In this document: positions 1 to 64,000 of the stretch, piece by piece | How positions within the stretch are numbered: the stretch's first letter is position 1 | Layout: every line of letters begins with the position of its first letter | Assembly (NCBI GenBank): GCA_021927905.1 | Contig: BLLK01000075.1 | Span: 1-64,000 of the forward strand | DNA: 64,000 nt | Direction: 5' to 3' | From: Chaetoceros tenuissimus | Lineage: Eukaryota; Bacillariophyta; Thalassiosirophyceae; Chaetocerotales; Chaetocerotaceae | The notes under the pieces: model-generated | The model's input: only the letters and a program-made list of their open reading frames with translations | Told to the model about the DNA's origin: nothing | Databases searched by the model: none | Translations under genes and position numbers: made by a program

Positions 1-3000
1 ATTCAATCTCTGCTCTTCATCATCCAATACCATCATAATCCAATCTAAAACATACACCACACAATCTTCCTTTCTCTCTCTGCTATCTCCATCCATCATC
101 ATCTATTCTATTATATTCTACCTCCCATAAACCAAAACCCTACCTCTCAAAATTTCACTCTTCTATCTTCCTCCTCACATTCACACTTCTTCTATCAACA
201 CTACGGTTAGCTTACACTTACTCCACTCACCTGCTTCTCATTCAATCTCTGCTCTTCATCATCCAATACCATCATAATCCAATCTAAAACATACACCACA
301 CAATCTTCCTTTCTCTCTCTGCTATCTCCATCCATCATCATCTATTCTATCATATCCTACCTCCCATAAACCAAAACCCTACCTCTCAAAATTTCACTCT
401 TCTATCTTCCTCCTCACATTCACACTTCTTCTATCAACACTATGGTTAGCTTACACTTACTCCACTCACCTGCTTCTCATTCAATCTCTGCTCTTCATCA
501 TCCAATACCATCATAATCCAATTAAAAACATACACCACACAATCTTCCTTCCTCTCTCTGCTATCTCCATCCATCATCATCTATTCTATCATATTCTACC
601 ACCCATAAACCAAAACCCTACCTCTCAAAATTTCACTCTTCTATCTTCCTCCTCACATTCACACTTCTTCTATCAACACTACGGTTAGCTTACACTTACT
701 CCACTCACCTGCTTCTCATTCAATCTCTGCTCTTCATCATCCAATACCATCATAATCCAATCTAAAACATACACCACACAATCTTCCTTTCTCTCTCTGC
801 TATCTCCATCCATCATCATCTATTCTATTATATTCTACCTCCCATAAACCAAAACCCTACCTCTCAAAATTTCACTCTTCTATCTTCCTCCTCACATTCA
901 CACTTCTTCTAACAACATTACGATTAGCTCACACTTACTCCACTCACCTGCTTCTGCTTCTCATTCAATCTCTGCTCTTCATCATCTCACCAATAACGTC
1001 ATCATATTTCAATCTATACCAACCACACAAATCTTCCTTTCTCTGTCTGCTATCTCCATCCATCATCATCTATTCTATCAAAATACTACATCCCTTCAAT
1101 AAACCAAACCCTATCTCTCAAAATTTCACTCTTCTATCTTCCTCCTCACATTCACACTTCTTCTAACAACATTACGATTAGCTCACACTTACTCCACTCA
1201 CCTGCTTCTGCTTCTCATTCAATCTCTGCTCTTCATCATCTCACCAATAACGTCATCATATTTCAATCTATACCAACCACACAATCTTCCTTTCTCTGTC
1301 TGCTATCTCCATCCATCATCATCTATTCTATCAAAATACTACATCCCTTCAATAAACCAAACCCTATGTCTCAAAATTTCACTCTTCTATCTTCCTCCTC
1401 ACATTCACACTTCTTCTAACAACATTACGATTAGCTCACACTTACTCCACTCACCTGCTTCTGCTTCTCATTCAATCTCTGCTCTTCATCATCTCACCAA
1501 TAACGTCATCATATTTCAATCTATACCAACCACACAAATCTTCCTTTCTCTGTCTGCTATCTCCATCCATCATCATCTATTCTATCTTATACTACATACT
1601 TTCAATAAACGAAACCCTATCTCTCAAAATTTCACTCTTCTATCTTCCTCCTCACATTCATACTTCTTCTAACAACATTACGGTTAGCTCACACTTACTC
1701 CACTCACCTGCTTCTCATTCAATCTCTGCTCTTCATCATCCAATAACATCATACTCCAATCTTTAACATACACCCAATCTTCCTTTCTCTCTCTGCTATC
1801 TCCATCCATCATCATCTATTCTATCTTATACTACATACTTTCAATAAACGAAACCCTATCTCTCAAAATTTCACTCTTCTATCTTCCTCCTCACATTCAC
1901 ACTTCTTCTAACAACATTACGGTTAGCTCACACTTACTCCACTCACCTGCTTCTCATTCAATCTCTGCTCTTCATCATCCAATAACATCATACTCCAATC
2001 TATAACATACACCCAATCTTCCTTTCTCTCTCTGCTATCTCCATCCATCATCATCTATTCTATCTTATACTACATACTTTCAATAAACGAAACCCTATCT
2101 CTCAAAATTTCACTCTTCTATCTTCCTCCTCACATTCACACTTCTTCTAACAACATTACGGTTAGCTCACACTTACTCCACTCACCTGCTTCTCATTTAA
2201 TCTCTGCTCTTCAACATCCAATAACATCATTACCCAATCTATAACATACACACAATCTACCTTTCTCTCTCTGCTATCTCCATCCATCATCATCTATTCT
2301 ATCTCATACTACATCCTTTCAATAAACGAAACCCTATCTCTCAAAATTTCACTCTTCTATCTTCCTCCTCACATTCACACTTCTTCTAACAACATTACGG
2401 TTAGCTCACACTTACTCCACTCACCTGCTTCTCATTCAATCTCTGCTCTTCATCATCCAATAACATCATACTCCAATCTATAACATACACCCAATCTTCC
2501 TTTCTCTCTCTGCTATCTCCATCCATCATCATCTATTCTATCTTATACTACATACTTTCAATAAACGAAACCCTACCTCTCAAAATTTCACTCTTCTATC
2601 TTCCTCCTCACATTCACACTTCTTCTAACAACATTACGGTTAGCTCACACTTACTCCACTCACCTGCTTCTGCTTCTCATTCAATCTCTGCTCTTCATCA
2701 TCTCACAAATAACGTCATCATATTTCAATCTATACCAACCACACAATCTTCCTTTCTCTGTCTGCTATCTCCATCCATCATCATCTATTCTATCAAAATA
2801 CTACATCCCTTCAATAAACCAAACCCTATCTCTTAAAATTTCACTCTTCTATCTTCCTCCTCACATTCACACTTCTTCTAACAACATTACGGTTAGCTCA
2901 CACTTACTCCACTCACCTGCTTCTGCTTCTCATTCAATCTCTGCTCTTCATCATCTCACAAATAACGTCATCATATTTCAATCTATACCAACCACACCAT

Positions 3001-6000
3001 CTTCCTTTCTCTGTCTGCTATCTCCATCCATCATCATCTATTCTATCAAAATACTACATCCCTTCAATAAACCAAACCCTATCTCTTAAAATTTCACTCT
3101 TCTATCTTCCTCCTCACATTCACACTTCTTCTAACAACATTACGGTTAGCTCACACTTACTCCACTCACCTGCTTCTGCTTCTCATTCAATCTCTGCTCT
3201 TCATCATCTCACAAATAACGTCATCATATTTCAATCTATACCAACCACACAATCTTCCTTTCTCTGTCTGCTATCTCCATCCATCATCATCTATTCTATC
3301 AAAATACTACATCCCTTCAATAAACCAACCCCTATCTCTTAAAATTTCACTCTTCTATCTTCCTCCTCACATTCACACTTCTTCTAACAACATTACGGTT
3401 AGCTCACACTTACTCCACTCACCTGCTTCTGCTTCTCATTCAATCTCTGCTCTTCATCATCTCACAAATAACGTCATCATATTTCAATCTATACCAACCA
3501 CACAATCTTCCTTTCTCTGTCTGCTATCTCCATCCATCATCATCTATTCTATCAAAATACTACATCCCTTCAATAAACCAAACCCTATCTCTTAAAATTT
3601 CACTCTTCTATCTTCCTCCTCACATTCACACTTCTTCTAACAACATTACGGTTAGCTCACACTTACTCCACTCACCTGCTTCTGCTTCTCATTCAATCTC
3701 TGCTCTTCATCATCTCACAAATAACGTCATCATATTTCAATCTATACCAACCACACAATCTTCCTTTCTCTGTCTGCTATCTCCATCCATCATCATCTAT
3801 TCTATCAAAATACTACATCCCTTCAATAAACCAAACCCTATCTCTTAAAATTTCACTCTTCTATCTTCCTCCTCACATTCACACTTCTTCTAACAACATT
3901 ACGGTTAGCTCACACTTACTCCACTCACCTGCTTCTGCTTCTCATTCAATCTCTGCTCTTCATCATCTCACAAATAACGTCATCATATTTCAATCTATAC
4001 CAACCACACAATCTTCCTTTCTCTGTCTGCTATCTCCATCCATCATCATCTATTCTATCACAATACTACATCCCTTCAATAAACCAAACCCTATCTCTTA
4101 AAATTTCACTCTTCTATCTTCCTCCTCACATTCACACTTCTTCTAACAACATTACGGTTAGCTCACACTTACTCCACTCACCTGCTTCTCATTCAATCTC
4201 TGCTCTTCATCATCCAATAACATCATACTCCAATCTATAACATACACCCAATCTTCCTTTCTCTCTCTGCTATCTCCATCCATCATCATCTATTCTATCT
4301 TATACTACATACTTTCAATAAACGAAACCCTATCTCTCAAAATTTCACTCTTCTATCTTCCTCCTCACATTCACACTTCTTCTAACGACATTACGGTTAG
4401 CTCACACTTACTCCACTCACCTGCTTCTCATTCAATCTCTGCTCTTCATCATCCAATAACATCATACTCCAATCTATAACATACACCCAATCTTCCTTTC
4501 TCTCTCTGCTATCTCCATCCATCATCATCTATTCTATCTTATACTACATCCCTTCAATAAACGAAACCCTATCTCTCAAAATTTCACTCTTCTATCTTCC
4601 TCCTCACATTCACACTTCTTCTAACAACATTACGGTTAGCTCACACTTACTCCACTCACCTGCTTCTGCTTCTCATTCAATCTCTGCTCTTCATCATCTC
4701 ACCAATAACGTCATCATATTTCAATCTATACCAACCACACAAATCTTCCTTTCTCTGTCTGCTATCTCCATCCATCATCATCTATTCTATCAAAATACTA
4801 CATCCCTTCAATAAACCAAACCCTATGTCTCAAAATTTCACTCTTCTATCTTCCTCCTCACATTCACACTTCTTCTAACAACATTACGATTAGCTCACAC
4901 TTACTCCACTCACCTGCTTCTGCTTCTCATTCAATCTCTGCTCTTCATCATCTCACCAATAACGTCATCATATTTCAATCTATACCAACCACACAAATCT
5001 TCCTTTCTCTGTCTGCTATCTCCATCCATCATCATCTATTCTATCAAAATACTACATCCCTTCAATAAACCAAACCCTATCTCTCAAAATTTCACTCTTC
5101 TATCTTCCTCCTCACATTCACACTTCTTCTAACAACATTACGATTAGCTCACACTTACTCCACTCACCTGCTTCTGCTTCTCATTCAATCTCTGCTCTTC
5201 ATCATCTCACCAATAACGTCATCATATTTCAATCTATACCAACCACACAAATCTTCCTTTCTCTGTCTGCTATCTCCATCCATCAGCATCTATTCTATCA
5301 AAATACTACATCCCTTCAATAAACCAAACCCTATGTCTCAAAATTTCACTCTTCTATCTTCCTCCTCACATTCACACTTCTTCTAACAACATTACGATTA
5401 GCTCACACTTACTCCACTCACCTGCTTCTGCTTCTCATTCATTCTCTGCTCTTCATCATCTCACCAATAACGTCATCATATTTCAATCTATACCAACCAC
5501 ACAAATCTTCCTTTCTCTGTCTGCTATCTCCATCCATCATCATCTATTCTATCAAAATACTACATCCCTTCAATAAACCAAACCCTATCTCTTAAATTTC
5601 ACTCTTCTATCTTCCTCCTCACATTCACTTCTTCTAACAACATTCACGGTTAGCTCACACTTACTCCACTCACCTGCTTCTGCTTCTCATTCAATCTCTG
5701 CTCTTCATCATCTCACAAATAACGTCATCATATTTCAATCTATACCAACCACACAATCTTCCTTTCTCTGTCTGCTATCTCCATCCATCATCATCTATTC
5801 TATCAAAATACTACATCCCTTCAATAAACCAAACCCTATCTCTTAAAATTTCACTCTTCTATCTTCCTCCTCACATTCACACTTCTTCTAACAACATTAC
5901 GGTTAGCTCACACTTACTCCACTCACCTGCTTCTGCTTCTCATTCAATCTCTGCTCTTCATCATCTCACAAATAACGTCATCATATTTCAATCTATACCA

Positions 6001-8335
6001 ACCACACAATCTTCCTTTCTCTGTCTGCTATCTCCATCCATCATCATCTATTCTATCAAAATACTACATCCCTTCAATAAACCAAACCCTATCTCTTAAA
6101 ATTTCACTCTTCTATCTTCCTCCTCACATTCACACTTCTTCTAACAACATTACGGTTAGCTCACACTTACTCCACTCACCTGCTTCTGCTTCTCATTCAA
6201 TCTCTGCTCTTCATCATCTCACAAATAACGTCATCATATTTCAATCTATACCAACCACACAATCTTCCTTTCTCTGTCTGCTATCTCCATCCATCATCAT
6301 CTATTCTATCAAAATACTACATCCCTTCAATAAACCAAACCCTATCTCTTAAAATTTCACTCTTCTATCTTCCTCCTCACATTCACACTTCTTCTAACAA
6401 CATTACGGTTAGCTCACACTTACTCCACTCACCTGCTTCTGCTTCTCATTCAATCTCTGCTCTTCATCATCTCACAAATAACGTCATCATATTTCAATCT
6501 ATACCAACCACACAATCTTCCTTTCTCTGTCTGCTATCTCCATCCATCATCATCTATTCTATCAAAATACTACATCCCTTCAATAAACCAAACCCTATCT
6601 CTCAAAATTTCACTCTTCTATCTTCCTCCTCACATTCACACTTCTTCTAACAACATTACGGTTAGCTCACACTTACTCCACTCACCTGCTTCTGCTTCTC
6701 ATTCAATCTCTGCTCTTCATCATCTCACAAATAACGTCATCATATTTCAATCTATACCAACCACACAATCTTCCTTTCTCTGTCTGCTATCTCCATCCAT
6801 CATCATCTATTCTATCAAAATACTACATCCCTTCAATAAACCAAACCCTATCTCTTAAAATTTCACTCTTCTATCTTCCTCCTCACATTCACACTTCTTC
6901 TAACAACATTACGGTTAGCTCACACTTACTCCACTCACCTGCTTCTCATTTAATCTCTGCTCTTCAACATCCAATAACATCATTACCCAATCTATAACAT
7001 ACACACAATCTACCTTTCTCTCTCTGCTATCTCCATCCATCATCATCTATTCTATCTCATACTACATCCTTTCAATAAACGAAACCCTATCTCTCAAAAT
7101 TTCACTCTTCTATCTTCCTCCTCACATTCACACTTCTTCTAACAACATTACGGTTAGCTCACACTTACTCCACTCACCTGCTTCTCATTCAATCTCTGCT
7201 CTTCAACATCCAATAACATCATTACCCAATCTATAACATACACACAATCTACCTTTCTCTCTCTGCTATCTCCATCCATTATCATCTATTCTATCTCATA
7301 CTACATCCCTTCAATAAACGAAACCCTATCTCTCAAAATTTCACTCTTCTATCTTCCTCCTCACATTCACACTTCTTCTAACAACATTACGGTTAGCTCA
7401 CACTTACTCCACTCACCTGCTTCTGCTTCTCATTCAATCTCTGCTCTTCATCATCTCACAAATAACGTCATCATATTTCAATCTATACCAACCACACAAT
7501 CTTCCTTTCTCTGTCTGCTATCTCCATCCATCATCATCTATTCTATCAAAATACTACATCCCTTCAATAAACCAAACCCTATCTCTCAAAATTTCACTCT
7601 TCTATCTTCCTCCTCACATTCACACTTCTTCTAACAACATTACGATTAGCTCACACTTACTCCACTCACCTGCTTCTGCTTCTCATTCAATCTCTGCTCT
7701 TCATCATCTCACCAATAACGTCATCATATTTCAATCTATACCAACCACACAATCTTCCTTTCTCTGTCTGCTATCTCCATCCATCATCATCTATTCTATC
7801 AGAATACTACATCCCTTCAATAAACCAAACCCTATCTCTCAAAATTTCACTCTTCTATCTTCCTCCTCACATTCACACTTCTTCTAACAACATTACGGTT
7901 AGCTCACACTTACTCCACTCACCTGCTTCTGCTTCTCATTCAATCTCTGCTCTTCATCATCTCACCAATAACGTCATCATATTTCAATCTATACCAACCA
8001 CACAAATCTTCCTTTCTCTGTCTGCTATCTCCATCCATCATCATCTATTCTATCAAAATACTACATCCCTTCAATAAACCAAACCCTATGTCTCAAAATT
8101 TCACTCTTCTATCTTCCTCCTCACATTCACACTTCTTCTAACAACATTACGGTTAGCTCACACTTACTCCACTCACCTGCTTCTGCTTCTCATTCAATCT
8201 CTGCTCTTCATCATCTCACCAATAACGTCATCATATTTCAATCTATACCAACCACACAATCTTCCTTTCTCTGTCTGCTATCTCCATCCATCATCATCTA
8301 TTCTATCAAAATACTACATCCCTTCAATAAACAAA
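1..8335. repeat. Satellite array of 34 monomers, two size classes
   Basis: Tandem repeat whose monomers start at 1, 240, 479, 718, 963, 1217, 1470, 1717, 1956, 2195, 2434, 2679 and so on to 8192; the last is cut at about 8332. Class A monomers are 239 bp. Class B monomers are 253-254 bp and carry an extra CTGCTT and a block containing TAACGTCATCATA. Read left to right, the order is A4 B3 A4 B6 A2 B9 A2 B4. Subtypes recur in distant blocks, for example an A form with CATTACCC at 2195, 6948 and 7187. The first A monomer has 6 G in 239 bases on the + strand. No reading frame of 60 codons lies inside, so it is noncoding. Telomeric, centromeric or other role is not shown. Confidence 0.97.
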
Positions 8336-8482
8336 ACTCAGTTTGTATCTAAAGATAAAGGTAGAGATGGTGGTAATGTCATCAAGAAGGTTGATACTAA
8401 AGATCAAATATCTGATATCTTCACAAAAGGTCTTGCTCACTTGCAGTTTTCTACTTTGAGAAAGATGCTGACAGGATGGTAA
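8336..8482 (+). mobile_element. Ty1/copia retrotransposon fossil: 3' end of pol (RNase H tail)
   Basis: A short fragment translating to the C-terminal end of a Ty1/copia polyprotein, including the hallmark DQISDIFTKGL segment followed by LRKMLTGW and the natural stop. Such elements (CoDi lineages) are common in diatoms. Only this end is present: the satellite begins directly upstream, and no convincing LTR could be delimited downstream. Treated as a broken, truncated fossil of unknown age. Confidence 0.85.
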
Positions 8483-8759
8483 TAATGTAATTTTTAATGT
8501 TTGTCTGCAATCTCATTCAAATATTCATTTTGCTTGAGAGAGAGTGACATGAAAGTGACTTTCTTGAGCCTCTGTATGTTGTTGGTAAGAAGTGATAGCT
8601 GGGATCCATTGCTTTTGATGATTTATTTGGTGTCAATCACTCTGTGCTTGAGAGAGAGAGAGAGAGATGAAGTTGAGTCTTTACATCTATCTTTAATTCA
8701 AAGCAACTAATAGTAATAAAGGAATTTACTGTTACAATCTATCTATCAATACAATCATC
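8483..8759. other. Unassigned stretch downstream of the copia fragment
   Basis: Contains a (GA)n run near 8649-8668 and two similar TTGAGAGAGAG segments at about 8533 and 8647. It could include remains of the copia 3' untranslated region or LTR, but no TG...CA boundaries or second copy are visible here. No gene is supported. Confidence 0.4.
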
Positions 8760-9352
8760 AACTGATTCAATGGAAAAGTCACCTTCTGCAGTTGTCATTC
8801 AGTTCCCTACAAGCTTCACTAACATTTATTCCTTGATCAAATAACTCTGATATGATTTCCAGTGCCTCCTGGGATTATATGAACTAACTCCCACATACTA
8901 TCAGAAGCTATGATGAGGAACTATCTTAGAATGAAATCTTTAGAAATACTATGTTTAACAAGCCAGTACCAAATATTTCTACAACAGGCTCTACAATTAC
9001 TGTACATGCTTCAATGCATGATCTCCAATCGACCTAGATATGGTTAGTCCAAACTGTGAGCAATTCACATCTGACCAAATTCTAGCAGGTAAATTTGGGT
9101 TGTTTGGAAGTGTAATGTACCCTCCAGAATTAATATATCTGTTTCTTTTAGATTCAATTTGGACATTCTGGTCTCTGGACAAGTCAAATCGGCTTTAGAC
9201 TCATCACTTCCTATTGCTTTTCTATGGCCAATGACCACCCTTGAATCTCCTATTTTAGGATTCCAAAGGCTGATTGGTGATGTCACAAGCATCAAGGATT
9301 GCTGAAAGTAAATGTTCCATGTATGTGGAGGCTGTGAAGAATACATACTCAA
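8760..9352 (-). pseudogene. PP2C-type protein phosphatase relic
   Basis: Minus-strand pieces in different frames together match the order of PP2C (PPM) motifs. KIGDSRVVIG with following DLT lies near 9270-9190, then GGYI, then LTISRSIGDHALK near 9050-9005. After a frame change come VIVEPVVEI and IASDSMWELV, matching the family's ASDGLWD segment. An ALEIISELFDQG helix ends the match. PP2C enzymes remove phosphate from Ser/Thr using Asp-bound metals. The N-terminal DGHGG motif was not found and several frame breaks are needed, so this is a decayed, 5'-truncated host gene. It lies between the copia fossil and the minisatellite. Confidence 0.75.
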
Positions 9353-9492
9353 TCAGTATACATTGCAAAAAGAAGTTCAGTAAATGACTTCTACTACATC
9401 AATTATGTTCAATATATGACATGTTGAAGGGATCAGGACCCAACAGATTTTTCTAGCAATTTAGTTTGACAAGAAGATGGGCTATATGGAGA

Positions 9493-9600
9493 CCTAACCC
9501 TAATCCCTTGCTATATAGACAAAGATGGGACCCAACCCTAATCCCTAGCTATATAGACGAAGATGGGACCTAACCCTAATTCCTAGCTACATAGTTGAAG
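9493..9600. repeat. 38-bp minisatellite, telomere-like, left of the transposon
   Basis: Three units start at 9493, 9531 and 9569 with a 38-bp period. Each begins with CCTAACCCTAATCCCTAG, which reads like degenerate CCCTAA telomere repeats. The third unit (to 9600) differs from the first two in its second half (ACATAGTTGAAG instead of ATATAGACGAAG). It matches the unit at 16635 on the far side of the transposon. A weaker partial unit precedes 9493. Confidence 0.9.
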
Positions 9601-9632
9601 GGAACCTAGTAAACATTGCTGGATCTCCCAAC
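9601..9632 (+). repeat. Left terminal inverted repeat of the transposon
   Basis: Begins GGAACCTAGTAAACATTG and ends CCCAAC. It pairs with the reverse complement of 16603-16634 with three mismatches. Similarity stops immediately after the CCCAACT on both sides, so the inverted repeat is short. Confidence 0.9.
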
Positions 9633-10642
9633 TTGACAAAAAAATTTTATATACTTATTAACTATTATGTTAAATGCCTCTCCAAAACATAACCATTTAG
9701 CTCAAAATCATAGGCAAATAGCTCAACTTTCCCAAAACATCTGTCATTGTTATTTCTCGTTTTCTTCATTTATCTGTTTGAAATTTTATTCGTGTCAAGA
9801 ATAAAAATTTGAACAACAGCAGCTTTTTCCGATTAATCACTATGATCATTATGATGTACGGTATGTGTGAAAGTTTCTTTCATGAGCTTCTTTCATTTCA
9901 CCTATTGGAAAATTCATTTAGAATAATACTCTTTCTTTGAGCTTGATACAATCAACTGTAATTGTATTTGTAGAAAACAAATTCTTACCATGATGTATGA
10001 TACTTTCAGTATTCCTTTTTTTCAAATGTAAACTAGCTCGGCAACTCCATTTTACAGTTTAGAAAAAAAGCATTTTGCGACTGATTTAATGATATCACCG
10101 GCTTTTACTCTAAGCACATTGTCCGTTTCTAATTATGATTTTTGTGTGAGCCTACACAAAAGCCATGACTTGTTTTTCATGGTTTCGATCTCTAGAAGAT
10201 TCAAATTCAAAGCTTTCAAAGTGAGAACTTATAGCAATGAAGTGATGTGTACTAGAATAAGCATAACTTTTCATCACGATGTTAGAGAAAGAGTTTGATG
10301 AGACATTTAAAAAGTTATGAGTTATGAGAGAGGTGTGTTTGTGCAACGATGTGTTTTTGTTCATGTGTTGTGTTACTGTTACGTCATATTCACCGTTTTG
10401 AAAATACCTTTTTAAATTAATGACACATCAAATTAAGCCTATTTAGCCTATTAACAAAAGACTACTAATAAAATTATTAGTCTATTAAATTATCATCTAT
10501 CTTACTATATACCACATAATTTTATGGGATAAGATCTAAAAACAACATATTTCAATTAAATTATTGATAAAATTAAAAGATGTAAAAACATAGTCATACT
10601 TAATCTAAAATTGTATTAATTTGCACCTCTTTTTTTTATCCA
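9633..10642. other. Transposon left arm, noncoding
   Basis: AT-rich leader of about 1 kb between the left inverted repeat and the first gene. Short open frames here (10089-10298 + and 10152-10364 -) show no protein-like composition or recognisable motif. The last 250 bases are very AT-rich and would hold the promoter of the + strand gene. Confidence 0.6.
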
Positions 10643-13199
10643 ATGTTCGAAGAAGGAAAAAAACACTTCTTCTACCATCCTCTTTTTCTCATAAAAAAGA
10701 AAACAAGTAATATGAACGGAAATAATAACAATGCCATGGGCAAACGTAGACGTCAAAGAGGTGGACAAGGTCTTACAAAGAAGATTCGTAGGGAAATAGA
10801 AGAACGCCGTGATAGAATGCGCAATTCGCAGTTTAAAAAACACTCTCATCGGCATCATCCCTATTCTCATTTTTCAAGAGACAATCGTGGAAAACAACAT
10901 GTGAGGAACTGCAACCAACATAATAACCAAAGTAAACGCCAACCTCACAAGAAAGAGCAATATGTGCGGAATTCGCAGTATAATAGGTACAAAAAACACA
11001 GGCAACACTGGAAAAAAAGTGAATTTAACTCACGTTCAAACATGTCTTATACATGCAGAAGAAACAACGAAAAGTATTATAACCCCAAAAATGGGAAGTA
11101 TGTGCGCTCTTCGCAGTCTTCTCAGTCATCTATCCACCATACTAAACCATCGTTTCATATGCGCTCATCGCAGTCTTATCACCATCAGTCAATCTTCCAT
11201 CATGATACTAAACCATCGATTCATACAGAGCAAAATTTTCACAACCCTTCTAAGTGTAACTCATTTCATTTAAAAGAAAAAAATAATATAAAGTACAATG
11301 CCGATCATAGAGAAGAATGTAATACCTTCAGGCCTACGAAATCGTTGGATCTTCTTAATATATCTCAAATCGGAACATTTGATATAGAAGGTTAGTTTTA
11401 ATTGACTTTGTTTACATTTTGTATCGGAAATTGTTATCTAACCTATCATCTTTTAGACGAAACAGAAAGAGAAGATATAGAATCATATCCAAATGAATCC
11501 CACCTGCTTAGAAACGATTTTGGCAGTTACCATCGATGCCAATACCACAGCAACTATAGTAATGATGTTACACAGGTTTTTGGTGTTCCATGAGTCGTGT
11601 ACTCTAGAAAATAAGCAAAGGTTTCCTAAATTTGTTTGTAATTGGATGTATAGCTGGACAAAGTCGACATGTGATTCCAGTGCTGAGTACGAAACTTCAA
11701 AGGAACTGCTATTGTCTTGGCTTGTAAGTGATGAAGTTATCACTCATATTTGTCCAATTGAGGTCTCTAGAATGATTATTACATGGATGCAAACGTCTGT
11801 GTTTCCACACGTGGCCGATTATGCATTTTATACGAGACGTACAGATGAGAATATGGAAAACAGTACGTGTTGTGCTATTGAAGGAACCCATAATGCGCTC
11901 AAACATAATGAGAACGCAGTCAAAAGAACAGATACTCTTCCGATTTATGTGAAGAAAGCTGTTGATTATGATCTGATGCGTTTAAAAAAAGTACAGACAA
12001 TGGCAGCAGAAAGAAAAGAAAAGACAAACCTATATGGATACGAGTGGGCCAATCATCTTTGTAATAAGGGATCGTTGTTGACGTATAATATAATTCAATG
12101 GAGTGAACACTATGTGTCCCAATTCTCAGGATGTGTAGATGGTTTGCCAGAGTTTGTTGTATTATGTGACGAGCAAACAGATGAGGATAGTCATATATTA
12201 AATGAGAATACTCTTGAGGCCAAGGGAAAGACAGTTGCTAATGAAAGCGACCATGTCCATGAAAAGTCTTATTCTATACCACGATCGTATCCCAAGTACA
12301 GACATTCTTGGAAGGTTCGATTAGTGAAACAAAATGGAGAATTTTCGTTAGTGTGTAATTGTATGTTGTTAAGAAGAGTGGGAATACCGTGTCATCATAT
12401 TCATACAGTGATGAAATATCATCTGAATGATTGGTTTTTTGGAGTGGACTGGTTTGATTACAAAGTTGAGTGGTGGAGGATTACCTATACATTGTGTTAT
12501 AAGCCTCCTGAGAATTTTACAGAGGATGAGAAGATATTGTTTGAAAAATTACTTCATTTAGCTGATAATGATTCGAGGTTAGGGATCCAGTTGAGACCAA
12601 AGAACAGCAGTAGTGTCGAGTCTTCTATCATGAAACATGAATGGGATTGTAATAAAAAATTTGGTATGTGTGTAGTGAATGGGGATTCTTTAGAACCTTT
12701 AGACGTTGTCACACAAGGTGCTAAATCTCGTTTGAAGAATTGGAAATTTGGAAAAGATGACGATGAAGTACCAAACAAAATGTTGGAAAGTAGAGTGATC
12801 GACTACTCTGAGGAGGCATCAAATATTGAGGTAAAAAAAGTTGTGCAATCATCTTTGACTCAACAGCGATGTAAAAAAGATGTACTCGATTTGGTATATG
12901 ATATTTGCGAGAAGGTTGAATTTGCAGAACATCCAGAGTACTTTGATAAGTTGAGAAAATCGTTAGATAGGTTACATACTGAATCTATCGACATCGCTAT
13001 GAAAGGTAAACTTCCAGTGGAAACAAATGTAATTAAAACGTTTGCAGGGGCAACTAGACATGGGCAACAACATACACAAACTAAAAGAGTTCATTCGTTT
13101 CATACGAAAAGTGAAAAAGCAAAAAAATCGAAGGGTAAACGAAAAACAAATACTAGTCCTCGAAGGGGTAAGAAGGTATTTAATATTACATCTCCATAA
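10643..13199 (+). CDS. SWIM-domain transposase-like protein (MULE-like)
   Basis: Exons 10643-11390 and 11512-13199 join in frame (G|AA, Glu), giving about 811 residues. The intron is 121 bp, GTTAGT...CTTAG. A second start at 10712 (Met24) is possible and fits better after a long T-run. Residues 30-245 are basic, His/Ser/Asn-rich, with recurring RNSQ/RSSQ motifs, perhaps for DNA binding. The C-terminal part has a block ending CAIEGTHNALKH, like the region around the last catalytic Glu of MULE transposases. It then has a SWIM zinc finger, CNC...GIPCHH (CxCx9CxH), the arrangement seen in MULE and FAR1 proteins. A Lys-rich tail follows. The full catalytic DDE triad could not be read with confidence, so activity is uncertain. 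It is the likely mobility gene of the element. Confidence 0.75.
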
Positions 13200-13332
13200 C
13201 ATAATGATTGTGAAATTTATCAACATTATTATTTTTTTCTCTATTTAAAATTACATGAAATGAAAATTATCAATGTTGTTTATTTGGTATTCTTATAATT
13301 AATCTTCTTTCTTGTTGAAATTCAGTACATAC

Positions 13333-14211
13333 TTACTCTTCTGTATTACCTTCAGTCTCATAAAGCGCACTGTGCATATAGTCCCAGTCACCTTGCTCCA
13401 CAGGATCAAGCATCATGTGAAAGAATGCCCTCATGTATAGATCAAAAAACTGATTTTCTTTAAGTTTTTTGTGAAAATCAAGTTTGTATGTTGCAATGAA
13501 GTTGTCCATCTCTTTGATGAGTTTTTTTAAGTCATCAGGATGGATGTAGGAGAAGGTTTTCTCCAAAGCGTTCCAGTTTCCTTCGACAAGGCTTCTTCTT
13601 TTGGAGCAAGTATAATAGAGTACAATGATCTCGTGTAGTGTCAACCCTTTACTGAGAACGTAGCGTTCTGGATTACTTTCAAAAGACTCGTATGACTTAC
13701 TATCCTCATCGAGGTTGAAAATAAGGAAGTTTTGGAGACGTTTGTTATTATTAGCCTTCATTTCCGCATTTAAAGCAGATCTAAAACATTGATGCTCTAA
13801 TTCCAAAAAGTCCAAGGAAAGAACTTTAGTGAATTGGGATGGATCAAGGACAGTGGTACGGTGAAGCATATTACGACTGAATAGAGGATGGTGGCCCTTA
13901 GTAAAGGTTGCATCAACCGAGATGCGTGACTCAATGTTAGCGAAATGGAGTCTCAGTTTTGCGATACAGTTATGGACAGTATCAGACCGAAACTGAGTCA
14001 ATAGTGGTAAAGAACCTTGCTTAAAATCAGTATTCCAGGAAGATGAAATGAGGTCGACAATTTGGTTTCTGATCAGAGTGTCATATTCCTCTTGCTCATT
14101 AGGACGATCGTCGACAGCAAGAAACACGTGATGATGAAGGTACTCTCCATTGTTGTTGGTCGCAGTAATCACAGGGTCGATGTAGTCAGTAATCTTTTGT
14201 TTTTTATTCAT
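13333..14211 (-). CDS. Transposon cargo protein, unknown function (292 aa)
   Basis: Single open frame starting MNKKQKITDY, with its stop 134 bases from the stop of the convergent SWIM gene. It is soluble, acidic at the C terminus and without signal peptide, membrane helix or zinc motif. A segment ISVDATFTKGHHPLF loosely recalls the first catalytic region of some DDE transposases, but no supporting second and third acidic motifs are evident. The composition is protein-like and the frame is intact, so it is probably expressed. I do not recognise the family. Its position inside the inverted repeats makes it cargo or an accessory mobility factor. Confidence 0.65.
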   Translation of the reverse strand: MNKKQKITDYIDPVITATNNNGEYLHHHVFLAVDDRPNEQEEYDTLIRNQIVDLISSSWNTDFKQGSLPLLTQFRSDTVHNCIAKLRLHFANIESRISVDATFTKGHHPLFSRNMLHRTTVLDPSQFTKVLSLDFLELEHQCFRSALNAEMKANNNKRLQNFLIFNLDEDSKSYESFESNPERYVLSKGLTLHEIIVLYYTCSKRRSLVEGNWNALEKTFSYIHPDDLKKLIKEMDNFIATYKLDFHKKLKENQFFDLYMRAFFHMMLDPVEQGDWDYMHSALYETEGNTEE

Positions 14212-14634
14212 GATGATTGTATTATGGAACTGTGGAATGAACTATTTCTGTTTGTAGAAGAACATAACTGTGTAGAAGCGCAGGCATGTTCTTTCGGTTA
14301 AAACAGGATTGTAAATATAAGACTTGAATCATATAAATTTTGGTAATTTTCTATTCATTTAATTGATAGACTGGATAATTTTAACAAGATATAGAAAATT
14401 CAACGCTCGAAGGCTAAACTAATTGTATTTTTTTCTGATTCAATAAAATTAGTCGTTGTTTTTTTTAACCCTACTGGTGCGGGAGATAATCAATGGTTCA
14501 GAGATTGTCTCTCTATGAAATGAGCAGTGTAAACACTATGAACTTCAACTAGAAGTGGTTGATAAAAACAATAGAGTTTTTCGGAATGTGTAAATTTATG
14601 TATTTAGATGGATCCATACAAATATGAATCGAAG
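14212..14634. other. Spacer between the two minus-strand cargo genes
   Basis: About 420 bases of AT-rich sequence upstream of the 292-aa gene and downstream of the three-exon gene. It should contain a terminator and a promoter, but no site can be pinned down. No gene is seen. Confidence 0.6.
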
Positions 14635-16452
14635 TTATTTCTTTCTTTTTTTTTTTAATGCGTCTAATGATGGTGTCTCAGACATTATATCAAACTGCAG
14701 AACGACTTTGATTAAAGCATCTTCAACTGGATGAAAAAACGGAAGCGTCTCTTTCGTATCTCTGGTTCTTTCATCTTTGATCTTCACAGCCTTCCTGAAA
14801 GTATATATTGACTCACGAATGTCGTTGAATACTGGAGGACGAGATGCTAGTCTATCAACAATACAATTCATTGGACGCTTTTGGTCACTTTTTTCATCAA
14901 AGTTTGGATATTTATCCAAAAACTCATTATTAGATGTGTCGAAAACAGTCTTTGCATAGTATAAAATCCGCCGGTTGAATGCTATGTAAAAAGAGTCTAT
15001 TTCTTTTTGAAGATCTAAGTATTTCTGTTGGTCGGATGAAGAAAAGTTAGGTGGGGGAACAGGCAGTATTTTGATCTTTGATTTGGTAGTTTCGTCGGGT
15101 TTCTTCGGGTTTGTGTCTTGGCTGTCGGTAGAGTTGACTGTTGAAACAAGCTGTCCTTGATTTTCAATTTGTTCTTTGGTTCCTCTGTAACCTTCAAGAT
15201 AGAACTGTCTATGGAATTCATATACTACCCACCATTCGTAAGGGGATGAGAGGGGAAAATCAGGACCTAGAACTTTACCAATTAAATCTAGGTTTTCTTC
15301 TTGACGAGTGAATTTGTAAAGGGTAATTACTGCGGCCATACAATTTACTATACGTTGATTGTAATGTTTCCATTTACGGGCAGGACGATATGTCGGAAAT
15401 GTTTCTGGGATTAGGATTTGTTCAAGATATGGGAACAGATTGGTCTTGATGAATTCCGTCAGAACACCTTTATCATTAGTAAGGGCTTCTATTCCTATTC
15501 CATTGAGAACAATGGGCTTCTTGAATTGATCATCCAAATCGTATTTACAATTGTCGGTGGATTGATCAAAAGTAGGTGTTCCTGTTTGGGATTGTTGATG
15601 AATCAAGAACAACTCTACTTCTTTGGAGACGTTGTCTTTCAATTGTTTCAATTGAGAATACTAGAAAATTGCAGTGATTAGATATTTTTACAGTATGAAA
15701 AATATATTAGATTTGAAACTTACATTCATCAATATTTGAGAGCAAATCAAGGCGGTGTTGGACTTGATTAGATGTTCAATGAAAGGTTTAAAGGGTTTGA
15801 TCGTATATTTGGAATCGAGAACATGCAGTAAAGATGAAAATACTTCTCTTTCAATTTGAGTCAAGATTTGATCTCTATTGAGAAACATTTCTTTCGTATT
15901 TTCATCTATAGATGAACGGATTGTATTTACTAAAGCATTGTGAGACGAAACTTGCTCTGTTTCGGTAACTTGCTCTGTTTCGGTAACGTTCTCGTCACTT
16001 TTTTCTCTGGACGGTGAATCTAGAACATTCGCTTTACGACCCAGTTGAGTATTATTCGGGTAGCTCATTACAAAACTGTCAAACTGTTCAGAAATAGACA
16101 GGCGGATCTTATTCATGACGGATTTCGCATAAAATTCACGTTCTTCAGATTCCTGAGACCCTGTTTTGTCTAGAAAACAAAAGTATTAGAAAATAATGAT
16201 CAGTGATTGCGATAAAGACAATATCCTATAAAATGATTTACCTTTTTCAGGAAGGATGCACTGGTATGGTCGAATAACGTTATGATCGATTGTAAGAAAT
16301 GCAGCATATACTTTTGAGATCGCGGAATTTGTGTCTGTATCTTCTGGGATAAACTCCTTATGATTGTCGGAGCGCAACTCGGTCATAAACGGCAAAGAGA
16401 TGGGTGAGTTATGGTCAGAATTCATGCTTCTAATGTTATTTGATGTATTCAT
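14635..16452 (-). CDS. Transposon cargo protein, three exons, unknown function (about 560 aa)
   Basis: Exons are 16452-16242, 16169-15724 and 15660-14635. Both introns are short (72 and 63 bp) with GTAAAT...CTAG and GTAAGT...CTAG borders, and all joins keep frame (PEK|DKTG and LMN|YSQLK). The product is hydrophilic, starts MNTSNNIRSMNSDH and contains a repeated TETEQV segment. It has a Trp/Tyr-rich middle (KWKHYNQRIVNCMAAVITLY and PYEWWVVYEFHRQFYLEGY) and ends in a Lys/Arg-rich tail (KKKRKK) that could serve as a nuclear signal. No known domain is recognised. It lies entirely within the inverted repeats, its start about 150 bases from the right end, so it travels with the element. Confidence 0.7.
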
Positions 16453-16602
16453 AATTATTATTGTAAATTATGGTTTAGGTAGCACGTAGTAAACTTACTG
16501 ATCTCTATGTTTTCGAGTATCGACTGAAAGAGGCGGTAAAAAGTTGAAAAGTTGGCGGGCTCAAATTCAACTGGGACTGATTCATATTTCCTTCCGTGAT
16601 GA

Positions 16603-16634
16603 GTTGGGGGATCCAGCAATATTTACTAGGTTCT
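16603..16634 (-). repeat. Right terminal inverted repeat of the transposon
   Basis: Reads GTTGGGGGATCCAGC on the + strand and ends ACTAGGTTCT. It is the reverse complement of 9601-9632 with three mismatches. It is followed without gap by the 38-bp minisatellite unit. Confidence 0.9.
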
Positions 16635-16672
16635 CCTAACCCTAATCCCTAGCTACATAGTTGAAGACGGGA
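16635..16672. repeat. Minisatellite unit on the right flank of the transposon
   Basis: One 38-bp unit starting CCTAACCCTAATCCC. Its first 32 bases match 9569-9600 with one difference, including the ACATAGTTGAAG variant absent from the other two left units. This makes it the direct-repeat partner of the left flank. Confidence 0.9.
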
Positions 16673-16830
16673 CTTAGGCCCCTCATTGCCTTTGGGGGCT
16701 TTTAAGGACTATTTTACAATCTATGAATCCATCGTCATTGGATTGAAAATACGACGAAATAGTCTTCTCGAAATTTGTCTCACAAACAAGTTTATCTTCA
16801 TAAACAATATCAATAAAATGTTTAATTCAT

Positions 16831-19167
16831 TTATGCTACTTCTGCATTCGCTAATCCAGATTTTGCTTTGCACTCTCCAGCGCTAGTCATGAACGGAATA
16901 CCCTTGTAAGTAGCAACACCGTCGTCATTCGTCTTTAAATCAGGAAAAACTGCATCCAAAATCTTCTTCTTTCCAATTTGATTTTCAGTTGCTGGCTCAC
17001 CATCATATCCATCAACTACAATTCGCTCTCCAATCTTTGCATCTGCTGGTGGCTCAACGAATTCCGTTGTATCCCCATTCGAAGCGCAAAGTACCATACC
17101 ATGCGATGGAAATCCTACCAATTTTCTTGATTTTAAATTTGTCAATACCAAAACCCGTTGCCCTTCTAAGTCTTCGAGCTTGTAATGATCCCGTAACCCC
17201 GAAGCAATTTGTCTAGGACCCGACTCTTCACCAATATCAATCTCCTCGCAAAACAATTTATCAGCCTCTTCGTGCTCCCATGCTTTTGTAATAACTCCGA
17301 CACGAATATCCAATCTACCTACGTCCTTCTCCAAAGGAACATTGTTCTGCTGCTTCTTTGGTTGCTGTTTCTGCTTTTGTTTCTGCTGCTTTTGCTTTTG
17401 TTGTTGTTTCTCCGCCTCTTCCCCTGGAACTTCAAATCTATGTAAAACAATTTGAGGTGCATCCATCTTCGTTCCCGAAACAAGTGGCCATGACTCTAAA
17501 TGCGCGAAAGTTCGCTCATCAGCAGGCACAGTCAATTGATCTAATATCTTGTTTGCAGAATCTGGAATAAGCGGTTGATACAAGATTCCGACATGACGCA
17601 AAGTCTCCATGAGCACATACAAAACAGTCGACATACGTTCCGGATCCGTTTTTTTCAAAGCCCAAGGCGCTTGAACATCAATATATTTGTTAGCATCCTT
17701 GACAAGATTAATCATGGTAGTAGCATACTGACTAATGGCTTGGTTAGCAATGTGTCCAGCAGCAATATCTCTGACAGACTTTGCATTTTCCAACATTTCA
17801 ACATCTTCGGGTAAGAATTCACCTGGAGTCGGTATCGATTGATCGCAATTCTTATAGACAAGTGTGCAAACACGATGAGCAAGGTTACCAAGTTCATTTG
17901 CGAGATTCGCATTGCATCTATAAACAAAGTTCAGATCGGAAAAGTCACCATCATTTCCAAAAGGCACTTCGGACATGAGAAAGAATCTAGTCGCATCAAC
18001 TCCGTATTTATCTACAAGTTCCACAGGATCAATAACATTCCCTAGCGATTTGGAAATCTTTTCTCCATCCTTGGTCCACCAACCATGTGCATACACACGC
18101 TTTGGAAGAGGCAAATCAGCTGCAAGCAAGAATGCAGGCCAATAGACAGCATGAAATCTAAGAATATCTTTTCCAACGACATGTAGAGCAGCCGGCCAAA
18201 ACTTTTCATAATCTTCTGAATTGTCTGAACCATATCCAAGCGCCGACATGTAATTTGCAAGCGCATCAATCCATACATACATGATATGATCTTCATCATC
18301 TGGAACAGGAACTCCCCATTTGAAACTAGTTCTTGAAACAGACAAATCACGTAAACCTCCCGAAACAAACGATTTGACTTCATTCAATCTCGATTTCGGC
18401 GCAATCATTTCCGGATATTCTTCATACATTTTCAATAATGGTTCTTCCATCGCTGACAATTTGAAAAAGTATGATTCTTCCTTTGCTACCCATTCCACTT
18501 CAGCTCCAGTGGGTGCTTTTCCATCAACAAGTTCGGATTCATTGTAAAAGCATTCGTCTCTGACGGAATACCATCCCGAGTATGTTCCTTTGTAAATGTA
18601 TCCCTTTTTGGTGAGTACTTTCCAAAGTTGCTATGATTAAAATAAGTCAGTACAATGAATAAAGACGACGATGTAATATCTCCTTTCACTCTTTCCATTT
18701 CTTGTTCTTACCTTGACAGACTCTTTATGTGCCTCATCGGTAGTCCTTACAAAGTAATCATTACTAATATTCATGACACCCAATAAATCTCTAAAACTCT
18801 GAGAAACTTCATTGACAAAATCTTGACATTCCATTCCTTTCTTGGCAGCAGACTGTTCCACCTTTTGTCCATGTTCATCAGTACCCGTCAAGAAGAAAAC
18901 ATCTCTTCCACTCAATCTCATGAATCTAGCAATGACATCACATGCTGTAGATGTATATGCGTGACCAATGTGTGGTTTATCGTTTACGTAATAGATTGGA
19001 GTTGTGATTTGAAAAGGACGTTCTCCATCATCGAATGCAGTCGAAGGTGTCGATGAGAAAAGAGAAGAAGAAGAAGTGATGGTCTTTCGTTGGAAAGAAG
19101 GAGTAAAGGCAGAAGAAGGAGACAGAGATGTCCATGCCAATAGACACGATACGATTGGAAACTTCAT
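16831..19167 (-). CDS. Methionyl-tRNA synthetase, plastid-type precursor
   Basis: Charges tRNA-Met with methionine. Exons are 19167-18712 and 18630-16831, joined SVK|QLWK across an 81-bp GTAAGA...ATAG intron, giving about 751 residues. Residues 1-22 form a signal peptide ending SPSSAFTP, the diatom plastid motif. A Ser-rich transit region follows. The Rossmann fold carries HIGH at 66-69 (PHIGHAYT) and KISKS at about 343-347. A Gln/Lys-rich linker near 560-580 leads to a C-terminal EMAPII/Arc1-type OB fold (about 590-700) that binds tRNA. Plastid targeting is inferred from the presequence; dual mitochondrial use is possible. Long, intact and confidently assigned. Confidence 0.95.
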
Positions 19168-19506
19168 TGTTAATGTAATGTAATGAGAAGAAAGTAGCTA
19201 TAGAAGAACGCTAACAGTATCTCTCTATTTGATTGCATCAATGAGTAAGAAAGATAGATGTGTTGTCGTAACAAATAACAAAAGATCGCTTTTTGTGCGT
19301 CACCCATCTTTCGTGGTGGTGAAACAGAGATGATAACCTATATCATTTGTTACTATTCTAATTTATGTCTTAGTAAGAGAGTCATAATGCTCCGAACTCG
19401 CTTGCTCCGGACAAGCAGCAACGTTGGAACAAGAAATGTTGCATAGGTATATGTGTTTATGAAGACAAGAATTCATACTATACAAAAACAGAGAGTTTAG
19501 TTAAGA

Positions 19507-20415
19507 ATGCCTCGACCTGATATGAGAAAGCAGCAACTGGAAACAGAGAAAAAGAAGAGAAGCACGACGACTGGAAATTCGACACAAGATGAAGAAGCAA
19601 AGAACAGCAATGTTCCTCCTCCTGTTGACGATAACAAGAAGAAGAACAAGTCAAAGAATAAAACGAAAAAGAGTAATGCAATGGCTTCGATAGAAATGAA
19701 GCAAATGAATCAAGCAAATTCGACTCTTGTAGCTTCATCGTCTGCTAATAGTACGACAACAACAACAAACTCATCGTCGACTTCTTCTTCTTCGGAGGAG
19801 ACAATCTTTTCAAAGGCCATCAAAGGATTCACTTTCTTTAAACAAAAGAATTTGGAGAGTCAAGAGGATCAAGATACTGGTAATGATAATAGCAAAAGCA
19901 GTAACAACAAGTCGATACGAGGACAGACGAGTCCTTCTCAAGCACCGACTATCATGATTCATAACAACAACGACTATAGCAGCAATAGTAATCTACAGCA
20001 GACGATACCCAACTGTACATCGAGCTACATATCATGCTACTCACAAACACATCCAGCATTCACTATAGCAATCATCAACACAGTCTTTTTATATCTATAT
20101 TATATATTCTGCTCCAAACGAAAATATTCTAGAAAATGGAGACCACATAATAAAACTAGAGATGCAAGAGGACAATACTCGGCTGTACAAGTATATGATA
20201 CACTATTGGATGATTTTGATGATGGACAATTCTCTGTGAGTAGCTCAGTATATGATGATGGGGATGATAGTTCGGAAAGTATTGGGAGTGTCATTAGTCA
20301 ATGGTCCGATATTGGAAATGCTAGTAGAGGTGGGAGAAGTAAAAGTGGAGCAAGGAGTGTGGAAATGACAATCATGGGTGATGATCACTTGGCCATGGAA
20401 GAAATGAATGGATAA
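19507..20415 (+). CDS. Low-complexity single-pass membrane protein, unknown (302 aa)
   Basis: Starts MPRPDMRKQQLETEKKKR, 339 bases from the divergent MetRS start, so the two may share a promoter region. Residues 1-175 are hydrophilic and rich in Lys, Asn, Ser and Thr, with homopolymer-like Thr and Ser runs. One hydrophobic helix follows at about 182-200 (FTIAIINTVFLYLYYIFC), bounded by Lys/Arg. The C-terminal 100 residues are acidic and Ser-rich. There is no N-terminal signal peptide, so it would be a signal-anchor or internally anchored protein. No family is recognised. Codon use looks real, but experimental support is absent. Confidence 0.6.
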   Translation: MPRPDMRKQQLETEKKKRSTTTGNSTQDEEAKNSNVPPPVDDNKKKNKSKNKTKKSNAMASIEMKQMNQANSTLVASSSANSTTTTTNSSSTSSSSEETIFSKAIKGFTFFKQKNLESQEDQDTGNDNSKSSNNKSIRGQTSPSQAPTIMIHNNNDYSSNSNLQQTIPNCTSSYISCYSQTHPAFTIAIINTVFLYLYYIFCSKRKYSRKWRPHNKTRDARGQYSAVQVYDTLLDDFDDGQFSVSSSVYDDGDDSSESIGSVISQWSDIGNASRGGRSKSGARSVEMTIMGDDHLAMEEMNG

Positions 20416-20926
20416 TACTTGGTTAAAAATAGGATATTTGTGATTTACATTGGTTTAATTTTGGCAAAGTTTCTTGAATCAAAAGATAGAGAATTATGAC
20501 TTGTACTTTTTTATAATTACATCAACTTTTACCCTTGTGCCATCTTTGCTATTACAGACGAGATTGAAGCTCGCTCAAATATGGGAGTTGGAAGATAAGC
20601 GAATTTCTTATCTTTCATGACAAATCGCATCAACCTTTCAAGCGATGTTCATGTCATTCATGCCAAGTATGGTAGTCTCTCTGACACTTGCGTTTGCAAC
20701 ATTCATCTGGAACTGGAATCCATTTTGGAATGCAAATCTATTTTGCAAATCTATTTTGCATCATGCTCATTATTCCAACTTTGCAATTCGGAAAAATTCT
20801 TTGTGCGATCCTTAGGAGCATCTATTATGCCCGTAAAGTCTTGGCCATTTGTCCCATTTACAAAATGAGTTTGTTCTATTTCTGCCAATCCATCAAAGGT
20901 TTCAATTTATCTCCGATGGGTAGCTA
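20416..20926. other. Unassigned stretch
   Basis: About 510 bases downstream of the membrane-protein gene. Two overlapping short frames (from 20617 and 20688) contain a repeated CAAATCTATTTTG segment near 20735-20760 and no recognisable motif. They could belong to upstream exons of the next candidate, but no join was convincing. Confidence 0.4.
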
Positions 20927-21816
20927 ATGTACTTGAACATGACATTCGATGACGTTTCTGGATCTCAACTGAGTGTAATGGAACATAAAAAAACCAGCAA
21001 AGATCAGTGTCTAAGTTTGGTTTCTTCCATTACTTCAGATCCCACTTTCATTGCAAATCTCAGTGGTTTCAGTTCAGTACAATCAGTTCTTCAGTCACAA
21101 TCATATGTTCAACCGTTGTTGTTTTTCTGTTAGCTGTTTTGGAGTACATATTCTTGGTCAAACGGACTTCTCAACGCGACAACTACAAAATCCATCAAGG
21201 AGGAAACAAATGGCTCAGTCATTGGTACAAACGTCGATACAGTTATATTTTTCTATCAGTTCGATCAGAAGAATATGAATCTCATCACTAGTGCACTCCA
21301 CAAAAGTTTAAAGGTCATTTTTTTGTAATATGCAAATCAGTTGTACGTATCTTTGATATCTTTTTGAAACTTTCAGGAAAATGCAAAGGATAGGAAGGCT
21401 TCTCAGACGATCAAGAAGGTCTTCAGCACCGACGAGCGAGCATTGTAAGCAAATCATTTCATCCTAACAGCTTTATACAAAAAGCATGCAGTCCTTTCGG
21501 AAGTAATTGCACTTGAGCCTTCCCTTCCTCACTTTTCAACATCGTGTTGAATGTGGAATGGAGGAAAATAGGAATACAAGAAGCCTTCTCAAAGATCCCA
21601 ACAATTTAGTCAAAAATAATCTAAGTTCCTAGAATAGACAAGGATAAAGATAATTTTTTCCAGAATTGAAGCTGCACGTCTCAAAGAGCGACAAAGGTGA
21701 GAAGCCTACAGATTCTCTCACATGCAGTCTCTATTATCTCTATCACATAACCTTGATAGCAAGATAGATCCAATCACCTTGAACAATTTCTAATGCAAAA
21801 ACACTATGGGATCTGA
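20927..21816 (+). CDS. Candidate multi-exon gene or decayed gene upstream of a cyclase
   Basis: The frame from 20927 is protein-like but holds one in-frame TAG at about 21131-21133. After it, the same frame runs to a GT donor at 21314. Two small exons fit in phase: 21377-21444 (reads ENAKDRKASQTIKKVF) and 21664-21696 (IEAARLKERQ). A last exon 21768-21816 ends in TGA. That last exon overlaps the ATG of the cyclase gene at 21806 in another frame. The three internal introns have plausible borders and keep phase, which is hard to get by chance. I do not recognise the product. The TAG suggests decay, an unseen intron, or a later true start such as Met at 21275. Confidence 0.35.
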
Positions 21817-24043
21817 AGAAGAAAATACTCATCATCCATTTGATTCTATTCTTCAAGAAAGCAGACATCTCTTTGAAAAGGCAGACGAGAGTTTACAACC
21901 AGATAGCCTAGGCTCTCCTACACTCACCTTTTCTCGTCGAGGTTCGACTGCATCTACAACAAGTACTGACTTCTCTCTCCGTAGTGCATCTATCTTGCAA
22001 AAGAGGGAGAATAAGGGCTCTCGTTACGTCAATCGGCCATCTGCATTGACCCAAACAGAGCTTGATTGCATTCATCAAGTCAACCGAAAGTTCAGTAGGA
22101 GCGAACCCCTCTTGCAGAGATTAAGTAGTGATAGATGCGTTGCAAGTGTTGCCAAAACACCTTTTCGTAGGAATAATGTATCATTTGGTAAAGTGATGGC
22201 CGATACTACAAGTGAATTGTCTACCTCTGAAATCTGGGAAAACAAGGGCAAAATGAGCTCATTTGGTAACATCACAGTCGATACAAGCAGTGACTTGTTT
22301 GCCTCTGAGATCTGGGGCTCTGAGATCTTAGAAAAGGGCAAAAGAAGTTCAATTTCTTCTAATTCCTCTGCCGACAGTGAGTTCATTCTTCCTCTTGGAA
22401 GGTGGAAGAATAGCAGTGCAAGAAGAAACAGTGAAAGAATAAACTTCAAATTGTCATCCGATCAGAGAAGAAATAGTTGCAAGAGCTTCAATTCTTCTTG
22501 TTCTTCTTTAGGCGTAATGCCCGAGTCCATCTTATCTGAGATGAGAACTAATATTTCTTCAAAAGAAAATCAATCCTTTGAAAAATCGAAATTTGACATT
22601 GCTGTTAATGAGTCCATCACTTCTTTGGAGAAAGCTAAAAAAATTATCAAGAGACAAAGAGCCGTGTCTACCCTTGTCGATAGACTTTTGCTAGCCGAGA
22701 GCGAAGATGAATGCTATGATATTGTACAAGGTGTTATGGCTTCCCTCTTCTCTGTGGACAAATGTGAATTTGCTTTAATGTATGATTGTGATCATTACTT
22801 GATTTATCAAACAAAAGACAATGATGCCTCTTTGGATGCTCCGGATCTATTTCCTTTTCATGATAGCCTCGTGGAGGAATGCTCGATCAGGAACTCGATC
22901 TATTGCTCTGATACCACTTTTAGACATGGACCAGAGTATCAAAGATTCACTGAAGCTAATCTACACACTGTACTGATTGTTCCAATCATGGTCGGTGCTC
23001 ACAAATTCGCAGGATCGATGACTATAGCGCTTGAGAAGATTGATGCTCTCACAGGCATGGATATAATGCTTATAGAGGATATTGCAATCAGCTTGGGTAT
23101 CCAACTTTTCAACAAAAGACTACAGAGTGAACAAGAAACTGCTTACAATGAATCACGGGAACTGCTAGAGTCAATTATTCCTGTTCAGGTATTGGAAAAG
23201 GTTGAAGATAAGCTGTTCATGAATAAGGATGAATTTGATGGTTCGAACCAAGAAATTCATTTCAATGCAATGGAAAACATGGGAATTCTAGAACGAATCA
23301 TCCTCAAGAATAACACTTCCACAATTCATACTCTCGGAAAGAAGCATCTTGTGCCTCAGCATTCTTCTCCCGAAAGTCAAGTTCTCTACGCCGAAAATGA
23401 GTCAAATGTGTCTATCATTTTCGCAGATATTGTAAGTCCACTCTTTTTGAGAATGAACTCACCTTGTCTTGAATCGACACTGACATACAATTTCTTTTAT
23501 AAATCTCTTTAGGTTGGTTTCTCAAAAATAGCATGTAAAATGCATCCAATACAAGTAATGCAACTATTGCAAGATATCTATGCAAGATTTGACTCGCTTT
23601 GTCAAAAACATGGAGTGAGGAAACTCGAAACCATTGGAGATGCATATATTGTGAGTGGCGGCCTATTGGATGAATCAAATGACATTGATGATGGAAAAGA
23701 TGCAGCTAAAAGATGTCTAGCAATGGCTCAAGATATGGTTCGTGAAGCTCAAAATGTATATGCGCCTACAGAACCTCCTGAGAGAGTACGAATTCGTGTA
23801 GGTATTCATGTGGGTAACCTTTCCTACGGCGTTCTTGGTCAGAATGTTCCAAAGTTTTCAGTCTATGGAGATGCGGTGAACATTGCAGCAAGAATGGAAC
23901 AAACTGCTCCTATAAACAAAGTCCATGTTTCAGAAGCTTTTCATGATCTTGTTGAAAATACTGACGTTCAATGGGAAAATAAGAAGATAACGCATATCAA
24001 GAATATTGGGGAACAAATGACTTGGACGCTGAATCCGATGTAG
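21806..24043 (+). CDS. GAF-domain nucleotide cyclase (class III, guanylate-type residues)
   Basis: Exons are 21806-23431 and 23513-24043, joined FADI|VGFS across an 81-bp GTAAGT...TTTAG intron, giving 718 residues. It makes a cyclic nucleotide from NTP. A Ser-rich N-terminal tail (1-270) precedes a GAF sensor domain (about 290-440), a linker with IIPVQVLEKVEDK, and a catalytic domain. The metal ligands are Asp in FADIVGF and Asp585 in ETIGDAY. The transition-state pair is Asn and Arg in NIAARME. The base-selecting position is Glu (KLETIGD) with Ser in FSVYGD, which resembles guanylate (Glu/Cys) rather than adenylate (Lys/Asp) cyclases. There is no membrane helix, so it is soluble. Two paralogs lie at 40.9-46.4 kb. 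Confidence 0.9.
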
Positions 24044-24292
24044 ACTACAAGTAAGACTTAGAAAGTAGAGGTATAGGATTTGAATAATCATTTTAGAAGC
24101 ATGAGGAAAACAATCAGCAATTCAGATAAAAATATAAGATGTATTATACATACATTTCTAATTCAAAGCATCACTTTCTTGGCCTGATCTTGGGTTCTCA
24201 GCCACAGCATTCTTTGCTTCGTTCGCCTCGCAATTTGAAGTTGGCGCTTTTTGTTGTCTGTTTTGTGCATCTTTTACCTCGATATCATTTTT

Positions 24293-25993
24293 TTATGAAG
24301 ATGAATGTTTGATTGTTGCATCATTTGATACTTGAATTTTATTGATACTTTCTATGTCAGCGTCGTCAAAACCTAAAAGAGAACCTCCATTACTTTCGCA
24401 AGCTTCTTCCTCCTTTTTCAACTTTGCATCAAGAGGACTAGGTTTGTAAGCTACAGACTTTCGTTTGAATTGTTGCCTGACAATCTCTTGTCTACGTTCA
24501 CGTTCCGAGTCTCGAAGACGAGGAGCATCAATACCCTCTTCATCTACTACTTCAAGTCGATTGTCGCCAAAGTCATTATCTCCACCGGCCTTGAAAGCTA
24601 CAAAAAAAGCTTGAAACCAGTTCAACTTCGGATTGCTGTTTTGAATAGTTTTCACATGAGGTCTTGAGTAAACCAGAATGAAAAAGAAACCCTGTAAAGG
24701 ATTGAAGATGCGTGAAAGCACAAGTACTGGAAATGGTATAGGGCTACGAATGATCGCATAGATTCTAGCAATCAAGGGGAATATCCAACAGAGAAGAAAG
24801 CTTGAAACGTATAGCATGCATTGAGTAACTGCCGTCTTATCCTTCCGAGAAGCCAACTCATCTCGACTTTTGCTTGCACGAGAGCTACGCAATGGCCTGT
24901 CATTGGAAATTTCACTGCTTAGAACAATGGGCGCATTATGATCTAGCCTAGACTCCCTCCTAATTGACTTCCTGACTTGATGTACATTGAAAGCTAAAGG
25001 GTCCTGCAGAGTTCCAGATCTGCTGGTAGTTGCATTTGTGTCTTCTCCTGATTTGTTTGACTTTTGGTGTAGTGCCTGCTGCATTTTGAGAAACTTTTTT
25101 TGAGCTGGAGTAAGAGATGACCCAAGCTCTACATCTCCAGTGGATTCCATGCGAGTTGGACTTCTCTGTAGTACTAGCTTCTTTTGTAGTATAGCAAAGA
25201 AACCGCAAGATTCGGAATTGTCCTGTGCTCCTGATTGCATTCTCCACTTGTCGGCCTGTCGCTTTTGTTTGATGATGTGATGATATACAATCACCATTGT
25301 TCCTACTACAAGAAAATAAATCATTAAAAATGGAATAACAGCGAACCACTTCGCATATTCTATCGTCATGAGACCACCTCGTTCACATTCTACATCAGGA
25401 TCAGCCAGACAGTTTTTTGGATAGACTCCGAGATAACATCCATGTCCATCAGCTAATGGACCATATTGGCGTTTGACAGCTAAGAAAATAGCTGTAATGA
25501 TTGCAAATCCATTTGGAAAGAAATGGAGCATATATTCAAAAAGTTTCTTTGAAATATCTTTTTCCTTTTTATTGAACTTTATGATAGCAACGTAATACAA
25601 TGACAGAGAAAAAGTGTAGAAAATGGACCCAGACAATCCGAGTTGGGCAATGAACCTGAAAAAGATATGGTTAGAAGAAGATGAAGTCTCAAGAGTGACA
25701 GCGATGATGATGATGATTACGACTTACCCCTGGATATCGCAAGTAACTAGATTTCCAAGTGCAAATTCACTCGTCCCTTTCGGGGTCATGAATATGGAAA
25801 GTGCAGAACCAAATGAGTATATACAGTCGTAGATACAGAACATGAACAGCATCCTTCGCACTACTTTCTTCAATTTGATCTGTGAGTAAACTAGGATACA
25901 GAACATGAGAGACGAGGAAGAGACAAACGAAATTGCCCCGGTGAACATTGGGAGGATCAAAATTGTCAGCAATTTTGAGGAAGCGACCGCCAT
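24293..25993 (-). CDS. Seven-helix G-protein-coupled-receptor-like protein
   Basis: Exons are 25993-25728 and 25655-24293, joined DIQG|FIAQ across a 72-bp GTAAGT...TTCAG intron, giving about 542 residues. Seven hydrophobic helices are visible, starting with LLTILILPMFTGAISFV and ending with the helix containing IFNPLQGFFFILVYSRP. The extracellular loop between helices 4 and 5 is rich in Cys (HGCYLG, NCLADPDVECERGG). The third inner loop (about 190-300) and the C-terminal tail are long and charged. The layout resembles the cAMP-receptor-like class of protist receptors. Ligand and G-protein coupling are unknown. Two decayed relatives lie at 34.6-37.2 kb. It is convergent with the cyclase at 21806-24043. 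Confidence 0.85.
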
Positions 25994-26366
25994 GTTTCTA
26001 TTATGATTTGGGTTTCTTGTCGGTAATATTCGCCTATCGAAGATATTGGATTATCGTAATATGAATATCTTAGTGGCAACTACGGCTTCCTCTTTTATTT
26101 ATGATGGTTCTCGAGATGTGGTGGCTTGCTTGTCTCTTCAACCAAGGTTGATAATTCGGAAAATGAGAAGGCCAGGCAGGTTGTCTAATTTAGCTTTTCA
26201 ATGCTTTGTACGTAACGATGACGTCATAGTGTTCTCATCACCTCCTCCACACAAACGTCGACAGTGAACACTTCAAAGATACTGCATATATTCTTAATTA
26301 ACATAACAGAACTGCATCAAGATATTAAATTGAAAAAGCAATCCTTTTAGACTCAATTTCTCGTGC
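25994..26366. other. Divergent promoter region between receptor and aminotransferase genes
   Basis: 373 bases separate the minus-strand receptor start from the plus-strand aminotransferase start. The stretch holds a perfect TGACGTCA palindrome (26219-26226), described separately. No gene is supported. Confidence 0.7.
26219..26226. promoter_or_regulatory. CRE-type palindrome TGACGTCA
   Basis: A perfect 8-base palindrome 141 bases before the aminotransferase ATG and 226 bases before the receptor ATG. TGACGT-type elements are known bZIP sites, and in diatoms related sites act in CO2/cAMP-responsive promoters. Function here is inference from sequence and position only. Confidence 0.45.
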
Positions 26367-28372
26367 ATGATGATGTCATCAATTCACCTTCAAAGAGCAG
26401 CGAAGCTTGTAGTGAAGCGCTCTTTTCCTATGCCAGCTTCAAGACTATCTCTTGCCTCTCATTCTTCCTCCTTATCGTCTCTCTTTTCAACTTCAACAAA
26501 GCGATCACCAAAACATGAATTCATCGAGAATAAAACTGTGACGCCTCTCTTAGCAAAGCTTCAGACTGAATGCTGGGATGGCTATGTATCTACTGGAAGA
26601 GGATGTCATACACTATTTCAAATAGTAGACACGGACAGTAAAGGTGCAGTCTCGTGGAAAGAATTGAACTTCTTTTTACAAAATGTTCGTTCCAAAGATA
26701 TCAATCCTGCTGCAAAAAAGGATCTATTGACTCAAGCTGCGGATGGTAACTTGAATTTTAATCAGTTCCAGTCTTGGTTGATCAAAGCTACGAAAGTAGA
26801 TCCTGGACTTGATAATGCTTATGCTACCGAACATTATAACAAGAGTTTGGGAAAAACGGAACGTCCTATGAATTATAGTTGGAACAAAGATAGTATGAGT
26901 CAAAACTTGAGAAGAATGCAATATGCTGTTAGAGGTGAAGTTGTACTCCGTGCAGATGCAAGTAAGTATAGATATGAATGGTTCTATATGAGTTTTTCGT
27001 CTTGTACACCTCATGTCTCACATATATTCATGTAAATTCTATAGTGGCGGCGGAAGGAAGAAAAATCATTTATACAAACATTGGAAACCCTCATGCTGTT
27101 GGACAAAAGCCAATTACTTATTATAGACAGGTTCTTGCTTTGTGTGATCTACCAGCTGAATGTGGAATCGGGAATCCAGACATTGCGCATGCTTTTCCCT
27201 CGGATGTTGTTGAAAGAGCTATTGAAATGAGACATGCCATTGGACCAGCTGGAACAGGTGCTTATACGAATTCTCAAGGAGTAGGAAAGTTTCGTGATGA
27301 TGTAGCACATTTCATTACCAAGAGAGATGGACATATTTCCTTCCCTTCCAATATTTTCTTGAGTAATGGTGCTTCTGCTGCGATTGAAGAGGTATTGACT
27401 GGTTTGATTGGTAGCAATCGAGATGCAATCATGATTCCTATTCCACAGTATCCTATTTATTCTGCAATCATTTCTAGATTAGGTGCGAGACAGGTTGGAT
27501 ATTACTTGGATGAAGAGAATGGTTGGGCCATTTCGGAACAAGAACTAGAGACTCAAAGAGAAGCAGCTGTCAAGGATGAATTGAACATTCGTGCCATGAC
27601 TATTATTAATCCAGGTAACCCAACAGGACAAGTATTATCTAGAGAAGATCTCGAAACCATTTGTCTATTTTGCGCAAAGCACGACATTGTGCTTCTAGCA
27701 GACGAGGTATATCAACGAAACATTTACGATGAGGACAAGACTTTTGTATCAGCTAAAAAGGTTGCAGTTGAAACTCCTGGGTGCGAGCATCTTCAACTAA
27801 TTAGTTTTCATAGTACCTCCAAAGGACTGATTGGTGAATGCGGAAGACGAGGTGGATACATGGAACTTCACAACATTGATCCATATGTACAAACTCAGCT
27901 ATACAAGTTGGCATCCTCATCACTTTGTTCCGGTGTTGATGGCCAAATGATGATGAGTCTCATGGTAAAGCCACCTCTACCAGGCGATGAAAGTTATGAT
28001 TTATTTCGAAGCGAAGAGAATGCTATTTTCGAGAGTTTGAAACGACGTGCAATCTCATTGGTCAAGGGATTGAACGATATCGAAGGAATCACATGTAACA
28101 AAAGTGAGGGTGCCATGTATGCTTTCCCAAGAATACAATTACCTCAAAAGGCTATTGAAGAAGCTGAAAAGATGAATCAGACTCCTGATACTCTCTATTC
28201 TCTGAGCTTATTGGAAGAGACAGGTATTTGTGTAGTACCTGCAAGTGGTTTCGGTCAAAAAGATGGTAGATATGGTTTCAGAACTACCTTCTTACCTCCT
28301 GAGGAAGAATTGGCAAGGGCAATCGTAGATTTCAAACGGCATCATGTCATGTTTTGCGACAAGTACAAATAA
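26367..28372 (+). CDS. Alanine aminotransferase-like enzyme with N-terminal EF-hand region
   Basis: Exons are 26367-26961 and 27045-28372, joined ADA|MAAEG through a split ATG codon across an 83-bp intron, giving about 640 residues. It transfers the amino group between alanine and 2-oxoglutarate, making pyruvate and glutamate. The N terminus is Arg/Ser-rich without acids (MMMSSIHLQRAAKLVVKR), typical of mitochondrial targeting. Residues 88-99 form an EF-hand loop (DTDSKGAVSWKE). A weaker partner follows near DGNLNFNQF. The aminotransferase fold I core contains NPGNPTGQVL and the PLP lysine at about 458 in FHSTSKGLIGECGRRGGY. The EF-hand fusion suggests calcium control. Plain alanine aminotransferases are about 480-550 residues. 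Confidence 0.9.
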
Positions 28373-28791
28373 GTAGGGCGATAATTATTGTACGAGCAAA
28401 CAATCGAGAAAGGAGATGCTGCTGAGGTTCAAGTTTTTGCTTCCTACCTAGACCAATTTTTAATTTATTGAATTTACACATACATACTGTTAAAAAATCT
28501 TCATGCAGAAGTCTATGTAGAAAATCTTTATTAATTTTGTTTGAGACTGGAAGAGCGATTGGTCGAATGATTTTTCAATTTTCATGAAACCTTTTTTATC
28601 TGTCCACGTGTTGTACGTACTAGAGGCAGGTACGAAAATTGCTACTCTGCCTCCTCTGTGCTGCCTCCTCTATCGCGCTCTCAGCTAGTAGCTAGTAATA
28701 GTAGTCAGTAGATAGTAATACTTCTTGATAGACTTGACTATATAGACTGAAGCTCGACTGACTCAAATAGATACCGGGGGAGAATCTAAGT
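28373..28791. other. Spacer with TAG-rich low complexity
   Basis: About 420 bases between two co-directional genes. From 28680 to 28735 it consists of repeated GTAGTA/AGTAGC motifs. A CACGTG box lies at about 28614. No gene is supported. Confidence 0.6.
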
Positions 28792-29589
28792 TTGATTCAA
28801 TATCAAATCGAGATGAGGGTACAGACGGAGGAGTGGCGGCGGTTCATACCGGGAGTAAGAATGTACAAAGGAAAGAAGACTCTCTTTTACAATGGAGAGA
28901 TATTTTGGGAAAGGGGTTTTCAAATTTATGATGAAGATGAAAGAAATTCGTGGGAGGTCATCATCGTATTGCCAGGGGTAGAAGTGATTCCTGAATACAC
29001 CTTTTCTGATTGTAGGAATGTCAAGACTGTCATAATGGCTGATACAGTCAAGAGAGTTGAAAGGAATGTTTTCTATCGAAACTATAGTCTTGAATTTGTG
29101 AAGCTTTCAACAAATCTGGAATACATTGGAAGGAGTGCATTCCGGTACTGTGATTCTTTGCTTTCAATCTTCATCCCACCATCTTGTACAGAGATTGATG
29201 ATGGAGCATTTCAAAATTGTGAAAAGTTGATTATCTTTCATGTTCCTCAACATACTGAGCTTCGATATTGCTTGATTGATAATACAGCTTTGATTAAAAC
29301 TTCTCCACTCCAAAATCTTGAGGCAGATACGACAGAATTTAATAACTGTGTCAAAAATATAAACAGGAATGATGAATGTGAACTCCATCGTGCATGTGCC
29401 TCGTTCAACCCGCTAGAATATATCCTCCTTGGAATATTGAAATGTCAAGGTCTAGCAGCCTTTCGCAAACCAAACGCTATTGGAATTACTCCACTAGAAT
29501 ATCTCGAGGCGAACCCATATGCTGATATTGACCAGCATAAGCTCATGAAACGATACATAGCAGAGATGATGGGTGAGAATGTTTTATAG
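28792..29589 (+). CDS. BspA-like leucine-rich-repeat (LRR_5) protein
   Basis: Likely starts at Met8 (28813, MRVQTEEWRRFIPGVRMYKG), the usual opening of this diatom family; the upstream ATG adds seven residues. It gives 258-265 residues. Three to four BspA/TpLRR units follow from about 65, each with the pattern LPxxVEVIPEYTFSDCRN or LEYIGRSAFRYCDSL. The C-terminal half (about 195-260) has a conserved segment CELHRACASFNPLEY...ITPLEYLEANPY shared by large diatom LRR families. There is no signal peptide, so it is probably cytosolic. LRR_5 repeats bind proteins; the partner is unknown. Confidence 0.85.
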   Translation: MIQYQIEMRVQTEEWRRFIPGVRMYKGKKTLFYNGEIFWERGFQIYDEDERNSWEVIIVLPGVEVIPEYTFSDCRNVKTVIMADTVKRVERNVFYRNYSLEFVKLSTNLEYIGRSAFRYCDSLLSIFIPPSCTEIDDGAFQNCEKLIIFHVPQHTELRYCLIDNTALIKTSPLQNLEADTTEFNNCVKNINRNDECELHRACASFNPLEYILLGILKCQGLAAFRKPNAIGITPLEYLEANPYADIDQHKLMKRYIAEMMGENVL

Positions 29590-30108
29590 AAGCTTAAAAA
29601 GTAACTTGAATACTAGATGTTCTTGATTCTACGTACCTCGATCTATTTTATATTAATTTCTTAAACTTAGAGATCTATCTCTTCATCGCAAGGGAATGCA
29701 TTAATTGTTCAATTACCTTTCAAAGCTTTTCGTATTTGTCAAATAGGTGAGATAGTCTCCTTTCTTTTCAAAGTATTTGGCTGGATAGGAGCTGAACAGT
29801 TAGTCTGTGCCTTCTTTGCCCACCTTCACCCATATGTGAGAACGAGGCTCATTCAATTCTTTTGAAGTAAATATTGTTGCTAAAGTTAGGATACCTAATC
29901 ATTTGAATTCAACTCAAAGTCAGATTATATGCTTTCCATTTACGTTATATTACTTAGTGCTTCCGTCGCTTTCAAGCTATTTCGTCTCCCTACCTCTCTC
30001 GTCTTGTCCTCCACATGATCCCACAATTCCCTTACCTCGCATACTTTTGCTCTACTCAAATCTCCATAACTCGCTCACTCCCATCATCTTCATCATCCCT
30101 CACTTCAA
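29590..30108. other. Spacer between convergent LRR and RPN5 genes
   Basis: About 520 bases holding two convergent gene ends. The short frame at 29903-30133 is Pro/Ser/Leu-rich and overlaps the RPN5 end; it is probably a shadow. Nothing else is seen. Confidence 0.6.
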
Positions 30109-31553
30109 TTACTTTGTCATTTTCTCCTTTTGAATCAAGTGACTAGTTCTATCCACAAGAGTCAATAGTTCCTTCAAATCCTCTGCCCAATCAGACAATA
30201 CTTCCTCAGAACTTTTCTTGACTTTGAATCTAACAACATCATTAGGTCTATCAATTTTTGCATACACTTGTCCATCCGACACCATATTAGACAATTCTTG
30301 TTCTAATTCCTGACCATTCAATCCAAGCAACTGTGCCAATCTCGATCCTTGAATACGTTGATAATATCCCGCCACGACACGAATATTATGTTGAATAATA
30401 CGTGTTCTCAAACATTTAGTCCAATGCTCCTTCATTTCCATAAATGCCGGTAGAGAAGTAAGAGTAGCTTGTTGTTTCAATGGATATGCAATAATTTCCT
30501 TGGTCAATAACAAACTAATAGTAGTTTGAAACTCTTCAATATTCTCAATATTGGAATCCTGTTTCAAAACATGTAGCATATGTTGTTGTTCATTGGAATA
30601 TTCCGCCAGAATCAAAAACAACACTGCATGCTTCAACTCGTTTTCAAAATCCTCTCCAATTGAAGATTTGGTGAGATAAATTTCATGATAATCTTTACTA
30701 AGAGCAAAGGCATCCTTCATATAAGAGTGATAAATCACCATCAATTCAAAATACTTGATTCTGTATTCCTTCATTTCTTCTTCTTTCAAAGCCTTTTGAT
30801 TAATCTTGTTTCCAACGATTGCAGCTCTGACATAATCTTTTTTCAAGAGTGTCAATCTCATTTGTTCGAGAATGAATTCGACCTTTTCCTTTTTGGAAAT
30901 GGATCCGTATGTTTCAACGTGTACTTCTTGTAGTACATTAGCTGCTCCTGCAATGTCACCGTCTTGTTCCTGTATGAATATGAGTATGAGTATGAGTAGG
31001 AGAGAGAGTTAATTAATTAGCAAAGTACATTAGAGAACTACAAGCAAGGTCCAGTAGACTCTAACACTCTTAATCTTACCTGAATGACAGCGAGTGCTCT
31101 GGTCAATCTCGCTCTCTGAGCCTCCAAAAAAATCTTTCCATCCGTAATATCTCTCAAAGTCACGAGTAAATCATCTCTCACGTTCTTATCAAGAGTATTG
31201 ACAGGTGCATATCCTTCACAAACCAATGGCATGACTTGATTGACACAACATTCAATCGCCTTGAGTTTCTGAGATCGTCTACTGGTCAACATCAATAGAG
31301 TGTCTTTTAAAATCTCGAAATTCTTGCATTCGATACACAAACTAAGAGAAGCTTGACAAATCTTGATTAGAGATGGAGCATCATTTCCTACACGGGCTTT
31401 CTTTTCTACAGACGCCAATAATGCCAATGCTTGAGAGAGATTATTGAACGAGTCCTTGACGAGTGATTGGGAATTAGAGATTATGGAAGAAGTTTCGATA
31501 CTTAAATCGATTTTTTCTTCCAATTCTCCTCCACTTGCTTTTCCTGATGCCAT
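30109..31553 (-). CDS. RPN5: 26S proteasome regulatory subunit Rpn5 (PSMD12)
   Basis: Lid subunit of the 19S regulatory particle, needed to hold the lid together. Exons are 31553-31080 and 30969-30109, joined VIQ|EQDGD across a 110-bp GTAAGA...ACAG intron, giving 444 residues, the usual length. The start at 31553 (MASGKASGGELEE) is chosen over an upstream ATG at 31619, which would add a Thr/Asn-rich stretch unlike the family. The N-terminal half is helical TPR-like. The C-terminal part from about 320 is a PCI domain with winged helix (IQHNIRVVAGYYQRI, LAQLLGLN, VSDGQVYAKIDRP). Intact. The intron contains a (TATGAG) run. Confidence 0.95.
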
Positions 31554-31619
31554 AGTATTAGTAGTAGTAGTGTGTAGTAGTAGAGTAGTATTAGTATTTG
31601 TGTATCTATTTGAATTCAA

Positions 31620-32049
31620 TTAGACTACAATAGAGTGTGCAGAGACTGTTGTGTTCGATGAAGATCGGGAAGCTTCTTATTAGAGGCCATTTAGTTGGCT
31701 AAGATAGTAGTAGTGATGTATGTTGATACTGTCAATAGATAGTCATTGGAATAAATGTACAACGTTTGTGTCAACGAGGAAAAGGTGATGATGCACATAA
31801 ACTTTGAACTAATCTTCATATGCAAATACAGAAAAGATATACTACAATATACTACAGTTTGTTTGTAATCGATACTTATTTTAAACGGGTATTATTCTAT
31901 TTCAGTTGTTGGGGGTTGCAACTACAATGGTTTCTTCTTCTTTTCTTTTGGTTCTTGATAAATGCATTTTTATTTTGTTTTTAAAGTTGTAGGATGAAGG
32001 GGGAGTAAGGTAGAGAGCTAGCTCGGTTCATGAGGTCATTTGGTATTTA
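31620..32049. other. Spacer upstream of RPN5
   Basis: About 430 bases between the RPN5 start and the end of the next minus-strand gene. It includes GTAGTA repeats around 31560-31590 and T-rich runs near 31940-31980. No gene is supported. Confidence 0.6.
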
Positions 32050-33865
32050 TTAGTCGAACATATCTGCAATTCTTGCACAAATACCACACGTTTCAGGACA
32101 GAAGTAGCGGTCTGTATGGACATCTTCACAATGAACAATGCCATCTGTCCCACCACATGGAAAATCAGGGTCGACTGAATCTTGACAAGGAGATACAGGA
32201 CAGTATCCACAGACAGAAGGGCATTTGTCTCCAATTGATTCAGTACTACAATATTCAGTTTTGAGAGCAGCATCCATCATATCTGGAATATCGGAACATT
32301 TCATAGGTGTATTGCTGAAAACATCAGGAAAAGTAAAATGTGGGTCGTCTTGACATGATGATGAAGCAGTAGGTAGTACAAAGTTATCAGTAGGCTATGG
32401 AGAACGAAATGAAAACAAACATGAGAAAAATTAATTGGACAAAGTGAGAATTTCATAATGAAAATGAGGGGAATATTTTCAGAAAATCATGATGGTTTGT
32501 AAATGATTGGACAAACTTCCAAATTACAATTCATACTCAACTTACAATGACACTTGGTGTTGGTGAAGGCTTTTGTATAAATTGGAAAACAAAAATAAAT
32601 TGGTGAGAATTCGAATAATTTCAAAAGGAAATAAAGAATACAATAATCATGACTTACTTCCTCAGTTGTTGGAAATGAGGTAGGATCCTAATGATTGAAA
32701 ATCAGATGCATTGTGTCATTGGTGAGAATAGATTCGGAATCGAGTGAAAGAAAAGAATATAATGAAAAATGACTTACTTCTTCTTCTCCATTCTATTGAA
32801 TACAAAATAAAAGCATTGCATTCTTGATGAGAAAAGAGTTGAAATTAAGTTGAATATGAATGAATGGAACAAAAATGACTTACGTATCCCATTGTTAAAC
32901 TAGCAATGACGTCCTCACTAAAAAAATCTAGAATTTCATCCACCCCCACGCATAAATTCCCGCAATCTAAACCATATTCAAGACGTCTACCGGAAGCTCC
33001 AGTATTCAGCAATTCTAAAGTTCCATTGCCACATGAAGTCTCAAGATCAAAAAGAGTTACACTAGTACGTGTAACTTTGGTAATTTCGCAAGCTTGCATA
33101 CCACTCTGAGTCATGAATCTTGCTACTCCTCCTTCTAAAATCGCAGCAATTCCTGCTGAATCAACAAACCCTTGAAGGACTACACCGTCTGGGTTGTCGT
33201 TTTCATTCTGAAGTTTTCTTCTAGTACCAGTTTCAAGCGATTCGTAAATATTAACCTTTGGTGCAATGGCCTATACAAAAAGAAGTGATGAGCCAACTCT
33301 ACAAATATGCATACATTCAATGATTGAATTCATAAACATACCTGAGTCTTTACATTTCCTCCTGAGGTATCCTTCATAACTCCATCTTTTGCCACCTTCG
33401 TATCCTTTGCAAGCATCACAGCAAGGTATCCAGTTGCAATGTTGGAGACGCATAGAAAGACGATGACGCCAAAAGAGAACATGAGGAGTTTCTTTTGAAG
33501 TCTTGCAATATCCTCCATTCTGAGCATATCATGGCCAATGTTTTGTTGCTCTGCAGCATCAAGTTTGCCGTCGCCGTCAAGATCATACTTCTTGAGTACT
33601 TGGCTCACTTGCTTCTGGTGATTATCATCTTCAATGTAGGTCTCAAAGACACTTGGTTTCTATTATGTAAAGAAGAGATATAGTGTAACATTTGTGTGAG
33701 TATTTTTCAAATAAATGTATAAAAAGAAACAGATATTGATTATATTGCAAAGCATTTCACTTTACTGCATGTTGCCTGAATGTCATTTATTTGTATGCAG
33801 AGTTGTATTATCTGAATTAGTTTTAGAATAAGGTCACTTACACTGTTGTTTCTCATGGAAGCCAT
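32050..33865 (-). CDS. EF-hand / single-helix / ShK-domain protein, seven exons
   Basis: Exons are 33865-33842, 33659-33342, 33270-32884, 32792-32778, 32687-32658, 32579-32556 and 32394-32050. All are multiples of three, with GTAAGT-like donors and phase-0 joins, giving about 380 residues. The product starts MASMRNNS. It has an EF-hand loop at 34-45 (DLDGDGKLDAAE) and one membrane helix at about 66-91. An unknown domain of about 130 residues follows. Next is a linker built from three mini exons of 5, 10 and 8 codons (NGEEE, DPTSFPTTEE, PSPTPSVI). Two six-Cys ShK-like modules with CPSVCGYC and CPETCGIC follow at about 280-375. A type II topology with extracellular ShK modules and an inner calcium site is inferred. 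Confidence 0.85.
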
Positions 33866-34639
33866 CTATAAGAAATGTGGTTTGATTTTGAGTTTTTGTA
33901 AAAAATGAAACAGAGTTAGGGTCATCCTGCGCTTCGTCGACGAGCGATGAGACAAGGAAAAAATGAAACTGCAAAAAGTTCCGGCACAATCAAGAGAAGT
34001 TTTATCTCATGTGACACTTACTTCAAGTTGCAAAGATACAGCTCAGTATGAAAGTACGAACATAAGGTAGAAAATGTCAGAATAAGGCCTTTTCAAATCT
34101 TTTCAATTCCGCGCAAAACGAATGAGGAAGCATAGCATCATCGGTGAATCATCGTCTGGCTGAGCCAAGACAATGAAAAGAGGAAGCCATATGAGTGAGT
34201 AATATGAAGATTGAATCAATAAGAAATGTTGAACTGAATCTCTGTATCTGCATTCCTAGTGGCTTGAATTGCGTTCATCCTTCATGCCACTCAGCTGGTT
34301 GAATGCGTCGTACTACTTCTCTTGTCGTCGTCATTCAGATGTACTTTGAAATACATTATTTGAATTTCTAGTTTTTGATCATGTAGTATAAATGTTTGGA
34401 ACAATCATCACGATATCGTGTAATAACTGAAATACTTTTTAATTACACTTATATACCTACCATCTCATTAAACTTGCATTATCATAATATCATCCCAAGA
34501 GATAGACCACTGCTTGCAAGAATATTGTTCAATGTTACAATTATATACAATGCATTACATAGGTTCACCAAATTGTTTATCCTCAAGATGATTTTCAATT
34601 CCATTATCGCTACCATACTATAGTATCTTTTTACTGCTC
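33866..34639. other. Intergenic stretch
   Basis: About 770 bases upstream of the ShK gene. A + strand frame at 34396-34623 lacks protein-like features. The first 200 bases should contain the ShK gene promoter. Nothing else is recognised. Confidence 0.55.
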
Positions 34640-35235
34640 ATCCCACTTCTGCATCATATCATATATAGTTATCGTCAAAGGCAGATACGAATACTCCCTT
34701 GGGCTCTTTTGAGAGCAGAATTTGAAACAGTGTTGAAAGATTTTTAGATGATTTTGAACTTTTCAAATGACCAATGAGGATAGAGTCTTGATGTCGTGCG
34801 AAACATCTTTAGTAGAGCAAGCACTTCTTCTCGAGTAATAAATCATCATTTTGGAAAATTCTATTGTAGGAGAGTGAATATGTTTTGTTGGATTAGACGA
34901 TTGAGATCCTGATAGAGTTCTGCAAAATTAAATTGAATATGACTCACCAGTACAACATCGAAGACCACCTAGATCGCTCCTCATGCTTTGTAGAATCCTC
35001 GAATAGCAACAAACAATACCGAACTGTGGTATACAAGAAAACAGAGCGAGAGATTGGATTGAAAGATGACTGACTAATGAGTAAAAGTTCCAAGACATGT
35101 TGCTCTTGTTCCTCCTTCTCTTTTCCGTACATTTCCTTAGGACTAGATAGGAATTCTTTCCTTCCCTTTGTTGTGTAGTATCATACTCCTTCTCGTATCT
35201 ACTTTATCGTCGGCTGTAGCAGCAGTTGCTTTTTG
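34640..35235 (-). pseudogene. Second relic of a seven-helix receptor gene
   Basis: A heavily decayed copy of the receptor fragment at 36.2-37.2 kb. At 35212 the bases match 36838 (GGCTGTAG...TTGCTTTT). The minus strand near 35090-34965 reads SVIFQSNLSLCFLV and VLFVAIRGFY, parallel to SAIFQSSLYIVAFFLV and LVAFLFRYAH in the neighbour. At 34650-34730 the 3' end matches 36215-36300 (both have CTCTTTTGA/TTTGATGA followed by GAGCAGAAT). The reading frame is broken repeatedly, so it is not functional. Confidence 0.6.
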
Positions 35236-36216
35236 TTGGACGATCTAGAAACATGTCGAGTGAATCTTCCTCCAAGCGAGTCCATTACAGTAAGTTAGAA
35301 CATAAATCAGCCATAGGAGCATTCAAGAAACTACATCAGCTTTTCTCTATAGTTTGCTCCTTTGGAACCTCTTGCCGTTGCTTGGTTACTTCCTTCCCCT
35401 TCAGCATAAAAAGAAGATGTTGATGCAAGAAATCATTCCTTCGCTCCATCCTCAGCCTCTTGCTTTCTCGAGCCATTTCAAAAGAAAGCTTTCCTCTTTA
35501 CTATCGTACTGCATTTGCTTAGTAGGAATCGCCGCTACAGGTCTACCTTAACCCAGCTAGAAGCTAACACAGGAGCTAAACGCTGTTTCTCTTTCATCAT
35601 CTACTTTCAGCTTTCAGCACTTCCTCTCTAATTACGTACAACAGTCGACTGCTGTGTGAAAAAGCCTGACGGACGGACGGACTCCACTCAGACGTCTCGT
35701 TTTTACTAACGTGGTTACCAGTCAAGTACGTACGTGTAAAAATGCATCTGCCGTTAAATAATGAAACGGTTTCCTGTCATTTCATAAAATGGAAAATGCA
35801 CGACAAAAATATATTTCATCTTCTAGATTTCCAAACTTTCATTGGCTCTTTTCCACTTGAATCAATGCTAACAAATTTATATGCCATTTAGCTTTGCTTG
35901 ATTTAAATGTACTTGTAATTCAAGATTCAAAAATAAAATGCTAATACAATCTTTCAACTTCCAACATATTTTGTTGTTGGAAGAAAAAAAAAACGCACCA
36001 AAAAGAATTATCTTTGCTCAATTTGATGCGAAAAGATTGGATGGCCTTGATCAAGGATATCTCAAGCTGCATTATCATCGTTGAATGTTTCATCCCCAAT
36101 AGATAAACCAGAAGATGCAGGACGTGACTCTGGATTTGCATATTAATATTGAGAAGTCAAAGCAGAAATTGCAAGACCATTACTCCTGTTTTCACTCAAA
36201 CTCCTCCTCTGATTGC
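35236..36216. other. Intergenic stretch with weak frames
   Basis: About 980 bases between the two receptor relics. Two overlapping + strand frames (35226-35423 and 35354-35551) are rich in Ser, Leu and Lys. A possible GTAAGT...ATAG intron at about 35292-35360 could join them to MSSESSSKRVHY, but the product is unrecognised and no gene is called. GTACGTAC motifs occur near 35727. Confidence 0.45.
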
Positions 36217-37249
36217 TCATTCTACTTCTTCATCAATATCATAGTCATCCTCAAAGTAAATTCCAAATGCTTCATAGGCTCTTTGATGAGCAGAATTCCG
36301 TCCTTGAGTGGATGGCTGGTCATCATTATCTTCAGGATTATCAAAAGATATGTAATCCATTACATTTGGAGTTTCTCCACCAGCTACAACAACTTCAATG
36401 ATTCCCAAAAATCTTGATATTTCAATAATCTTTCGAAGAGCTTGAGCCTTTGGTCGAATAGATATATTGAAAAGACCTGTGGAAGGATAAAAACATTATA
36501 GAAAAGCAATGGTTGGATTGGTTTAAAAAAGAAGAGGAAGCATGTCTTACCACCAAGCGGAAAAAATAACGAAACCCAAAAAAATCCTACAACTCCATGA
36601 GCATACCTAAATAAGAAAGCAACCAAAGGCCCACTGTACTAGACAAGGAAAAATGCAACAATGTAGAGAGAGGATTGAAAGATGGCTGATTTCGTGAGCA
36701 CAAGTTTCAAAGCTTGCTTCTCATATCGTGCAGACATTTCTTCTTTGTTATTCTGATTTTCTTCGCTTTGTTCTTGTTCCACAGGAGTATTCTGCTTTGT
36801 CTCTGATCTTTTCTTACTATTCTTATCCTTCCTCGTCGGCTGTAGTTGCTTTTCAGATGTATATACATGTAAAGTAAATGCCCCCAGCACAGTAAGCAAT
36901 GAGGAGGCGAATACAACACCCACTGGTGTAACCATAGTAATAGCTCCAAAAAAGTTTGCTCCTTTACCTCGAATACATTCAACATCATCATTTCTATCAC
37001 AGCCAATAGGAGAGGGTGCCAAAGTACACATTGCACCGTTTGCGTCGGATTGATCATTTTTCTCTCTGCTCCATATGATGCTACTGCAAGTGAAAAGATC
37101 CAAATGAAAATATGCAACCATTTCTCTTCGCCATTTGCAAAGTCTCTTGGCTTGACTTTATATTTGACACGTTTAAGAAAGTAATAGGTAAGTTGCAACG
37201 TGTAGAACGGTACAGCAAGAAAACCTACAATATAATAGTAAAGCTTCAT
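36217..37249 (-). pseudogene. Relic of a seven-helix receptor gene, C-terminal two-thirds
   Basis: Minus-strand sequence follows the receptor at 24.3-26.0 kb from helix 3 onward: FYTLQLTYYFLKRV, then IFIWIFSLAVASYGAE, a Cys loop (CDRNDDVECIRGKG), then VGVVFASSLLTVLGAF, a charged inner loop, FQSSLYIVAFFLV and LFRYAHGVVGFFWVSLFF. A GTAAG...CACAG intron then leads to a tail ending at 36217. One frame change near 37045-37080 and one in-frame TAG at 36639 interrupt the reading. Helices 1-2 are missing upstream. It is a truncated host gene copy, less decayed than its neighbour. Sequence error at the two breaks cannot be excluded. Confidence 0.7.
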
Positions 37250-37636
37250 TCCTGCTTTTTCTTTTTGTTATTTACGAAAGCAGACAAGAGAACCACGAGA
37301 ACCAAGGCAAAACGGATTTCCGAACCACAAGTACGTACTGCATGTAGGCACGTGCCGCGGCAGTTATTCAAATGAAACCATTGATTTTCTCTTCACAAAA
37401 GAAAAAGCTCAACGTCGGCAAACGCATTATTTACCCAGCAGCAAGTATAAGGTAAAGTGTAGCTTTTCCAAAATTTTATATATTATATTATGTATAGATC
37501 CTAAAGTTTTCCGCCTTTTATTATTTCCATGTGCATGGGAAAACTTATTATCGCTTGCAATGTTCATTCAGAGAAACATCAAAGACAAAAGATCGATTCA
37601 ACCCCTTTTGATTGTGATTCTGCATACTAATGTTTT
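37250..37636. other. Spacer
   Basis: About 390 bases between the receptor relic and the GNAT gene end. GTACGTAC occurs at about 37331. No gene is supported. Confidence 0.6.
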
Positions 37637-40279
37637 CTAACCCAAGATATCCCAACTTTCTTTATCCAACCAACTGCTTCTAGTCACTGTTTTAGCCTTG
37701 ACCATGTCCCAATCATCAATGGAAGAATTCACAATACCGTCCATACTCTTGTAATATTCTTTATTTGACATCCCCTTCTTTTTAGGAAGTAAATGTACTT
37801 TCCACTTTGGACGGCCTTCATGTTTTCCTTTGAAATTTCCATTGATGTAAAGAGGGATTGCGTTAATATGACGCTTTTTGTAGTCGAAATCAATCACATA
37901 GTAATACTGAGATGTGTATTGATTGGAGTTGCGGCGAAGTTTAGAAGGCTTTGGTGTAATGATTTTATTGAAGAAAAGTTGGCTTTTCGACAGGCCTGTT
38001 CCTTGAATGAGGTTTTGTTTGCGATAGCTTACTTCGGCTTTGGGAGAGAGAGGCGAAAGAGGATGAGGCAATTTCATTGTTGACTTTTTCTTTGGTGTAG
38101 TAGGTACGTTTTGAACTGGTTTCTTCTTTTCCTTGGAAACGGTCTTGCTCTCTGCTTTGTTTTGTGCAGGTATTACTGGAGATGCGTTGGCTGCCTTCAT
38201 TAGCTCGATTGCCTTGGACTTACTCTTTCTTAAAGTCGTGACTACAATTGGTGTAACAACCTCCTTCTTTGGCTTTTCAACCTCTTTTCCATTTGCGCTG
38301 ATGACATTTTGAGTGGTTTCATTAGATTCTACCTTGAGAGGTGTACGAATATCCGAAGCCTTTTTATTCTTGTCATCAGTGGTAATAGTCTCTGGGATAG
38401 TGGACTTTGTCTTCTCTGGTTTAGCATCAACAGTCGCATTGCTAACAGCCAGAGTATCCTTCACTTCCTTTTCAATATTCATAGTCTCGAGCACCTTGCA
38501 ATTCTTTTCCTTTTTCGAATCTACGCTTGCACATGACATGCTACGTGCTTTCTTTTTAGAAGATACACTAGCGCTCGACATGGCTCTAGATCTCTTTCTA
38601 GGAAGGCCTCCCAAAGGTAAAATGGCTGGTTTCTTTGCGATGAAGCACTGTGCACCTAAATGATCTGTGAAGCTAGGTGTGCCTTGAGTTCCACACTCGG
38701 CACAAGTAGAAATGGTTGAAAACTTTTTGATTCTACGAGCCATCATGTATGACGGAGCTCCAATTTGATCCAATCCCTCTTCGGTAGTTTGCGCATAGCT
38801 CCAATGTCTATATCCTACATCTTGGACTTCCCCCTTTTCATCCATGATATCTTTTTCATTCCCATATTTACAAACGGCTCCTACCCTTACAAAGCCAAAT
38901 TTTTCATAGAACGGTCTTGATTTTACCGTAGCTTCCAAAACAACGTAATCATAGCACTGTCTTCTAGCAATATCATCTAATGCCATTTGTAGGAGATATT
39001 CCCCGCACCCTAGTGCACCTACAAGACTAATTTCTGCAATGGTTGGCCAAACTACCCCTTCAGCCAATGGATCGCCAGCACGAATTTGCGATTCTAATTC
39101 ATTTGCAAGAATTCCTTCATCATTCTTGCCTTGATCAGTTGCATTCATTCCATTAGCCTTGTGTTGAGAGTCCCACTTGAAGTAATGCGTCCAAGTAGTA
39201 AAGTTCGTCATCATGATGAATCCCTGTAGCCAGCCTCCTGTTTTATGACGAATCTGGTATCCTCTCAAGGGATCATCAATTTGAATACGATCCTTGACGT
39301 ATACATGAGAAATAGGTTCGTTGAACTTTTCCTTTCTGCGGACATTGTACGGAAGCAAATTATACTGATGCCAAGCTGCAGCAGAACAGATTGCTACCAT
39401 TTCATCTACACTTTCTTCCCAATCCGCACGACAGCTTGGTGCCCAAATGACACTATCAGCATTGGGTCCGAAAGGTCTTTTAGAAGTAGAGACTGGAGAT
39501 TGCATGTGCGGATGACATGAATGACATGGACCTGCAAATGTATTTGTAGAGGCAGAAGTATCAACAGACATGCTACTAGAGGAAAGATCCGTTGCAACTT
39601 CACTAACTGTATCCGGTTCCTCATCTTCTTGAAGCACATCACTAACTGGCTTGACACTTTGCATATTGTCACAATGCACCAAACTAGGCAAAGACAGCAT
39701 AGACACTTGATTCTTTTTCAGAGATTCCTTCGATGCAGCATCATTAGAATCAGAAAGAGCAATCTCTCTCCAAGTTTTGAGAAATGAAGGATTCTTTTGC
39801 ACCATAGGCACAAGATTCATATCATAGGTCCGTTCTCGCTTCATTTTTCTCCTTGGCGCGCTATTATTTTTTTGGCTAGTCATGACATTTGAGTCACTCA
39901 TTTGATTTTTTTCAATTTGAGTAGAATTATGAGCATTTGCAATATTCATCAAAGTAACACAATTTGGAGAAGTAAGAGGTAACTTTTGATTCATGGATGT
40001 GTTCATTGATGATCCAGCACGAATAGAACAAGTACCATGAAGAGCAGTTTGACTACCATTTTCATTCGTGGCTAGTGAGTCATTCCCTTCTCGAGTGATC
40101 TCAGCAGCACAACCTAAACTAGGTAGGCAACTAGGTACCTCTTGTGACTCCCAATAGTAGCCAACCGTGAAGTTCTTTTTGCTTCTATTCTTTGCCAATG
40201 GCTGATTCAATGCATTGCTGAAGGAATCGGAGTGTTTGCGGCTGCAGTTCATGTTGGACACAGATGCTGTTGATACCAT
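37637..40279 (-). CDS. GNAT-family acetyltransferase-like nuclear protein (880 aa)
   Basis: Single open frame. Residues 1-270 are hydrophilic and disordered, with short basic clusters (PRRKMKRERTYD). A folded core at about 275-500 contains the acetyl-CoA-binding segment (LVGALGCGEYLLQMALDDI) and the family's C-terminal strand-helix motif (VVLEATVKSRPFYEKFGFVRVG). A possible zinc pair occurs near CAECGTQGTPSFTDHLGAQC. The next 250 residues are Lys/Ser-rich with a tandem repeat (RAMSSASVSSKKK, RSMSCASVDSKKE). The last 100 residues form a conserved-looking module (YYYVIDFDYKKRHINAIPLY). Acetyl transfer is inferred; histone or DNA association fits the basic composition, but the substrate is unknown. 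Confidence 0.75.
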   Translation of the reverse strand: MVSTASVSNMNCSRKHSDSFSNALNQPLAKNRSKKNFTVGYYWESQEVPSCLPSLGCAAEITREGNDSLATNENGSQTALHGTCSIRAGSSMNTSMNQKLPLTSPNCVTLMNIANAHNSTQIEKNQMSDSNVMTSQKNNSAPRRKMKRERTYDMNLVPMVQKNPSFLKTWREIALSDSNDAASKESLKKNQVSMLSLPSLVHCDNMQSVKPVSDVLQEDEEPDTVSEVATDLSSSSMSVDTSASTNTFAGPCHSCHPHMQSPVSTSKRPFGPNADSVIWAPSCRADWEESVDEMVAICSAAAWHQYNLLPYNVRRKEKFNEPISHVYVKDRIQIDDPLRGYQIRHKTGGWLQGFIMMTNFTTWTHYFKWDSQHKANGMNATDQGKNDEGILANELESQIRAGDPLAEGVVWPTIAEISLVGALGCGEYLLQMALDDIARRQCYDYVVLEATVKSRPFYEKFGFVRVGAVCKYGNEKDIMDEKGEVQDVGYRHWSYAQTTEEGLDQIGAPSYMMARRIKKFSTISTCAECGTQGTPSFTDHLGAQCFIAKKPAILPLGGLPRKRSRAMSSASVSSKKKARSMSCASVDSKKEKNCKVLETMNIEKEVKDTLAVSNATVDAKPEKTKSTIPETITTDDKNKKASDIRTPLKVESNETTQNVISANGKEVEKPKKEVVTPIVVTTLRKSKSKAIELMKAANASPVIPAQNKAESKTVSKEKKKPVQNVPTTPKKKSTMKLPHPLSPLSPKAEVSYRKQNLIQGTGLSKSQLFFNKIITPKPSKLRRNSNQYTSQYYYVIDFDYKKRHINAIPLYINGNFKGKHEGRPKWKVHLLPKKKGMSNKEYYKSMDGIVNSSIDDWDMVKAKTVTRSSWLDKESWDILG

Positions 40280-40884
40280 TGTTGCACAAGATCCAATGAT
40301 GAGGAAGGTGGCAATGAAAATATGAGGCTAGCAAAAGCAGCTGCTTTTCGGAGTCCAAGAAGCTCTTTTTTTTGCCAAGCAATCGGAGATTTGTACACAT
40401 GTTTAAGACAATAAACGAATCTCCGATTGTTGAGTAAAAATACTCCGTCATCTTTGCAAAAGGCTATTTATAGCCTATTTAGCGTGTGCCGTTGCGTTGA
40501 GAAAGATGAAAATTCAAAAGAACATTTTGAATGTATTTCTTTGCTCACAAGATATGGTTAGAGTTTATGATAAAAACAAATATTTCTGTATTCAATTTTT
40601 TAAAAAGGAAGAAGAAAGGAATAAGGTTTACAAACGAATCTTGAAACTTACTAGATATACAGTGGTACGAGCTGGAATAACTATGAAACAAATTTCACAT
40701 AGACAGGTGAAGTACATTATATTGGTCGATATCAGTTCGAATTATGACTTCACATATGGAAGGGCATGCATTTGATCCATTATCCATTTTTATAAATAAA
40801 TGATCGTAGAAGTGTGCCATTTTTCTAGAACAATACACAAAAACAAATATAATTATAAATGTAATCATGAAATTATAGGTTCAT
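40280..40884. other. Spacer between GNAT and cyclase genes
   Basis: About 600 bases. A + strand frame at 40497-40775 is Lys/Ile-rich and unrecognised, and I treat it as chance. The 5' part serves as upstream region of the GNAT gene. Confidence 0.5.
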
Positions 40885-43347
40885 TTATGCCATAATGATA
40901 TTTACAGGGATTCGCATTGGGTCCATGATCCAAGTCTCCATAACGCCAACATTCTTGACATCCGTATTTCTCTTCTCGTCCCACACCATGTGATGATCAT
41001 TCACAAGATCATGAAATGCCTTCGACACATGAACCTTGCCAACTGGTGCTGTTTGCTCCATCCTTGCGGCAATGTTGACTGCATCACCATACACTGAAAA
41101 CTTTGGGACATTCTGACCAAGGATTCCATACGATAAATTACCTACATGTATACCTACTCGTATTTGAAGTCTTTCACGAGTTTCAGTTGGAGCATATACA
41201 TTGTAAGCTTCTCGTACCATATCTTGGGCCATTGCTAGACATCTAACAGCTGCACCCTTACCGGCATCTTTGTCGTTGCCTTCTTCCAATAGTCCTCCAC
41301 TGACGATGTATGTATCGCCGATGGTTTCAAGTTTTCTCACTCCATGCTTTTCACAGAGAGTATCAAAGATGTGATACAAGTCATTGAGCATTTGCATTAC
41401 CTCAATAGGTTGTAAACCATGAGCTATCCTTGAGAATCCAACGATATCACAGAATATCATTGATACATTAGATTGAGTCTCAGCAAACAATACAGGCTTG
41501 GAGTCTGAGATACCTGATTCCGAAGTAATGGATGATGTCGGAGTCATATGCCTCATTCCAAGTCTCATGCAACTTTCTCTTTTGAGGATTCCAATGTTTT
41601 CTAAACGGCGCTGGGTAACTTCCATCTTTGAAGCAGTAAATGAATCTCTTCTAATGTTGTTGAAGGCAGTGCGCGGAGAAAGTTTTGCATTATCTTTGAT
41701 ATGAGTTTCATGAGTAGAACAGTCCAAATTGCATGATTCAGTACAAGAAAGAAGGTCATCATTTTGTTCTACAGAGGTCTTCCAATGATCCTCAATCTTT
41801 TCTAAAACTGGACCAGGAATCATAGATTGTAACAACTTTCGCGAGGCATTATAGGATTCAATTTGTTCCTCTTGAAGTCTCTTGGAGTAAAGATGACCTC
41901 CTATTCTATACCCAATATCTTTGATCAACATAATATCCATCTCATTGAAGGCATTAGCTTGTTCTGAAGCAATGTGTAGCGCACCTGCAAACTTTCTTGC
42001 TCCAATCAAGATTGGTACGGAGAGAAAGGATTTAGAACCAACACGACGAAAGGTCTTGTACTCAGGATATAAGTTAGCTGTAGCGAGGTCTTGACAGTAG
42101 TACGCGTCAAGAGATTCAGCACAATGTTCAGTGGCACAATCTTTTAATGGATGCACGATAGCATCTTCTTCACCATCTGAAAAGATGAAATCGCTTGCAC
42201 TAGGTCCAAGTGCTACGAATGAGCACTCTTGTAGTAGAAAATTCTCTTCGTCCATCATCAAAGTGTAACTACACCTATCAACCCCAAACAAAGAGTACAA
42301 GAGCCTACTGACAATTTCATAGCATTCATTTCCTGTAGGGGCTAACATAAATCTATTTGATAGCATCGATACTTCTCTTGTCTTTTTCACCAAGAGCTTT
42401 GCATCTTCAATTGTTGAGATCTGGTTATCGACATACTGGTTGAATTTAAGAGATTCATGTTGGAGCCATTCTTCATTCTCAGTCGCTTCAGCTTTTTTAC
42501 TAAATGCAACATTGTTATCGGAACCATTTTTACTTCCAAAAGATGTTTCGCGCAGTATAGAACCTCCTGTATTCAATGATCCATTACTGGAATTGAAACT
42601 TGCATTAGCTCTGGATGAGAGGGACTTTCTTTTCCTTTGAGAAGTAGATATTATAGAAACACAGCTTGTATTCGAGCTTTTCCTCGACATGGAAGAACCA
42701 ACAGAGTTGATTAAAACTGAGGTTGAAGAATCATTGCCTGGGTTCTTGGGTGACTTTTGATCCTGGTGCAAAAACGGACACACTTCTTGCTGTTGATAGG
42801 ATGGCCTAGCTCCATATTTCCCCCCTAGCACAAAACAACTATTGTTTGTAATACTCCTTCTCATGGCGTTGACAGTAGACACTCTTTTTAGAGAGGGACG
42901 TTTGGCAGGAGCAGCAATATAATCTTGATTCCGCTTCTCACCAAGGAAGGAGATACCACGTTTTCTACTTGGCTTGGCAAAGGTCAAAGAGTGACGCCTG
43001 AGTGAATAATCTTCTTGACGAGGCATTACTTGGCTTGATTCATGATCTTTTCCCATCAAAGACGAGGTCGGCCTTGTACTTGTTGCTGTACTGCTCCTTT
43101 CTTGAGCTATAGTTTCTTCTTGAGGTAACGATATGATGGAAGGCTCATTTAAAAGTACATCTCGAGAAGGGCCTTTCATCTTCTCAATTGGGATATTAGA
43201 TGAGGATATATAACTAGTCGTGGTGCTAGTACTAGGCAAAAAGGAGGATGATCCGTCTTGTTGTGATGATGTACTTGCTCTATTTTGTTCTATAGAAGGT
43301 AATAAGGAAGATCTGCTTTCGTCACTGCTTCTCATCGCGTCTGACAT
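40885..43347 (-). CDS. GAF-domain nucleotide cyclase, paralog 2 (820 aa)
   Basis: Single exon, intact. A Ser-rich N-terminal 300 residues include the paired basic motif YSLRRHSLTF, a likely kinase site shared with the next gene. A GAF domain spans about 310-500 (YSLFGVDRCSYTLMMDEENF to FAGALHIASEQ). A linker with MIPGPVLEKIEDHW follows, then the catalytic domain. Metal ligands are FCDIVGFS and IGDTY. The purine selector is Glu in KLETIGD with Ser in FSVYGD. The catalytic Asn/Arg lie in NIAARME. All catalytic residues are present; guanylate cyclase activity is favoured. It lacks the intron found at FADI|VGFS in the 21.8-kb gene. It lies head-to-tail with paralog 3, a tandem duplication. Confidence 0.9.
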   Translation of the reverse strand: MSDAMRSSDESRSSLLPSIEQNRASTSSQQDGSSSFLPSTSTTTSYISSSNIPIEKMKGPSRDVLLNEPSIISLPQEETIAQERSSTATSTRPTSSLMGKDHESSQVMPRQEDYSLRRHSLTFAKPSRKRGISFLGEKRNQDYIAAPAKRPSLKRVSTVNAMRRSITNNSCFVLGGKYGARPSYQQQEVCPFLHQDQKSPKNPGNDSSTSVLINSVGSSMSRKSSNTSCVSIISTSQRKRKSLSSRANASFNSSNGSLNTGGSILRETSFGSKNGSDNNVAFSKKAEATENEEWLQHESLKFNQYVDNQISTIEDAKLLVKKTREVSMLSNRFMLAPTGNECYEIVSRLLYSLFGVDRCSYTLMMDEENFLLQECSFVALGPSASDFIFSDGEEDAIVHPLKDCATEHCAESLDAYYCQDLATANLYPEYKTFRRVGSKSFLSVPILIGARKFAGALHIASEQANAFNEMDIMLIKDIGYRIGGHLYSKRLQEEQIESYNASRKLLQSMIPGPVLEKIEDHWKTSVEQNDDLLSCTESCNLDCSTHETHIKDNAKLSPRTAFNNIRRDSFTASKMEVTQRRLENIGILKRESCMRLGMRHMTPTSSITSESGISDSKPVLFAETQSNVSMIFCDIVGFSRIAHGLQPIEVMQMLNDLYHIFDTLCEKHGVRKLETIGDTYIVSGGLLEEGNDKDAGKGAAVRCLAMAQDMVREAYNVYAPTETRERLQIRVGIHVGNLSYGILGQNVPKFSVYGDAVNIAARMEQTAPVGKVHVSKAFHDLVNDHHMVWDEKRNTDVKNVGVMETWIMDPMRIPVNIIMA

Positions 43348-44089
43348 TATTAAGAATTTTATGGATAGCTTCTAAGAACTTGAAAGAGCAATCTAAATCT
43401 CTTTGAAGGCTTACTATTGTACTTCGTTGTTGATGGGAAGTGGTCGTGACAAAAGCGAGAAAGATTATGTATGTTCCTTTTTACGAGGTACGCATGAAAT
43501 AAAGAAATGTCAAGAAGGAATGAATGACGATTAGACAAGCAAAATTGAAAAAAAAAATGACAAAAACTGTACAGCTCAGAATCAATGAGTCACTTGCTGC
43601 TTTCAAATCCTCTACATATTTCACCTAATACTTGTTTCGCTATCTTTCCATGCACAAACAGAGATAGAAAAATGAAGTATTTGTCGGAATTTGTAATCCA
43701 CGTATGTGTTTGGTTATAAATTGCAGTCAAAATTCATTTCTATGAGGCAAGTAAGTAAGAGTCAGTCCTTATTGTTCAGAAACGGAGAATTTTTCAAAGA
43801 TTGAATGCGGGATTGAATCAGCTATCAGACAGTCAGTACTTCTTCTTGCAATTCTATAGTTAAAAAAAAGCGACAATAAAAAAGATCTAGTTATGCTTCG
43901 TCAATAGCTATGATCCTTTTATAAGAGAAACAATTAGGGTTAGGGTTAGGTCTTGAATCAAATATAAAAGTCATCGATAAAGGATTAGTTTCATGAATTT
44001 AATATCTAGAATAAAACAAAGAATGGTTTCAATGTAAAGTTTGAAGTCATGTACGAGTATTATGTATAATTATTTTGGAATTCGTTAAA
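43348..44089. other. Spacer between tandem cyclase genes
   Basis: About 740 bases with an interstitial telomere-type repeat at 43934-43950 (separate entry). The region upstream of the 820-aa gene would hold its promoter. No coding signal is seen. Confidence 0.6.
43934..43950 (+). repeat. Interstitial telomere-type repeat
   Basis: Reads TTAGGGTTAGGGTTAGG, nearly three units of the TTAGGG motif, between two tandem cyclase genes. Confidence 0.85.
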
Positions 44090-46361
44090 TTACATGCAGT
44101 TCATGATCCAAGTCTCCATTACTCCAACATTCTTCACGTCCGTATTCCTCTTCTCGTCCCACACCATGTGATGATCATTTACAAGATCATGAAATGCCTT
44201 CGACACATGAACCTTGCCAACTGGTGCTGTTTGCTCCATCCTTGCGGCAATGTTGACTGCGTCTCCATATACTGAAAACTTTGGGACATTCTGACCTAGA
44301 ATTCCATACGATAAACTGCCTACATGTATACCTACTCGTATTTGAAGTCTTTCGCGAGGTTCCGTAGGGGCATATACATTGTAAGCTTCTCGCACCATAT
44401 CTTGAGCCATTTCAAGGCAACGCTTGGCAGCATCCTTTCCTGAATCATTGTCATTGCCTTCTTCTAGTAGCCCTCCGCTGACGATGTATGTATCGCCGAT
44501 GGTTTCAAGTTTCCTCACTCCATGCTTTTCACAGAGAGTATCAAAGATGTGATACAAGTCATTGAGCATTTGCATTACCTCAATAGGTTCTAGAGTACGG
44601 GCAATCCTTGAGAATCCAACGATATCACAGAAGATCATGGATACATTAGATTGAGTTTCAGCAAAAAATACAGGCTTGGATTCTGAGATACCTGATTCCG
44701 AAGTAATGGATGAAGTGGGAGTCAAATGCTTCTTTCCAAGTAGCATAGTTTCTCTTTTGAGGATTCCCATGTTTTCTAGGCGACGTTGAGTGCTTTCGTA
44801 ATCGCATGGATCAAAGTTTAAAGAACCTCTTCTTTCTCTCCTTGGAAGAGAAGTAAGTCTAGAGTGATCATTGTCTTGAGTATTATCGGAAGAACAGTTT
44901 AAAGATGATGACTGGCAGGAGGAAAGCTCGTCGTCGGAAGAATTCTTCCAATGCTCCTCAATCTTTTCTAAAACTGGACCAGGAATCATAGATTGCAACA
45001 ACTTTCGCGAGGCTTCGTGAGACTCAGCTTGTTCCTCTTTAAGTCTCTTGGAGTAAAGATGACCTCCTATTCTATACCCAATATCTTTGATCAACATATT
45101 ATCTATCTCATTGAAACCATTAGCTTGTTCTGAAGCAATGTGCAGCGCACCTGCAAACTTTCTTGCTCCAATCAAGATTGGTACAGAGAGAAAGGATTGA
45201 GAACCAACACGACGAAAGGTCTTGTATTCTGGATAAGATTCACTTGAAACAAGGTCTTGACAGTAGTACGCGTCAAAAGATTCGGCACAATGTTCAGTGG
45301 CACAATCTTGTAACGGACATACAAGCGCTTCTTCTTCTCCATCTGAAAAAATGATATCGGTTGCATTAGGTCCAAATTTCGCTGTAGCGCACTCTTGTAG
45401 TAGAAAATTCTCTTCGTCCATCATCAAAGTGTAAGTACATCTATCAACTCCAAATAAAGAGTATTTCATAGCACTCATTTTCGGTCGAAGCTAACATAAA
45501 TCTATTTGATAGCATCGATACTTCTCTAGTCTTCTTGACTAGGAGCTTTGCATCCTCTACAGATGAGATCTGATCATCAACAGACTTGTTGAATCGGAGA
45601 GATTCATTTTGAAGCCACGCTCTATTTTCAGTAGCTTCAACACCCTTGTCATAGTATGCAACGTTCGTATCAGATCCTCTTTGATTACTAGAAGAGAAAA
45701 CCCCTGCTGAAAATTCAAGTGGTACTTTCTGTTTTGAATTCAATGATCCATTACTGGAATTGAAACTAGTATTAGCTTTTGAAAAGATTTCTGATTTTCT
45801 CCTCCTTTGATTACTGGATATGATGGAAATACAGCTGGCATTAGAGCTCTTTTTACATATGACAGGTATCTCTAGTAAACTTTCGCTCTGATGCTCTGCT
45901 TTGTGAAATTGCCTTTCTCCATATTTTGCTTCAAGCACAAAACAACTATTGGTTGTAGAGACTCTCTTCAGAGATTTACCTAGGAAATTGACTTCATGTT
46001 GAGTATTGCCTTGAGTTGCCTTTTCACCACTAAGGAAGGAGATACCACGTTTCCTACTAGTAGTTGGTTTGACCAAGGTCAACGAGTGACGCCTGAGGGA
46101 ATAGTCTTCTTGGTGAGGTATAACTGCATCATCAGTTCTAAATGTATCATAAGATGACATTGTGCTTGTACTAACGATTGGTTCTGACATCTTCTTTATT
46201 GAGAAGCTATCCTCATGAGATGGTAGCAGCAGGGCAGCAGTATGATTTGTTTGATGCTTCTTGTTGATCCCTCTAGATGGCAATACTCGTACGGCTGGCT
46301 CCTCTTTCTGAGGAGATGCATTAACAGGCTCTCGTTCGTTTTGTTCGTGAAAGAAGTACAT
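44090..46361 (-). pseudogene. GAF-domain nucleotide cyclase, paralog 3, frame broken in GAF
   Basis: Closely resembles the 820-aa cyclase over its whole length, including YSLRRHSLT, the GAF core, IPGPVLEKIEEHW, FCDIVGFS, KLETIGDTY and NIAARME. At about 45460 the reading frame changes. Compared with the paralog, 17 bases are absent between ECYE and YSLFGVDR. The upstream frame then ends after 305 codons, and a second frame starting at 45478 runs 462 codons to the stop. The catalytic domain is intact in the second frame. Either the gene is freshly inactivated, or it makes a truncated GAF-cyclase from an internal start, or the break is a sequence error. Confidence 0.7.
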
Positions 46362-46833
46362 ACTCCTTCTTCCAATTATTCTTTGAAGTTGATAGTTTAT
46401 TTGTTCCAGGTTGCTTCTTTGTTTTGTGGCAGGAAGCAGGAAGCAGGAAGCAGGAATGAAAAGTGAAAATCAAAACAATGTTCGCACAACCATAAGGGAA
46501 GGAGAGAACATGCAATACGTGATCGTGCGAATATGAGCGTCTTTCTGAAGAACAGAAAATGACGAACACTCTGGAAACAAGTCATTCAAAAAATCCTCTT
46601 GAAAATATATCATGTCCAATGTGTAACATCGAAAACTGATTTTCACTGTGAAACCAGGGTAATGGTTGGCCAATATTATATAAACAGTTTTATAATTGTG
46701 ACCTTTGAATGTATTTATGGTTCCATCTTAATTATAATTTAGCTTTAGATCAGTTTGACTTTTTATTCACATATACATTTGTTTGTCTTGATTCATTCTC
46801 GTTCTCAGTTCCTCGATTCTCAGAAACACGGAC

Positions 46834-47036
46834 AATCTTGAATAGATTCTGTACTGCAATCTTTTTTTTTCGGCCGTAATCTTTCCGTAATCTTTGAAGA
46901 TTATTTGAAAATTCCTCGGAATTTTGAAATAATCATTCAAAGATTACGGAAAGATTACAGAGGAATTTTAAAGATCTTTGATCTTTTAAATTCCGTTTAG
47001 AAAAAAAACCATTGCAGTCGTAAGTATTCAAGATTT
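46834..47036. repeat. Nested foldback (MITE-like) element
   Basis: Outer ends pair AATCTTGAATA (46834) with TATTCAAGATT (47025), and ACTGCAAT (46853) with ATTGCAGT. The central arms 46876-46915 and 46918-46958 are inverted repeats of about 40 bp with three differences, separated by two bases. A second hairpin pairs 46962-46976 with 46980-46994. The end motif AATCTTGAATACTTAC recurs at about 47867. No coding sequence is present, which fits a nonautonomous foldback element. Confidence 0.75.
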
Positions 47037-47126
47037 AGGAGACGCTTAGATTTAAAGTAATACAGTGTTTTTGCACCTTTTCTATTCATTTTTGGCAATT
47101 CGAATCGATTTCATACCAGAAGACAG

Positions 47127-47602
47127 TACGTACGACCGTAATCATTTGTACCACAATACTACGTACGACCGTAATCTTTAAGAGAACACTTTAGAACAGT
47201 TTGGAAAAACACATCGACACACATCCTTGTCAAGCCAAAAGCGATACAATCAACACTTCAAACAAAGCAATCGATTCAAAAGAGTGCACACACATAACAA
47301 ACAACTTATTTTGTATATGAATTCGACTTTGAATGGTTCTCAAAGGAGTCGAAATGATTCGAAACGATTGAATTTGGTGTGGAGCGAGCGAAGAACTCAA
47401 TTAGCTGCCTGGCTGACTGGCAATGATTCGAAACGAGAATGACTCGGATCATTTCTAGCGTGTACCCTTTACATTCAAGTGTATTCGCCCGGCCGGCGTG
47501 AGGCCTGTGCGCCGCAGGCATTGTATAAAATTACTTTCTTCGGCTGCTTTGTTCAGTTACATTCATTTGTTCCATACCAAAATAGTACGTACGACCGTAA
47601 TC
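47127..47602. repeat. Dispersed motif TACGTACGACCGTAATC, three copies
   Basis: Exact copies lie at 47127-47143, 47160-47176 and 47586-47602. The first and third also share a preceding CATACCA and following AT, so a longer segment was duplicated. The CCGTAATC part also occurs inside the neighbouring foldback arm. Confidence 0.8.
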
Positions 47603-48345
47603 ATTGAAGAATCTTCTACGGACGTACTTACCATACGACGGAATCTTGATCTTCCGGAAGATGCTCCCGAACTGAACTATTTTATTACGAAATTCAAAAA
47701 ATGAGATTGAAAAAACTGTGCTACATTTGATGCAAAGCAAATTGAACTACAATTTATATACAAACATTTCAAGAAACACACGCTGAATCGATTGATGTAT
47801 TGCATGTAAATATTTTTTGATTTTTACAAAAATTATGTTCGAAAAACCAAATTCTGTCGTAGAAATCTTGAATACTTACTGTGCTAAGGTAAGAGAAGCA
47901 TTCCTACCTACCAATTTTAATTTAGTGAACGAACCAAGGCAGGCAAATGACAGGAATTATTGTAAGATCTTGTAGCAGAGGAAAGAGTTCTACAGTTCAT
48001 TTTACATAATAGCTTGAAAAAAATATCCGTTTCTTCAGTTTCAACTTATTGAGAAGGTGAAATGTGAATCACCAATGATTTTGGGAATTCATTACCATCC
48101 CCTTGATTTCATCATTTTCTTTGCTGATGATGCATATTCAAGAGGAAGGAGTTGAGCTTCTCTCTGCAACAAAACGAAATGATCAGGATATAGCGTTTTT
48201 CTTTAGTTTTAATCACAACATTCTACTTAGATAGTTTGAACGAATTGAGCTTCTCTCCATTTTCCCGTTTTCATTACTCTCTGTACTCTTACGATCAAAT
48301 AAGAACCCTGAATGATGAAATATCAAATGTTGCACGTGTGTTAGT

Positions 48346-50944
48346 CTAATTGTTGTCAGTATCACTCTTTTTACGAAAACCAAGTAGGCCTAATATCTCA
48401 TCTCTATCAATAGAATCTGAACTCTTAATTATAGTTTGAACTCCAATTCCAATAGACAAAGCTGTGATTAAGGATTTGGCAACGGAGGTGCATACTTGAC
48501 TGACATATGAGTTCCTCTTTCTCTGTTTAGATAATTGCTTAAAGAACTTTCGGTCGAACGAATCTTTTCTCATGTAAAGCATTGGAGTAATGTAGTTCGT
48601 TACAATGTGCTTCAGCTGAAAAATGATGCTTGTTGAGAAACATAGAGAGGAGAATAAGATTCTTCTTGCTTTGCCATAATCACATTACTTACTGCTTTGT
48701 TTTCTGTCCTGTAGAGTGAAGAATATTTGCGATAGGTACTCAACAATGGCTCTGCAGCATCCAGTACATTGTAGCTTGGACAAACTCGTTTTCCAAGTCC
48801 TTCAATACAGAGTGCATTAACAACAAGTGTAGCATAGTTTGCATCAATTCGAACATGATGATCTTTGATAATACCCAGTACACCTCGAAGTACTGCGCCA
48901 ACATCGACATTGGTACCATAGCCTCGACAATTCTCTTGGAAGAAGGTGACCATATCACATTCAAAAGCCGCTTCTTCTTCGCGTGTCAAATATCCCTTTT
49001 CTTTGGAAAAATTCAACACAGCTCTTGCAGCAGAGTACCCGTCTCCTGCCCCAAGACTTGCCATGAGTCCAATGAAGTTTGCACTTTCGTCTTCTTCCAA
49101 TTGTGCCACCATACCTGCATCCACAAGAGTAATATGACCATAGAAACCACTACTGAGCTCTGCTGCTGCCATTTTCATGACGTGATGTTCTGTGACTGTA
49201 TCTGAATGTAGAATATTGCTGATAACGTCTCCATGATCGAAAAGTTCGGCCAACACCATGATGTTTCTGACAACAACTGTTTAGTGAATGATAGTATATA
49301 AAAGTAGATGATCAACAAGAATCACTCACCCTGGGTGCAAATCTACAAGGTTACCAACAGAAAAGATGATGAGAATAAGATTTACAAGCATAGTCGCATT
49401 AGAAATGTTACAAGAACTCACCGGCATGCATCAAATTATCAAGGATCAACATTTTCAAATACAGCGCAAGACCAGTACATACAATAAACTTTTGCAATGG
49501 AACAGGCATCACGTCCCCCGCTTTCAAAGGAACTAATTCTTTACTATCATTCTCATCATCACTTTGTTTCTTATCCTTCATGATTTCATCATTGACATTA
49601 TCGGCTAAAGCAACATATTTATCAATCACATTACTACAAATCTTTCCCTCCTCAAAAGTTTCAATAATGACTTGACTACATGCAAAAATCGGTCTTGGAA
49701 AGGAAACCATAGGCCAATTTCGAAAGTTATGATTCAATACTTCCAAATGATACCCTTCCACATGCAAATGAGCCTGTGCCGCCATGGTATGACTAAACTG
49801 ATCCAAAGATTGTCGAATTCTCAACCATCCCAAACCAGGCAAATGATCAATAATCGAAGCCAACATGGCCATGATTCGAAAATCCATATCAATCAATTTC
49901 GCAACATTTGGATGTCGTACTTTGACAGCCACAAGTGTCCCTTCTTTTTGTTCCATGGTGGGATGAATAATGGCTTTGTGAATTTGAGCAATACTCCCTG
50001 ACGCCACTGGCAGTTTGTCAAACTGTTGAAAAACTTCTTGTAAAGATCCTTTGGGAATACACAATGATTCTTCTACAGTCTGTTGAGTAATTTTCCATGA
50101 ATGTGCGGGTGCATCCGCATGCAATTCCGATAAAGCTTGACAAAGTGAATCTGGAAACATGTCCGATCTAGTCGATGCCCATTGACCTACAATCAAAGCG
50201 TGAGCTATAACATACCATAATGTAGTATAAAACAAGATACATATATCATAGTAACTTACCCCATTTGATAAAGGCAGGACCAGACTTTGCCAAACACCTA
50301 GCTAACAAATTAAACCAAACCTTGTCACGAAAGTTAGAACTCAAAAGCGCCATACCACTGGTCAAACTCACAGGAAGGAAATTACACATTAACGATATAC
50401 CTCTCCAACATAATTTCGGACCATATAAAATTTCACGTGAATACTGTTCATGAGAATCTTGAGTTTCTTTTTGTATCCTAGCTTCAATTTCATCTTGTGC
50501 TATTCCATATAAATGTTTAGGAAAGGTTAAATCTAAACTAAGGTCGGATGGAAAAGTTTCCGTTGATAATTCTGGAATTTGAATGAGTTCCGATGAGTCA
50601 CTGACTTCATTTCCATGTGTCGATAGAATAGATTTTGATTCAGTTTTTAATAGAGATGAAAATTGTTTGGATCTTTGTTGCGAGTTGACCTGTTGCATTC
50701 TGGTATTCAGGAGGGAAGTGACGTAAGGAGTCACATCTTCTAATGAAGATTGGTGTAATGTCAGCTGAGTATTTGAATTCTTTTTGAATCTTGATAAAAT
50801 GTTGGCTGATGATAGACATGGCAGAAGTAGAACTAGACAGATGGAAAAGTTGATTGGATGATGAGATGACATCCTCTTGAAAATTGATTTTGTTTGTTTT
50901 GTGCTTTTTGAAGTCATCTCTCTTTCTGATGATAAAGGCACCAT
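48346..50944 (-). CDS. ABC1/UbiB/ADCK-family atypical kinase, five exons
   Basis: Exons are 50944-50260, 50186-49422, 49342-49330 (13 bp), 49266-48693 and 48615-48346, all in frame, giving about 768 residues. Family members support quinone (ubiquinone or plastoquinone) metabolism in organelles. A hydrophobic segment at about 30-48 (PINFSICLVLLLPCLSSA) could be a targeting signal or anchor. The family's KxGQ motif is KWGQWASTRSDMFP, split by intron 1. The Ala-rich loop is represented by VASGSIAQIH, the ATP lysine lies in LVAVKVRHP, the catalytic loop is HADLHPGN at about 482-490, and the metal Asp is in LVDAGM. The HADLHPGN loop is assembled from three exons across the 13-bp microexon. Confidence 0.9.
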
Positions 50945-51404
50945 AACAGCTTGTATTCTCTCTCTATTGTGGGCCCGTTGCTTTATATGTTGCTGTTCTT
51001 TATAAGTAGATAGTTATAGTCAAATAGATTTGTTAATATGATTTCATAATGAGATTCAATTGAAAGAAAAAGCAGTGATGTGTTCGCTTCTCGTTGGCTC
51101 GCGATCTTTGGTATCTACCAACCCAACAAAAATGAGAGCTTTTAGCTAAAGACTTCGAGTCAATAAAGCTAATTGAGTATAATTATGAGGAAAGTGTTCT
51201 CATTTATTGGATGCTCCACATATGAACAAAAAATAAACAACAAAACTTCTGCTCGCCCGAGAACCCGAAGCGTCTATGGCACGATTGAGATTAGAGTCAT
51301 AAAACATAAAAAATACATACAACAACAACAAATTACTTTACCCTGATCAGGAGATAAACGGTAATGGAGGAATTCCAATGGGATAAAGCTAGAATTTAGT
51401 ATCT
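50945..51404. other. Spacer upstream of the UbiB gene
   Basis: About 460 bases, AT-rich, with no coding signal. It would hold the UbiB-kinase promoter. Confidence 0.6.
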
Positions 51405-51884
51405 GAATGATGATGCTTCCTGCCTCCGACGAAGAAAAGAAGACCTACATTGAATGGAAATATGAAGATGGTAACTATTCCTTCCATGAGGCGTGCAGGT
51501 GGAATGCACCGATTGATATCATTCAGCCTATGATTGAAATCATCCTGTTTGAATAGTGTTGGCTGAACTCCTCTACAATTTGCATGTAGTAGTACTACTG
51601 AGCAGGATGCAAATAGTATTGAATTAATCAAATTATTACTCAATATTGGAGGGCACAGATTATTAATGATGCAAGATTGTAATGGTTGGACTACACTTCA
51701 TAGTGCTTGTAATGCCCATCATTATGATGAGATGGTCAAGCTGTTGGTTGAAGTTGGTGGAATTGAATTGGTAGAGAAACGCGAAAGTGGTGGACAAATT
51801 GCGGCCGAAACCCAATTTAACGACGGTCTATACAAGGATCTTATTGCACACACTCTGAAATGTATCGGTATTGAATCCACCTAA
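51405..51884 (+). pseudogene. Ankyrin-repeat protein relic
   Basis: Pieces in two frames read as ankyrin repeats: DGNYSFHEACRWNAPIDII near 51460-51520, then after in-frame stops IELIKLLLNIGGHRLL and NGWTTLHSACNAHHYDEM with VKLLVEVGGIELVEKR from 51600 on. The last frame (51666-51884, 72 codons) is open to a stop. No start or upstream exons are seen, and at least one frame change and stops interrupt it. It is probably a truncated remnant of a longer ankyrin protein. Confidence 0.6.
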
Positions 51885-52429
51885 ACCACTGAATTCGCAA
51901 GTACAATTAGGTTTGCTGCATAGCTAGTAAATCCAAATCACGAAGACGAAGAAATCCACTTCAACAATTCCTACAAAATAAAATATTTTTATTAGAGTCA
52001 TTGATTCATACTATCATAAGAAGTATTATAAGCTCTGTTAATATAATTCAATTCTTGGTTTCGATCTTTATTTATGAAGAGAGCATTTAATCGACATACC
52101 TCGCTCGTACACATCATTATGTTACTCTCGCTCAGGCTTCGGATAGATCCATCAAAAATGAGTCGTCTGGAACCACGGTGCGTCATCATGATGCATATAT
52201 TCTCATGACAGATTCATGTCATTAGAAAAATTAAAATGAGAACCTACATGCCAAGAAAAGGCTTCGAAAAGAATTCATTTGCAAAGACAAAATGCATGAG
52301 CCTCTTTTGTTGAGGACCCGTTTTATAAGCACAAACTCTGTTCATATAATCTGAACTGCAAATATATAATTGCTATTTCGACTACAATAAGTTACAGCTT
52401 TCAACTACTTCTAAACTTGAGAGAAAGCA
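51885..52429. other. Spacer
   Basis: About 545 bases before the TPR gene. A minus frame at 51998-52189 has no recognisable features. Nothing else is supported. Confidence 0.55.
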
Positions 52430-53221
52430 ATGTCTTGGAAAAGAACAATGGGAAACACTCAAAGCAACCACGAAGAAGAAGAAGAAAACACGATTGAGAA
52501 TTTGAACCAACATAGAAGCAATGTATTTTTAGACTGGTCGTCAATCGATTTTGTGGCTAGTAGAGCTGAGAATTACAATAATAGAATTCAATATAGAAGA
52601 AATCGATACCTATTATGCACACTGAATTCCATGAACGATGAAGCTTGGATGCATGTGAATCGTGGTGAATACGATCGAGCAGAGCCTTTCCTTGAGAAAT
52701 CTATATGGCTTAGCGAGAAGATGTTTGGAAGGAATGCTTTCAATACTTTAAGATCAATACGTTATCTTGCTCAAGTGTATGAACATCAAGGAAAATACGA
52801 CAAGGCAGAGCCTCTCTACCATGAATGTATATCGAGAAAGGAGAGAACGCTAGGTAAAACTCATCCAGAGTCTATCAAAGCGAGAATCGACTTGCTTCAA
52901 ATGTTTTATCGACAAGAACTAACTTCAAAGGAAATGCATGGATATATCTTCTTTGGGGAGGTTGGAAAGAACAAAGAAAAAGTAGATAAAGACTGCTTTT
53001 CAATGGAATCTATTGTTCATCAAGCCGAGATGTATGATGAAAAAGGAGAACATGATAAAACACGTCAGCTCCTTCAAGATAATCTCTTGGTAAAGAAGCA
53101 TGACTCTGAACTCAATCATCCTCATAATACTTTAGATGCTGGATTTGGATCGTGGCGGGTAGTACGGCGAGTACAATCTGCCAATCAAAAAGTTGATCTT
53201 GTCGACAAGGGTTCACGTTAA
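52430..53221 (+). CDS. Kinesin-light-chain-like TPR protein (263 aa)
   Basis: The start may be Met7 (MGNTQSNHEEEEEN), because Gly2 plus Asn/Ser fits N-myristoylation and a paralog nearby begins MGNTHSEQ. TPR units of the kinesin-light-chain/TPR_10 kind are seen at about 80-115 (NRGEYDRAEPFLEKSIWLSE) and 120-160 (HQGKYDKAEPLYHECISRKE). A weaker unit lies near 205-235 (EKGEHDKTRQLLQDNLLV). Such arrays bind proteins. The C-terminal 30 residues lose the repeat pattern after LNHPHNTL, so the frame may be truncated compared with its relatives. A decayed copy follows at 53.8-54.7 kb. Confidence 0.75.
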   Translation: MSWKRTMGNTQSNHEEEEENTIENLNQHRSNVFLDWSSIDFVASRAENYNNRIQYRRNRYLLCTLNSMNDEAWMHVNRGEYDRAEPFLEKSIWLSEKMFGRNAFNTLRSIRYLAQVYEHQGKYDKAEPLYHECISRKERTLGKTHPESIKARIDLLQMFYRQELTSKEMHGYIFFGEVGKNKEKVDKDCFSMESIVHQAEMYDEKGEHDKTRQLLQDNLLVKKHDSELNHPHNTLDAGFGSWRVVRRVQSANQKVDLVDKGSR

Positions 53222-53774
53222 CCCTTATTGCTATCTGTAATGAATATTTTTGCATAATTACACTCAAATCTATAATATTTTCATAAATATTTCCTTTCTA
53301 TGATTTTAAATGTTCAGAACTAATATCATAGAATTTTCTTCTTTCGATAAAAAGTGAGACAGTTCAATTTGCGACTAAATGAAAACCATACAATAACGGT
53401 CAATATCACAACGATGCAAGCACAATCAACTCAAGAAGTTTCATAAATATCGCATTCTAAAAGCAAAGAAGCCATCAAATAGAAAAAAAACATGTGAATA
53501 AATAGACTGGAAATTATAGTTTAGAGAAGAGAAAGACTGTGATAGATGGAAGGAGTTGAAGGGAACAAAAGGGCTCCTTCTCAACACATCGAGGAACCGA
53601 AGCATCATGAGTTTCACGAGCGAGCGAGCTACATCAGCGAGCGAATTGTTATATTTATTATGTGTGTAGCAGCCACGAAGCAGAGTCAAAGCTTTGACGT
53701 ATATTTCAATCATATATATGAAAAAGAAATAGAGAGAAAAAGAAATATTAATTTCGTCACTCATACAAAACATC
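53222..53774. other. Spacer between TPR gene and its relic
   Basis: About 550 bases. Frames at 53441-53818 (-) and 53546-53854 (+) overlap each other, have biased composition and look spurious. A GAGCGAGCGAGC motif lies near 53620-53645, like the motif in the KAS III intron. Confidence 0.5.
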
Positions 53775-54665
53775 GATGGGAAACACACATAGCGAACAAG
53801 AGAACCCTCGAGCAGCACCAGTCAAGAACGAAAAGAAGAAGAAATCTTTCTTGAATTATAAAAAAATAAAGACACAGTAGACTGCTTATCGATGGATTGT
53901 ATCTTCAATCAAGTTGAGATCTACGATGATAAAGGACAATGTGATGAATCTCGACAGCTGTCTCAACATTGTCTTCTGGTAAAGAAAGAGACTTGATCAT
54001 CCTGATACACTTTTTACCATGAATGATGTAGCTTTTATAAATTTGGGTCGTGGCGAATATGATCAAGCAGAGCCTATTGAAAGAATGTCTAACTAGAAGC
54101 GAGAAATTGTTTGGAAGAAATGATTCAAGTACAATCTCAACAATGAAAACTCTTGCAAAGTTATATGACGTGCAAGGGAAATATAATGAAGCTGGGCCTC
54201 TCTACCCAAGAAATATTCAATCAAGTCAAGATATACGATGAAAGAAGACAATACAGTAATTCTCCAAAACCATTTCAAGATTGTCTGTTGGTAAAGAAGA
54301 GAACCTCGGACCCGATCATCCTGATACATTGTCTTCCATGAAAGATGCAGCTTTCGCTTGGATACATTACACTCATGGCGAATACAAACAAGCGGAGGCT
54401 CTCCTCGAAGAATTCCTGCGGAGAAGGGAGACAATGAGTAATCTTGCAAAATTATACGGAAGTAAAAGGGAAATACGATAAAGCTGAGCCTCTTTACCTG
54501 GAGTGTGTATGGAGAAAAGAGACTGTATTTGGAAAATCTCATCCTGAGAATATCGAAGCGAGAAAATATATGGTCCAAATGGATATGCGACGAGCAGTCC
54601 AAAAGGAATATCTGTTGAGGGGATTAGAGAAAGTGCTAGGTCACAAGAAGCTAAGATATATGTAG
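53775..54665 (+). pseudogene. Decayed tandem copy of the TPR protein gene
   Basis: Begins MGNTHSEQENPRAAPVK, paralogous to MGNTQSNH of the upstream gene, and soon meets a stop. Later pieces in all three frames keep TPR signatures: YDDKGQCDESRQLSQHC (broken), LGRGEYDQAEP, LTRSEKLFGRNDSST, THGEYKQAEALLEEFL and KGKYDKAEPLYLECVWRKE, then KSHPENIEARKYMVQMD to a stop at about 54665. At least four frame changes are needed. The intact copy is at 52430. The end segment resembles the middle of that gene, so the relic contains more repeat units than the intact copy now has. Confidence 0.7.
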
Positions 54666-55225
54666 TCGAATCAAGACCAAAATTTACATAGGAAAAAGTG
54701 TGCTTCTATGCAGAAATTGCAGTAACAATGCTGAAAAGTGAAGTGGGTATGATATCATGATCGAGATATAGGTAGGCATGTGAAGAGGCATGTGAAGGAA
54801 GATTATTCATATTTCACCATACGTACCATACATAACAAAAGAAATCATAGCAAACAATCTACAACTAAATAAACATACAGATAAACATCAAGATGTTTCA
54901 TTTTTATTGAATTCGTCACAACTTCAACCTTCAACGAGGTACGTGAGGTTTGTCACAGTGAGAAGAGTGGAACATTTGCATATTGTCGAATCCTCATTAT
55001 TTCGTATGAGACCCACAAGACTAAATTGATTGATATCATTCTTTTGATCGAAATGAAATGATAAAATGGTATGAAACAAATCAAATGTGCAACGCTTCTT
55101 TTTTTGGGCTTCGCATCAGGAAAGGTATAAGTGAGCAGTTACTAATCTGAGATTCTACGATCTATATGAATCTATAAAAAAAGTATTATCGTTTCGAAGC
55201 ACTTTCAAAGAGCAGTACGTAAACG
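54666..55225. other. Spacer upstream of the LNR protein gene
   Basis: About 560 bases without coding signal. It would hold the promoter of the LNR gene. Confidence 0.6.
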
Positions 55226-56768
55226 ATGGATGACAATATATCCGCCAACCCTAATTCTTATCAGGATGATGTCAAATGGATCAAATTTCAGGAAAAAGAA
55301 GATGTAGAAGACAGCTTTAAAATAGCACACAATAGCCATGCTGATATTCATGCTAAGGTAACTGAGCAACTTTTACACGAAGGAAATTCTTTCAAATTTG
55401 ATGAAGCTTCTGACTTGAGAGACTTGGTCATCAGTCTAAAGTATGAGTTTGAGAAATTCAAAAAAGACACACAAGACAATACTGCAGATATTGAATCTAA
55501 CTGGAAGGAAATGGCGACCAAATTGGAAGAACTCCAAGAAATGAGTGAGGAACATTCAGAAGCTTGGCATGAAAACGACAAAACTATGAAATTGCAAGCT
55601 AACTCCAAGAGAAACACAGTAGAAGAAGAAAATAACGAGGAGTGCCTTGAATTTGGCGTTGAAGAGGACGTATTTTCAATCATGATGTTCTCTCCATTTT
55701 GTAGTCTGATGTATTGGACAGGCATATTCACATTCTCCTTTCAGATGTTTCTTGTTGTTATGCTTTATGAGTCATTATGGCAAGAAGCTTGGGAAGAAGT
55801 TAGTGCTGGTGACTATAGAAGAACCAGTACTTTCAATATACCATTTGGTGTGGGTACATTTGTTCGGATTGGACAGTACCTAGTCGCTTTACTTTCTATC
55901 GCTTTCCAAACTGACATTCATGATGCAATTCATTACTTCTTGTTACTCCGAAAAGGAAATACCACCAACTGGAAAATTCTTGCAGATAATCAAGCATCGC
56001 TGCAAGAAGTTGGAGATCTTTCTATTGTAAGATCAGTGTACATTCCAAATCTACTTCGTCTCTGTCAGGGATGCGCCACGTTATGGATTGTGTCAATTAT
56101 CATAAAGAAGAACGACGACTTTATGGATCTATTGATGATTTTCTCAGCTGTTTATGTAGTATCCGAGATAGACAATATCATTTTCAACCTCATTCGAAGA
56201 GGTTTTTGTCCATGTTTTCACATTGTCAAGACCGCAGCGAATATTGAAGATGTAAAGTTCCAACATAGCAAGAAGAGAGGTACCAGTTGTTGCCGTGGAA
56301 GTGTTTTCAACACTTTAAATGTCCGAAGTTTTGTATTGGGAGTTTCATCACTTTACTTATTGTTGGAAGTAGCAAGGCTTCAATGGAAACAAGACAATGG
56401 AGACATTATGAGAGAAGTTTATCCTCGCTGTCATGTGGACACTCCACGTTGGATTGGAGATGACTGGTGTAATGGTGGATCATACAACACTGAAGAATGT
56501 GGATGGGATGGTGGAGACTGTGTTGTCGACTTATATCCTGACTGTCACGTTGACTATCCACATTGGATTGGAAATGGAATGTGTAATGTGTAATGGAGGA
56601 GAAGTCAACACAGAAGAATGCGGATGGGACGATGGAGATTGCCTCGAGTTCAACGAAAAGTATCCAAATTGTAAAGTTGACTATCCTTCTTTTCTTGGAG
56701 ATGACTTTTGTGATGGAGGAAAATACAACACAGAAGAATGCGGATGGGACGGTGGAGATTGTCTCTAG
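55226..56768 (+). CDS. Membrane protein with C-terminal LNR (Notch-like) repeats, frame shifted in the second repeat
   Basis: Open for 455 codons to 56593. Residues 65-130 form a coiled coil. Hydrophobic helices are at about 160-180 ([20 protein letters not shown]), 210-230, 275-295, 303-325 and 370-385. From about 395, LNR units of the form YPxCHVD...[24 protein letters not shown] begin. Inside the second unit GTGTAAT is directly duplicated (56581-56594). This shifts the frame and gives a stop at once. The +1 frame continues with the rest of unit 2 and all of unit 3 to 56768. The predicted product therefore lacks 1.5 LNR units. Each LNR unit binds calcium with its acidic residues and Cys pairs. 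Function unknown. Confidence 0.75.
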
Positions 56769-56770
56769 TC

Positions 56771-57223
56771 TTTAGTTTTTCCTCCATCTTCGAGAAAAAA
56801 AACATACGTATGGACATGCTCATCATTGTTTAGAAAAGTGACCCCCAAGATACGACTCAAAAATCACCCTTCTAAGTCAAGAGGGGACTTACTACATCCT
56901 TTACATAAATATATCTATATATAACATCTCAATAACCGTTCTTTCAAACTGACGTACTTCCTTCACACACAAGATTTTCAGCGAGGGTTTTCCAACGTAT
57001 CTCAAGCAGCACTTTAGCTAGAAAGCCAACAACAGCAATGAAACACCAGCAACTGTGGTACTGAGAGAAAGAAAGATATCACCAAGCCAAGCTATTGGAA
57101 GAACTGATCAACAGCAGTCAAGAGCAGCCATTGATCATTCATTGACTTTTATAAATAGTCATTGACACTTATCAAACAACACATCTTATATATCTACACA
57201 TAATATATCTCTTACATATAAAA
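56771..57223. other. Spacer upstream of the KAS III gene
   Basis: About 450 bases without a gene; T/A-rich with TATATCT repeats at 56910-56930 and 57185-57220. It would hold the KAS III promoter. Confidence 0.6.
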
Positions 57224-58818
57224 ATGAAGTTTGGATCCTCAACATTGCTGTCTGTCATTTCCTGTCTTTTGACAACAACTTCTGCATTTCAGATTCACAA
57301 GACATTACCTTCCCCTACTAAGTCATCGTCTACATCCCTACAAATGGTGACAACTGGACCTCTTCATTGTCGTCCCATTGGAATCGGATCAGCAGCTCCT
57401 TCTACAGTCATTACTAATCAAGATTTAGAATCTGTAGTCGAGACATCCGATGAATGGATCCGAACTCGTACTGGAATCTCAGAACGTCGCGTCCTTCTTC
57501 ACAATTCACCAAAAGATGAAGATTCTACAGAAGACGACTCACCACCAGAGACCATCAAGACACTCGCTAGTAAGGCAGCACAACAGGCATTGGACATGTC
57601 CGGACTTGATCCTGAATCCATCGACCTCGTACTTGTAGCGACATCCTCACCAGATGACATGTTTGGAGATGCAACTTCTGTAGCTGCCTCTCTGGGATGT
57701 AAAAATGCCATGGCGTTTGATTTAACCGCTGCATGTTCAGGATTTCTATTCGGGATTACAACTGCAGGACAATTCTTGACGAATAATGACAACACCTTCA
57801 ATAATGCGATTGTAGTCGGTGCCGATGCTTTATCGAGATGGATTGATTGGTCGGATCGAAATTCATGTATTTTATTTGGTGATGGAGCTGGTGCGGTTGT
57901 ACTTCAAGCAACTGAAGGTAAAGGTGATGCAGGGATTTTGGGATCTTCAGCACATAGTAATGGACTTGGATATGAGAATTTAAATTGTGCCTACAAGGGA
58001 AGTCCTGTCACTGTGAATACTCCACAAGTTTTGGAATTGAGTTCTGGAAGTTATGATAATCTTGCCATGAATGGAAATGAGGTTTATAAATTTGCTACTA
58101 GGTCTGTTCCTAGGGTGATTAAGGAGGCACTTGTGGCTGCTGATATGGAGGTTGAAGATGTGGATTGGTTGTTGCTTCATCAGGTGAGTACAGGGACGAA
58201 CGGAGCGTAGCGGAGTGAGCCGCGAGCGTCAGCGAGAGCTGGCGACGAGCGAAGTGAGGAGTGAGAGGAGCTTCAGCGACGATGCAAGCTTTAGCGAGCC
58301 GCGAAGCGAGGAGCTACGAGTGAGCGTAGCGAAGGAGTGTGTATTTCTTGAGATGGACAGTACTATGGTGTCTTTTCGAGTGAGCTTTGGCTCACAAGTG
58401 TGTTGATTGTTGCACATATGAACATAATGTCAACACTGTATTGTCCATCGAGAAAATGGGACTCACATACCTCGAACTACAACATGGGACTCACATACCG
58501 CTCAACATACCATTGCAAACAGTGTCATTCAAATATTCACACACAAACTCTCACACGCTATCCATTTCTTTACTATAGGCAAATATTCGCATCATGGAAA
58601 CAGTAGCATCAAGACTTGGAATACCAATGGAAAAAGTAATCACAAATCTATCCAAATATGGAAATACTTCTGCTGCTTCTATTCCATTGGCATTGGATGA
58701 AGCTGTACGATCTGGACAAGTGAAGGAAGGTGATGTTATTGCTTGTGCTGGATTTGGTGCTGGATTGAGTTGGGGTTCTGCGATAATGAAATGGGGTGGA
58801 AAGAGTGTTGATGAGTAA
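57224..58818 (+). CDS. fabH: Beta-ketoacyl-ACP synthase III, plastid precursor
   Basis: Starts plastid fatty-acid synthesis by condensing acetyl-CoA with malonyl-ACP. Exons are 57224-58183 and 58579-58818, giving 399 residues. The signal peptide ends TTTSAFQI at 18-24, the diatom plastid motif, followed by a Ser/Thr/Lys transit region. The catalytic triad is complete: Cys171 in LTAACSGF, His319 in LLLHQANIRI, and Asn349 in [10 protein letters not shown]. Exon 1 ends directly after the HQ of the His motif, so the intron splits the active-site region. That intron (395 bp) is several times longer than others here and has a G/A-rich repetitive 5' part. The gene is intact and the assignment is firm. 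Confidence 0.95.
58196..58345 (+). repeat. G/A-rich GCGA-type repeat inside the KAS III intron
   Basis: Irregular repeats of GAGCGAAG, AGCGAG and GAGTGAG from just after the 5' splice site, rich in CpG and quite unlike the AT-rich surroundings. A shorter stretch of the same kind occurs at about 53620-53645. Confidence 0.7.
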
Positions 58819-59058
58819 ATTGTTGTGAATGAGGATAGAGTAAAGTCTATCGACTTTTGGATGCAAAGCTACTTGAACTTATTGTTTGAACAATGATTAT
58901 GAATATCATGTTACTGTAACATGAAACCTGAAGAAATGAAATATTAATTGTCAAAATGGTGGAATAGAATGGAAGAACAATTGATGAGCTATAAACTATT
59001 GAAAATGATTAAAATGAGTTTTACAAGAGTACTGTAGATATGAATTTTATTAGCTATT

Positions 59059-61248
59059 TCAAAAGAGACCGTAATACTCATCGTCCATGTCCAAATCAGG
59101 ATCGCTGTCTTCATTTTCCTCCGATACCTCATGCATGATCAATCCTCTTTCCCCATTCAAATCTAGTTCATCCATACTACAACCTCGATCTGTACATGAA
59201 TCTAATAATGCTGCCCAATGGCGACATGTACGAAGCACCGTTTGATCACCTACAATAATAAGTCCTCGTTTGGCTCTTGTAATTGCAACATTCAACCGCC
59301 TCGAGTCTCGAAGAAACCCCAATTCTTTCAATTGATTGGACCTTACTGCTGAGAAAATGACTACATCTGTTTCTTGTCCTTGAAATGAATCAACTGTTCC
59401 CACTTTTATATGTTGCATTTGACTTTTGTAAATGGAATTACTGGATAATTCCGCTCTCATGATTTGTACTTGCTTGGAATATGGAGTAATGATGGAAATG
59501 TTTCGAGGATCAATTTCATCTGCGAGAATGAGTTTGCGTACAATCCCCATAATTACTTGTACTTCTTTTGGATTCGATCTTCCACCAAAGTTATGGGCTA
59601 CTTCTAAATCTTTACCAACATTAATGAAAGCAAGAGGCTCTTTTGCATTGGGCCATGGAAATCCTAGGGGAGGCAGCTGATTTAATTCACTTGCTCCGTC
59701 TTGTGCACATTTGACGAGGCCATCGTAAAAGTATTTACTAGGATGCTCTAGTAATGCTGGAGGCATTCGATATTGTTCCTTCAATGTAAACTGTGGTACA
59801 CCAATCTTTTCCAATCTAGCCATGGGTGATATTCCAATCGTTTGCCTCAGTTCAGAGTTTTGTGAGGTAACAGTTGGCGGAAGCTGTCTAGTATCTCCCA
59901 CCAAAATGACTTGCCTAGCCTTGGATGCAGATAATGCACATACCAAAGCAGGTTCAGTAGTTTGAGCAGCCTCGTCTAATACTACGATTGGAAACTCAAC
60001 ACCTGTCTCATCACTAGCTAATAATTGTTGAGCTCCAATACAACTGGTTACAACAACCGGTGCACTTTTGATAATCATATCTTGTACATCACTAATATAT
60101 CTCTTGACATCAAACAATGCTGCTTGACGAGTTTGACTATCATTCTCCATGTTACTAGCTTCTTGTCGTAGCCTCATGACTTCCGGCATCTTTTCCGAAA
60201 TTGCAATAATGGTCCGATGTTGTACATTTGAAGAGACTGACGCTGGTCTTCCCGACCTTACTGCTTGTACATTCATTTGCAATAATGCCTCTAATAGTAC
60301 ATCCGCTGCACCATTGGAGTGTGTTACTGCCAATACTCTAGGCTTGACTTTTACTTCTTTTTCATTATTCTCATTATTTGACAATGGCTTCATACTCATT
60401 CTCAAAGCAGTAGATATCAAGAGGGCAGCCACTCTAGTTTTACCAGTTCCGGGAGGTCCCCTAATCATGGCTATATTCTTTTGCAATCCCCATAGGATGG
60501 CCTCCTTTTGAGACTCATTGGGCTGAAACGAAGTAGCATCAATAGCTTTATCCATGGCTTGTTGTATTTCATCTTGTAAATTGTCAACATTAAAATGCGA
60601 TGGTATTCTATTTCCAATTTCTTGAGACTTGCTAGGATCAGCATATAATTCCGCAAGCAATTTAGCAGCATCACCTGCAATTCCTTTTCTCAACCGTTGC
60701 AATGAAGTCTTTTGAGCTTTCAATGGAGCTTGAGGAGCCGTTCGATCAATTCTCACCAAGTAAGCTCCATGCTTTCGCATTTCCCACAGGCCTTGAGGCC
60801 AACTTGCCCCGACACCCATTGTAAGCCAATCTTTCCCAACATCGACAACTAATCCTTCTCTCGGCATGGGATCTTTACCCTGATATCCCATCTCGGGTGT
60901 CAACACCAAGACATCACCTCGATTAAACTTATTTTTCAAATTCGTTTCACCATATTTGTATATCCTGACAATCTTTTCTCCATATAATTCCGTATCAGGT
61001 TCAGCATTGGCCTTAAAGATGGACATACCACTGGCTTCTAGACGTGATGGAGACCATGTCTTTCGTTTTAATTTTAAATCTTGTACATGTTCTTGATATT
61101 CTTCTGATAATAAATGTTCCCAATGAAACGCATAAGAATCTGCTGCATTTTGAATAGTTGATGGAAAAGTATTTGTTGTAGAAGAGGAGAATGATTTGAT
61201 CAATGGCAAACTATTCAAAAGAATGAATAGAGTACCAAAGATTCTCAT
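59059..61248 (-). CDS. IGHMBP2/UPF1-like superfamily 1 helicase, possibly organelle-targeted (729 aa)
   Basis: Single exon. A hydrophobic N terminus (FGTLFILLNSLPLIKSF) ends in KSF followed by Ser/Thr, similar to a diatom plastid presequence though the Ala before the SF is absent. An N-terminal beta-barrel-like region (about 85-170) resembles domain 1B of SMUBP2-type helicases. Motor motifs are: I, IRGPPGTGKT at 262-271; II, VVLDEAAQTTEPAL; III, LVGDTRQLPP; V, VGTVDSFQGQETD; VI, RLNVAITRAKRG. The DEAA box and the whole layout are typical of Upf1/IGHMBP2/Dna2-type enzymes unwinding RNA or DNA 5'-3'. Organelle location is inference. Confidence 0.9.
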   Translation of the reverse strand: MRIFGTLFILLNSLPLIKSFSSSTTNTFPSTIQNAADSYAFHWEHLLSEEYQEHVQDLKLKRKTWSPSRLEASGMSIFKANAEPDTELYGEKIVRIYKYGETNLKNKFNRGDVLVLTPEMGYQGKDPMPREGLVVDVGKDWLTMGVGASWPQGLWEMRKHGAYLVRIDRTAPQAPLKAQKTSLQRLRKGIAGDAAKLLAELYADPSKSQEIGNRIPSHFNVDNLQDEIQQAMDKAIDATSFQPNESQKEAILWGLQKNIAMIRGPPGTGKTRVAALLISTALRMSMKPLSNNENNEKEVKVKPRVLAVTHSNGAADVLLEALLQMNVQAVRSGRPASVSSNVQHRTIIAISEKMPEVMRLRQEASNMENDSQTRQAALFDVKRYISDVQDMIIKSAPVVVTSCIGAQQLLASDETGVEFPIVVLDEAAQTTEPALVCALSASKARQVILVGDTRQLPPTVTSQNSELRQTIGISPMARLEKIGVPQFTLKEQYRMPPALLEHPSKYFYDGLVKCAQDGASELNQLPPLGFPWPNAKEPLAFINVGKDLEVAHNFGGRSNPKEVQVIMGIVRKLILADEIDPRNISIITPYSKQVQIMRAELSSNSIYKSQMQHIKVGTVDSFQGQETDVVIFSAVRSNQLKELGFLRDSRRLNVAITRAKRGLIIVGDQTVLRTCRHWAALLDSCTDRGCSMDELDLNGERGLIMHEVSEENEDSDPDLDMDDEYYGLF

Positions 61249-61724
61249 TCTGTTGGCTTGTTGAATTAAATGAGGACCTCCCAGCTACGCAACGAAGGGT
61301 TGATGGTGGCATCCAGTTGTGAGGCCTCTCGTTGGTCGATTTGTTAGAAATGAATGGTAGAGAAATATTCAAGAGAATGAATAGAAAACATAAAACAATG
61401 ATGATGCTTGATGACGACACAGAATGACTCATATTTCTCTCGTGGCTAGGTTCAGTAGCTACATGAAAAACAGTTGCTGCTGTTATTGTTACTCTTGCGA
61501 TGGAAAATGGTGAAAAATATCTTTGGTGCTTACTAATCATGAGCAATCTTTGCAGATGGACTTGGACTTGCTGGAATTATAAAGCAAAACTCAACATTGT
61601 TGACTTTAAAAAACTGGGAACCATCATTTTTAAGTTCTTTGTCATTTATTTATGTTGCACTTATAAGGCTCATCTAACAGTAAAACTTCTTGCCTTGGAT
61701 TCAAGCAAGAAAGAAATATAGCTC
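61249..61724. other. Spacer with a possible small minus-strand frame
   Basis: About 480 bases. A 111-codon minus frame (61546-61211) overlaps the helicase start and holds a hydrophobic run near VLCFLFILLNISLPFI. Its DNA resembles the helicase presequence, with TCTATTCATTCT...TTGAAT shared, so a local duplication is possible. I do not call a gene. Confidence 0.5.
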
Positions 61725-63053
61725 TTAGGACACTCTTTTATCACAACCAATGCGTATATGTTCAACTGTAGGGGGGTTGGAGACTCTACCATATTCATAT
61801 GTCATTTTTTCCTTTTCATCTCCTGTCATAATTTCAAACTTTTCCTTACATTGAGCAATGTAATCTTTTCTCATTCCTGAATAAGAGAATCCCTTCCACA
61901 CAAACCAAAACAAAGTTGCTAACCAACCTGAAAACAACAATATCGCGGATGCAACGTCAAAGTAGTACGCATCACTCAGGTTGGCAGAAATGTAAATGCA
62001 AATCATCATCAATGCTTGAAGGAACATGCAAGAATAGATTACAACGTCTACCAACGTCAGGTGCGAGATCTCTGGCATCATGGTGGTTGTCACAAATTTG
62101 AACGCCACAGTAGTCAGTACCAAAGTGAAGACTGCTGCTTGGCGATCTCCAAGATCTTCCGGAGGTAATGCATAGGTAGCAAATGAGAGAAAACCAACTA
62201 AAGTCATGATAGCCATGACGTTCCATAATACAAAGTTTGGTTTGCGCTGTACAGTCAATGCCAAATATGCTCTACAGTATCGCGCACCGGTTGCTGACTC
62301 TGCAGCTTTCGACAGAAGTGGAAGTGAATCTTCATCCCAGTCATTACGATACGATAATAATCGTGGTGCTTTCAATTCAAATGTCTGACTAATGAATGAC
62401 TGTGAAGATATTTGTGTCGGCTTCTCTTTATCAAACGATAGTGCCACTTTTGTATGATCCCATCTACTCGTCACTCCAATGTGTAAATGTTGATAATCGA
62501 ATGGGAAGTCATTCATTTCATATCCTTCATGAAATATCCCTTTAATTCTTTTGCATTGCATCACTATAACTTTATCACCCTCATAATTCTCGATATCACA
62601 AGGTTTCAAAGAGACATCATAGGATGCAGATACATCATTATTGACCGCAAAGACTCGATACCACTCTTCTTTATCTGTGTCATCTTCTTCAAATAAATTT
62701 GTGAATCGAAGCTGTGGATCCCAAGGAAGCATTTCTTTCTTGAAACTCTCTTCTTTCTCAAAACTCTTTTCCTGTTTCTCTAAAAGTTTCTTCATCTTTT
62801 CAACGAGATTTTGTGTATCTTCTTCCCACGAAGCATATAAATTAAACCTGACACTAAAGCGCTGGTTGATGATATCCAACTCATTGATATTCCAAACAAA
62901 GAATGATAGCCTGACCTCTCTTCTTTGCTGCTCAGTGCCACCCGTGAAAGTATTGTGCAATTCATATACAAAATGCCCATTTGTAGCTTCATCTTCAGAC
63001 ACAGGAGTTGCTACTCGTGTAGTTTTGCGATTGTTGTGCTTCCTCAAACCCAT
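61725..63053 (-). CDS. Pentameric ligand-gated ion channel (Cys-loop receptor superfamily)
   Basis: 442 residues, single exon. A beta-rich ligand-binding domain (about 25-265) contains MNDFPFDYQ at 180-188, the family's signature loop. It lacks the flanking disulfide Cys pair, as in prokaryotic relatives such as GLIC and ELIC. Four membrane helices follow: about 274-295, 303-324 (the expected pore helix), 333-357 and 366-388. An unusual Glu/Lys-rich insertion (about 78-110) interrupts the N-terminal part. The frame starts MGLRKHNNRK without a signal peptide, which is odd because this domain is normally outside; an upstream exon may be missing. Ligand and ion are unknown. It is intact and the fold assignment is strong. 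Confidence 0.85.
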   Translation of the reverse strand: MGLRKHNNRKTTRVATPVSEDEATNGHFVYELHNTFTGGTEQQRREVRLSFFVWNINELDIINQRFSVRFNLYASWEEDTQNLVEKMKKLLEKQEKSFEKEESFKKEMLPWDPQLRFTNLFEEDDTDKEEWYRVFAVNNDVSASYDVSLKPCDIENYEGDKVIVMQCKRIKGIFHEGYEMNDFPFDYQHLHIGVTSRWDHTKVALSFDKEKPTQISSQSFISQTFELKAPRLLSYRNDWDEDSLPLLSKAAESATGARYCRAYLALTVQRKPNFVLWNVMAIMTLVGFLSFATYALPPEDLGDRQAAVFTLVLTTVAFKFVTTTMMPEISHLTLVDVVIYSCMFLQALMMICIYISANLSDAYYFDVASAILLFSGWLATLFWFVWKGFSYSGMRKDYIAQCKEKFEIMTGDEKEKMTYEYGRVSNPPTVEHIRIGCDKRVS

Positions 63054-63540
63054 TTAAAGATTTAGAATTGGCTCTTTTAAGTCGCTCTTGCATAAGAAGT
63101 TTGCAGGTGCCTTGGCTTCTTCAAACTTCTGATCAAACTGCAGATTTGCGTTTTCAGTTTTAGCGATTTTCATAAGAGTTTCATAGCTTTCCACTGCGGG
63201 ACTGGGATGATAAAGAAGAAGGAGAAAGAGGAGCGGAAAAGAGGGAGATTCCTCATTTCTAATGGCTAGAACGAGTAGCTACTAAAGAGGCGAAAGTGAA
63301 AATGCATACGTACGTACATCGTAAAAATTGAAGTTCGTTTTGCTGACGTGTAATTTAAACTGTCTATGTTAGCTGTAAAAAGGGAGAAATAGGCCATTTT
63401 ATATTCTCTTTGCATTTCGGAGAAACAAATCAAAAATTGCATTGCACAGAAGTTGAAAAGTTGAAAATACAAACCTTGAGCTATCAGCCATACAATAGTT
63501 TCACCGATAATTGAAATAAGTAGAGTTTATTGTTATCGAC
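63054..63540. other. Divergent spacer between channel and transporter genes
   Basis: About 490 bases; the channel start (-) and the transporter start (+) diverge from here. CGTACGTAC lies near 63308 and TGACGTG near 63344. No gene is supported. Confidence 0.6.
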
Positions 63541-64000
63541 ATGATCAACTTTACACCGCTTGAAAGCACTTTAGGAGGAGCTATTATAGGTAAGTTACTA
63601 CTATTTGTTGTAGAAAATGCATCAAAAGTATTCTTCAATATATTCTCCGATGACAAGGCTAGCCCCAAAGCTATCAAGGAGCCAAAATACGTTCGAACCT
63701 TGAAATAACCTTTTCATACACCATATCGCTCACGTGCCTTCTTTTTCTAGGTATTGCTGCTGCCATACTGCTACTTGGAAATGGTGACATACTAGGATGC
63801 TCAGGAATAGTCTCCTCCTTATTTCTAAAACCCAAAGAAACTCTCTCATCTCAAAACATTTGGAAGTTTGTACATCTAGGAACCTTCCTATTGACTTCCA
63901 CCCTTTATCATTTCTTTATACTACGGCAAGATTCATCAGCTTACGCAGTTCCAACAGTAGGAACTGTTCGCGTCCCAAATACTCTGGCTCACATCATCGG
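63541..64000 (+). CDS. YeeE/YedE-type (sulfur transport domain) membrane protein, 5' part
   Basis: Exon 1 is 63541-63589 (MINFTPLESTLGGAIIG) and exon 2 starts at 63751 after a 161-bp GTAAGT...TCTAG intron; it runs off the window. The join G|GT gives GGAIIG then IAAAILLLGNGDILGCSGI, the first inverted repeat helix pair typical of YeeE/YedE proteins, which import thiosulfate or related sulfur compounds in bacteria. A second hydrophobic segment follows at WKFVHLGTFLLTSTLYHFFIL. Only about 100 residues are visible, so the family is likely but substrate and total length cannot be judged. The gene is incomplete only because the window ends. Confidence 0.7.

Follow-up and report, generated by a model that had tools for sequence, protein, structure and literature searches.

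The window, the whole 64-kb stretch of DNA analysed here, is the start of contig C59 (820,580 bp) of Chaetoceros tenuissimus, and genome searches covered the complete 41.0-Mb assembly of 68 contigs. It carries a Mutator-like element (MULE) inserted in a minisatellite (Table 1). The contig opens with a satellite and the 3-prime fragment of an element that we read as copia-like, whose LTR (~8545-8797) is also present at either end of copies such as C14:1055605-1063146. Between this fragment and the MULE there are further repeats, the last of which carries 38-bp units.

The inverted arms of the element are 32 nt long and complementary at 30 of 32 positions, or at 30 of 33 when the outermost base is included. 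A 32-bp direct repeat (9569-9600 and 16635-16666) adjoins both ends with a single mismatch, and was the top-scoring pair when 9000-10600 was scanned against 16000-17200. Apart from the 32-bp repeat and shorter or displaced forms of it, the same scan gave nothing adjoining the ends, and no duplication of 8-11 bp. When the repeat was searched as a pattern in the whole genome, with three mismatches allowed, it had three matches, namely both copies here and a single unit of an array on contig C34; the reversed pattern, used as control, found none. The sequence-only reading of this DNA had proposed a 7-kb transposon with inverted ends and an abutting direct repeat with 31 of 32 positions identical, and both are borne out; the length it gave for the inverted ends (32 bp) also stands, while their identity is 30 positions here rather than 29.

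A left-end relic of 214 bp with 81% identity was identified at C29:704060. It supports the left terminus of the window element at 9601, since the two sequences are homologous from the same GGAACCTA onwards and the relic has an unrelated flank; the outermost base, a G, is also present in the relic. The relic sits 198 kb from the contig end, in DNA without minisatellite, and no right end for it was found in 698000-716000 below 8/25 mismatches, nor by pattern. The genome search gave no second full copy, leaving one two-ended copy. A pattern for the terminal inverted repeat (TIR) had 11 matches, of which three are the known ends; the other eight, with three mismatches each, were discarded, their number being equal to that of the reversed-pattern control (5+3). 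No empty allele was found in this assembly, and no relative in the databases viral_contigs and genome_contigs was confirmed by scan.

Regarding the genes, the putative transposase remnant keeps a CxC-x9-CxH motif, presumably the SWIM zinc finger found in many MULEs. The ORF has three other matches in the genome, on C21 (44%), C42 (36%) and at C29:667k (31%), and residues C288, C290, C300 and H302 are invariant in the four aligned relatives. Relative to the C29 protein, a 94-residue gap removes the segment containing CDGD, whose DGD we take to include the second catalytic Asp; since this segment is missing, the window copy is very probably catalytically dead. Both accessory genes are found in the same order in C21, and sequence comparison places the element in a three-gene MULE-like family. 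The basic 250-aa ORF has no homology to the C21, C29 and C42 relatives by tblastx. Against Pfam, the window transposase ORF gave no match up to E 1. PF10551 was matched by the C29:667k protein (E 2.2e-4, 22 bits, under the cut-off of 27.6) and by the C21 piece (E 0.0055, 17.5 bits, under the Pfam cut-off), and the genome search with this domain reached 25.9 bits at C29:669285, also under the cut-off. These weak matches of the relatives, together with the SWIM-type motif, agree with the earlier designation of the element as Mutator-like.

Candidate ends at the three relatives were rejected. On C21 (347995-355988), the combination of a 9-bp duplication and an 8-bp inverted end scored 30.0, too near the background maxima of 14 randomly placed, partly overlapping window region pairs (28.5 in four, 28.0 in one, 24.5 in one and nothing in eight). 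The ends at C29:667k (6-bp inverted ends, 8-bp repeat) and on C42 (6 and 7 bp) are weak.

Table 1. Features at the start of the contig, from the satellite to the last unit of the minisatellite
Feature	Position	Strand	Basis or remark
253-bp satellite	first 8.3 kb of contig		tandem-repeat scan
Copia-like element, 3-prime fragment	ends at 8797		name copia is a reading
Dispersed repeat carrying the minisatellite, part; apparently subtelomeric	9341..9600	+	83% to C34:4447256-4447497
Unit u0, 38 bp	9493..9530	+	TRF array and unit alignment
Unit u1, 38 bp	9531..9568	+	TRF array and unit alignment
Unit u2, first 32 bp (left direct-repeat copy)	9569..9600	+	final 6 bp (A[C/T]GGGA expected) missing
Mutator-like element, 7,034 bp	9601..16634	.	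TIRs and adjoining direct repeat
Left terminal inverted repeat	9601..9633	+	9602-9633 matches 16602-16633 at 94%
ORF, 250 aa, basic	10643..11395	+	no Pfam family up to E 1
Putative transposase remnant, 568 aa	11493..13199	+	keeps SWIM-type motif (CxC-x9-CxH) and IEGTH segment
Accessory gene 2, 292 aa	13333..14211	-	C21 homologue, 26% over 208 columns, E 8e-18
Accessory gene 1, 338 aa	14635..15651	-	homologues beside transposase in C21 and C42 relatives
Short ORF, 142 aa	15688..16116	-	no convincing family
Short ORF, 88 aa	16186..16452	-	no convincing family
Right terminal inverted repeat	16602..16634	-	outermost base unlike that of left end
Unit u3, full 38 bp (right direct-repeat copy and ACGGGA)	16635..16672	+	array fades after CTTA

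The telomere-like minisatellite at the target

TRF identified a tandem array at 9486-9594 with a period of 38 and 2.8 copies. The unit contains CCCTAA words, and the earlier description of the target as telomere-like is thus appropriate. In terms of the unit, the left flank of the element ends at position 32, and its right flank begins with position 1. Beyond u3, the right flank (GAAGACGGGACTTA) matches the unit (GAAGATGGGACCTA) at 12 of 14 positions; to the right of the variant units the flank is ACGGGACTTAGG. Since the right flank runs on as unit, u3 reads as complete, and the six bases lacking after u2 can be identified as A[C/T]GGGA. GTTGAAG had been considered as a unique right flank, which would prove a duplication, and was dropped for the same continuation. 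The variant half-unit CTACATAGTTGAAG is exact only at 9587 and 16653 within the window, and among 109 loci it occurs only in the nine that span one or both of these positions, confirming that it is confined to the copies beside the element.

The repeat that carries the minisatellite is found in at least six other places, on C34, C14, C36, C58 (two) and C13, all but that on C34 being shorter or more diverged parts. The distance to the contig end is 9.0 kb on C34, 22.7 kb on C14, 28.3 kb on C36, 4.8 and 5.6 kb on C58, 2.0 kb on C13 and 9.5 kb in the window. As all seven known places, a lower bound, are within 30 kb of a contig end (range 2-28 kb), the carrier repeat looks subtelomeric. Near the C34 array copy there is a plastid-type Cpn60 gene with what is presumably an ANAFAP-like targeting motif, in keeping with a diatom host.

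Neighbouring units were also compared. Units u2 and u3 differ at one of 32 positions. For seven pairs of adjacent internal units in the arrays the differences number 3, 5, 3, 3, 2, 9 and 3; six pairs in which the last unit is truncated (7-10 differences) are omitted from this comparison. On C36, two neighbouring GTAAATGAAG units share a variant half. One unit of the C34 array is 37 bp long, which could displace the register by one.

Insertion sites of two other MULE families

The genome search with PF10551 gave 14 matches, of which eight belong to a family here called MULE-2 and two to MULE-3; the others are at C29:667k, C62, C45 and C27, the first two of which were read for ends. C62 represents a fourth MULE family, with a like-scoring match at C45, and no convincing element ends were found for it in 7.5 kb.

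MULE-2 has eight two-ended copies and one solo end, with 17 of 17 termini identical over 30 bp. It resembles the window family by blastp of the C29 relative (E 7e-5) and by hhalign of A1 (E 3.8e-5, probability 71), the matching columns being mostly in the stretch missing from the window copy, and on these scores the two families appear to be related only remotely. For MULE-3 the same comparisons are weaker (blastp of the C29 protein, E 0.92; hhalign of A1, E 0.33). This family has 55-bp ends, a 1,073-aa ORF with a PF10551 match and a 214-aa ORF, putatively Ulp1-like. Six two-ended MULE-3 copies were counted, leaving out three further single-ended matches. Perfect 9-bp duplications flank three of the six (AGTTGAAGG, CTTTCAAAT and GGAAAATAC), and a fourth (C14:541k) shows a repeat of 9-11 bp, CTCTCTAGCAG, provided that its right end may be shifted by 4 bp. 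Of the remaining copies, one is without duplication and the long one has its right end disturbed by another repeat. Of 30 wrong flank pairings, none attains 9 bp. The MULE-3 copies show, therefore, that such duplications are detectable in this genome.

None of the eight two-ended MULE-2 copies has an abutting target duplication. Perfect repeats situated no more than 3 bp from both ends have maximum lengths of 1-4 bp (wrongly paired flanks reach up to 6 bp), and longer shared flank words are no commoner in true than in wrong pairings. Words of 8-10 bp with one mismatch lie near the ends in five of the eight copies; they were rejected as duplications, as none adjoins the element on both sides.

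Empty MULE-2 sites were sought genome-wide with the joined flanks. The copy on C47 has five empty paralogues, on C38 (two), C34 and C29 (two), which fall into two close groups and are not five independent witnesses. Where the element stands, four of them have ATTAAT and one has AATAAT, both sides being otherwise aligned; the C47 insertion replaced exactly 6 bp of target. For the copy at C16:3412768, the paralogue at C16:3401836 exceeds the joined flanks by 10 bp in a plain alignment, which contains one mismatch; the loss would be 6 bp only if one GTAC unit differed, and the GTAC tandem makes the length uncertain. The search gave no empty paralogue for the other six copies (C16:701698, C14:1432357, C29:386952, C44:986169, C20:57542 and C41:11511).

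Origin of the 32-bp flanking repeat

In a 38-bp array, a 32-bp overlap of the flanks is either a 32-bp duplication or a 6-bp loss between neighbouring units; an overlap of 70 bp is excluded, given that the flanks differ beyond 32. We consider it probable that the window element inserted without target duplication, with a 6-bp loss, in the 38-bp subtelomeric array. For the window element the loss is inferred from the register only. A precedent is given by MULE-2, the nearer of the two families by transposase, with its copies free of duplication and one clean 6-bp replacement; the remoteness of that relationship and the 10-bp result at C16:3401836 count against the reading. The empty site would have been ...u1-u2-u3..., in which the element would have taken the place of the final 6 bp of u2 (A[C/T]GGGA), so that the same 32 bp, from two adjacent units, would now be seen on either flank. 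Units u2 and u3 would have shared the variant half already before the insertion, as the neighbouring units on C36 do. Such a loss could arise from strand transfers on the target with a stagger of polarity opposite to the usual one, or alternatively from a flush cut trimmed by a set amount, and the bases between the joining points would be lost as flaps rather than duplicated by filling in. The present copy may have been moved by transposase made elsewhere, or may have decayed after insertion.

The sequence-only reading had raised a 32-bp target duplication, and a true one, with the strands joined about three helical turns apart, the gaps filled and u2 duplicated, would account for a repeat that adjoins both ends and for a variant half-unit confined to the copies on either side of the element. 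The single difference between these copies, below the 2-9 of all seven internal pairs, leans mildly in this direction and counts against the 6-bp loss. The duplication is nonetheless unlikely, considering that the same overlap fits a 6-bp loss, that MULE-2 lacks abutting duplications in eight of eight copies and that MULE-3 makes about 9 bp in three or four of six. Moreover, 32 being 38 minus 6 would have to coincide by chance, about 1 in 38 by our estimate, with the clean 6-bp replacement on C47, and published MULE duplications are of 8-11 bp (PMC6446971). An ordinary duplication of that size, as MULEs generally (PMC6446971) and MULE-3 in this genome produce, followed by array rearrangement or by a small deletion at one end, is quite improbable. 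Later gain or loss of whole units keeps the register and cannot enlarge an overlap of 9 bp to one of 32 bp, so this history needs an extra indel, of about 15 bp if a deletion, starting exactly at the last base of the element, and both termini look intact.

Two further explanations concern the array itself. The ends could belong to two elements that had inserted in separate copies of the array and then recombined ectopically; these arrays are dispersed near contig ends, a location in which exchange is common. Two array insertions would be needed, however, in a family known from one full copy and one end fragment, and we give this origin hardly any credence. A specificity of the element for this minisatellite, or for repeats of telomere-like type, is scarcely more plausible: its only two-ended copy sits there, and microsatellite-targeting MULEs have been published (MuTAnT, PMC4486113), but one insertion cannot show a preference, and the only other end found for the family, at C29:704060, is far from the contig end and outside minisatellite DNA, which speaks against the integration tied to a minisatellite unit that had been suggested.

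More broadly, a clade of SWIM-type MULEs in this diatom, with the window family among them, could integrate with a fixed 6-bp target loss and no duplication, an extension that we put forward tentatively and with some doubt. The observation that the sequence-only reading had named as refuting its proposal, copies in unrelated targets with a short duplication or none, is supplied by the relative MULE-2; in the window family itself no second intact copy was found. The 6-bp rule is based on one clean empty site (C47) plus inference, the small number of clean sites being its main limit. DDE transposons are typically marked by target-site duplication, which is also the standard criterion for recognising their insertions. 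If the rule is true, annotation tools would overlook or misinterpret a family whose insertions cost a fixed number of target bases, and such a family would pose a direct biochemical question on the geometry of strand transfer. A tandem-repeat target can also make a small deletion resemble a duplication of record length.

Comparison with known systems

Duplications of about 30 bp or more would have their precedent in bacterial insertion sequences of the IS1202 type and IS1634; these belong to a different superfamily, and the evidence here points away from duplication. A set target deletion for a DNA transposon or MULE was not named in the titles and abstract openings that a search of an open-access library listed. 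The weak domain matches of the C29:667k and C21 relatives, the IEGTH segment, the SWIM-type region and the inverted ends resemble the MULE superfamily (PF10551), whereas the window element has no 8-11-bp duplication and its transposase lacks the DGD and a Pfam match; published MULEs have target duplications of 8-11 bp and TIRs of 14-500 bp (PMC6446971). The MuTAnT elements, Medicago MULEs in TA microsatellites, are similar in that a MULE lies in a tandem repeat that hides the fate of the target, but they have 9-bp duplications at imperfect arrays and a clear preference, neither of which is seen here (PMC4486113).

Another counterpart is 'MULE-Diatoms', group 37 of Dupeyron et al. 2019, for which Table 1 of that paper states 'No TSD and not indicated' (PMC6446971). 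Compared by published description only, in whose passages on this group a target deletion is not mentioned, it shares with the window family the SWIM motif, a diatom host and possibly the lack of a TSD; it differs in having a TIR of 123-124 bp and one ORF, compared with 32-bp TIRs and two more conserved genes (PMC6446971). An absence of duplication as in group 37 fits the window element if its 32-bp repeat represents two array units, and fits MULE-2 (0/8). A fixed 6-bp loss, if true, would explain why diatom MULEs are listed without TSD.

A dispersed repeat near contig ends

The dispersed repeat that carries the telomere-like 38-bp units (two to four per copy) lies 2-28 kb from contig ends at all of the at least seven places listed, and for this reason it looks subtelomeric. 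In the copies on contigs C14, C36, C58 and C13, the final unit breaks off after CTAGCTA and four further bases, hinting that the repeat has a fixed end.

Positions of the dispersed repeat and of the MULE-3 element
Feature	Location	Locus positions
Dispersed repeat with telomere-like 38-bp units	window 9341-9600; C34:4447256; C14:22738; C36:28334; C58:892386 and 893175; C13:1555385	
MULE-3, second MULE family	C14:2288936-2293538	L091 3437-8039

The contig of the window opens with an 8.3-kb array of a 253-bp satellite (window 1-8337; 33.6 copies, 95% match). At C58 (locus L044), a satellite related to it (about 85-88%) borders the minisatellite repeat. Truncated at this array is a copia-like element, present as its 3' end only (coding end and LTR; window 8338-8797), and the full stretch has matches elsewhere in the genome at 81-88%.

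Relatives of the window element

An imperfect subterminal palindrome of 41 bp is conserved in both left ends, that of the window element (9775-9815) and that of the relic at C29:704060 (C29:704232-704273), and homology between the two fades directly past it. The relative on C21 has an ORF (locus L013, 6152-7663) upstream of its MULE-domain piece, with weak, below-cut-off matches to PDZ domains (E 0.03), an odd finding in a transposase.

Other MULE families

MULE-2 is multicopy, comprising C16:701698-708414 (L067) and seven further copies, with a transposase ORF of 1,115 aa. No target duplication was found at the eight MULE-2 copies. At three of the eight (C16, C14, C20), the flank contains sequence that matches a different dispersed repeat, the match starting 8-22 bp from the element. 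The more distant MULE-3 includes a 214-aa ORF whose sequence reads like a putative Ulp1-type protease, and a partial copy lies on the same contig as the window (C59:80263-81557). There are also short, non-autonomous MULE-3 copies that are flanked by 9-bp duplications.
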